IMG/VR virus record: IMGVR_UViG_3300002144_000390
Coordinates: 1-36,214 of that record
From: a virus
Length of the DNA stretch: 36,214 bases
Strand: one strand, 5' to 3'
Below the pieces are notes generated by a model that was not told the origin of the DNA, searched no databases, and saw only the letters and a list, made by a program, of their open reading frames with translations. Below, piece by piece: positions 1 to 36,214 of this stretch; the stretch's first letter is position 1; each line of letters begins with the position of its first letter. Both the position numbers and the translations under genes were made by a program.

Positions 1-2
1 TC

Positions 3-560
3 TTCACGCGAGGCGAGGAGCGAGGCGGCAAGGGCGCGAAGTATCTGGCCCAGAACCATTTTGAACTGCTGGCCCAGTTCGACCGCGCTATTGCGTTTGA
101 CCGCAAGGGCACGAGCTCAGTTATCACGCACCAAGGCTGGGGGCGCTGTTGCTCCGATGCGTTCGCCGATGCGCTCAGTGATGGCCTCACCACCGACGCG
201 CTCATGTACGGGCCAGATGACACGGGCGTGTACACGGACACCGCCGAATTTGTAGACATCATTGCAGAATGCACGAACGTCTCAGTCGGATACTTCAACG
301 AACACACGAAGCACGAAACCTTAGACGTGTTCCACCTGTTTGCACTCATGGCCCGCGCTGTTGAGATTGACTGGGACGGACTACCCGTGGCCCGTGAACC
401 AGACGGCTACGAGGAAGACGAAGACGCCTACCTGTACGGCCTTGACCCCTTAAGCGATTTGTATGATGTTGACTCAATGAGCGACGCGCAGGGCCTCGTA
501 CAGCTCCCAGACGGGCGCATGGTTCCGTGGTACATGGCCCCAGTTGGAGGCAAGCAATAA
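3..560 (+). CDS. Phage zinc-peptidase-like protein (M28/M20-type), C-terminal part; N-terminus outside window
   Basis: The reading frame is open from the first bases of the window, so the gene starts upstream and only about 185 residues are visible. The fragment begins with a GEERGG motif (E5, E6), the place where M28/M20-type zinc peptidases carry their catalytic and bridging glutamates. It continues with AFDRKGT (D33), RCCSDAF, DTGVYTDTAEF, ECTNVSVGY and NEH (H101), a pattern I associate with phage-encoded metallopeptidase/hydrolase proteins. The N-terminal metal ligands (an HxD motif and a further Asp) would lie outside the window. The C-terminal 50 residues are very acidic. The stop overlaps the start of the next gene (TAATG), which suggests translational coupling. 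The substrate is unknown; a role in modifying host peptides is a guess. Family assignment rests on recalled motifs, not a search. Confidence 0.6.
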   Translation, partial: FTRGEERGGKGAKYLAQNHFELLAQFDRAIAFDRKGTSSVITHQGWGRCCSDAFADALSDGLTTDALMYGPDDTGVYTDTAEFVDIIAECTNVSVGYFNEHTKHETLDVFHLFALMARAVEIDWDGLPVAREPDGYEEDEDAYLYGLDPLSDLYDVDSMSDAQGLVQLPDGRMVPWYMAPVGGKQ

Positions 561-721
561 TGGCCGCCGCTCTAATATTGGGGCTTTTGTTCGCGCTCTA
601 CATGGCCAATGATGACGGCGCAGACCCTAACCACGGGCTTTGGCTGTTCATACTGCTGGCCCTGCTCCTGCTGTTTGGGCTGGCGTACAGCCTCTACAGC
701 GTGTTTTTATACATAACCTAG
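560..721 (+). CDS. Small two-helix membrane protein
   Basis: This is a 53-residue protein whose ATG sits on the stop of the preceding gene, with GGAGG at 547-551 as ribosome binding site. An in-frame upstream ATG at 527 would give 64 residues but lies inside the preceding gene and has no better site. Two hydrophobic stretches are visible: residues 2-16, and about 28-52 (rich in Leu and Phe), separated by a short acidic segment with DDG and DPNHG. It is probably an inner-membrane protein. The size and topology would fit a class II holin or an accessory membrane protein, but it is far from the lysis genes, so no function is assigned. Confidence 0.6.
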   Translation: MAAALILGLLFALYMANDDGADPNHGLWLFILLALLLLFGLAYSLYSVFLYIT

Positions 722-734
722 GCCCTACCCTACC

Positions 735-759
735 CCGCCAGTGTTAAGAGCACTGGCGG
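735..759 (+). terminator. Stem-loop after the left-end operon
   Basis: A 9-bp perfect stem (735-743 with 751-759, arms CCGCCAGTG/CACTGGCGG) and a 7-base loop lie 14 bases after the stop at 721. There is no immediate T-run; a TTTT follows about 11 bases later. This fits a transcript-end hairpin or a weak terminator. Confidence 0.5.
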
Positions 760-847
760 CCTCTCAGCCGTTTTGTGCACCACAGCACGCCACGCCCGCC
801 GCCTCACCGCGCCCGCCGACCAACCCCTTCCCCGTACCCAAAAAAGG

Positions 848-946
848 CCATAGCAATCGACAAACATTTACAAAACTGAAAACCAATGATGAATTTAAAA
901 TGCACCATAGCAATCGACAAACATTTACAAAACTGAAAACCAATGA
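848..946. repeat. Two perfect 42-bp direct repeats, 57-bp period
   Basis: Copy 1 is 848-889 and copy 2 is 905-946, identical over 42 bases, starting CCATAGCAATCGAC and ending AAAACCAATGA, with 15 bases between them. Each copy ends in an ATG: in copy 2 (943) it is the start of the 103-residue gene; in copy 1 (886) it opens a 16-codon frame ending inside copy 2. The region 722-942 otherwise has no gene I can support. Possible roles are a duplicated leader, a recombination site or a protein-binding pair. Confidence 0.9.
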
Positions 947-1254
947 AAAATCTACGTGGCCACATCCGCCTAAACCCCCTCGCCCCAACCGATGAGCTCG
1001 CGGGCCCCCTCCCCGAGGCAGCTAAACTCTTAGGCACAGTCACATGTGGCACATCTAAGCCCGGGGTGCTGACCCTCCTACCCCACTCCTGCGTGGACTT
1101 TGACCGCAAGGAATACCCTTTCACCCTAGTCTATTTCCGCCACGGTCGATGGACTCGCCTCCCCGTGCGTCGAACCTTGGCCGCGCTCCACCAACTAGGC
1201 TATTCGATCCAAGGTAATGACTTCGTTTTATCCACTCAAACACCTCAAACCTAA
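943..1254 (+). CDS. Hypothetical protein, 103 aa
   Basis: I do not recognise this protein. It is 103 residues, with no membrane segment and no cysteine-rich or nuclease motif. The middle is of mixed composition (LTLLPHSCVDFDRKEYPFTLVYFRHGRW), which could form a small alpha/beta domain with a basic aromatic face. The C-terminal half (TLAALHQLGYSIQGNDFVLS) resembles a short winged-helix or helix-strand ending. The start codon lies inside the second 42-bp repeat and lacks a clear Shine-Dalgarno sequence. The gene stands alone on the plus strand between the repeats and the candidate origin, so an origin-associated or regulatory role is possible but not shown. The opposite-strand frames here look like shadows. 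Confidence 0.5.
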   Translation: MKNLRGHIRLNPLAPTDELAGPLPEAAKLLGTVTCGTSKPGVLTLLPHSCVDFDRKEYPFTLVYFRHGRWTRLPVRRTLAALHQLGYSIQGNDFVLSTQTPQT

Positions 1255-1459
1255 ACGCGTAATAAATTACAAACTCCACACCAACACCTGCACCATTCCT
1301 TTGCACCACTTGGGGGGTACCTAAAGGTACACACCCAATTTGGTGCAATATCAAGGACTTATGGCCAAGTGCACCAAATGCACCAGTTGCATGTTTTGGT
1401 GCAGTGGTGCACTTAAACACGTAAATAAATACGTGCTTAACACGTAATACTTTACAAAC
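1255..1459. repeat. Cluster of TGCACCA repeats plus AT-rich inverted repeats; candidate replication origin
   Basis: The heptamer TGCACCA occurs seven times in 123 bp: forward at 1289, 1302, 1370 and 1379; reversed (TGGTGCA) at 1341, 1397 and 1405. It is followed by an AT-rich part with the inverted repeat CACGTA-N6-TACGTG (1418-1435), a repeated TTAA(A)CACGTAA at about 1413 and 1438, and two similar stretches near 1257 and 1441 ending in TTACAAACT. A GGTAC pair flanks CTAAA near 1316-1330. The stretch is non-coding and abuts the 3' end of the primase/helicase gene. Iterons beside an AT-rich tract are typical of origins, but an operator array is also possible. Confidence 0.6.
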
Positions 1460-3469
1460 TTACAACTCATCAGAATCTCGGTGGATGGATAAACACCCAT
1501 CGGAAACCGACAAATACCCATCCTCAACCAACTTATTTAGTGACCGACGAACGTGTTGTTTTCGCGTATCACGACCCTCTGGCTTAACAACACCCGCCGC
1601 AATTTCAGCCACCACTGGATCAATTTCAATACCTGTGTTCTGGCCCAAACCGCAAACATGGTTGTAGACCGTCAAGACCATACCCTTCATGCGGGGCGCC
1701 CCGACCAAACCCCCACCCTGCTCGGGTGGCTCAATGGCTTCAACCACGCAAGAGGTGATCTCCTCGAGGTCATCATCTACGCCAATGACCCTCGGGGGAA
1801 GCTTAAAGCCCATCGCCGCAAACTCCTCCCCATCCTTTTGCTTGGTGTTGCGCACCAAGCGCCCCCACTCCTGCACGCTCACCTCGAACTCAACGTCTGT
1901 GGCAGCGCGCAGCGAGCTGTGCCCGCGCCCACCACTGGCTAGGTTCTTCCCAGTGTGATGAGCCCCTATGACCATCGCCCCGCACAAATCCGCAAGCGTG
2001 GCGCATTGCGCTATGAACTCAGTCATCACCTCGGGGGCGTTCTCGTTCTTACCTGCTATGGTGCGTGACACGGTATCGAGCACCACCACATCGGCGCCCC
2101 CCGCCTGTTGGATACCCAAAGCCAAGAGCTTCACGTCTAGCGACCCCTCCACCATGTGTGGGGCACGGGCAATGACGCCAAAGTGCTCATCCACACCCCC
2201 AGAGCCAAAGGTCTGTACGTATGCGTCCACACGGTTACGAAAGCCCGCCACGCCTTCAGCGGCCACGTAAATCACACGACCACGGCGCACGCGGCGCCCA
2301 CGCCACTCAACGCCACGGGCGATGGCTAAGACCATGTCTAAGATGAAGAAGGTCTTGCCCGAGCCCGAATCGCCATAGATAATGCCCAAGCCCGCTTGGG
2401 GCAACACCCCCTTAATGATCCACTGGGGACTGGGGCGCGCCAAGAACGTCTCTAATCGCTCTACCACAAAGCCCTCTGGCGTGTCAAGCCTAATGGCGCT
2501 ATCGGCCTTAATGGACACTAATGGCTCAGCCAGTTGCGCATCGAGCTGCGCCTCTTGGGACATCTTAATAATCGTAGGCATACCCACTGCGCGCCCCGCA
2601 CGATTGGTGTGGAACGAATCCCAAACGCTCTGCGTAGATTGGCCTACACCGTACTTAGGGGAGTTCGCAGACCACGTATCGAATAGTGAGAAAGCGTCAT
2701 CTGACCCGTCATACTCGTGGTGCAGACCCATGCCCACTTGCAACCACTTCTCTCGGGACATGTCGGGGTCAAGGTGTGACACGTACTCTGTTGCTTGGGC
2801 CAGTGTGGTGCCCGTCTTGGTTGGCAGGTCAATTAACTCCCCCGTGCTGGGTGCCATGGAAGAGCGGTCAGGCCCGAAGCGGTCTAAGACTTCACGCAAC
2901 ACAAGCTCTGGGATTGGGGCCACATAGTTTTCACAAGCAGTTAAATCGGCGTCTTCGGTTATGTTTCCACTGAAAGTCACATACCCTTTGGTGCAGAATA
3001 CCTCTAAGCCGAAGGGCACGCCCGAGGGGTTTTTGCCGTTGCCTATGTCCGTGCCTCTGAAAAAGGCATGTAAGCCCGTGCCACTGGGCGATATTTCAGC
3101 GTAAGTGCCAGAGGTCAAGCGCAAAGCTTGCGGGTGGATAACACCGTTTGAGTCTATTGCGCGGTCTAAATCGAGCACGATTAGCTCAAACTCAGGCATA
3201 AGGGCGAAGCCCAAGCCTGTGGCGTTTAAGCGAATAGCGGCGGCTTGGGCCTGTTTGAACGTAAGCAATTGGCGTCGGTCTTCAACTGACCCCTGCACAC
3301 CTGTTCGACGCATACCACTGGCGTAGTATGGTACTTTACGTGGTTTGGCTTCGCCGGGGTGCTGCTCTGACTTCCAACACAACCAAGCGGGCATGTCGCG
3401 CAGCATCTCGGGTGGTTTAACTTGACCTAGTTGCGGGTTAATTCGGGTGATCCCGTCCTCGGAGCTCAT
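1460..3469 (-). CDS. Primase-polymerase / RepA-type helicase fusion
   Basis: This is a 669-residue replication protein. The N-terminal third looks like an archaeo-eukaryotic primase-polymerase: IVLDLD near residue 100 gives the paired metal-binding Asp, SPSGTGLHAF near 130 gives the conserved His, and EVF near 156 a third acidic site. Residues about 225-290 resemble the PriCT-2 domain that follows such primases. From about 330 a RecA-like ATPase follows, with Walker A GDSGSGKT (near 366-373), Walker B VVVLDT (near 461-466) and GAHHTGK, as in AAA_25/RepA helicases. The C-terminus looks like a winged helix (TRKQHVRRSLNKLVEDGYL). It probably primes and unwinds DNA at the origin. The ATG overlaps the upstream stop (TGATG); a GTG one codon earlier is also in frame. 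It is read away from the polymerase operon and towards the candidate origin. Confidence 0.85.
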   Translation of the reverse strand: MSSEDGITRINPQLGQVKPPEMLRDMPAWLCWKSEQHPGEAKPRKVPYYASGMRRTGVQGSVEDRRQLLTFKQAQAAAIRLNATGLGFALMPEFELIVLDLDRAIDSNGVIHPQALRLTSGTYAEISPSGTGLHAFFRGTDIGNGKNPSGVPFGLEVFCTKGYVTFSGNITEDADLTACENYVAPIPELVLREVLDRFGPDRSSMAPSTGELIDLPTKTGTTLAQATEYVSHLDPDMSREKWLQVGMGLHHEYDGSDDAFSLFDTWSANSPKYGVGQSTQSVWDSFHTNRAGRAVGMPTIIKMSQEAQLDAQLAEPLVSIKADSAIRLDTPEGFVVERLETFLARPSPQWIIKGVLPQAGLGIIYGDSGSGKTFFILDMVLAIARGVEWRGRRVRRGRVIYVAAEGVAGFRNRVDAYVQTFGSGGVDEHFGVIARAPHMVEGSLDVKLLALGIQQAGGADVVVLDTVSRTIAGKNENAPEVMTEFIAQCATLADLCGAMVIGAHHTGKNLASGGRGHSSLRAATDVEFEVSVQEWGRLVRNTKQKDGEEFAAMGFKLPPRVIGVDDDLEEITSCVVEAIEPPEQGGGLVGAPRMKGMVLTVYNHVCGLGQNTGIEIDPVVAEIAAGVVKPEGRDTRKQHVRRSLNKLVEDGYLSVSDGCLSIHRDSDEL

Positions 3470-3708
3470 CACGATGCACCTGTCTTTTGGCGCAAGGTGG
3501 CGCGTTTTAAACGCCTATTGTTCTCCACCGTTAAGCTATCTAAAAGGTCGATAATACGGCACACGCGTTCGTAGCTCGGACGCCGTTGCGCGTCGTGGTA
3601 CATGGCGTGAACCGTGGGTTGGGGCATATCGGTTTTGCGGGCAATCTCGCTGATGGTCAAGCCCATATCTAACAGTGCATCAATGATTTCGCGTGGTGGT
3701 TTAAACAT
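3469..3708 (-). CDS. Cro-like helix-turn-helix regulator
   Basis: This is a 79-residue DNA-binding protein. The helix-turn-helix lies at about residues 17-36 (LTISEIARKTDMPQPTVHAM); the rest is a short helical core and a basic tail (RRLKRATLRQK). It is divergently placed against the CI-like repressor and is the first gene of the leftward operon, so its place and size fit a Cro-type switch partner. Its recognition-helix residues (A-R-K-T-D-M-P-Q-P-T) almost match the CI protein's A-K-R-T-N-I-P-Q-P-T, which suggests shared operators. The start is ATG at 3708 with GGAG just upstream. The gene ends in a TGATG overlap with the primase gene, so the two should be co-translated. Confidence 0.75.
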   Translation of the reverse strand: MFKPPREIIDALLDMGLTISEIARKTDMPQPTVHAMYHDAQRRPSYERVCRIIDLLDSLTVENNRRLKRATLRQKTGAS

Positions 3709-3728
3709 AAAAATCTCCAGATAATTGC

Positions 3729-3828
3729 AACGTGGATACGTTACGCATTTCGGATATTACTATATAGAGCATAGTTTGGCGAACATTTATATTGATTTAG
3801 TTATCCATTGACGTATAATAAGATAACT
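3729..3828. promoter_or_regulatory. Divergent switch region: operators and CI promoter
   Basis: Between the Cro-like and CI-like genes a good sigma-70-type promoter faces the CI gene: -35 TTGATT at 3792-3797, 16-base spacer, -10 TATAAT at 3814-3819, and the gene begins 35 bases later with AGGAG as ribosome site. Two perfect half-sites AGTTATC (3799-3805) and GATAACT (3822-3828) bracket the -10, so a bound dimer would block this promoter. A second inverted repeat, AACGT-GGAT-ACGTT, lies at 3729-3742 nearer the leftward gene. I see no clear leftward -35/-10 pair. Confidence 0.65.
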
Positions 3829-3853
3829 TCTCAGACCTTACAGGAGAGTTTAC

Positions 3854-4501
3854 ATGTCTCAGCTTCTTGCGAAAAACATCAAGTACTTGATGAACAAACA
3901 TGATATAAAAAACCCCAACGACCTAGCTAAGCGGACTAACATTCCGCAGCCTACATTGTTTAGGTGGCTTGTTGAATCGGCCCGAGAGCCCCGTAATTCA
4001 AGCCTCAAGCCTTTAGCCGCGTTCTTTGGCGTGGAAATTAAAGACCTAATGGAGCGTGATTTTGAAACAGGCGAATTAGTGTCTGAAGTATCTAGCACCA
4101 AGCATTTGCGCCATGTGTTTTTAATTGATTTCGCTGACATCGCCGCTTACCCCGGTGGTATCAAGCCTTTTGACCATAAACATTTAACCGCAAACCTACA
4201 TGTTCTCGGGGCGCGTGTGTCCTCTAGTGCGTATGGTGTTCGGGTAACTGGGGACGCCATGTCGCCCACCTTCCCAGAAGGGGCCCACATCGTGGTCGAC
4301 CCCAACCGAGCGGCGCGCCACGGCGATTACGTGGTGGCCTCAGAGCCCAAAACGCACGCCCCTGTTCTGCGCCGCATGGTTCAAGAGGGTGGCTACGTGT
4401 ACTTGCAGCCCGACAACCCAAGGTACGAGACGGTGCGCGTTGATGGCGAGCCACAGATATTTGGTGTGGTGGCAGAAATGCAAATAGTTAAGGTTTTTTA
4501 A
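3854..4501 (+). CDS. CI-like phage repressor (HTH plus S24 fold) with lost catalytic dyad
   Basis: This is a 215-residue lysogeny repressor candidate. Residues 1-65 form an XRE-type helix-turn-helix (LAKRTNIPQPTLFRWL); residues about 115-213 match the LexA/CI S24 domain (GARVSSSAYGVRVTGDAMSP, then YLQPDNPRY). The catalytic serine of the usual GDSM motif is Ala135 (GDAM), and the lysine of the usual VKRL motif aligns with Arg173 (VLRRM). No Ala-Gly or Cys-Gly cleavage site is evident in the linker. The fold is therefore probably kept for dimerisation, while RecA-stimulated self-cleavage should not occur. The start is ATG with AGGAGAG upstream. It lies in the same direction as the polymerase operon but is separated from it by a terminator. 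Confidence 0.85.
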   Translation: MSQLLAKNIKYLMNKHDIKNPNDLAKRTNIPQPTLFRWLVESAREPRNSSLKPLAAFFGVEIKDLMERDFETGELVSEVSSTKHLRHVFLIDFADIAAYPGGIKPFDHKHLTANLHVLGARVSSSAYGVRVTGDAMSPTFPEGAHIVVDPNRAARHGDYVVASEPKTHAPVLRRMVQEGGYVYLQPDNPRYETVRVDGEPQIFGVVAEMQIVKVF

Positions 4502-4506
4502 AGATT

Positions 4507-4526
4507 AAGGGAAAACCCCTAGACCC
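4507..4526 (+). repeat. GGGAAAACCC element after the repressor, repeated in inverted orientation at 34041-34060
   Basis: Five bases after the repressor stop comes a 20-base element reading AAGGGAAAACCCC then TAGACCC. The same sequence, with one C fewer, is found on the minus strand at 34041-34060 downstream of terS. In both places it lies just after a stop and in the sense orientation of that transcript. Confidence 0.7.
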
Positions 4527-4559
4527 GTCTTCAGTTTGTCTATGAAAAGCAGTAAGTAG

Positions 4560-4586
4560 AACCCGCACATGTTGCGGGTTTTTTAT
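4560..4586 (+). terminator. Rho-independent terminator of the repressor gene
   Basis: An 8-bp stem AACCCGCA (4560-4567) with TGCGGGTT (4573-4580), loop CATGT, is followed by a T-rich run (the final T pairs of the stem plus TTTTA). It lies about 60 bases after the CI-like gene and separates it from the early promoter. Confidence 0.85.
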
Positions 4587-4589
4587 TGC

Positions 4590-4681
4590 CTGTTCGTAAT
4601 TTATTGCAAAGAAAGTTTGCATGAACAGAAATTTATATATATTATTCAATCCGTAAGTTATTCATTTAATTCGAATTACGG
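4590..4681 (+). promoter_or_regulatory. Early rightward promoter with overlapping inverted repeats
   Basis: A strong sigma-70-like promoter is visible: -35 TTGCAT (4617-4622), 17-base spacer, -10 TATTAT (4640-4645). It is wrapped in dyads: CTGTTC (4590-4595) with GAACAG (4623-4628), inside which lies TGCAAA-GAAAG-TTTGCA (4605-4621); downstream CCGTAA (4651-4656) with TTACGG (4676-4681), including the perfect palindrome TAATTCGAATTA (4667-4678). AGTTATTCATT (4656-4666) matches AGTTATCCATT of the CI promoter (3799-3809) in 10 of 11 bases, a likely shared repressor half-site. It drives the genes from 4696 to 12302. Confidence 0.7.
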
Positions 4682-4695
4682 AACAGGAAGCCACA

Positions 4696-4860
4696 ATGTC
4701 AACAAGAAATAACAAGCAAACTATTCGTTCTGATCGTTTTGACCCGACGCCTTGGGTTAAGAAAAGATCAGTTAATTGGAACCGCATATACACAGTAGCC
4801 ATTTTGGTGGTAGTAAGTGCGATATTGGTTATCCAAGTGTCGACATTGTGGGGCGCTTGA
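4696..4860 (+). CDS. Small single-pass membrane protein, 54 aa
   Basis: This first gene of the rightward early operon encodes 54 residues. It has a basic, polar N-terminus (many Arg, Lys and Asn) followed by one hydrophobic helix at about residues 31-50 (IYTVAILVVVSAILVIQVST). By the positive-inside rule the N-terminus should be cytoplasmic. AGGAAG lies upstream of the ATG. The position immediately behind the early promoter is where phages often place host-takeover or superinfection-exclusion proteins, but no motif supports a specific function. The stop is followed one base later by the ATG of the next gene, so the two are coupled. Confidence 0.55.
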   Translation: MSTRNNKQTIRSDRFDPTPWVKKRSVNWNRIYTVAILVVVSAILVIQVSTLWGA

Positions 4861-4861
4861 G

Positions 4862-5188
4862 ATGAGCTTAGAACTCGCACTCCTCGCTAATACCCAAGCG
4901 CTCATCGCGTTGACCCAAGCACTTGTGAACCAACAACAACAACAACAACAACCCGCCGCGCCCACCTCCGTGGGTCGTTCTGAGGTTCAAACCCCCGCCC
5001 CCGAGCCCTTAATTACAGAAACATATCTGCGCGATGCGTTTATCAGCATGGGTACCAAATGCGGCAAAGACGCGCAGTTGTCAATACTTAAAGAGTTTGG
5101 CGTAAAGAAGTTGAGCGAACTCGACCCCGCCCAATTTGAAGCGGTGCATCAAGTCATCACCATGATGGTTGAGGCGGCCAATGATTGA
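4862..5188 (+). CDS. Hypothetical early protein with poly-Gln linker, 108 aa
   Basis: I do not recognise this protein. Its N-terminal helix (SLELALLANTQALIALTQALVN) runs into seven consecutive glutamines, encoded by a (CAA)-type run at 4931-4951, and a proline-rich linker. The C-terminal half (residues about 57-106: ETYLRDAFISMGTKCGKDAQ and KKLSELDPAQFEAVHQVI) looks like a compact helical domain. The layout suggests an N-terminal coiled coil or peptide tied to a helical domain. A start upstream at 4817 is possible in frame, but ATG 4862 fits the preceding stop exactly. The gene overlaps the nuclease gene by 8 bases, so it probably works in the same DNA-metabolism operon. Confidence 0.7.
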   Translation: MSLELALLANTQALIALTQALVNQQQQQQQPAAPTSVGRSEVQTPAPEPLITETYLRDAFISMGTKCGKDAQLSILKEFGVKKLSELDPAQFEAVHQVITMMVEAAND

Positions 5189-6401
5189 GATCAAACCCAC
5201 CACCCACGCCAAGATGTTCCCAGCCTCGGGCACTGACTACTACATGGCGTGCAACGCGTGGCGCTCTTCGAGCACCAGCTCCAAGTTCGCCGCCGAAGGC
5301 ACGTTGGCCCACGAGATAGCAGCCTTATGTTTTGTTCTGGACCGTGAAGCGAGCTCGTTTATCGGGGACGTGTTCACAACTTCAAACTATAGCTTTGCCG
5401 TTGACGCTGACATGGCTGGTTTCGTCCAGCAGTACGTGGACGTGGTTCGCTACTTGTCGGAGGGCGCAACGCTTTTAGTTGAGCAACGCCTACCCATACA
5501 CGCTGTGACGGGTGAGGCAGACGCCCACGGCACCGCCGACGCGGTCATCTTAAAAGACGACGAACTAACCGTGGTTGACTTGAAATACGGGATGGGTGTG
5601 CGTGTAGACGCCCAAAACAACGGTCAATTGAGAATGTATGCATTGGGCGCGCTTATGGCATTTGAGCACATCTGTGAGCCTAAACAGGTACGCATGATTA
5701 TCCACCAACCACGTTTGGGCCACATGTCTGAGGCCACTATGACGCCCGCGCAGCTTAGGTCTTTCGCGCAAGACGTGTCGCAAACGTGTGACAACATCCG
5801 TGCGGGCGAGTTACGCATCGAGGCGGGTGAGTCGCAGTGCCGTTGGTGCGCCAACGCCCCGACCTGCACGACTTTAGCTAATCGCGTCCTGACTTCAATT
5901 GCTGACGATTTCGTTAACCTTGACGCCCCCATCGCCCCGCAACTGACCCACGCAGAAGAACGCGTAAAGAACGCAGATGGGGATCACGTGGCTGAGTGCT
6001 TTAAAGCGATTGGCTTAATCAAGGACTGGATTAAAACCGTAGAGATTGAGGCTAACCGCCGACTCTTGGCGGGCGAGCCCGTGCGCGGATTTAAGTTAGT
6101 TGAAGGTAAGCGCGGTCATCGCAAGTGGATCAACCCCGTGGATGCGGAGCTTGCTTTTAAAGCGATGCGTGTAAAGACCGAAGAGATGTACGACCTGTCT
6201 TTGGTGTCCCCAACTACTGCTGAAAAGCTAGTCAAGTCTGGCGCCCTTGGGCCCCGCCAGTGGAAGAAATTAAGTGCATTGATTACGCAGTCTGAGGGCC
6301 AGCCCTCAGTTGCACCCGAAAGCGATAAGCGCCCAGCGATTGTCGTAGATAAAACAGGGGGCTTCGATTCCCTGCCAGAAGTTCAAACCAACCCACTCTA
6401 A
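5181..6401 (+). CDS. Cas4/RecB-like exonuclease with Fe-S cysteines (DUF2800-type)
   Basis: This 406-residue PD-(D/E)XK nuclease is of the DUF2800 kind found in phage replication modules. Visible active-site pattern: GTLAHE (His44), GTAD (Asp120), VDLKYG (Asp133, Lys135), NNGQLRMYA (Gln149, Tyr153). Four cysteines, C24 and then C220-x2-C223-x5-C229, are placed as in Cas4/AddB 4Fe-4S clusters. The C-terminal 170 residues are a helical extension without clear motifs. It probably resects DNA ends to make single strands for recombination or replication, paired with the ssDNA-binding protein that follows. The ATG at 5181 is chosen over an in-frame TTG at 5169; it overlaps the upstream gene by 8 bases. 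Confidence 0.8.
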   Translation: MIEIKPTTHAKMFPASGTDYYMACNAWRSSSTSSKFAAEGTLAHEIAALCFVLDREASSFIGDVFTTSNYSFAVDADMAGFVQQYVDVVRYLSEGATLLVEQRLPIHAVTGEADAHGTADAVILKDDELTVVDLKYGMGVRVDAQNNGQLRMYALGALMAFEHICEPKQVRMIIHQPRLGHMSEATMTPAQLRSFAQDVSQTCDNIRAGELRIEAGESQCRWCANAPTCTTLANRVLTSIADDFVNLDAPIAPQLTHAEERVKNADGDHVAECFKAIGLIKDWIKTVEIEANRRLLAGEPVRGFKLVEGKRGHRKWINPVDAELAFKAMRVKTEEMYDLSLVSPTTAEKLVKSGALGPRQWKKLSALITQSEGQPSVAPESDKRPAIVVDKTGGFDSLPEVQTNPL

Positions 6402-6417
6402 TTTAAAAGGCTTCAAA

Positions 6418-6963
6418 ATGAAAATTCAAATTAACGATGTACGTTTAGCATTCCCCGCGCTCTTTACACCTAAAGTTTCTGATTTTGGCGCGGCCAAGTT
6501 TGGCGCAGCTTTTTTGTTTCCATTTGACAGTGAAGCTAAAAAACGCATCGAGGACGCAATCGAAACAGTTGGGAAAGAGAAATGGGCTGCTAAATGGCCT
6601 GTTATTAAAAAAGCGCTTATCGCGGGCCAAAAAGTGTGCTTAAAAGACGGCGACATTAAAGCCCAGTATGCGGGCTACGAGGGTAATTGGTTCGTTAACA
6701 CAAGCGCAACAGCCGCACCAATGGTTGTAGACCGTGATGTCAACATCACACTCACCGAGCGCGATGGTAAGCCCTACGGGGGTTGCTACGTCAACGCCTC
6801 TATTGACATCTGGGCACAAGACAATAAATTCGGCCAGCGTGTTAACGCCACTTTAGTGGGCGTGCAATTTGTTCGCGACGGAGACGCATTCGGGGGTGGG
6901 GCAAAAGCGTCGGCCAATGAGTTTGAGTCGCTCAGTTTTGAATCGGCTGACGACCTCCTATGA
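6418..6963 (+). CDS. DUF2815-type single-stranded DNA-binding protein
   Basis: This 181-residue protein resembles DUF2815, a phage family thought to be an OB-fold ssDNA-binding protein like T7 gp2.5. The N-terminus MKIQINDVRLAFPALFTP, the middle YAGYEGNWFVNTSA and the NASIDIWAQDN segment fit that family. The C-terminus ends in an acidic tail (SFESADDLL), as in single-strand binding proteins that recruit partners through their tails. AAGG lies upstream of the ATG. The stop shares four bases with the polymerase start (ATGA), and the order nuclease, ssDNA-binding protein, polymerase argues for a joint role in replication and recombination. Confidence 0.8.
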   Translation: MKIQINDVRLAFPALFTPKVSDFGAAKFGAAFLFPFDSEAKKRIEDAIETVGKEKWAAKWPVIKKALIAGQKVCLKDGDIKAQYAGYEGNWFVNTSATAAPMVVDRDVNITLTERDGKPYGGCYVNASIDIWAQDNKFGQRVNATLVGVQFVRDGDAFGGGAKASANEFESLSFESADDLL

Positions 6964-8999
6964 ATCTCTGGGTTGACCTAGAAACATTCTGCACGGTGCC
7001 GATTCGACACGGCACTGACGCATACGCACAGAGCGCTGAGATTATGCTCTGTGCGTATGCCGTAGATGGCGGGCCAGTCACCGTGGTTGAGAGTTTGACC
7101 CCTGAGTTGCGCGAACTCTTTGCCACAGCCGACACCGTAACGGCCCACAATAGCCGCTTTGACCGCACGGTGTTGCGCCACGCTTGGGGTATTGATTTAC
7201 CCATCACCAAGTGGCGCGACACGATGGTTCAGGCCCTTGCTCACTCGTTGCCCGGTTCGCTTGGTGATTTGTGCGACATTCTTCACGTTCCAACTGATAA
7301 GGCCAAAGACAAAGACGGGCGGGCTCTAATTATGCTTTTCTGCAAACCTAGGCCCATTAACGCCAAGATTACCCGCGCCACAAAAGAGACCCACCCCGAA
7401 GAGTGGCAACGGTTAATCACATACGCGGGCCAAGATATAGAGGCCATGCGCTACGTTAACGAGTTGCTCCCCCACTGGAATTACAAGGGCGCGGAGCTCG
7501 CGCTCTGGCATCTTGATCAAACCATTAACGACCGTGGTGTCGCAATCGACATGGAGCTGGTGAACGCGGCGCTGCGTGCTGTGGAGCGTGAAAAGAAAGT
7601 TCTCGCCTCTCGCGCAAGTGGCATAACCGACGGCGCTTTAGCATCCACTACGCAACGCGCCGCAATGATAGAGCACATGCTCCAAGTGTATGGGGTGACG
7701 CTGCCCGACTTGCAAGCCTCGACCTTAGAGCGCCGCGTAAACGACCCAGATTTACCACTGGCTTTGCGTGAGCTACTTGCTGTGCGCTTGCAAGCCTCCA
7801 CCTCATCAACGGCCAAGTACAAGACCTTGGCCCAAGCCACCTCCCCCGACGCTCGGTTACGTGGAACGCTTCAGTTCTGTGGCGCCTCGCGCACTGGTCG
7901 TTGGGCAGGGCGTTTAGTGCAGCTGCAAAACTTACCCCGCCCCTCCCTCGAACAAGACGTAATTGACGCGGGCATTGAGGCCATGAAAGCCGATTGCGAA
8001 GACCTTGTCTTTGACAACGTCATGCAGTTGACCTCTAACACCATTCGGGGCTGCATCGTGGCCCCAAGGGGGCGCAAACTCGTCGTGTCCGACTTATCTA
8101 ACATCGAGGGTCGAGTCGCGGCGTGGCTCGCGGGCGAGGAGTGGAAGCTCGATGCGTTTCGGGCGTTTGATGCGGGCACAGGGCCAGACCTGTACAAGTT
8201 GGCCTACGCCAAGGCGTTTCGCGTGCGCCCCGAGGACGTGTCCAAAGACCAGCGCCAAATCGGTAAGGTCATGGAGTTAGCACTCGCCTATCAAGGTGGG
8301 GTTGGCGCGTTCTTGACGTTTGCTAACGCCTACAGCATCGACTTAGAGGCCATGGGTGAGCAAGCGATTGCATCCTTGCCAAGCGGCGTGCGCCGCGAGG
8401 CAGACGAGTTCTATGACTGGATGCTCAAGGAGAAGCGCCCCACCCACGGGCTCACACGCCAAGCGTTCACTGTATGTGATGGGTTCAAGCGATTGTGGCG
8501 CCAAGCCCACCCCGCCGTCTCATCTATCTGGAGCGAATTGGAGCGCGCCGTGCGCGAGGCCATAGAGACCCCGATAGAAGTCTTTGAGGTCAGAGCCCTT
8601 CGCGTGCAACGCATCGGTAATTGGTTGCGCATCAAGTTGCCTTCTGGTCGGGTGCTGTGCTACCCCTCCCCCACCATTCAAGAGGGCAAGATTTCCTATA
8701 TGGGTGTCAATCAGTACAGCCGCAACTGGTCAAGGCTCACAACTTACGGGGGCAAGATATTCGAGAACTTATGCCAAGCCGTGGCCCGTGACGTGATGGC
8801 GGCGAACATGCTCGCCATGGAACAAGCGGGCTACGACATTGTGCTGTCCGTGCATGACGAACTTATCACTGAAACACCAGATAGCGCGGCGTACAGCCAC
8901 GAGCACCTTTCATCTTTACTCTCCACCACACCCCCATGGGCGCAAGACATGCCACTTGCCGCCGCTGGGTTCGAAACACCACGATATCGTAAGGACTAG
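6960..8999 (+). CDS. Family A DNA polymerase with 3'-5' exonuclease domain
   Basis: This 679-residue replicative polymerase has a DnaQ-like proofreading domain with VDLETF (Asp6, Glu8), HNSRFD (Asp68) and YAGQD (Tyr155, Asp159). The polymerase domain has motif A VSDLSNIEGR (Asp378), motif B R432-x3-K436-x3-L440-x3-Y444 and motif C VHDE (His632, Asp633, Glu634), all intact. There is no 5'-3' exonuclease domain, so it is the short phage-type PolA. The residue equivalent to the discriminating Phe/Tyr of motif B is Leu440, which is atypical and may affect nucleotide selection. It overlaps both neighbours closely and is part of the early operon. Primers probably come from the primase-helicase on the other arm. 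Confidence 0.95.
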   Translation: MNLWVDLETFCTVPIRHGTDAYAQSAEIMLCAYAVDGGPVTVVESLTPELRELFATADTVTAHNSRFDRTVLRHAWGIDLPITKWRDTMVQALAHSLPGSLGDLCDILHVPTDKAKDKDGRALIMLFCKPRPINAKITRATKETHPEEWQRLITYAGQDIEAMRYVNELLPHWNYKGAELALWHLDQTINDRGVAIDMELVNAALRAVEREKKVLASRASGITDGALASTTQRAAMIEHMLQVYGVTLPDLQASTLERRVNDPDLPLALRELLAVRLQASTSSTAKYKTLAQATSPDARLRGTLQFCGASRTGRWAGRLVQLQNLPRPSLEQDVIDAGIEAMKADCEDLVFDNVMQLTSNTIRGCIVAPRGRKLVVSDLSNIEGRVAAWLAGEEWKLDAFRAFDAGTGPDLYKLAYAKAFRVRPEDVSKDQRQIGKVMELALAYQGGVGAFLTFANAYSIDLEAMGEQAIASLPSGVRREADEFYDWMLKEKRPTHGLTRQAFTVCDGFKRLWRQAHPAVSSIWSELERAVREAIETPIEVFEVRALRVQRIGNWLRIKLPSGRVLCYPSPTIQEGKISYMGVNQYSRNWSRLTTYGGKIFENLCQAVARDVMAANMLAMEQAGYDIVLSVHDELITETPDSAAYSHEHLSSLLSTTPPWAQDMPLAAAGFETPRYRKD

Positions 9000-9001
9000 A
9001 C

Positions 9002-9274
9002 ATGAACGTATTAGAAAGACAAATCGAATGGGCCTTGGTTCAACGCGTTAAATCCCTAGGCGGATTGTGCGTCAAGCAAGAATGGGCTAATTTACGCGGC
9101 GCACCAGACCGCTTGGTAATGATTCCCGGTGGCATCATCTTTATGGTGGAGCTCAAACGCTACGGTGTTAAGCCCGAGCCTCACCAGACAAGACTGCACA
9201 ACAAGATACGCAAGATGGGCATACAGGTGCTCGTTATTGATTCTATTGAAAAAGCAATAGGCATCTTGACATGA
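9002..9274 (+). CDS. VRR-NUC domain nuclease
   Basis: This 90-residue single-domain nuclease of the VRR-NUC type shows the PD-(D/E)XK pattern as an N-terminal Glu (E5/E9), RGAPDRLVM (Asp36), MVELKRYG (Glu50, Lys52) and a downstream Gln62. Stand-alone phage VRR-NUC proteins are usually small like this and have been linked to processing of branched DNA such as Holliday junctions. It overlaps the SNF2-like helicase gene by four bases (ATGA), so the two are probably co-translated and act on the same substrate. The start ATG at 9002 follows the polymerase stop by two bases. Confidence 0.88.
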   Translation: MNVLERQIEWALVQRVKSLGGLCVKQEWANLRGAPDRLVMIPGGIIFMVELKRYGVKPEPHQTRLHNKIRKMGIQVLVIDSIEKAIGILT

Positions 9275-10653
9275 CCTTGCGTAAGTATCAGCACGACATG
9301 CTCATGCACATTATCAATACGCCTAGATGCGGGGTATTTGCGTCTATGGGTAGTGGTAAGACTCGCGCAGTGCTCGAGGCCATTAGCATGCTCGAGGTGT
9401 TGGAGCCCGTGTTGCCCGTGCTGGTAGTGGCTCCTTTGCGTGTGGCGAAATCTACGTGGCCCGCAGAAATTGCTAAATGGCCCACCCTTGAGCATCTGCG
9501 TTGCGCTTTTATCGGTGGCTCAGTCAAGGAGCGCCGAGCCGCCTTAGACACCCAAGCTGATGTGTTCACTACCAACTATGAAAACATACCGTGGCTAGTT
9601 GACCACTTCAAAGACAAGTGGCCCTACCGCATGGTGGTGCTCGATGAGTCGACGCGTTTTAAAGCATTCAGACTGCGCCAAGGCTCGATGCGTGCTCGGG
9701 CTTTTGCCAAAGTCGCACACGCCCACGTTAACCGTGTGGTGCTGCTCACAGGCACGCCCGCCCCCCAAGGCTTGGTTGATTTATGGGGCCAGCACTGGTT
9801 CATAGACCGTGGCGCGGCTTTAGGGCGCTCATTTGACGCATACAAAAGCCGCTGGTTTCAGTCCATTCAAGTGGGCGTAAGCCGATTTGCTTCGGTGCTC
9901 AAACCGATGCCCCACGCGCAAAAGGAAATAGAGGACTTGCTACGCGACACCATTATCACGATTGATGTTGCTGACTACATGGACATTGGAAAGCCCGTGG
10001 TTAACGTTATCGAAGTGGAGCTCCCAAAGGCGGCGATGGTGACGTACCGCGAGATGGAGCGCGAAATGTTTACCGTACTACAAGACACTGAAGTTGAAGC
10101 GCACAGCGCGGCATCTCGCACCATGAAGTGTTTGCAGATGGCAAATGGTGCAGTCTACGACCCCGAGGACACAACCCGTCATATGGAGTTTCATCGTGAA
10201 AAGCTGGACGTTCTTGCAAGCATTATTGAAGAGGCATCGGGCGCACCAATCTTGGTCGCCTACCACTTCCGATCTGACTTGGAAAGACTTTGCAAAGCCT
10301 TCCCCCAAGGCCGAGCATTGGACAAAAACCCCAAAACCATCGACGACTGGAACGACGGAAAAATCCCCATCCTCTTTGCCCACCCCAGCTCAGCGGGACA
10401 TGGATTGAACTTGGCCCAAGGCGGCCACATTCTCGTGTTCTTTGCGCTTAATTGGAGCCTAGAAGAGCACCTGCAAATTATTGAACGTGTAGGCCCCACG
10501 CGCCAAGCCCAGCTCGGTACGGGCAAAGCCTGTGAGCTGCACTACATCGTGGCCAAAAACACCGTAGACGAGCTGGTGCTCGAGCGCTTACGTACAAAGA
10601 AATCAGTACAAGACATTTTGTTAAACGCACTTAAACAACGAGAACAATTATGA
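9271..10653 (+). CDS. SNF2-like DEAD/DEAH-box helicase
   Basis: This 460-residue SF2 ATPase has motif I ASMGSGKT (Lys30), Ia VVAPLRVAKSTWPAEI, motif II VVLDES (Asp125, Glu126), motif III LLTGTP (160-163), motif V SAGHGLNLAQGG (about 374-385) and motif VI IIERVGPTRQ (403-412). The order and the DES box fit the SNF2-like helicases common in phage replication modules, which usually sit beside VRR-NUC and DUF3310 genes exactly as here. It probably remodels branched DNA or displaces proteins during replication or recombination. The gene starts in an ATGA overlap with the nuclease and ends in one with the DUF3310 gene. Confidence 0.9.
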   Translation: MTLRKYQHDMLMHIINTPRCGVFASMGSGKTRAVLEAISMLEVLEPVLPVLVVAPLRVAKSTWPAEIAKWPTLEHLRCAFIGGSVKERRAALDTQADVFTTNYENIPWLVDHFKDKWPYRMVVLDESTRFKAFRLRQGSMRARAFAKVAHAHVNRVVLLTGTPAPQGLVDLWGQHWFIDRGAALGRSFDAYKSRWFQSIQVGVSRFASVLKPMPHAQKEIEDLLRDTIITIDVADYMDIGKPVVNVIEVELPKAAMVTYREMEREMFTVLQDTEVEAHSAASRTMKCLQMANGAVYDPEDTTRHMEFHREKLDVLASIIEEASGAPILVAYHFRSDLERLCKAFPQGRALDKNPKTIDDWNDGKIPILFAHPSSAGHGLNLAQGGHILVFFALNWSLEEHLQIIERVGPTRQAQLGTGKACELHYIVAKNTVDELVLERLRTKKSVQDILLNALKQREQL

Positions 10654-10862
10654 AAGACCAAAACGATTTAGTGAACCACCCGCCGCACTACACGAGCCAC
10701 CCTTCGGGCGTGGAGTGTATACAAATCACTGAGCACATGGGGTTTTGTTTAGGAAATGCCGTGAAATATTTATGGCGTGCTGACCTCAAAGACAACGCCA
10801 TTGAGGACTTACAAAAAGCGCAGTTTTATATTGACCGCGAAATCGCAAGGAGATTGAAATGA
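10650..10862 (+). CDS. DUF3310 (SaV-like) protein
   Basis: This 70-residue protein has the hallmark order of DUF3310: VNHPPHYTSHPSGVECIQI, then LGNAVKYLWRADLKDN and AIEDLQKAQFYIDREI. The His and Tyr residues in HPPHY and the Tyr-Leu-Trp-Arg segment are the conserved core. Members of the family are small nucleotide kinase-associated or metabolic phage proteins; one staphylococcal phage relative (SaV) is known as an inhibitor of abortive defence. I treat the function here as unknown. It is tightly packed in the operon with four-base overlaps at both ends. Confidence 0.85.
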   Translation: MKDQNDLVNHPPHYTSHPSGVECIQITEHMGFCLGNAVKYLWRADLKDNAIEDLQKAQFYIDREIARRLK

Positions 10863-11050
10863 AAGAATGTGATTGCCAATGCGTTATCAACGATATTAAA
10901 GCCACGGCCCGTGAAGGCGTGACGCGTGAGCTGATGGCTCAAATATCAGACAAAGAGCGTCAAATCGCGCACCTTGAGCGCCTAGTGGAGCTGCTCAAAA
11001 TGGATCTCGACGTGGCCCGTGGTGAGATCACTTTCTCGGGCAAGGCGTAA
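10859..11050 (+). CDS. Short coiled-coil protein, 63 aa
   Basis: This 63-residue protein has an N-terminal cysteine pair (CDCQC, residues 4-8) and a long amphipathic helix with heptad-like spacing (ELMAQISDKERQIAHLERLVELLKM, in two halves). It probably forms a coiled-coil dimer. The N-terminal cysteines could bind a metal or form disulphides, but three cysteines within five residues are not enough to name a zinc finger. It starts in an ATGA overlap with the DUF3310 gene and is followed two bases later by the HTH gene. No function is assigned. Confidence 0.65.
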   Translation: MKECDCQCVINDIKATAREGVTRELMAQISDKERQIAHLERLVELLKMDLDVARGEITFSGKA

Positions 11051-11052
11051 CC

Positions 11053-11415
11053 ATGGAAACGCAATTCTACCGCCTTGCTCAAGTGGCCAAAATTACGGGC
11101 ATGTCCTACAGCGCCGTATTTCAAATGCGTGAGCACTTAGGCTCTAAGTTCCCCGGCTCGCGCATATGGTTGGTGCACAAATCAGCTATTGACGCACTTA
11201 TTCGTTTTCGTATAGAATCATCCCTGCTACTGCTGCGGGGCGTTAAGGAAACTAAATGTCCATCTTCAAACACCCCGACTCTGGCATCTGGTACGTTGAC
11301 ATCGTACTTCCAAACGGAAAACGAGTTAAACGCTCTACTCGCAACAAAGACAAGAAAGCCGCGCAGGAATACCACGACAAAGTTAAAGCCGAATCGTGGC
11401 GCATCGAGCACTTAG
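11053..11415 (+). CDS. Excisionase-like HTH protein overlapping the integrase
   Basis: This is a 120-residue frame. Residues about 5-60 form a MerR/excisionase-type winged helix (FYRLAQVAKITGMSYSAVFQ, then SRIWLVHKSAIDALI). It lies directly upstream of the integrase and reads into it: residues about 69-120 are encoded by DNA that also encodes the first 53 integrase residues. The tail (rich in Thr, Ser and Lys, e.g. KTRKPRRNTTTKLKPNRG) has low complexity and looks shaped by the integrase frame, though it is basic and could contact DNA. Position and fold suggest directionality control of integration, in the manner of overlapping xis/int in lambda. Assignment as Xis is inferred from context. Confidence 0.6.
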   Translation: METQFYRLAQVAKITGMSYSAVFQMREHLGSKFPGSRIWLVHKSAIDALIRFRIESSLLLLRGVKETKCPSSNTPTLASGTLTSYFQTENELNALLATKTRKPRRNTTTKLKPNRGASST

Positions 11416-12302
11416 GTGATAAGCCTGAGCACCTGTTCGATGAGGCAGCGGTGATGTACTTGAAATCGTGCGCGGGGCTGCGGGACTACAGAAGTAAGGT
11501 CTCGCAGATGAGGTACTGGGTACAGTGCTTTAAAGGCCAGACCATTCGCTCTTTAACAACTGACATCATCATGGACGCAGTACCCGAGAACAAGCGGGTG
11601 CAAAGTGGCGGGCCCTTGCCCATGAACCCCGCGACTAAAAACCGCTACCTAGCCACGTTGAGCAAATTGCTTAACTTGTGCGTGAATCGTGGTTGGCTCG
11701 ATGCGGCTCCTAAAATATTGAAATTCAAGGAAGCCGAAATTCGCGAGTCGTTTATGACTGTGGAACAAGCGCAAACGTTCCTAGGGGTTATGGCTGAAGG
11801 CTGGATGAAAGAGGTTTGCCGTTTTGCTCTAGCCACCGGAATGAGAGCGGGTGAGATTCTCAGTCTGGAGTGGCGCCACGTTGACGTTGCTCGCAAGACA
11901 GCGGCGGTGACAGCGGCCAACGCCAAGTCCGGTTCAGGTAGAGCTGTGCCGCTTAACTTTGACGCTATGGGCGTTATTTTAAGTCGATACGGCAAGCACG
12001 ATAAATTTGTTTTTGCACGCGTTGATTCGGCCACCGCTGAAGTTGACCGTCGCACTTTTAAACGTGCTGTTAAAGATGCAGGTTTGCCTGAGACGTTTCG
12101 TTTTCACGACCTCAGACATACGTGGGCCTCGTTCCATGCACAAGCTGGGACATCTGCGCTTGTGCTGCAACAGTTAGGGGGTTGGAAAACGCTGGCAATG
12201 CTAAATCGCTACGCGCATTTCAACATGGAATCTCTGCGCGAGTTTGTGGAAAACTCGGCATTAAATTCTGCCCCTAAGCCCCGATTAACCCTTGTTTCTT
12301 GA
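11256..12302 (+). CDS. int: Tyrosine-family integrase
   Basis: This 348-residue site-specific recombinase has an N-terminal arm-binding domain (residues 1-45, including GIWYVDIVLPNGKRVKRST), a core-binding helical domain (about 55-150) and a catalytic domain. Catalytic residues present: Arg197 (ATGMRAGE), Lys224 (NAKSG), His284 and Arg287 (HDLRH), Trp310 in the variable His/Trp position (LGGW) and nucleophile Tyr319 (NRYAH). AAGGA precedes the ATG. It is the last gene of the early operon, and the putative attP core begins 73 bases after its stop, the usual arrangement for tRNA-targeting phages. All active-site positions appear intact. Confidence 0.95.
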   Translation: MSIFKHPDSGIWYVDIVLPNGKRVKRSTRNKDKKAAQEYHDKVKAESWRIEHLGDKPEHLFDEAAVMYLKSCAGLRDYRSKVSQMRYWVQCFKGQTIRSLTTDIIMDAVPENKRVQSGGPLPMNPATKNRYLATLSKLLNLCVNRGWLDAAPKILKFKEAEIRESFMTVEQAQTFLGVMAEGWMKEVCRFALATGMRAGEILSLEWRHVDVARKTAAVTAANAKSGSGRAVPLNFDAMGVILSRYGKHDKFVFARVDSATAEVDRRTFKRAVKDAGLPETFRFHDLRHTWASFHAQAGTSALVLQQLGGWKTLAMLNRYAHFNMESLREFVENSALNSAPKPRLTLVS

Positions 12303-12696
12303 GATATGTGTCCAAGTTTAGGCCAAGTGCTTATTTATGATAGTGGCTACTTCTTTAGAGAACCGCGTATTTACTGGTGGCGCATCCCTGATTCGAACAG
12401 GGGACCTGCGGATTATGATTCCTATCGAAATTTAGCCACGCAAACCTTCAAGACCCGCATAAATGTTAGCTCTGCGGCAGTAGCGCCCATCTAAAAAGCG
12501 CGGGTTTTGAGGCTTACCTATTTACTGGCTTTGCGCCCTGTTTGCCAATCTTTAAGGCCAAGTTACGGCTTAGTTGTATCTAAAGTTTTTAACGCAGTAC
12601 GTTTTAAAAAAGTGACAGGTTTTGAGTGTTAGCGACTCAAGTGTTTTATTTCTTCTCAACGTCTTTAAAAAAGCTTGCTATATAGCGCCCTGTCAC
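12303..12696. other. attP region: tRNA-derived core with candidate integrase arm sites
   Basis: On the minus strand 12375-12418 reads as the 3' part of a tRNA: anticodon CAT (12415-12417), TCCGC, AGGTC, T-stem CCCTG/CAGGG around TTCGAAT, ATGCGCC, then A and CCA. The 5' half of a tRNA is absent, as expected for an attP core. Direct repeats flank it: AGGCCAAGT at 12320-12328 and 12555-12563, and TATTTACTGG at 12368-12377 and 12519-12528. An inverted repeat GTGACAGG/CCTGTCAC lies at 12612-12619 and 12689-12696. These could be integrase or accessory-protein sites. No gene is supported in 12303-12885. Confidence 0.75.
12622..12650 (+). terminator. Weak terminator-like hairpin downstream of integrase
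   Basis: TTGAGT (12622-12627) pairs with ACTCAA (12635-12640) around a 7-base loop and is followed by GTGTTTTATTT. The stem is only six pairs, so this may instead be an accessory-protein site in the attP arm. Confidence 0.35.
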
Positions 12697-12751
12697 GCCT
12701 AATCTAACAATATCTGCATCGACTTTCCGTGATGGGTTGTAGTTTTACTCT

Positions 12752-12893
12752 TCGACCCTGAATAGCGTGAAACCAAAAACTCACGACAGCTAAAACAAGA
12801 AAGCGCGATGTGTATAGGGTCGAGTACCTTCCCTGTGGCTCTGATTGCGTGTAGGGGTTGTAGACCCACACCACGACACGATAGGCTATCGTG
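12752..12893. other. Non-coding stretch with nested inverted repeats
   Basis: Several stems are packed together: TCGACCCT (12752-12759) with AGGGTCGA (12816-12823), enclosing CGTGA (12766-12770) with TCACG (12781-12785); an imperfect stem at about 12849-12871; and the perfect CACGATAG-G-CTATCGTG (12877-12893), which overlaps the stop codon of the spanin gene. It may be the structured 3' end of the late transcript, or a small RNA. No T-run marks it as a simple terminator. Short opposite-frame ORFs here look accidental. Confidence 0.45.
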
Positions 12894-13302
12894 CGGTGCT
12901 TTTGACCCACCTTTGAAGCTCGACAAGTTGGAGCGTGGTCTCGGCGCATTGTTCGACTAGATAAGGGTCGCTGTTGGCGGTGGCTTCATTAAGTCTGCGG
13001 GTGGGGTCGGTGGCTCTGGGCACCTGACCGCGACCGGACTGGCGCAAGCTGTCAGCATAGCGACGCTGAACACTAGCAAGGCGTGTTTTGTAATCCTGCT
13101 CAATCTCTTGCTTGTCTGCTTCATGTCGCGCCTCGGTCTTTTTTGTTTTGATCTCAGCGGCCTGTGCGACCGCATCTACCTGTGCCTTAAATTGCACAAA
13201 ATTCTTATGTTCATGCTCGTAGCCTGATAGCCAACCTGACCCAAACAATGCCACGACAGCTACCGCGTACCAGACCCACCTTGAATACAGCAAGCCAAAC
13301 AT
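12886..13302 (-). CDS. Rz: Inner-membrane spanin (Rz-like)
   Basis: This 138-residue protein has an N-terminal transmembrane anchor (about residues 7-26, WVWYAVAVVALFGSGWLSG) and a long charged, probably coiled-coil, periplasmic part (about 35-95, KTKKTEARHEADKQEIEQDY and onward). This is the topology of an i-spanin, which bridges the periplasm with the outer-membrane lipoprotein partner to fuse membranes in the last step of lysis. The ATG at 13302 shares a base with the lysozyme stop (TGATG); the longer frame upstream would run through the lysozyme gene and is rejected. The o-spanin gene is nested in another frame inside it. It is the last gene of the late operon. Confidence 0.85.
   Translation of the reverse strand: MFGLLYSRWVWYAVAVVALFGSGWLSGYEHEHKNFVQFKAQVDAVAQAAEIKTKKTEARHEADKQEIEQDYKTRLASVQRRYADSLRQSGRGQVPRATDPTRRLNEATANSDPYLVEQCAETTLQLVELQRWVKSTAR
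12957..13124 (-). CDS. Rz1: Outer-membrane spanin lipoprotein (Rz1-like), nested in Rz
   Basis: This 55-residue lipoprotein is encoded entirely within the Rz gene in another frame. Signal peptide: basic start (KQTSKRLSRITKH), hydrophobic stretch ALLVFSVAM and lipobox LTAC with Cys27. The mature part is only about 29 residues and rich in proline (PEPPTPPADLMKPPP), typical of o-spanins. An upstream ATG at 13175 is possible but would put a long basic stretch before the signal peptide. The embedded Rz/Rz1 arrangement is the lambda-like architecture. It contains a second Cys (Cys35), which could form a disulphide-linked dimer. Confidence 0.88.
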   Translation of the reverse strand: MKQTSKRLSRITKHALLVFSVAMLTACASPVAVRCPEPPTPPADLMKPPPTATLI

Positions 13303-13742
13303 CACGCCAAGTCCATAAACAAGTTGGCCTCTTCCTCGCGACGACGCTTTAGACCCGCCATCTCGCGGCCACCAGCCCTGTCCCATCTCACAAATTCGTT
13401 TAACGCACCATCAAAATCGTTGCCGTTAATCTTCTTCAGTAGCGTCGATTTAGCAAAGTTTGCGACACCCACGTTGTAGATAAAATCAACGAGCGCATCG
13501 AACTGGCTCTGCGTAATCGGTTGCGTCACAAGCTCGTTCACAGCGTCTTCAGCGGTCTGAATGTCGTTGCGTAGCCAGAAGTCGGCTTGTGCCTCATCAC
13601 ATACGTCACCGCGTCTGACACCACCCGTGTGGCCATAAGCAATCGTCCAAGGCTCACCACCAGTGGCTGGGTCTGGGTAGGCACGGGCAGAGAAGCCCTC
13701 GTGCTTTTTAATAAACTCGATACCTTGGTCACTTGTTCTCAT
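13302..13742 (-). CDS. Endolysin, GH24 lysozyme (T4/P22 type)
   Basis: This 146-residue muramidase has the catalytic triad pattern in the first 40 residues: Glu15 (KKHEGFS), Asp24 (YPDPATGG) and Thr33 (PWTIAYGHT). The rest (ELVTQPITQSQFDALVDFIY, then KKINGNDFDGALNEFVRW) matches the helical C-lobe of GH24 enzymes. It lacks a signal peptide or SAR helix, so it should depend on a holin for release. The ATG at 13742 (MRTSDQG) is preferred over one six codons earlier, which is outside the conserved domain. The gene overlaps the upstream membrane-protein gene by 14 bases and the Rz gene by one. Confidence 0.93.
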   Translation of the reverse strand: MRTSDQGIEFIKKHEGFSARAYPDPATGGEPWTIAYGHTGGVRRGDVCDEAQADFWLRNDIQTAEDAVNELVTQPITQSQFDALVDFIYNVGVANFAKSTLLKKINGNDFDGALNEFVRWDRAGGREMAGLKRRREEEANLFMDLA

Positions 13743-14118
13743 TTTTCTGCACCTGTTCATTTACAATTTGACGCCGAAACGCTTCCATTCTGACCCAGTC
13801 CGATCCGTTGAGACCCGCGTTGTTTCGAGTGAAAATTGCAACCCAAAATAGAATGCCGAGGTTTGTCATGGTCTCTGTCAAGATGCCCATCTGGTGGTAC
13901 GAGAATGGTGCGCCAGAGCCGTTGATTAAGTTAATAATGAGCGATATGGCTGTGGTAAAAGCCCACCACGCGATCCACGTCCCAACACCTGTTGCCCAAG
14001 GCGGCATCTGCTGACGCATGACTGAGACAAACATAGTCACCCCGACCGTGACATTGATTGAAAACGAGATACCCCAAAAAAAAGGCATCTGTTCAATAAG
14101 TTGTGTTTGCGCTTCCAT
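13729..14118 (-). CDS. Three-helix membrane protein, holin candidate
   Basis: This 129-residue protein has three hydrophobic segments: about residues 12-34 (PFFWGISFSINVTVGVTMFV), 40-65 (WATGVGTWIAWWAFTTAISL) and 80-97 (TNLGILFWVAIF). It ends in a charged C-terminus (RMEAFRRQIVNEQVQKNENK). Three helices with a short, charged tail and the position directly before the lysozyme fit a class I holin. The preceding gene also encodes a three-helix protein, so one of the two may be the holin and the other an antiholin or accessory protein; the sequence does not tell which. Confidence 0.7.
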   Translation of the reverse strand: MEAQTQLIEQMPFFWGISFSINVTVGVTMFVSVMRQQMPPWATGVGTWIAWWAFTTAISLIINLINGSGAPFSYHQMGILTETMTNLGILFWVAIFTRNNAGLNGSDWVRMEAFRRQIVNEQVQKNENK

Positions 14119-14120
14119 AA

Positions 14121-14522
14121 TTAACCGTCCGGGTTATCTATTTGTTTTTGACGCGGTGTCGGCTCAGTTCTAGCCCCACCGAAAGATGGTCTACTAACTT
14201 CTTGGTAAGACTTCAGCATCGACACGATATCGTCACCCTGACGCGTCTCAAAGAACCGAGCCACCGCACCTAATAATGACCACGCTGAAAACCCGATCAA
14301 GAATGCGGCCGCACCCATCAATTCAGGGGTCTCGTCGCCGAACAATTTCTCAGACAACAACGCCGCCAACAATGATGCCGCAACAGTGCTGACTAGTATT
14401 CGGCTAAAGCCCTCACGCACCGTGCGTGGCCTCATGTAGACGAGCATGGAAAGACCCCCAAGAAACCCACCACCACTGGTCACGATGTGTAAATAAATGG
14501 GGTCTGTGGGGGCGCAAATCAC
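14121..14522 (-). CDS. Membrane protein, second holin or antiholin candidate
   Basis: This 133-residue protein has hydrophobic segments at about residues 11-27 (SGGGFLGGLSMLVYM), 38-57 (ILVSTVAASLLAALL) and 68-90 (LMGAAAFLIGFSAWSLLGAV). Its long polar C-terminus (from about residue 92) contains Arg, Ser and Pro. I choose GTG at 14522 as start because it forms a GTGA overlap with the upstream stop and has AAGGTGG just before it; a GTG three codons earlier (14531) is the alternative. The position and topology fit lysis timing proteins found beside lysozyme genes. No family name is certain. Confidence 0.65.
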   Translation of the reverse strand: MICAPTDPIYLHIVTSGGGFLGGLSMLVYMRPRTVREGFSRILVSTVAASLLAALLSEKLFGDETPELMGAAAFLIGFSAWSLLGAVARFFETRQGDDIVSMLKSYQEVSRPSFGGARTEPTPRQKQIDNPDG

Positions 14523-15199
14523 TTTTTCCACCTTATCGCGGCATACGATTGACCACCACCACCGGGTTGCGAGTCTTTAGTACCGCCACCACCCTGACCC
14601 ACTGTGTTGGTTGCGTAGACTTCGACCGTGTACTCAGTGTTAGGCAACAGACCTGTGATGGTGCCTGTGATGCCTGTCAGCTTAACCACGATGGGTTCAG
14701 CAGGGCTTGCCACAGCCTTGGCGTAGTACGTAAACGGTGTCGTGCCTGTCGTTGGGGCAGTAAGCGCAACATCAATGGTTTTGTCGGTCTTAGCCACAGC
14801 ACTCGTTAAAGTCGGTGCGCTTGGTATGACGGGCTTGGGTGGAGGTGGTGCGCTTGACTTGATACAGACGCTTCCGCTGCCTGTCATCGGCACACCACCA
14901 TTGAAGTTAAATGTTGTACCCACAGAGTCGCACAATAGCGCCCCCGCATCCGTGTGCAAGAAGCCCATTGAGGCGAAAATCTTGCCCACGTAGGGTGTTA
15001 CCGCCACGTCTTGATACACCGTCTTGCCGTCTGCATCAAAACCCGCACGGGCATTTGAAAATGTGACCGCACCACCTTGCTCACCCGAACTGTTACCCGC
15101 TGATGTCATGGGCATAGCGTCGAAATAGTAGACAGGCTTGCTGTCTTCAATTAAGACACGACCATCATCACCAATCGCAAAACCGTTTACATAGTTCAT
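14519..15199 (-). CDS. Fibronectin type III-like virion or host-contact protein
   Basis: In this 226-residue protein, residues 1-105 are an uncharacterised beta-rich region; it begins MNYVNGFAIGDDGRV. A proline hinge (APPPPKPVIPSAP) leads into a fibronectin type III-like domain (about 125-205; core motifs TPFTYYAKAVAS, TGLLPNTEYTVEVYATN). The C-terminus is glycine-rich (GGGG twice) and ends AAIRWKK. It lies downstream of the collar-domain fibre and before the lysis genes, where surface-exposed or adhesive tail proteins are often found. It is probably a minor virion or fibre-associated protein; no enzymatic motif is seen. Confidence 0.7.
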   Translation of the reverse strand: MNYVNGFAIGDDGRVLIEDSKPVYYFDAMPMTSAGNSSGEQGGAVTFSNARAGFDADGKTVYQDVAVTPYVGKIFASMGFLHTDAGALLCDSVGTTFNFNGGVPMTGSGSVCIKSSAPPPPKPVIPSAPTLTSAVAKTDKTIDVALTAPTTGTTPFTYYAKAVASPAEPIVVKLTGITGTITGLLPNTEYTVEVYATNTVGQGGGGTKDSQPGGGGQSYAAIRWKK

Positions 15200-15201
15200 G
15201 C

Positions 15202-15600
15202 TTAAATCCCTTTGACGGTTTCAGGTTCAGGCTCAGGCTCTGGGGGCACCCAAGGCAACATGGGCGAGTACCCGCGCTCAGTGATGGCCGTCTCTAGTGC
15301 CATCTTCTTGACCAATTCTTCAAGGCTTGCGACTTGCTCTTTGCCGATCGTGTCTTTCACCATATCAGCGACCTGAAGTTCTGACAGTTGGTCAAACTTA
15401 ATCTCGGTCAAACCAAACTTGTCGGTCTGAATAAGTGACCGTCCAAAGCTGTGCTGAATCACTGGCTCGATGTCGGGTGAGTTAAAGTCGCCAACAATAC
15501 ATTGACAGTCCCAGTGCGCGACAAATGCGTCTGTATTTGGCGATTCACTTGGTGGCATCACATCAATTTTTGTGACCTTCCATTCGATTTTTGTGTTCAT
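15202..15600 (-). CDS. Probable tail fibre-associated protein (DUF7936-like)
   Basis: This 132-residue protein begins with a beta-strand-like stretch (NTKIEWKVTKIDVMPP) followed by a helical part (SELQVADMVKDTIGKEQVASLEELVKKM). It ends in a Pro-Glu-rich tail (PPEPEPEPE). The order and composition resemble small phage proteins placed just after collar-domain tail fibre genes, which may act as assembly chaperones or accessory subunits. I recall a DUF7936-like N-terminus but cannot confirm it. Its ATG follows the fibre stop immediately (stop 15601-15603), so translation is coupled. Confidence 0.6.
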   Translation of the reverse strand: MNTKIEWKVTKIDVMPPSESPNTDAFVAHWDCQCIVGDFNSPDIEPVIQHSFGRSLIQTDKFGLTEIKFDQLSELQVADMVKDTIGKEQVASLEELVKKMALETAITERGYSPMLPWVPPEPEPEPETVKGI

Positions 15601-16635
15601 TTAAACCCCCGTGAATTGTGCAAAGACAAGTGCGTAATATGGCTGTACGTAGTCTTGACCACCGCCTTCTGCTGTTATTGGCGCAGTAAATGGGTGGGTG
15701 TGATCAGCGCTTACCCCCGCGGTGTTGCCAGCCACGCTATGTGAGTGGTCGATGTTTGCTTCTGCGATGCCGATATAAGTTGCGGATGACAATGTAGTAA
15801 ATGCACTAGGTGCTTGATTGCCAGAAGAAGTCCCACTCGTATAAGCGCCGCCATTTGTACCGATTTGATTTGTAGAAGTTTCTTGATGAATGTGCCCCGG
15901 GTCGCTGACGGCGTGAGTGTGCCCTTGGTTTTTAGACATGGCACCAGTTTGTGAGTCAAAAGCGTGGGTGTGACCTACGCTTTCATTGCCCGTGTTGCCA
16001 TTAACAGACCCGCCGTGGGCGTGACTTGGCATCTGCGCGGTGCTGATCTTAAGTGAGCCACCAGTGGTGCCTTTCGCAAATACACTGCCCGATGCAAGGG
16101 GAAACTTGTCACGCAAATCAACCGTGCCACTTGTACCGTCACAGACATGCCAACCGCTAGGCAACACCGCCGCCGCCGTAAACATTCTGATTTCACCAAC
16201 GATTGCTAATTTATTGGAGATGTTTGCAATTGCACCGTTTATTGTCGTGTCAACGTACTGTTTATTTGTGACGGCCGTCACACCTGACGGGGCTGGCTGA
16301 ACAAACACTTGGGCGTTGCCAACCATCGAAATGCCGTTGGTGCTTACTTCTGCGACCACAGAGCCTTTAGTAGACACCGCAACAATGCCGTCACCTTTAC
16401 GGCAGATTCCCGTGTTGGGGTCGTTTGTGAAAGCCATGCCCGGCGCTGAAGCCGTACCGTCAGCAATGCGTAATGAGCCACGCATCCCGCCAAGACCGTC
16501 ACGGTCAAGTGAGTCGGTCAATGCCGTCGCCATATCGCTCAGCGTGTTGTTTGCCCACTCTGCGGTAATTAACTCACCCGCAGCGACTGGGTTGCCGTCT
16601 GGTAAAAAGTAAACACCGTTTTGATTGCGACTCAT
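15601..16635 (-). CDS. Tail fibre with phage collar domain and His-rich tip
   Basis: This 344-residue receptor-binding candidate has an N-terminal part (MSRNQNGVYFLPDGNPVAAG) that looks like a virion attachment segment, and a middle with trimeric-fibre style repeats. From about residue 145 a phage tail collar domain follows (VGEIRMFTAAAVLPSGWHVCDG, then VDLRDKFPL). Behind it come at least six paired histidines (HAH, HTH, HTH, HIH, HSH, HTH), a pattern in other fibre tips that binds metal ions along the trimer axis. The ATG at 16635 overlaps the stop of the upstream gene (TAATG). It is the last large structural gene before the lysis cassette, which suits a distal fibre. Confidence 0.85.
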   Translation of the reverse strand: MSRNQNGVYFLPDGNPVAAGELITAEWANNTLSDMATALTDSLDRDGLGGMRGSLRIADGTASAPGMAFTNDPNTGICRKGDGIVAVSTKGSVVAEVSTNGISMVGNAQVFVQPAPSGVTAVTNKQYVDTTINGAIANISNKLAIVGEIRMFTAAAVLPSGWHVCDGTSGTVDLRDKFPLASGSVFAKGTTGGSLKISTAQMPSHAHGGSVNGNTGNESVGHTHAFDSQTGAMSKNQGHTHAVSDPGHIHQETSTNQIGTNGGAYTSGTSSGNQAPSAFTTLSSATYIGIAEANIDHSHSVAGNTAGVSADHTHPFTAPITAEGGGQDYVQPYYALVFAQFTGV

Positions 16636-18416
16636 TATTGCTCCCAAGGTTTATATTGATCGTCTTGAATGGCGGCGCCTGTTGCGCCACCAATACCGCC
16701 CGCCCATGATTTCGCGCGCCGTAAAGCGTCAGCCACAGGGTTTTGCCAGTCATACTTTGCGCCTACGCCATACCTACGTCCGAACGTGGAGTGCGCAGCG
16801 GTTGAGCCAACAATCGCGGGAAGCGTAAACATGCTCCCCGGCAAAGCAGCCGCTCCACCGCCAAGTATTAAACTGGTTACACCTAATCGCCCCGCAGTAC
16901 CGCTGTCGGGGTAATTGTTACCTAACACATCGAACGCCGCTTGATGAACGTCTTGGCCTTCGAGCCGCCCTTCACGGAGCGCCGTTGATGCGTTGTTAGA
17001 TTTAGCTTGTTGCCTAAACGCTTTGAGGCCTTGCGCTGGGGTAAAAACCCCATCGCGGTTAGCAGCCCCCTCCGCACCCGATGCACGAGCTGATACTTGG
17101 TACTTGTTGTAGTCGCGGTTGAGGTTGCGCAAAGGTTGAATATCACCACCCAATCCTTGTCGCTCCACTGCATCAAACAAAGCGTTACGCGCGTCTGATA
17201 ATGCGAGTCCAGTACGGCGCTCGGTCATTGACGCGTTAGGCCCTTGGAATTCTTTACTGGACAAACGCATTTCGTTGGTCAAATCTTGAATGCCGCCACC
17301 ATCCATACGTTGTGGCGCGGATGGCCCTACATTTGTAGACACTTGCGCACTAGTGGCTTGCGCACCCCCACCGTTAATGTTCCAAGGTGGAAGGTTATGG
17401 TCGCCACGCATAGCGTTAACTTCAGCGTTAAAATCATTAAGGCCAGAGGTACTTAGGCGACGATTACGCACAATGTCGTCCATCGACTGTTTAATAAGAG
17501 GGTCGTTGGGGTCAAGCATCAAGTCTTTTGTCACTTCAGGGAACTTTTCGCGAAAGTGATTTCCAATGATGTTATGCCCTTCGCTACCAACCTGATTTGA
17601 TTTAATAGGCACGCCGCTTTGTGACATCACATAGGCGTTGTACTCATTGATAGCGCCACGTCGCCCAAAAGCTGTTGAATCCCCGAGAAAAGGGACAGAC
17701 ATCAATTTATCTTCCGTGGATTTAAAAAACGGGCCCGCAGCTCCACCCCAAGTTGGGTAGATGCCTTTGTCTATAAGTTTTTGGGCTTGTGCGGTTGGAT
17801 TGATTGGTCTAAACGCACGGGCCGCAGCACTCATCACGCCCGTGCCAATCATGTCACCCGCTGCTGCATATGCGCCAGCGTTAGCGCGCTTGGCTCCATC
17901 ACCATGGGTGAAAGCCGCGGCTGTAAGCCCTTGAGCTATTGCTCGGGGGAGAAATGACGCGCCGCCCGTACCCACAGCGGCGGCTACTTGTGGAATTGCT
18001 TCAACCAAGCCCCCGCCGATGTTAGGTATGCCCTCTTCTTTGAGCTTATCGACATGGGCCGCGCCCTCATCAATAGTCTGTTGGTGGGGGTAAGCCGCTT
18101 CGTCGCTAGGTGCGCTAAAAGGGTTTAAACTTCCGCCCACTTTGCCAGTACTGTTGAGCATGGGAAACAAACCACCGTAAATCATCTTTTCAGCGCCATG
18201 CTTCATCTGCGCGCCCACCGCTTCATGTAAAGGTGTTTTACCCACCCCAACTTTAGGGCCGTCACCACTAGCGTAGCGCGCAGCCATTTCATCGCGGCGC
18301 TGTGCTGTCGCTTCCTTGTTACCACGAAACAGTGTTGGGGCATCAAACTGATCAAAAGGGTTAGCTACAGCGCCCGAAGAAGCGGGAGCGTCAAACTGGT
18401 CGAAAGGGTTTGACAT
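16635..18416 (-). CDS. Internal virion / DNA ejection protein with PFDQFD motifs
   Basis: This 593-residue protein is without an enzymatic motif. The N-terminus carries two copies of NPFDQFDAP (starting at residues 3 and 19). The middle (about 110-205) is rich in Ala and Gly with hydrophobic stretches (VEAIPQVAAAVGTGGASFLP), and a second such stretch lies near 525-555 (LGVTSLILGGGAAALPGSMF), which could insert into membranes. The rest looks helical. Its place between the transglycosylase-bearing protein and the fibre, and its size, fit a podovirus ejectosome component that leaves the capsid and helps conduct DNA across the envelope. The four-base-style overlap with its upstream neighbour suggests a fixed stoichiometry. 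Confidence 0.72.
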   Translation of the reverse strand: MSNPFDQFDAPASSGAVANPFDQFDAPTLFRGNKEATAQRRDEMAARYASGDGPKVGVGKTPLHEAVGAQMKHGAEKMIYGGLFPMLNSTGKVGGSLNPFSAPSDEAAYPHQQTIDEGAAHVDKLKEEGIPNIGGGLVEAIPQVAAAVGTGGASFLPRAIAQGLTAAAFTHGDGAKRANAGAYAAAGDMIGTGVMSAAARAFRPINPTAQAQKLIDKGIYPTWGGAAGPFFKSTEDKLMSVPFLGDSTAFGRRGAINEYNAYVMSQSGVPIKSNQVGSEGHNIIGNHFREKFPEVTKDLMLDPNDPLIKQSMDDIVRNRRLSTSGLNDFNAEVNAMRGDHNLPPWNINGGGAQATSAQVSTNVGPSAPQRMDGGGIQDLTNEMRLSSKEFQGPNASMTERRTGLALSDARNALFDAVERQGLGGDIQPLRNLNRDYNKYQVSARASGAEGAANRDGVFTPAQGLKAFRQQAKSNNASTALREGRLEGQDVHQAAFDVLGNNYPDSGTAGRLGVTSLILGGGAAALPGSMFTLPAIVGSTAAHSTFGRRYGVGAKYDWQNPVADALRRAKSWAGGIGGATGAAIQDDQYKPWEQ

Positions 18417-20059
18417 CAGATTCCCCCCGGCAACGAGCCATACTTAGACTGAAACGCTGCACGATTTTCAGGCGTATTGTTTTTTCTCAAGAAGTCAACC
18501 GCTGCGGGTGGTGGCCCAGATGGTGTCCCACCAGACTGCGCGCCTCCTCCGGTTGCGCCCCCACTTAAGAGGGGGGTGTATTTAGCTTTTAGGAAAGCCA
18601 CAGCCTCTTGGTCAGCACCGTTTAAGTGACCGTTCTTGGTGAAATAATCTTCCATGAATCGAACGCTGTCTTCACGGAAAGACTTGCGAAGGTTAAACGC
18701 TTTATGCGACGCGTTGTTCGCATCGGTCGTGAACTGCAAACCGGGCACCGCGGTGCTGAACAACTCACGCTCAAGGTTAGAGACTGCGCCCTGCCCCGAA
18801 GGCACTGAGCCTGTTTGCAGAGTGCTATTAAGTTGCATCATGCGTTGCTTATCAGGGTTTGTCTGAAACGCTAACGGCGTGTTGCGCGCGAGGGTATCGT
18901 AAATGTCTCCAGTGGGGTTGCGCTGGTTAAGTTCATAAAATTCATCCATTGCCGCAGCGGTTTGATTTAAACCCTTAACCTCATCGCGCATTTCGTTGAT
19001 ACGTTTTTCTGCCAAGTTGCGCACGGTGCCACCATTACGCTTGTAATCATCCATTGATTTAAATGGCGAGTTGGGCTGAGCAATAAGCTCTAATATTTTG
19101 CTTTCTTCTGCTTGCTTGGTATCGAATTCTTTTTGTCTAATAATTTGCCCATCTTGCGCTGTCTTAGCGTTACTGCCCGCGGTATCCGCGTTTTGTTGTG
19201 CAATTGACTGCATCGCTTGTTGAAGAATAGTTCTGGTTTCGTACTGTTGTTGGTTTTGCGCACGGCGCGCAGCGGCGTCCTCCGCCTGTTGAGCTAGGCG
19301 CAAAGACATCTCAAGCACGCGTTGCTTTTTCTTATCGGTGCCAGCAGGGTTTTCCAAGTAACTGCCCGTCATGGGGTCGACGAAACCGTCGTCGCCCAGC
19401 GGTTTTAAGTCGCGCCCCGTGTTAGCGTCGTCGTACAACGTGTTGCCAAATTTCTGCATACTTTGGTCACGGGAGAGCATCGCGCCCATTGCCAGAGGCA
19501 AATTTTGTCCACGCGATTGGCTGTTACGCGTAATCGCCTCGATGAGCTCTGGCGAGGGTTGGGTGGTGCCAATCAGGCTTTGCGCTTGGCGTACATAGTC
19601 TTGCATGCCCGCTGGGGGCGTGCCGCCTTGGTTGGGGTTCATAGACGTATTGCCTCCATTGACTGAGTCGGCAAGTCTCTTGCCATACTCAAGGGTGTTT
19701 GGGTAGCTCGGGTTCATCGGGTCAGATACGGCGACGCCTTTACGGGCTTTATTCAAACCATTGGGGCCACCGTAGTAGTAAGCGCCTGTAAGCGCCGCAT
19801 CACCGCCTGATTTATCCCAACCTTGTCTGAGGTATCGGATGCCAGCGCGAGAATTGTGGTAATCATTGTTGATGTCCCAGCCTTGGTCAGCCAAGCTCGC
19901 AAACGTGGCTGGCATAACCTGCATGCCGCCTCGAGCGCCACGGTTACTCACGGCGTTTGGGTTGCCACTGGATTCAAACCCACGGGTCTTTCGGGCGATA
20001 GCCTCTAAGGGCGTTCCGAAGATGCCCTCATCGAGAATGGCCTGATCAAACGGCGACAT
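18416..20059 (-). CDS. Internal virion protein with lytic transglycosylase (SLT) domain
   Basis: This is a 547-residue protein. Residues about 15-115 form a lysozyme-like SLT domain: catalytic Glu29 in FESSGNPNAVS, GGMQVMP (44-50), RAGIRYL (71-77) and AYYYGGPNGLNKA (93 onward). It should cut peptidoglycan locally during DNA entry. The remaining 430 residues are mostly helical and Gln/Ala-rich (about 225-320, with a coiled-coil tendency) and end in a Gly/Ser-rich segment. Its N-terminus, SPFDQAILDEG, resembles the PFDQ motif of the next gene. It is the equivalent of T7 gp16 in function, but shorter and with the enzyme at the N-terminus. Confidence 0.9.
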   Translation of the reverse strand: MSPFDQAILDEGIFGTPLEAIARKTRGFESSGNPNAVSNRGARGGMQVMPATFASLADQGWDINNDYHNSRAGIRYLRQGWDKSGGDAALTGAYYYGGPNGLNKARKGVAVSDPMNPSYPNTLEYGKRLADSVNGGNTSMNPNQGGTPPAGMQDYVRQAQSLIGTTQPSPELIEAITRNSQSRGQNLPLAMGAMLSRDQSMQKFGNTLYDDANTGRDLKPLGDDGFVDPMTGSYLENPAGTDKKKQRVLEMSLRLAQQAEDAAARRAQNQQQYETRTILQQAMQSIAQQNADTAGSNAKTAQDGQIIRQKEFDTKQAEESKILELIAQPNSPFKSMDDYKRNGGTVRNLAEKRINEMRDEVKGLNQTAAAMDEFYELNQRNPTGDIYDTLARNTPLAFQTNPDKQRMMQLNSTLQTGSVPSGQGAVSNLERELFSTAVPGLQFTTDANNASHKAFNLRKSFREDSVRFMEDYFTKNGHLNGADQEAVAFLKAKYTPLLSGGATGGGAQSGGTPSGPPPAAVDFLRKNNTPENRAAFQSKYGSLPGGI

Positions 20060-20061
20060 GG

Positions 20062-20394
20062 TTAGCCCATATCAACTGGAAAGGCTTGGGCGCCACCATC
20101 ATTGTTTTGACGCAGCGCTTCAATCAATGCCTGAGTCTGCGCATCACGTTGGCGGTACATTTGGCCACCAAGAGCGTTCTTACCTAATGCCGCGAGGTTT
20201 TGGGTCCATGAGGGCGCGACATAGTGGCCGGACACCATCTGACCTTCGGGTTGCTCCTCGGTCATGTACGCGTTGGTCAACTTACTGTCGGGGAGTGCTG
20301 CCAACCCTGCTGCAAGTTCCCACTGACGTGGGTCTTGCTGTTGAGGCGTGGCACCAAAGCCCTGTGGCTTCTGAAATTGATTTTGATTCGACAT
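20062..20394 (-). CDS. Small Gln-rich internal virion protein candidate
   Basis: This 110-residue protein is Gln- and Asn-rich at both ends (MSNQNQFQKPQGFG; IEALRQNNDGG), with a central segment (AAGLAALPDSKLTNAYMTEE; APSWTQNLAALGKNALGG). I see no enzymatic motif or signal. It lies two bases before the transglycosylase gene within the ejection-protein group, and proteins of this size and composition in this place are usually internal virion components or their assembly partners. Function is inferred from position only. Confidence 0.65.
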   Translation of the reverse strand: MSNQNQFQKPQGFGATPQQQDPRQWELAAGLAALPDSKLTNAYMTEEQPEGQMVSGHYVAPSWTQNLAALGKNALGGQMYRQRDAQTQALIEALRQNNDGGAQAFPVDMG

Positions 20395-20407
20395 CGTATT
20401 CCCCTAG

Positions 20408-21787
20408 TTAACCTGTCATTGCCTTGCCAAGCGCGCCGCCCATTGGGCCACCCAATGCCATACCGCCCATACTGAATAAGCCCGACATCAGCCCCGCGCT
20501 TCCTGCGTTTTGGGCGTTTGAATTAGCCAAGTCAGCTTGGTATTGGTTGTTTACAGCACCGCTGTAATTGACGCCCCCTGAGTTACCTGCGCCCATAAAG
20601 CTAGGCATATTCGGCATAGAAACTTGCTGACCGTTTAGCAAAGCGTTCAAGTTATTGAGCGGTTGCAATTGTTCTTGCTGCGCCATCGTCCATTGACCTT
20701 GACGCAAAGTATTGGCGTAATTTGATTGCGCCATTTCTTGGTTAAACGAGGTGTTGGCGTTGCCGTTATTGAACCCCGCGTTACCCATGTTCATCGCGTT
20801 CTGGTCTTTCATGGCGTTGTTGCCAAACTGACCCGACGCCAATGACTGGTTAAACCCTTGGTTGTTCGCAGCCAATTGGTTCATGTACATTTGATTCGAT
20901 TGGTTCATGCCCGTGTTGATGGCATTGAACTCGTTGCGTGAGCGTTGGTCAGCCAAAGACCGTTGCGCATTATTAAAGGCGCTTGAGCCGGGCGTAAGAC
21001 CCATGTTGTAAAGCTTGGCGTCCATGTTGCTTTGGTCAAGCTCGTTCTGTGGTCGCGCATACTCATTGGCTTTATCTACATACTGCTGAACATACTCAGA
21101 GTTCGAGTCTCCCGGCATCGAGGGTACTTGGCTCGTATCAAGTTGGGTTTGCAATGTAGGTGCTGCGCCCATGTTCTGAAAATTACTTGTGGTTGGAGCT
21201 GCGCCCCAGTCTTGTAATTTAGACTTGTCGATAGGCGTATTAACCGCTTCATTAACTTGAGGCATCAAGCCCAATGCGGTGTCGCTACGACCTTGCTGAA
21301 TTTCCATCTGGCTGTCGAGCGCCTTTTGTGACTCAGGCGACAGTGTCGTGGTTTGTGTCCAGTTGTCATCACCGTAAAAACTGTTACGGTCAGGAGCCGC
21401 CATTGAGGAAGCTTGGTTCTGATTTTTAAGAAGCTGACCGAAACCAAAAGGGTTGTCATCGTATTCACTCGGCTGTGAAGCTGCTTGCGATTGTTGGGTG
21501 TTGTATTGAGACATCGCATTGTCGTAACCAGCTTGGTCAAACGAACGATCATTTGTCCACGTTTGATTACCGTATGGCGTCACAATGTTTGGGCGGTTGG
21601 CAACCGTCTGTTGCTTCATTGCCTCCGCGTTTGACTTAGCCGTAGCTTCAGCCGCAGCGGTGTAATCAGGAACGGCTGGCGAGCTTTTACCGCCCCCACC
21701 AACGCGCCCATCTAATCGACTTGGTGCTTTGGGGTTAATTGGCTCTCCAAGAGCCTCAAGTTCTCTACGCGACCAATAATTCTTCAT
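20408..21787 (-). CDS. Asn/Gln-rich internal virion protein
   Basis: This 459-residue protein is of strikingly low complexity: Asn, Gln, Met, Ala and Gly make up most of residues 60-430 (for example NNQGFNQSLASGQFGNNAM). The N-terminus (KNYWSRRELEALGEPI) and a VTPYGNQTW motif (about 69-77) are more ordered and remind me of a group of phage proteins near ejection genes that are often labelled tail-fibre-domain proteins. The C-terminus is Gly/Met-rich and hydrophobic (SAGLMSGLFSMGGMALGGPM), as in proteins that insert in membranes. I infer an internal or ejected role. The start overlaps the GNAT gene by 23 bases. Confidence 0.65.
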   Translation of the reverse strand: MKNYWSRRELEALGEPINPKAPSRLDGRVGGGGKSSPAVPDYTAAAEATAKSNAEAMKQQTVANRPNIVTPYGNQTWTNDRSFDQAGYDNAMSQYNTQQSQAASQPSEYDDNPFGFGQLLKNQNQASSMAAPDRNSFYGDDNWTQTTTLSPESQKALDSQMEIQQGRSDTALGLMPQVNEAVNTPIDKSKLQDWGAAPTTSNFQNMGAAPTLQTQLDTSQVPSMPGDSNSEYVQQYVDKANEYARPQNELDQSNMDAKLYNMGLTPGSSAFNNAQRSLADQRSRNEFNAINTGMNQSNQMYMNQLAANNQGFNQSLASGQFGNNAMKDQNAMNMGNAGFNNGNANTSFNQEMAQSNYANTLRQGQWTMAQQEQLQPLNNLNALLNGQQVSMPNMPSFMGAGNSGGVNYSGAVNNQYQADLANSNAQNAGSAGLMSGLFSMGGMALGGPMGGALGKAMTG

Positions 21788-22220
21788 GCTTGACCTCCCT
21801 AATCCATTTGCAGTCTTGCTTGTTTAATTTCATAAGCACAATGTCGCCACCGTCATCGTGCATTTCGGGCAACACAGCTAAATGTGTAAAGCCAAGCTTG
21901 CGGTTGTATTCAAGCGCCCTTGTGTTGTGGCTATTGACCACGCCTAAAAGCGCTTCTAAGCGACATTTATTAAAGGCATAGTCAAAGACCGCCCTGAGTA
22001 ATTTACGTGGCGTGTAGCCCTTGCCAGACAGGTTCACATCGTGAATCTGACAGACCTTGCCGATAAAGCCATCAAAGCCGATGACCCACTCAATTTCAAG
22101 CGTTTGAGCATTGACCCAAAAGATGGCCTGAAATTGTTGCGTGGCTTTGACGCCCGTCTCTCTTAACAAGATACTGGCTGCCGTTTCGCGCATCTCTAAA
22201 GTATTTGCAGGTACAAGCAT
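21765..22220 (-). CDS. GNAT-family acetyltransferase
   Basis: This 151-residue protein has a GNAT fold signature: strand/turn DVNLSGKGYTPRKLLRAVFD gives the acetyl-CoA pyrophosphate loop region (a variant of the usual QxxGxG/A), followed by FNKCRLEALLGVVNSHN and NTRALEYNRKLGF, the typical C-terminal motif in which Asn-x-x-Ala precedes the Phe. It is embedded between the beta-propeller tail gene and the internal virion genes, and a GNAT gene in this place recurs in related podoviruses. The target is unknown: it could modify a virion protein, or a host protein late in infection. The ATG at 22220 shares a base with the upstream stop (TGATG). Confidence 0.8.
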   Translation of the reverse strand: MLVPANTLEMRETAASILLRETGVKATQQFQAIFWVNAQTLEIEWVIGFDGFIGKVCQIHDVNLSGKGYTPRKLLRAVFDYAFNKCRLEALLGVVNSHNTRALEYNRKLGFTHLAVLPEMHDDGGDIVLMKLNKQDCKWIREVKHEELLVA

Positions 22221-23773
22221 CACATCACCCCGCCAACATTAAGTGTCACATTTGTAGTGATGTATTGGGTGCCGGCATCACCTTGAAAGGTAATCGCCAA
22301 TGCGCCGTAATACCCCATCCCGTTTAAACCGCACCAAGATGAAAATGTGTTTGAATCACCCGCCCACACGCACTCGTTAAAGTTGTTCACATTGAAGCTA
22401 CCACCCTCGACTTTCGGGTCTTCGGATTGCACACTAATCGTTGAAAACGGGTACTTGGTAAGCATCTCAACGCCAACCGATGGCGCGACACCGCTAATGA
22501 AAACGGGTCTAGCAAGCTGAAAGGTTTTTAAATATGCTGCGTTGCCGTAAGCATTGAACCCGCCGATGTAGCGACCAATGATTGACTTACCCGCTAACCC
22601 GTCTAATTTTCTGTCGTCCGTGTCACCAGTAAAGCCCAAGCACACACGCCCATCGCTCGTGCCAAAGAACACTTGACCACTCACTTGGGTCGCACAAACC
22701 ATCGGGATGCCAGTAATAGCACCCCAAGCGCCTGTGCCTGAATTCATCACGTAAAAGTGGTACTGGTTAGAGTTATTGACAGGCATTTGCAACAGTAAAA
22801 ACTGTTGGTCATAAATCATGTCCATCGCCCAACCGAACTTGTTCTTTAACTGATTAAACTTTGCATTCAGAGGTGGATTAATTTTGTAGCTACTGACCTC
22901 ATACTCGTTAGCTACGCCACCGTTTACAAGCTTGCTGACAGGCACAACGCCCATCGAACACATGATGAACAGTTCGCCACCGTATTGTGTAAAGCATTGG
23001 TTGCCATAGGGTATGGGGCCTACGTACCATACGCCAGTTAAAGCAAATGTCGTTGCATCATCAGGGTTAACCCCACTATAGACAACCACCTCGCCACGGG
23101 TTGTCACCAAGACCAAATAGTCATTGATGTCGCGCCCTGCGTTATATGTCCAGTCGCTACCGTAGGCGATGTAACCACCCTCGTTGATAACTGAAGACAA
23201 GTCAAAGACTTTTGCTTCGCCCCAAATAGCGCCCACACCGAGGTAATAAATCTTGCATGATTCTTCTTCGATAAACCAAATTCTTGCCTTGAAATTAAAG
23301 ATGGCCGAGAATCGTTTCCCCGCACCTGCACCTGTGATTTCACGCTTTTTAAAGCCGTCACCCACGCTATATGTCCAGTACCCACCCGATGGTGACACCA
23401 TGCACAAAAAGTTGTCTTCAAGCCCAGATGTGTTCGTGTAATCCCATTCGCCATTGGCTTGCGCGGTTTCAGCCACCGAGACTGGCTTGTCAGTTGTGAC
23501 CGTTACGTCATAGATACCGCCCTTGTCATTACAGGCAAATACTTTATTGTCTTTGGGTAATTTGGCAGCGAATGAAACGATTGACTTAATCCCGCCGGGT
23601 ATGCCAGTGACCCACTCTCTCCAACCACCACGCAACTCACCAGAGCTTTGCTGTGGCAAGATATTCTCAAGCACAAGCGCCTCTTGCGCATCAAGCGCAA
23701 TGGCTGGACTCGCAAGGTTAAGCCCTTTAACTGGGGGCATGAGCGTAGTGACTTGTGCGAGTGGACTAGCCAT
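22220..23773 (-). CDS. Beta-propeller tail protein (P22 gp10 / T7 gp12-like)
   Basis: This 517-residue protein is built largely of beta strands with Gly/Asp turns and aromatic residues, e.g. NKVFACNDKGGIYDV, EDNFLCMVSPSGGYWTY, KARIWFIEEESCKIYYLG and GQVFFGTSDGRVCLG. The N-terminus (VTTLMPPVKGLNLASPAIAL) resembles the start of P22 gp10-type packaged-DNA stabilisation proteins. These form the lower ring of the short tail. Repeated strand blades fit a beta-propeller, but the exact family is inferred from order, size and style. It follows the adaptor gene with a TGATG overlap, as expected for tail subunits made together. Confidence 0.72.
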   Translation of the reverse strand: MASPLAQVTTLMPPVKGLNLASPAIALDAQEALVLENILPQQSSGELRGGWREWVTGIPGGIKSIVSFAAKLPKDNKVFACNDKGGIYDVTVTTDKPVSVAETAQANGEWDYTNTSGLEDNFLCMVSPSGGYWTYSVGDGFKKREITGAGAGKRFSAIFNFKARIWFIEEESCKIYYLGVGAIWGEAKVFDLSSVINEGGYIAYGSDWTYNAGRDINDYLVLVTTRGEVVVYSGVNPDDATTFALTGVWYVGPIPYGNQCFTQYGGELFIMCSMGVVPVSKLVNGGVANEYEVSSYKINPPLNAKFNQLKNKFGWAMDMIYDQQFLLLQMPVNNSNQYHFYVMNSGTGAWGAITGIPMVCATQVSGQVFFGTSDGRVCLGFTGDTDDRKLDGLAGKSIIGRYIGGFNAYGNAAYLKTFQLARPVFISGVAPSVGVEMLTKYPFSTISVQSEDPKVEGGSFNVNNFNECVWAGDSNTFSSWCGLNGMGYYGALAITFQGDAGTQYITTNVTLNVGGVM

Positions 23774-24537
23774 CAGTAGCCTACCCCGCCATAGCCCGTA
23801 TCAGGGGCGTTAGCCAACATATTTAGGTAAGGCATACCAACCCTAACACCCGCCATATTTAGTACGGGCGCACCCTTTGCCTTGCCCTTACGAATCTCGT
23901 AATTGACTTTAAAATCACCCATCGCAACGGCTGAGTCAAAACCCTTGATTTGCTGCCACTTGGCGCGAGCGAGTAAAGTAGTTAGGTATGGGTCAAATAA
24001 AATAACGTCGCCATTTTTAGTGGCGGAATTCTTAATAATTTCTGGGTTGTCAGCGTCTCTCACCCAACCACGACTCATGTAGAAGAAACTAAATATCTGA
24101 GGCGCGTCAGGCGGGGATTGAATCCACAGCTTGTTCTCACGCACCTGCCACATGAAAGTCATCACAACCTTTGGGTTGCGCACCTGTAGCTGCATCCAAG
24201 CCTGTGGTGACACAGGGCCGATGGCTGGCAACTGGGTTGACTTGTTCCATTGTGTTTGGTCGATAAAACACCACCAGTCTCCTGGCAAATCAAATGCCTT
24301 TTCACGTTGGCCTGAGAAATCAGCTTTAATCTCAATCTCAAACGGCTTGGCAAGGTTCTGCCAATCGTAGAGGTTGAGCATATCTTCCGCGGCCATGTTG
24401 ACCGCTGTAACCATCTGCTGCACAGCAGGGTCGGGCGACCCCGCAGGGTCTTTAGGCTTCGGGAATCCGACCATCGGTGCGATATTCTGGACAATAGTAG
24501 CCAGATTCTCGTAAGTGTTGATTTGATAGGTCGTCAT
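23773..24537 (-). CDS. Head-tail adaptor (P22 gp4 / T7 gp11-like)
   Basis: This 254-residue protein has a helical N-terminal part (NLATIVQNIAPMVGF; MVTAVNMAAEDMLNLYDWQN), then beta strands (KAFDLPGDWWCFI; NKLWIQSPPDAPQIFSFFY) and a C-terminal helix-rich segment (YLTTLLARAKWQQIKGF). This composition and length match the adaptor or tubular ring that binds the portal and accepts the propeller tail protein. Position directly before the propeller gene supports it. The ATG at 24537 follows a 10-base gap from the previous stop. The assignment is based on order and style rather than a motif. Confidence 0.68.
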   Translation of the reverse strand: MTTYQINTYENLATIVQNIAPMVGFPKPKDPAGSPDPAVQQMVTAVNMAAEDMLNLYDWQNLAKPFEIEIKADFSGQREKAFDLPGDWWCFIDQTQWNKSTQLPAIGPVSPQAWMQLQVRNPKVVMTFMWQVRENKLWIQSPPDAPQIFSFFYMSRGWVRDADNPEIIKNSATKNGDVILFDPYLTTLLARAKWQQIKGFDSAVAMGDFKVNYEIRKGKAKGAPVLNMAGVRVGMPYLNMLANAPDTGYGGVGY

Positions 24538-24547
24538 CCCTTAATCC

Positions 24548-25177
24548 TTATTTAGCTTTTGTGGCTCGTTCTAGCTTTGCGTTCATATCGTTAAGTTGAC
24601 TCCTCATCGCCTCGATGACTGAATCTTTTTCTTCCATCTTGGCCTTCAACTCATTGATTGGCGCAGCGCCCTTAGCCATGTCCAAGAAGGCCAAAGCCTT
24701 TTGCTTGTCACTGTTAAAGCCCATCATCTTTTGGCCTACGTCGGAGCTCTCTGCTGCGGCTGAAAGTTGCTCGACCGTGCGAATGTTGAAGAACTCATAT
24801 TCTTTAACTTTAGAGACGGTGAGAAACACCAACTCACTGAGGGGTGTGCCAATCGTCTGGTCGGCCAGACCTTGTTTAAAGCGCGAATATTGTTGATGGA
24901 AACGGTTCTTGTCCATGTCAAATACTTGGCGCTTGATGACGGTCTGCTTGTCGCCGGGTATCATAATTTCAATAAATTCTGTATCTGCAAAGACACGTCG
25001 GCCCGCCCCAATCGAGTGCGCGGTCTGCTCAACAGACTCGATATAAAAACGCACATGAAGCGCTTTATCGTCCTCAGCGTTGCCGTAGCTTTGTTGGCGT
25101 TCTGCGAATGGGTCTGAATTAAGTTGATCGAGTGTTAAACCATCAGGCTTAAACTCCGTTGCGGTGGTGATGTTCAT
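24548..25177 (-). CDS. Structural protein with C-terminal coiled coil
   Basis: This 209-residue protein has residues about 35-115 that look globular (HVRFYIESVEQTAHSIGAG; FADTEFIEIMIPGDKQ). Residues 165-209 form a strong coiled coil (ELKAKMEEKDSVIEAMRSQL and onward, ending ATKAK). I do not recognise the family. It lies between the capsid and adaptor genes and just after a strong terminator. It could be a head-completion or minor capsid protein with an oligomerising tail. Confidence 0.65.
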   Translation of the reverse strand: MNITTATEFKPDGLTLDQLNSDPFAERQQSYGNAEDDKALHVRFYIESVEQTAHSIGAGRRVFADTEFIEIMIPGDKQTVIKRQVFDMDKNRFHQQYSRFKQGLADQTIGTPLSELVFLTVSKVKEYEFFNIRTVEQLSAAAESSDVGQKMMGFNSDKQKALAFLDMAKGAAPINELKAKMEEKDSVIEAMRSQLNDMNAKLERATKAK

Positions 25178-25195
25178 TTTTGTTTTCTCCGTAGA

Positions 25196-25222
25196 TAAAA
25201 AAACAGGGGGCGAACCCCCTGC
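25196..25222 (-). terminator. Rho-independent terminator after the 72-aa gene
   Basis: On the minus strand the arms CAGGGGG (25221-25215) and CCCCCTG (25210-25204) form a 7-bp GC-rich stem with a 4-base TTCG-type loop (5'-TTCG-3'), followed by a run of seven T. This is a textbook intrinsic terminator, placed just after the small gene and before the coiled-coil structural gene. Confidence 0.93.
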
Positions 25223-25224
25223 TA

Positions 25225-25443
25225 CTAGGCTTTCGCCTTGGTTAATGTTGCTGCGGGTGGCACATCTGCACCACTGCCATAACCAATCGTTTCTACCGCG
25301 CCCCCAATGTATTGCGTGGCTACCGTAGTAGTCAGCGCGACATTAGGCTCGTAGCCCATACCTGTTGACAATGCCCCCAAAGCTTGCGAGGCAGACTTGT
25401 CGAAAGCCACGGCTGCTGGGGCAGATGAAAATGTTGCTGCCAT
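25225..25443 (-). CDS. Small hydrophobic-rich protein downstream of the capsid gene
   Basis: This 72-residue protein is rich in Ala, Thr, Gly and Val (SSAPAAVAFDKSASQALGAL; VATQYIGGAVETIGYGSGAD), with beta-strand character and no charge clusters. I do not recognise it. It is isolated between two intrinsic terminators, so it is probably expressed only by read-through from the capsid gene or from a promoter within the gap that I could not identify. A ribosome site GGAGAAG precedes the ATG and overlaps the end of the terminator. It is a candidate capsid decoration or head-vertex protein. Confidence 0.6.
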   Translation of the reverse strand: MAATFSSAPAAVAFDKSASQALGALSTGMGYEPNVALTTTVATQYIGGAVETIGYGSGADVPPAATLTKAKA

Positions 25444-25450
25444 ATTTCTT

Positions 25451-25494
25451 CTCCGAAAAAGAGGAGTCCCGACCCATAGGTAGGAAGGGACTCC
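25451..25494 (-). terminator. Rho-independent terminator after the major capsid gene
   Basis: On the minus strand GGAGTCCC (25494-25487) pairs with GGGACTCC (25470-25463) around a 16-base loop and is followed by TCTTTTT. It lies just after the capsid stop (25527), and its T-run abuts the ribosome site of the following gene. Confidence 0.85.
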
Positions 25495-25526
25495 AAAGGG
25501 CTGTTCACCACCACAGCGAACCCGGT

Positions 25527-26516
25527 TTAGGTCGTAAAGAGTCGACCTTGGAATTGGGCGCCGCTTGAAGTCAGATTTCCGGCAAAACCTAAAATCTGAA
25601 CTTCTGCATCTTGGTTAATCGAGTAGCGACGATCAGGCGAAAGCGCGACCATGTTGCGCTGTGCATGAGGTCTCCATGACAAGAACTTGGTGTTCAAGAA
25701 GAACGCTGTGTTAGTGGGGCATGCGCCACCAATACCACCATCCAAAACTACATCGGCGTCCATGAACTTAATCGTCGGGAAGCCAAGGCTTGCAGACTTT
25801 GGATCCATAAAGCGCTGTTGAGGTTGCAAGCTACCCATGAATGCTGACCAAAACTGGTTGTCACAGACAATCATGTCGGGGCGGTCTGAAGCACGAATTA
25901 ACTTAGACCACAAAGCGTTCATAAACGTTTGCACGTTGCCTGAAGTGATACCTGTCGTTGAGCCACCTGATACCTTGGCGTCAAATGCTTGGTTACGCCA
26001 GAAGTTCCACGTTGCGCGGTCAATACCACCGTAAACACCTGTAGCGGGGGCGGTTGAAACCGCAGCGCCCAAGCCTGTAATTGACTTGCCACCTGCTGCT
26101 GTGCCGTCACCGTAGATTGATGCAGACAATTGGTTAGCCATCGTTGATTCGGCAACCGTTAGACGGGCTTCCATCAAGTCGATAAGCGCTTCTTTACCAC
26201 TGTTCTGCAATTGCTCAAGACCAGAGATAACAACAGGCACGGCGTACTGTTTGATTTGATACTCTGCGGCTGAAATAACGTCAGATGCGGCTACTGGTAG
26301 TAAGTCGTAACCGCTGTAAAAACCACCATTGGGGTTTTCAGCAAACGAAAGTTCTTCCCAAATAACTGTACCACCAGAGATGGTGCGCACCTTGCCAGAA
26401 GCATTTAGCTTAGAAAGGATCGCGTTGTTTTTGGTGACGTTGTCCGCAATAGTTTTACTACGGTTTTGGATTGTAGTAGCAATGATGCTACTGATAGCTG
26501 GGTTGGCTGAGGCCAT
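25527..26516 (-). CDS. Major capsid protein
   Basis: This 329-residue protein is of HK97-fold type judged by size, order and content. It has an N-terminal helix (SSIIATTIQNRSKTIADNVT), then beta-rich segments (RTISGGTVIWEELSF), a loop with YSGYDLLPVAASD, a helix-rich middle (EALIDLMEARLTVAESTMAN) and a C-terminal strand region (SPDRRYSINQDAEVQILGFA). It follows the scaffold gene and has a strong ribosome site (AGGAG, 7-8 bases before the ATG). It lacks an obvious prohead-cleavage propeptide, consistent with the separate scaffold gene. A leader with two hairpins precedes it and a terminator follows, which fits a highly and separately expressed gene. Confidence 0.88.
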   Translation of the reverse strand: MASANPAISSIIATTIQNRSKTIADNVTKNNAILSKLNASGKVRTISGGTVIWEELSFAENPNGGFYSGYDLLPVAASDVISAAEYQIKQYAVPVVISGLEQLQNSGKEALIDLMEARLTVAESTMANQLSASIYGDGTAAGGKSITGLGAAVSTAPATGVYGGIDRATWNFWRNQAFDAKVSGGSTTGITSGNVQTFMNALWSKLIRASDRPDMIVCDNQFWSAFMGSLQPQQRFMDPKSASLGFPTIKFMDADVVLDGGIGGACPTNTAFFLNTKFLSWRPHAQRNMVALSPDRRYSINQDAEVQILGFAGNLTSSGAQFQGRLFTT

Positions 26517-26604
26517 TTTAAACTCCTAAGAATTGAACAAAGAAAACTAATCTTTGGTCGTCTTTTCTTGGGAGTCCCCTGAAAGGGTCGCTCACTTTTG
26601 ACAA

Positions 26605-26677
26605 CCGAAACAACTTACGTTTCGGATCGGGCTTACGCCTTCCTAACTTCGCATAGTGGATATTAGAATCCACTATG
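26605..26677 (-). promoter_or_regulatory. Capsid mRNA leader with two stable hairpins
   Basis: In the 174-base gap between scaffold and capsid there are two stems: CCGAAAC (26605-26611) with GTTTCGG (26619-26625), and CATAGTGGAT (26652-26661) with ATCCACTATG (26668-26677), a perfect 10-bp stem with a 6-base loop. Neither is followed by a T-run on the minus strand, so they are likelier mRNA-stability or processing elements than terminators. Confidence 0.55.
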
Positions 26678-26690
26678 ACGTACCCCGATT

Positions 26691-27836
26691 TTATCTCACA
26701 GATTGATCCATTGCAAGTCTCAATGAGTCCCTAATTGAATTTGACCCCATTTCACCTGAACCACCCAAGGCTGGAGAGCCTCCAACACTCACCGCGGCTT
26801 GCCGCGCCCGTTGTGCTGTGTTGTTAAGACTCTGCGCGGCTTGGGCCTGTGCCCGTTGCTGCATTACTCGGCTAATTTCTGGGTGGGCTTGGCACGCCGC
26901 GTTGTAAACATCTTCCAACGTGTAGGGCAAATTGTTACGCTCGCGAACATCAATCAGATCGGCCATTAAGTGGCGCACATCATCCATGAATTCGGCTTTT
27001 CTACTGAACTCAGCGATTTCCGCGTTTGCTTGACGGTCGCGCTCTTGCGCGGCCATCTGCTGTTGTTGGGCCAGTTGCTGCTGCATTTGGCGCAGTGGCG
27101 CAAACTCTCTCTCGTATTGCTCACGCATTGCTGCAACTTCTGGGCGCTCTTGGGCCACTACTTGACCTGATAACGCTTGGTCGAGCTGCCCCACGTCAAT
27201 ACCGAACTGTTTAACCATATTAGCCACCATCTGCGCCTTGTGCGCGGGGGGCGCTGTGCGCAGGGCTTGGGCCGTCTGCATCAAGCTACCGATAGCGGCC
27301 ACCACATTACTACCCTCTGCCTCAATCGTGCCACGGTAGGGGTCTACGGCCTTCTGTACGGCATCTGCAAATTGACGGACTTGTGCGGTTTCGCGCAACG
27401 TTTGTTGCACTTGTTGCTCATGGCGCACAATCTCGGATCGGGCTGCTTGCGGAATGTCTTTCCAAAACTCTCTAGCTTCAGGTTTCCAAGCTTGGGGCGC
27501 ACGCTCAAGTGGGTCTTTTTGTGCGGGGGGCTGACCGACTTTCTCGGCCGCTTTTATGCCCTCTTCGGGCACTTTAGGGGCGATTTGAGCAGTTTTTTGC
27601 TCCAATACGGGGTTATTTTGGGCGTCTTTGGGCGCAAACTTGCCTGACTGGTCTCGGTTGTATTCGCGTTGGGCTTTCTGTTCAGCGGTCTCGCTGACAT
27701 GCGCTTCGCTCTCTGCGGCGTAGGTTTGTTCTGACGGTGTGGACTCTAGTGGCGAGTCAACGGCTAAGTCATCAGTTGTTTCAAATGACGACTCAAGTGC
27801 GTCGCGTAAGCTGTTTTCTTCTGTGGTGGTGTTCAT
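26691..27836 (-). CDS. Scaffolding protein
   Basis: This 381-residue, strongly charged and Gln/Ala-rich protein shows an acidic N-terminal part (TTTEENSLRDALESSFETTD), a long helical middle with heptad-like Gln and Leu (RQMQQQLAQQQQMAAQERDR), and a C-terminal region with EISRVMQQRAQAQAAQSL. It shows no enzymatic motif and no beta domain. Disordered acidic start plus long helices, placed directly before the major capsid gene, is the typical profile of a phage scaffold. It starts two bases after the preceding stop. The C-terminus is a candidate coat-binding helix. Confidence 0.78.
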   Translation of the reverse strand: MNTTTEENSLRDALESSFETTDDLAVDSPLESTPSEQTYAAESEAHVSETAEQKAQREYNRDQSGKFAPKDAQNNPVLEQKTAQIAPKVPEEGIKAAEKVGQPPAQKDPLERAPQAWKPEAREFWKDIPQAARSEIVRHEQQVQQTLRETAQVRQFADAVQKAVDPYRGTIEAEGSNVVAAIGSLMQTAQALRTAPPAHKAQMVANMVKQFGIDVGQLDQALSGQVVAQERPEVAAMREQYEREFAPLRQMQQQLAQQQQMAAQERDRQANAEIAEFSRKAEFMDDVRHLMADLIDVRERNNLPYTLEDVYNAACQAHPEISRVMQQRAQAQAAQSLNNTAQRARQAAVSVGGSPALGGSGEMGSNSIRDSLRLAMDQSVR

Positions 27837-27838
27837 AA

Positions 27839-28165
27839 TTACCCTCTATTAAGTTGATCAATTGCTTGTTGAATATCACGCTTATTAATCGTGCCTTTTT
27901 GGCCTGAGTAATAAGATTCGCGCTCACTCTTTCGTCGCTCAAACTCACCCTTGTAGTCATCAAAGGTAGCTAGACCGTGTTGCCGTAAATATTGGCGGTG
28001 CTTGGTTCTTGATGAAATATCTATGCCATCGGTTGTGGACATACCGTCATACCCTCTGTCTCCCCACAGCATGGCATCGCCCTTGTGTCGGTCAGGTACA
28101 TGGTCAGCAAAGACCTCGACTAACTCGAAAGTTTCAGGGTCTTGAACAAATCTTCGTCTACTCAT
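27839..28165 (-). CDS. Hypothetical late protein, 108 aa
   Basis: This is a small basic-acidic mixed protein starting MSRRRFVQDPETFELVEVF. It has a conserved-looking HVPDRHKGDAMLWGDRGYDGM segment and a helical C-terminus (KRDIQQAIDQLNRG). I start it at 28165, where GAGGAA gives a good ribosome site; the longer frame to 28249 reaches into the upstream gene. Similar small proteins occur beside portal or scaffold genes in podoviruses, but I cannot name a family. It probably belongs to the head module. Confidence 0.7.
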   Translation of the reverse strand: MSRRRFVQDPETFELVEVFADHVPDRHKGDAMLWGDRGYDGMSTTDGIDISSRTKHRQYLRQHGLATFDDYKGEFERRKSERESYYSGQKGTINKRDIQQAIDQLNRG

Positions 28166-28172
28166 TTTTTCC

Positions 28173-30101
28173 TCACAATAAATACAACAGGGCTTCGATA
28201 TCATCTTCGTCAGAACCCGTTGGTGCGCGGTTTCTGAGAAGCGATGCAATTAATTGAGATGCGCTATGGTCAAACGGTTGTTGCGCCTCTAGCTCTTCAA
28301 CCAAGTCAGGCAGGGGCTGCTCCTGAACTTCAGGGACTAAAACTTCATCCTTTTCCCACCACTGCTTAACGTGTGGCATCGCGATGTATGGGCCACTACC
28401 GCCACCGTGGTGTGGGTCGGGTACAGGCTCTGGGTTAATTATCTTAATGACGGCAATGGCAATGTCGTTGGCGTTCTTAACTAAGCCCGTAACAAAGTCG
28501 CTGTCGTAAACCGTCGCATCAACCACATCGTTACGGTTAATGACTGTGCCTGTGACAATGGTGCTGTCGCTGACCAAGCCAGATGCGATATCGTTTCGGT
28601 TGGTGGCTGTTCCTACTACTGCATCAAAATCTAGGATTGAACCAACAACTAAATCGTTGCCGTTAACAACTGTTCCGCTTGCAATGTCAGTATCAAAGAC
28701 CGAGCCACTTGCCTTGTCATTAGCGTTGGTGACTGTACCCGTTACGAGGTCTGTGTCAGACACAATCGCGGTTGCAATGTCGTTCTTGTTTGTCACCAAA
28801 CCAAAGACAAAGTCTTCATCAAATACTGTACCAACGACCGTGTCAGAGCCGTTCTTGATGTCAGCGTTTACCCTAATATATGCCTGAACATTACATGTTG
28901 CTTTGTCATCGGCATTAACTGTTGTGCCTGTGACAATGTCACTGTCAGAAACCAAGGCTGACGCAATGTCGTTTTTGTTGGCTACTGTGCCAGTGACAAA
29001 GGCTAGGTCTGCAATTAAGCCTGAAACGGCATCACTCGTGTTAATTACTGTGCCAGTTACGATGTCTGAAATACTGACAAGACCCGCGGCTGTGTCAGTC
29101 TTATTCTGAATTGTTGCCGTGACAAAATCTAAGTCACTTAGGAACGCTGTCGCCACGTCATTGGCGTTTGTAGCCGTGCCGGTAACGAAATCTTCATCCA
29201 CCACTATTGCCGTGGCAACGTCTGATTTGTTGGTCACAACACCCGTAACAAAATCAAAATCAGAAACTAACGCTGAAACTAAATCATTTCGGTTAAGAAC
29301 CGATCCCGTCACGGTACCCGTATCAAGCATTGACCCGCTTGCTACGTCAGAATTGTTTACAACCGTACCCGTGACAAAGTCTTCACTAAATACCGTTGCT
29401 GTGACCGCGTCATTGGCGTTAGTGACTGACCCAGTAACAAAGTTCTTGTCAGATACCGTGGCCGTGGCTAAGTCACTTCGGTTAACCGCTGTACCAAAGA
29501 CAAAGTCTTCATCAAATACCGTCCCGACAGCCACATCGCTTCGGTTCGTGATGTCAGCAGATACACGCACTGTAGCTTGTATGTTGCTCTGTGCCGTATC
29601 GCTCTTGTTGGTGACTGTACCCGTGACAAAGTCAGTGTCAAACACTACACCAGAGGCTACATCGCTTCGGTTCGTGATGTTGCCTGTGATGAAGTCAAAG
29701 TCAGCAACTAAGCCCGTGACATTGTCAGACTTGTTGACCACACTACCTGTCACAAAATCAAGGTCAGCCACTAAGCCAGAAACCACGTCATTCTTGTTGA
29801 CGGCTTGGCCTGTTACAAAATCACGGTCAAATATCGTGCTTGTGGCTACGTCATTACCGTTGACCACGTTGCCTGTTACAAAATCTTGGTCAAATATCGT
29901 GCTAGTGGCAATATCGTTGCGGTTGGTGACGCTACCTGTAACGAAATCTTGGTCAAATACTGTGCCGCTGACGTTATCGTTGCGGTTAATGACCACACCT
30001 GAGACGTTGGCAGTATCAACGCCCCATTTGCTGTCGTTAAATCGAGCCACGCCCCATTTTGCAGGGGTTAGCTCCACAGTTAAGTTGACCTTTTTAGGCA
30101 T
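28173..30101 (-). CDS. Virion-operon protein made of 25 tandem 21-residue repeats
   Basis: In this 642-residue protein, residues about 32-548 consist of 25 repeats of exactly 21 residues, consensus close to VTGTVxNxNDxATxxVxDxDF. An Asp (the D of N-x-N/S-D) falls at residue 42 and then every 21 residues up to 546 without one insertion or deletion. Two units deviate in the same way (around residues 172-189 and 403-420: IQATVRVSADI, VQAYIRVNADI), 231 residues or 11 units apart, and the units after them match each other too. Alternating hydrophobic strands and Asp/Asn turns suggest a beta-solenoid, perhaps metal-binding. The ends differ: a short N-terminal segment, and a C-terminal one with PHHGGGSGPYIAMPHV. 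Located in the head operon, it may be a long capsid fibre or decoration. It overlaps its upstream neighbour by 8 bases. Confidence 0.85.
   Translation of the reverse strand: MPKKVNLTVELTPAKWGVARFNDSKWGVDTANVSGVVINRNDNVSGTVFDQDFVTGSVTNRNDIATSTIFDQDFVTGNVVNGNDVATSTIFDRDFVTGQAVNKNDVVSGLVADLDFVTGSVVNKSDNVTGLVADFDFITGNITNRSDVASGVVFDTDFVTGTVTNKSDTAQSNIQATVRVSADITNRSDVAVGTVFDEDFVFGTAVNRSDLATATVSDKNFVTGSVTNANDAVTATVFSEDFVTGTVVNNSDVASGSMLDTGTVTGSVLNRNDLVSALVSDFDFVTGVVTNKSDVATAIVVDEDFVTGTATNANDVATAFLSDLDFVTATIQNKTDTAAGLVSISDIVTGTVINTSDAVSGLIADLAFVTGTVANKNDIASALVSDSDIVTGTTVNADDKATCNVQAYIRVNADIKNGSDTVVGTVFDEDFVFGLVTNKNDIATAIVSDTDLVTGTVTNANDKASGSVFDTDIASGTVVNGNDLVVGSILDFDAVVGTATNRNDIASGLVSDSTIVTGTVINRNDVVDATVYDSDFVTGLVKNANDIAIAVIKIINPEPVPDPHHGGGSGPYIAMPHVKQWWEKDEVLVPEVQEQPLPDLVEELEAQQPFDHSASQLIASLLRNRAPTGSDEDDIEALLYLL
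28452..30006. repeat. 63-bp tandem repeat array (coding)
   Basis: About 25 diverged units of 63 bp, the DNA counterpart of the 21-residue protein repeats. The repeats hold frame throughout; similarity is greater in protein than in DNA, which argues for old duplications under selection. Because of the periodicity the opposite strand is also open for over 1 kb (29119-30132), but that frame is a shadow. Confidence 0.85.
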
Positions 30102-30477
30102 CGCCTTCCACGATCTTAAAGCCTGTCAATGACAAGACAACGCCTTTGGTCACGTTTGCGGTGGACATCTGGATTTCACCCGTGCCACCTGCGCTAGAGA
30201 CCGTAAAGTCAGCGACCCATGCCGTGCCTTTAGCAATCCTCGCCCAAGTGATTACGCCGTCAGCAGAGACGATTGCGTCAGCGGGGTTGGTAAAGGTCAG
30301 CGTGGCATTTGCGACTGCGCCAGCGGGGTCTTTAAGCGTGAATACAGCAAGGGGGGTGGTTGCGTCACCACCGGGGGCGGGTTTAGCACCACCGTAGAGG
30401 GTTAATGTTGCAGCGCCAGAGGCTGCATTGATGTCTTGCATACGTGCGTTACGCAGGGCTAGGTTATATGAGGGCAT
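30094..30477 (-). CDS. Small beta-rich structural protein
   Basis: This 127-residue protein has beta-strand composition (SGAATLTLYGGAKPAPGG; TPLAVFTLKDPAGAVANATL; GVVLSLTGFKIVEGDA), resembling small Ig-like or head-decoration proteins. It sits between portal and the repeat protein. The start MPSYNLALRNARMQDINAA and the lack of an enzyme motif agree with a structural role. Because it overlaps the repeat-protein gene by 8 bases, the two may be made together and perhaps interact. Confidence 0.68.
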   Translation of the reverse strand: MPSYNLALRNARMQDINAASGAATLTLYGGAKPAPGGDATTPLAVFTLKDPAGAVANATLTFTNPADAIVSADGVITWARIAKGTAWVADFTVSSAGGTGEIQMSTANVTKGVVLSLTGFKIVEGDA

Positions 30478-30478
30478 A

Positions 30479-32599
30479 TCAAACTCCTAATGGTTGTTGT
30501 TGGGGTTGTTGAGGGGGTTGGTTCATTTGTGGTGGCATGGGCTGGACACCCACAACCTTGCCCATCTGGTCACGAATGACCTGCTTGGGGGCGCTCATGG
30601 CTTGCATCATTGCGTCAAGCTTTTGGGCGATTACGTTAGCTTCGGGGCCTTGTTGGCTTTGCTGAAGACCACCACCCACAACCATCGGTATCGGTATGGG
30701 CAGCTCAATTCCAAGGGGGTAAAGCGACACCATTGCATCTGCTAAATCTTTGCCAGCACTTGCCCGGCGTTGCATTGAACCCGCGTTCTTTTCTTCAATC
30801 TCAGCCTGAATTCGACCCACCTCCGCTTGCTGCATCGGGTCTGGCTCTTTGGGCTTCGTCATTTCCTGTTTGGCCGCGTTAATAGCTTGGTCAAATACGC
30901 CCTCAATGCTCTGGAAGCCCTTAAACCCTGCCATGAACCACTTAGACATCTCAAGCAACAAAGGCGCGGCGGCGGGCGCTGTTTGCACCACGGCACCCGC
31001 TTGCTGCAAGAACTGACCTAGCGCCGTCAATGCCTCGGTGCGCGACTCGTTCTCGGCCTTACGGTCGATAAACGCGATGCTGTCGGCCTGTACTTTGACC
31101 CGATACTTAGCCACCTCGGGCTGTTTAATCAGGCTAATTGCCTCTTGCGCGAACTGCGCGTCGGGCGAGGCCATGATGTTCGAGCGCATCGCAATGGTTT
31201 CAGGCTGAAAGTGTCGCGCAATAATCTCAGCCTTAATGGCTAAAGATTTCTGCACGAACTTGGCCACGTACATCTGTTTTAACTGCACACGGGTCGAGCC
31301 AAACTGTGCCTTAATCTGCTGCGCACCGAGCGTCTCGCTCGCCTTGGTGTTGCCGCGCATGATGTCGCTGATGCCCAGCACCTCGTAAATCTGACCCTTG
31401 ACCTGTTCGCGCAACATGACGAGCTTTTCAATCACCGCAGCGACTTCAGCAACGGGCAACCAGTCAATCTTTGACTTTAAGCCACCGCTCTCAGCGAACA
31501 TCGCCCAGTTGTCCACGGGGATTAACTGATTCTCAACCGCGTCGTTCAACATCCTCTGCACACCTTCGGCAGACTTGTCGTAGATGCCGACGACTTTCAT
31601 CGCTCTGGTCAAATAGCTGATGCGGGTGTTAATTTCATCGAGTTGTTCAAATTGATCCTGCGCCATGATGTAGTCAGCGCGTGGCACAAATTCAAGCGTT
31701 GTCGCGTTCGCAATCAAAGGCTGCGGGCACGGCCAGAAATCATCTAACTGCAACGGGTCATCGCGCTCATCAAGCAGAAAATCGCAACCCTCGCTGTACC
31801 AAACCACTTTCTTGGTGCGCTTGTCCCAAATCTCCCACACCTCGGCACGCTGCCACGGGTCTTTAGGTAAATCCACACGCTCAACATTATTGGTCTGCTT
31901 TAAATTCGACTTGATCGGCACACGCTTGCCAATGTCTTCACCAAAACGTGTCACCAACTGTTCACGGGTCATATAAACCCGACGTCCTACCCACCTAACT
32001 TCTTCCCAAATCCTTGCGGGTGAGTACAAAAAGTCGTCCCAGTGGACATAATCTAACGGGGCATCCTCATCGGATATACGCTCGAACTCCCCTGCCGGAC
32101 TCATCTCCATACCCGTCATCGGGTCAGTCACCGCATCGTACTGCTGCATCTCGGTGTCTACTGAGTATCGCGCCCAGACCTGACCCAAGCCAATCGTTGT
32201 CCAGTCCAATATCGAGTACTGAATCGCAGCGTTTGAGGTGCTTCCATCGGTTTGCACATCATTATTTAAGATGCGCTCTAAAATCTCCGCCCCAACTCGG
32301 CTCGCCTCATCATTAAAGTCGTCATACAAACGCTTAACATCCGCCTTGGGCGGCTGGGCGTACAGCATGCTCATCACAACCTGCATGCTCGACCAAAATA
32401 AGTTCACACGGAATTCACCCTCTTGATCCGCAGGGCGCTTGTCTAAATACCGCTCGTTAATTCGAACAGCACTCTTGCGAAACTTCTCCATGAACTTCTT
32501 GGACGCTTTGAGCTCGGAGCCCCAGAGCGCGGAGGTACCCTTCTCGCCCTGTCCAAAGTCTTCAGCGTTCTCTACGCTCGTTGCAATATCTGTGCTCAT
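30479..32599 (-). CDS. Portal protein
   Basis: This 706-residue protein, by position directly after the large terminase and by size, is the dodecameric portal. Supporting features are SMLYAQPPKADVKR and WFRVNLFWSSMQVVM-like entry segments near residues 70-95, the acidic wing, the hinge-like ADYIMAQDQFEQLDEINTRISYLTRAM stem region (in two parts) and a Gln-rich C-terminal barrel (PPQMNQPPQQPQQQPLG) of the P22 kind. The ATG at 32599 follows the terL stop by two bases; an in-frame TTG at 32644 lies within terL and is rejected. The C-terminal Gln-rich tail could enter the capsid. Confidence 0.88.
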   Translation of the reverse strand: MSTDIATSVENAEDFGQGEKGTSALWGSELKASKKFMEKFRKSAVRINERYLDKRPADQEGEFRVNLFWSSMQVVMSMLYAQPPKADVKRLYDDFNDEASRVGAEILERILNNDVQTDGSTSNAAIQYSILDWTTIGLGQVWARYSVDTEMQQYDAVTDPMTGMEMSPAGEFERISDEDAPLDYVHWDDFLYSPARIWEEVRWVGRRVYMTREQLVTRFGEDIGKRVPIKSNLKQTNNVERVDLPKDPWQRAEVWEIWDKRTKKVVWYSEGCDFLLDERDDPLQLDDFWPCPQPLIANATTLEFVPRADYIMAQDQFEQLDEINTRISYLTRAMKVVGIYDKSAEGVQRMLNDAVENQLIPVDNWAMFAESGGLKSKIDWLPVAEVAAVIEKLVMLREQVKGQIYEVLGISDIMRGNTKASETLGAQQIKAQFGSTRVQLKQMYVAKFVQKSLAIKAEIIARHFQPETIAMRSNIMASPDAQFAQEAISLIKQPEVAKYRVKVQADSIAFIDRKAENESRTEALTALGQFLQQAGAVVQTAPAAAPLLLEMSKWFMAGFKGFQSIEGVFDQAINAAKQEMTKPKEPDPMQQAEVGRIQAEIEEKNAGSMQRRASAGKDLADAMVSLYPLGIELPIPIPMVVGGGLQQSQQGPEANVIAQKLDAMMQAMSAPKQVIRDQMGKVVGVQPMPPQMNQPPQQPQQQPLGV

Positions 32600-32601
32600 T
32601 T

Positions 32602-33939
32602 TTAACCGATCCTGTTCGACTGTTGGGGGCCGCAACTTTCCCAAAGATCATTTAAAGAGAACGCGTAATGCGCCCCCCTATCTTTGCGTGGCGGGGGCGT
32701 CGCTGTGGTGGTGATCGCCTTGGCTACTTTCTTTGCAACTAGCGCAAAATATCTAAACGAATCCGATGCGTGAGAGTGCGCGTCGTGCTTGGGCTTTTGC
32801 CTAAATGCCCCCGCCCGTTCGTCCCACTCTCGGCAATAGGCTCTCAAGTGCTCCACACCCTCGTAGGTGCTTTGCTCGTTGAACCAGCAATACGGTATGA
32901 CTTGGCGTGCGGCCTCAATCCCATCTTGTAATCCCATCTCGGGGACTAGCTTGGGGTTAATGCCTTGCTGCAAGAACGTCTCAATCATCGAACGGCCCGT
33001 CTGCAAGCTCTTGGCTTTCGCGTCGTGGGGTAACCACACGGTCTCCACCTTGTACGGCAGCGCCTTGATCCACTCGATGTAATGACTAATCGACTGGCTG
33101 TTGGCTTCGTAGAAGTCAATTAGCCTGTAGCCCTCGGATGTGGTCTGCCAGACCCACCAGCTGCACGAGTCGGTGTAGCCCAAGTCGGCCACCACCTCCA
33201 CGGGCAGGTCTCGGTCTACGGGCCAGTCTTTGACCCTTCCCTCGTCGTAGAGGCGACCAATCTCTTTGGCCCAGTAGGCGCCGGGGATCGCCGCGTCAAA
33301 TGAGCACTCGAACTCGCGCAGGTACGCGTCTTCGGTCATTTGGGCCTGTGCGTCGCGCAATTCGTCTGGGTGCAATAGGTTTGAGGTTGACGCTTTGACC
33401 TCAATTAACATGTGCGTCTCGGGGTTCATGCGGGCCTCTTCGCGCAGGGCCCAGAACATATTCTTACCTTTAGGTGTGCCCGCGAAGATAGCCCAGCCAC
33501 GTCTATCAGCCAAGGCGGGGCGCAGTACGCTATACCATACCGTAGGTCTCATATCGCCTACCTCATCGAGCACCACGCCATCGAAGTACAGGCCACGCAA
33601 GCTGTCTGGGTTATCTGCGCCCGCAACAAATATCTTAGCCACCCCACCCGCTGATTTGAGGCTGATAGTTAATTCTGATTCGTTTGGTTTTCCAACTTGA
33701 TAGGGCTTGCTGAGCTCTTTAAGGTAGCTCCATGCCACGCGCTTGGCCTGTTCACGGAACGGGGCGAGGTAGGCGAATTGGGGGCTCGGACGTTTAGTCT
33801 CCAGCGCACCCAAGATGAGGTCAACACATGCCGCCACTGTTTTACCAGCTCTGCGGTGACAGACGAGGGTTGTCCACCTTTTGCCACGGTTATGTAGCTC
33901 TACACCGAAAGGGCGCGGTTCGTATTCAGTAAGAAGCAA
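32602..33939 (-). CDS. terL: Terminase large subunit
   Basis: This 445-residue packaging motor has an ATPase domain with Walker A CHRRAGKT (27-34) and Walker B GVVLDE (121-126), and coupling motif FAGTPKGKN (152-160). Its nuclease domain has Asp252 (VADLGYTDS) and a final acidic site in HDAHSHASDSFRYF. It starts at TTG (33937-33939): the frame has no earlier ATG, AAGGA lies five bases upstream, and the first residues (LLTEYEPRPFGVELHNRGKRW) are the usual start of this family. Transcribed from the terS side with a 199-base gap in between. A minor start codon in a single-copy motor gene could limit its expression. Confidence 0.95.
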   Translation of the reverse strand: MLLTEYEPRPFGVELHNRGKRWTTLVCHRRAGKTVAACVDLILGALETKRPSPQFAYLAPFREQAKRVAWSYLKELSKPYQVGKPNESELTISLKSAGGVAKIFVAGADNPDSLRGLYFDGVVLDEVGDMRPTVWYSVLRPALADRRGWAIFAGTPKGKNMFWALREEARMNPETHMLIEVKASTSNLLHPDELRDAQAQMTEDAYLREFECSFDAAIPGAYWAKEIGRLYDEGRVKDWPVDRDLPVEVVADLGYTDSCSWWVWQTTSEGYRLIDFYEANSQSISHYIEWIKALPYKVETVWLPHDAKAKSLQTGRSMIETFLQQGINPKLVPEMGLQDGIEAARQVIPYCWFNEQSTYEGVEHLRAYCREWDERAGAFRQKPKHDAHSHASDSFRYFALVAKKVAKAITTTATPPPRKDRGAHYAFSLNDLWESCGPQQSNRIG

Positions 33940-34138
33940 AGTAATCCTTAATAGTCTTTTCTATTTGGAAATTACAAAAATTCCATAGGCCCGTGGGGGG
34001 CAAAAACACACACCCCGCCCACGCCCTCGAGTGGGGGGTGGGGTCTAGGGTTTTCCCTAAGCTATAACGCATCAACATAGGGTAAACCCTTGCAGTTTGT
34101 TGCATCGCAACAAGACCCGCTGTTTTGTAATCCGCAGG
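33940..34138 (-). promoter_or_regulatory. Intergenic terS-terL leader with repeated palindromes
   Basis: This 199-base gap has, in minus-strand order, the hairpin TTGTTGC-ATC-GCAACAA-type (34097-34113), the palindrome AGGGTAAACCCT (34079-34090), and TTAGGGAAAACCCTAGACCC (34060-34041), which repeats the element after the repressor. A C/G-rich run (about 33990-34045) follows. No T-run terminator is seen. It may control terL expression relative to terS. Confidence 0.45.
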
Positions 34139-34705
34139 TCATGGGCCTAACAGCCCCGCCGTTGCTGGCTCTACGCCCTGCCCTGCCTCGCCCTGCTCCC
34201 TTGCTTGGACGTCTTCGGCGTCGAGCACCAGCCCGCCCCTGCCACTGCCCAGCCATGACAAGCTGACAGCCAGCGGCGTGCCGTCGGCTCCTGTCACCTC
34301 TGAGCGTTCGCGCCAAATCTTGGGCGCTCTGTTGTTCAGCCAGTAACGCTGGGCGTTCACGTCTGGCGGCAATGTCTCGTATGTTTCGTGCGTTTCCTGC
34401 TCGCCGTTGGCGTGTGTCACGACTTTGCGCGTCGTTTTGCGCGTCTGGCCAGTGGCCCGCAGGTAGAGCGCAGAGGCCACGGCCGTGTCGGCAATGATGC
34501 GCTCTTGACTTAGGGCCTCAGCTAAATCAAGATTTTTTGCTTGCCAATTGTACAACTGAGTTGTGCTTACACCAAACTGAACCGCGATATCGTCACGGGT
34601 AAAACCAGCACGCACAAACTCGCGGGCCTTGTCAATCATGTCAGGCCGAAACAATGAAGGCCGACCGCGTTTAGTTGGTTTCGATGTGGTTTGAATTGCA
34701 CGCAT
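34139..34705 (-). CDS. terS: Terminase small subunit
   Basis: This 188-residue DNA-recognition subunit has an N-terminal basic segment (TTSKPTKRGRPSLF), a helix-turn-helix (residues about 21-55: DMIDKAREFVRAGFTRDDIA, then FGVSTTQLYNWQAKN), an oligomerisation helix (LAEALSQERIIADTAVASAL) and the WLNNRAPKIWRER segment common in phage small terminases. The C-terminus is Gly/Ala-rich with an acidic stretch. It is the first gene of the late operon and the natural target for a late promoter in the region 34706-35072. It should bind the pac or cos site; no such site was identified in the window. Confidence 0.85.
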   Translation of the reverse strand: MRAIQTTSKPTKRGRPSLFRPDMIDKAREFVRAGFTRDDIAVQFGVSTTQLYNWQAKNLDLAEALSQERIIADTAVASALYLRATGQTRKTTRKVVTHANGEQETHETYETLPPDVNAQRYWLNNRAPKIWRERSEVTGADGTPLAVSLSWLGSGRGGLVLDAEDVQAREQGEAGQGVEPATAGLLGP

Positions 34706-35072
34706 TTCTTATCACACAATGAAGTTATATACAAACTGGAGTATAAACCACGATTGAATAAAACACACGTTTTAAGCGTTTTAATTTACGGGCGCATATA
34801 CCCATAGGTTGATTTTATTTAAATCGCTCCACGCTTTATTTAACGCGTTTAAAGGGCATAACTCGCGTATCGCACAAACGAGGCCGCACCAATACACTCG
34901 CATCAATAACGCAAATAATCGCGTACAGGCCGATTTAAAGCGTTTTAGAGGGTATACGAAATAACGAATACAACGCTTGTTTGTATGTACATACTTATTC
35001 GTTTTCGCATACAATCAGGAGGCAGTACGCGTTACACGCCGCGCCTTTTGCGTGATTTTTGGATAAATCAAA
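34706..35072. promoter_or_regulatory. Divergent control region between terS and the right-end gene
   Basis: This is a 367-base AT-rich gap. It holds a tandem repeat CGTTTTAAG-CGTTTTAAT (34768-34785) with a third partial copy at 34941, an inverted pair TTTAAATCG (34818-34826)/CGATTTAAA (34931-34939), the palindrome GTATGTACATAC (34983-34994), and a TACAAT -10-like hexamer at 35010-35015 without a good -35. The strong ribosome site AGGAGG (35017-35022) is followed by no start codon at usual distance. I could not fix a late promoter for the terS operon. Confidence 0.5.
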
Positions 35073-36214
35073 ATGACTACATTATTGTTATCAGCACCCG
35101 CAACAACTACAGCACCCGCCAACATCATTCAAGACTTGCTGGGCCTGCTCGACATACGCCAACACCCAGACAATTTTTACAATCAGTTCGCGCCGTTACT
35201 CGATGCCCTGACAAGCGAAGTACCTTGGTTCAAACGTGAATTTGAATCAATCATGCACCGAGCAATTTCTTCGATTATTTATAACGACACACAACGCGCT
35301 TTCATTACAGACTGGCGCCAATTAGTTATTGAATGGCCTCACGTATCGGACACGGACCCGCTACGCATTGCTTACACACGTAACAACGCAGACGGCGAAC
35401 GCAACCGCCAAACCATAACCACGCTGGGCCGCTACCTCAAACGTCACGCACCTACGATGCCAGACAACTTGATTCGCGACATAGTGGCCTTGAACACCCC
35501 CGACAAGATAGCAATCACATTTGAATTGGGCGAAATGCTTCAAGCCATACAAGACGGGCCGCGCTCATGTATGCAGAGCAGGAACTGGAGCACCTCTGAC
35601 CACCCGTACAACGTTTACGCCCCTGAGTTTGGCTGGGGCATGGCGATACGCACGGGCCAAGACGGGGCCATCAATGGGCGCTGTTTAGTCAATATCGCAA
35701 ACCCTGAAAACAAGCACTTTGTGCGCTCATACGCTCGCCAAGACAATTACAGCGAATCGGACCAATCAATCGAGGCGTATCTGTTTGCGAATGGTTACAT
35801 GCACCAATCGAGCTGGGCCGAGGACACCAAGCTGGCCCGCATTCGCGCAGGACGTACTTTCGTCATGCCCTACGTTGACGGGCGCAACACCCGCGTGACC
35901 GAGTATGAAGATTATTTCAAATTGAGAGAAAACGGCGAGTATGAGGCGTGCTCCACTTGCGGCATTCTCGAGATGTCCGAGTACCACTGTCAACATTGCA
36001 ACGCCGACGTAGACGAAGATGAAGATTACTGCGACGCCGACGGCGATTTTGTATGCGACAACTGCCTTGACAACCGATACACAAGAGCAATCAGCCAATA
36101 CGGCGAAGAAACATATGTGCGCGATGGCTACTACACCGAGACACGCGAGGGCGAATACTACGATGACAACTACTTAAGCGACAACGGCATTGTTGAGCTG
36201 GAGGACGGCACGTA
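35073..36214 (+). CDS. Cysteine-rich acidic protein of unknown function, 3' end outside window
   Basis: The frame is open for 380 residues to the window edge. Residues about 150-270 contain GPRSCMQSR, DHPYNVYAPEFGWGMAIR and GRCLVNIANPENKHFVRSY, a combination I recall from uncharacterised phage proteins. Residues 293-331 form a zinc-ribbon-like cluster: C293-x2-C296, C306-x2-C309, C320, C328-x2-C331, separated by very acidic linkers (DVDEDEDYC). The end is rich in Tyr and Asp and closes with DNGIVELEDGT, a phrase echoed near the C-terminus of the left-end protein (AQGLVQLPDGR). It could be a nucleic-acid or protein-binding early protein; no enzyme motif is seen. The ATG lacks a strong ribosome site; a GGA lies about 9 bases before it. 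It is read divergently from terS. Confidence 0.8.
   Translation, partial: MTTLLLSAPATTTAPANIIQDLLGLLDIRQHPDNFYNQFAPLLDALTSEVPWFKREFESIMHRAISSIIYNDTQRAFITDWRQLVIEWPHVSDTDPLRIAYTRNNADGERNRQTITTLGRYLKRHAPTMPDNLIRDIVALNTPDKIAITFELGEMLQAIQDGPRSCMQSRNWSTSDHPYNVYAPEFGWGMAIRTGQDGAINGRCLVNIANPENKHFVRSYARQDNYSESDQSIEAYLFANGYMHQSSWAEDTKLARIRAGRTFVMPYVDGRNTRVTEYEDYFKLRENGEYEACSTCGILEMSEYHCQHCNADVDEDEDYCDADGDFVCDNCLDNRYTRAISQYGEETYVRDGYYTETREGEYYDDNYLSDNGIVELEDGT

What the first reader, a model, noticed from the sequence alone, without database searches (positions are those of the whole stretch)
28173..30101. Virion-operon protein built of 25 exact 21-residue repeats with an 11-unit super-period
A conserved Asp occurs every 21 residues from 42 to 546 without any indel over 500 residues, and two deviating units with their following neighbours recur 231 residues apart. 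Exact period with sequence drift is what a beta-solenoid with one coil per repeat would need. The gene lies in the head module, between scaffold-side and portal-side genes, where a long fibre or capsid clamp would be new. The Asp/Asn-rich turns may bind metal ions.
Basis: partly seen in the sequence, partly recalled or inferred. Interest (0 to 1): 0.85.

Follow-up and report, generated by a model that had tools for sequence, protein, structure and literature searches.

The report
Phage rod of 25 equal-length repeats
A short-tailed phage makes a protein of 25 units, each exactly 21 amino acids long, beside a gene for a small 'garland' protein of the kind seen around other phages' receptor-binding fibres; the pair recurs in many phages and is probably an unrecognised, length-adjustable virion appendage.

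Summary
Window 28173-30101 (minus strand) encodes 642 aa with 25 units of 21 aa, no indel, N11 and D14 invariant, and a real 11-unit super-period. The window is an IMG/VR Mx8/BUCT555-like podovirus.

The gene sits in a two-gene accessory cassette between portal and scaffold. It overlaps a phrog_3758 gene (30094-30477), which belongs to the family of the solved garland protein gp014 of phage 7-7-1 (PDB 9RKV). The nearest relatives lack both genes. Others carry the same protein with 3 to 9 units and conserved ends. Among 46 related capsid operons, all 11 with phrog_3758 carry a gene of this type and none of 35 without it has a periodic protein. In 68 further phrog_3758 loci almost every repetitive neighbour has period 21. 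In 7-7-1, a 21-periodic protein and both garland paralogues were detected in virions.

Best reading: a modular, length-variable appendage protein (beta-rich rod, acidic-aliphatic C-terminal tail) working with garland proteins at the portal/tail vertex. Beta-solenoid, capsid-fibre and metal-binding claims are unproven; AlphaFold gave pLDDT 52 and 42. The repeats might instead be the unknown 'string' for garland beads. No Pfam, NCBIfam or PDB match.

The parts
28173..30101 (-). repeat protein gene, 642 aa, predicted 67 kDa, pI about 4
   Evidence: ORF and translation; composition
30018..30101 (-). N-terminal cap (residues 1-28) with aromatic motif AKWGVARFNDSKW, matching WGTAVWDDSKW / LWDQGLWDEARW in relatives
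   Evidence: alignment A6; motif scan
28443..30017 (-). 25 x 21-residue repeat array (residues 29-553), no indel
   Evidence: autocorrelation and unit listing
29514..29576 (-). first deviating unit (residues 176-196, ATVRVSADITNRSD...)
28821..28883 (-). second deviating unit (residues 407-427), 231 residues after the first
   Evidence: super-period test
28176..28442 (-). C-terminal region (residues 554-642), GGG..P...W and acidic-aliphatic end SDEDDIEALLYLL, conserved in relatives
   Evidence: A4; relatives-only profile matches this flank alone at E 5.9e-6
30094..30477 (-). phrog_3758 / garland-family gene (127 aa); its stop overlaps the repeat gene's ATG (ATGCCTAA, 8 nt)
   Evidence: PHROGs E 1.7e-16; profile without 7-7-1 sequences matches 9rkv_A at 2.6e-11; junction read
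27839..28165 (-). small conserved head-operon gene (108 aa, ATG at 28165, 8 nt after the repeat stop); it follows the portal directly in L010 and L011
26691..27836 (-). scaffold-position protein (381 aa, Mx8 p47-like)
   Evidence: position and HMM search
25527..26516 (-). major capsid protein
   Evidence: phrog_9953 E 4.8e-112; NCBIfam capsid_maj_Podo E 9.5e-93; 59-66% identical to Mx8, Mx9 and BUCT555
30479..32644 (-). portal protein
   Evidence: phrog_12082 E 1.1e-156; 37-40% identical to Mx8 and Mx9
32602..33939 (-). terminase large subunit
   Evidence: phrog_2 E 5.8e-37

Best explanation
It is the shaft protein of an optional virion appendage encoded by a two-gene cassette. The first gene makes a small garland-family protein (phrog_3758). 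The second overlaps it and makes this protein: a short aromatic N-terminal cap, 25 beta-rich 21-residue units forming a rod or ribbon, and a C-terminal region ending in an acidic-aliphatic tail (SDEDDIEALLYLL) that probably docks it to the virion. The appendage probably sits at the portal/tail vertex with the receptor-binding fibres and helps first contact with the host. Length is set by the number of units: relatives have 3 to 9, and this phage 25, partly through duplication of an 11-unit block. Shown: the repeats, the cassette, co-occurrence with the garland family, unit-number variation, conserved ends, and virion presence of the analogous proteins in 7-7-1. Inferred: virion presence here, rod shape, location, docking role of the C terminus, adsorption function.
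For: Relatives in the same slot keep 21-residue spacing with 3, about 5, 7-8 or 9 units and matching ends; a relatives-only profile matches P0001 at 226 bits against 54 for its reversed sequence, and the C flank alone at E 5.9e-6. The nearest relatives L010 and L011 (capsid 91% and 86%) lack both genes, so the cassette is optional. phrog_3758 and a periodic protein co-occur: 7 of 11 operons with it pass z>5 and the other 4 carry short family members, against 0 of 35 without (Fisher 6e-6). In 68 independent phrog_3758 loci, periodic neighbours nearly all have period 21, 42 or 22, whereas the control loci gave such periods only in L037 and L038, which also carry the garland gene. The partner is a family relative of solved garland protein 9RKV (E 2.6e-11), which surrounds receptor-binding fibres (PMC12796354, PMC10811340). 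In 7-7-1 the 21-periodic gp010 (37.5 kDa) and both garland paralogues match masses detected in virions by MS (PMC3517404 Table 1). The acidic-aliphatic C-terminus is on 14 of 37 such repeat proteins and 12 of 1622 other ORFs.
Against: No confident structure: pLDDT 52 with 12 sequences and 42 with 5, no fold match at E<=0.001. A profile of the T[NE]xxD repeats from other phages does not detect P0001, so kinship with the wide class rests on period, context and C-terminus. Virion location is unknown; the searched text of the 7-7-1 cryo-EM study does not name gp009-gp012. The podovirus cassette lies in the head operon, not among tail genes.
Confidence: 0.6

Rival explanations
1. String for beads. 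The repeats do not fold alone; each 21-residue unit, or pair of units, is a docking strand for a garland-protein dimer, so the repeat protein threads a row of garland beads and sets how many there are.
For: Strict pairing with phrog_3758. Milano garland dimers look like beads on a string and the authors write that the string or glue is unclear; in A511 an extended chain of another protein runs across the related dimers (PMC10811340). Low AlphaFold confidence as a lone chain fits a partner-dependent fold.
Against: Spacing almost never varies, although linkers between independent docking sites should tolerate indels. AlphaFold drew regular paired strands. No complex could be predicted with these tools.
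Confidence: 0.2
2. Capsid-surface fibre or clamp: the protein binds the head shell, or its vertices, and projects as a beta-solenoid.
For: Position in the head operon next to portal, scaffold and capsid genes. 7-7-1 has vertex capsid fibres whose protein is unknown and carries both garland-family and 21-periodic genes (PMC12796354). Head fibres exist in phi29 and Andhra.
Against: The one located member of the partner family is at the baseplate. Milano, whose passages read here describe no capsid fibres, carries homologues of the same genes. Elsewhere phrog_3758 genes lie among minor tail or baseplate genes.
Confidence: 0.25
3. An internal or assembly protein, such as an ejected or scaffold-associated factor, whose repeats are incidental.
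For: It lies between portal and scaffold, and some variable genes in this interval in relatives do not look like fibre proteins.
Against: Pairing with a garland-family virion protein; the 7-7-1 analogue is a virion protein; optional presence and strong length variation are unusual for assembly factors.
Confidence: 0.1

Closest known systems
Garland proteins of Agrobacterium phages 7-7-1 (gp014, PDB 9RKV; paralogue gp012) and Milano (gp125, gp127)
   Same: The neighbouring gene 30094-30477 is in this family by profile; these phages also carry periodic proteins nearby.
   Different: They are myophages with the garland at the baseplate; the window phage is a podovirus with the pair in the head operon. 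The garland protein is the partner, not the repeat protein.
7-7-1 gp010 (gp108 in PMC3517404) and gp009
   Same: 21-residue periodicity, encoded just downstream of a garland-family gene; gp010 detected in virions.
   Different: Different repeat sequence (GDWxYPxYS; VAPMADAFV), less regular array; no sequence homology shown.
T[NE]xxD 21-residue repeat proteins beside phrog_3758 (e.g. L152, L153, L178, L185; PHROG phrog_38872, unknown function; Curvibacter phage P26059A_7)
   Same: Period 21, TN/TE..D..G motif, same partner gene, often the same acidic-aliphatic C-terminus.
   Different: Their profile does not detect the window protein; often other N-terminal domains and different operon positions.
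Head fibres of phi29 (gp8.5) and Andhra (gp13)
   Same: Elongated virion appendages of short-tailed phages.
   Different: phi29 fibres are trimeric helical supercoils, Andhra's a beta-prism plus coiled coil; neither is described as a 21-residue beta repeat with a garland partner.

Membership tests
Local family: repeat protein of the Mx8-like portal-scaffold slot (L012-L017, L096-L108) | 21-residue repeats in exact register | tested here: met
   25 units in the window; spacing of 21 in all relatives, rare single +1 shifts in three and one 25 spacing
Local family: repeat protein of the Mx8-like portal-scaffold slot (L012-L017, L096-L108) | Homologous C-terminal region with acidic-aliphatic end | tested here: met
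   A4; relatives-only profile matches the C flank at E 5.9e-6
Local family: repeat protein of the Mx8-like portal-scaffold slot (L012-L017, L096-L108) | Directly downstream of a phrog_3758 gene | tested here: met
   8-nt overlap in the window; found just upstream in relatives by ORF reading or profile
Wide class of T[NE]xxD 21-residue repeat proteins | Detected by a profile of those repeats | tested here: not met
   P0001 absent from the hit list at E up to 10, while P26059A_7, L037 and L038 match
Wide class of T[NE]xxD 21-residue repeat proteins | Period 21 next to phrog_3758 | tested here: met
Beta-solenoid / beta-helix proteins | Stacked coils, one per repeat, in a confident structure | tested here: inconclusive
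   Two strands per unit predicted, but pLDDT 52 and 42; weak helix-type Foldseek matches, none at E<=0.001
Garland / T4 gp8-like proteins (for the neighbour 30094-30477) | Profile homology to a solved garland protein | tested here: met
   9rkv_A E 2.6e-11 with a profile lacking 7-7-1 sequences
Garland / T4 gp8-like proteins (for the neighbour 30094-30477) | Dimer placed around receptor-binding fibres | not testable with these tools
   Needs a virion structure; read here only for 7-7-1 and Milano
Capsid head fibre | Attached to the capsid shell in virions | not testable with these tools
   No virion data for this phage
SAF domain (PF08666) | Significant single-domain match | tested here: not met
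   Whole-protein score only at the cut-off, no stretch passing on its own: a repeat artefact

The most novel reading that the evidence does not exclude
The 21-residue repeats are a modular thread that organises garland proteins: each unit, or pair of units, binds one garland dimer, so unit number sets the length of a beads-on-a-string appendage. The same two-part design would be shared by podo-, sipho- and myophages, supply the missing string of the Milano garland, and offer candidates for the unidentified capsid fibres of 7-7-1.
Probability: 0.18. Interest if true: 0.8.

Novelty: new variant of a known kind. Interest (0 to 1): 0.55.

Why it matters
Garland-type proteins have been placed in virions only recently, and what holds their row together was left open (PMC10811340). 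This work finds that genes of that family recur next to proteins of exactly 21-residue periodicity in many otherwise different phages, a pairing not named in the papers or family libraries searched. It gives a testable partner for the garland, a set of candidates for unidentified virion fibres, and natural members of 3 to 25 units to test whether unit number sets appendage length.

Tried and rejected
Direct tblastn of P0001 in phages and a single-sequence scan of viral contigs found nothing; relatives came only through capsid synteny and a C-terminal profile. SAF-domain, PHROG helicase and parvalbumin hits were rejected as repeat or composition artefacts. Two AlphaFold jobs, one of them on register-stacked repeats, stayed unconfident. 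Linking the window repeats to the T[NE]xxD class by profile failed; the reversed protein scored 1e-15 with the family profile, so E-values for repeats alone were not trusted and the flanks were tested separately. tblastn with other repeat proteins found nothing in phages. Text searches found no description of 21-residue repeats in this setting. The plus-strand ORF 29119-30132 has a period only because it lies antisense to the repeat gene. Metal binding by the DxD turn was considered and left unsupported, since relatives lack it.

Full report
OBSERVATION. The ORF is on the minus strand, 28173-30101, 642 aa. Residues 29-553 are 25 units of 21 residues with no indel. N11 and D14 are invariant, and V5, G7, V9, A/V16, G/A18 and V/I20 are nearly so. 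Identity at lag 21 is 0.449 against at most 0.171 in shuffles. The array has no Pro, Trp or His, one Cys and 13% Asp; the pI is about 4. The 11-unit super-period is significant (P 0.0006 under unit permutation). It weakens without the deviating units, and third codon positions show no excess, so it looks like an old block duplication.

CONTEXT. The window is a 36,214-base IMG/VR record. Portal and capsid proteins place it with Myxococcus phage Mx8/Mx9 and Stenotrophomonas phage BUCT555. The order is TerL, portal, phrog_3758 gene, repeat gene, small gene, scaffold-position gene, MCP. The phrog_3758 stop overlaps the repeat start (ATGCCTAA), and the small gene's ATG follows the repeat stop by 8 nt, as expected of one operon with translational coupling (coupling itself is inferred).

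AN OPTIONAL CASSETTE. A capsid-profile scan of IMG/VR gave 80 loci. The nearest, L010 (MCP 91%) and L011 (86%), go from portal directly to the small gene and lack both cassette genes. Others carry relatives in the same slot: N-terminal aromatic motif, 21-residue repeats, and a C-terminus ending DTDEDDLEALLMNL or similar. A C-terminal scan added more. They have 3 (161 aa) to 9 (290 aa) units, spacing 21 with rare exceptions. Homology with the window protein is shown apart from periodicity by the C flank (E 5.9e-6). The whole protein scores 226 bits against 54 for its reversed sequence, and hhalign gives 98% probability.

THE PARTNER. The 127-aa upstream protein belongs to phrog_3758. A profile made without any 7-7-1 sequence finds PDB 9RKV (E 2.6e-11) and 44NX (E 2.4e-10). 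9RKV is the tail-fibre model of Agrobacterium phage 7-7-1, which includes garland protein gp014, whose dimers ring the distal baseplate around the fibres (PMC12796354). Milano gp125 and gp127 do the same. Their fold is like T4 gp8 and A511 gp105, they look like beads on a string, and the string is unknown (PMC10811340).

GENERALITY. In 46 capsid-related operons with readable portal-scaffold intervals, 11 have the garland-family gene. Seven of these have a periodic protein at z>5; the other four carry the short 21-aa members, which are too short for the threshold. None of the 35 others has one (Fisher 6e-6; some loci are near-identical, so the effective number is smaller). In 68 loci found only through phrog_3758, the periodic neighbours nearly all have period 21, 42 or 22, mostly with T[NE]xxD..S..G units. 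In control loci, periods 21-23 occur only in L037, L038, L047 and L054, and all four also carry a phrog_3758 relative. Named phages show the same neighbourhood: Curvibacter P26059A, Caulobacter Seuss and Agrobacterium 7-7-1 (period 21), Mycobacterium Send513 (weak, z 4.8), Pseudanabaena Pan4 (period 20), and Mycobacterium Charlie gp22 by eye. An acidic-aliphatic C-terminus is on 14 of 37 repeat proteins against 12 of 1622 other ORFs.

VIRION EVIDENCE. In 7-7-1, masses calculated here for gp014, gp012, gp011 and gp010 match the MS-identified virion proteins gp103, gp106, gp107 and gp108 (PMC3517404). gp010 has 21-residue periodicity (z 5.9). gp009, also periodic, is not in the MS list. No such data exist for the window phage.

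STRUCTURE. AlphaFold on the full protein with 11 relatives gives two strands per unit but mean pLDDT 52; on 8 register-stacked units it gives 42. Foldseek finds no match at E<=0.001; the weak matches are mostly beta-helix proteins. The sequence alternates V5-G7-V9 and A16-G18-V20, which fits two short strands with small inward residues, but shape and oligomer state are open.

MECHANISM. Most likely the protein is the shaft of a garland-associated appendage near the portal/tail vertex, with length set by unit number. The chief rival is that the repeats are a docking string for garland dimers; near-perfect spacing argues against a floppy string but not against equal-pitch docking. The capsid-fibre reading remains possible, notably because the protein of the 7-7-1 capsid fibres is unidentified. 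But Milano, whose passages read here describe no such fibres, has the same genes, and the only located garland is at the baseplate.

LIMITS. Kinship between the window repeats and the T[NE]xxD class is by period, context and C-terminus, not by sequence profile. The locus sets contain near-duplicates. Function of the repeat protein has not been tested in any member I found.

Noticed in passing
L090:5956-7419 (Sphingopyxis phage VSN-002, MZ127829.1): An ORF with glycine-rich and 'TTGALTGQLGSxSGSAARF' repeats lies next to a phrog_3758-like gene and is not annotated in the record.
   Followed up: partly
L095:9934-10956 and 10950-12377 (7-7-1 gp010, gp009): 21-residue periodicity in two proteins not named in the searched text of the cryo-EM study; candidates for its unassigned capsid fibres or garland string.
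   Followed up: partly
L187:5288-6505 (Mycobacterium phage Charlie gp22): Minor tail protein with about 21-residue 'GxLxAxLxxAxxxLxGxQ' repeats two genes before a phrog_3758-like gene; other mycobacteriophages carry the same phrog_3758-like gene.
   Followed up: no
L019, L058, L063, L067: Proteins ending RRRREEE(I/W)LLLM in the same portal-scaffold slot but without 21-aa repeats: the C-terminal tail is wider than the repeat family.
   Followed up: partly
L011:5378-7672, L013:5657-7585, L037:4998-7355: Large variable proteins (640-790 aa) inserted between portal and scaffold in relatives; the slot is a hotspot for accessory genes.
   Followed up: no
window 22220-23773: Matches a PHROG labelled amidase (phrog_5107), but its position corresponds to Mx8 p52 and the Mx9 putative head-closure gene; the lysis label looks doubtful.
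   Followed up: no
window 16635-18416: 593-aa protein of the late operon with no PHROG match at E 0.01.
   Followed up: no
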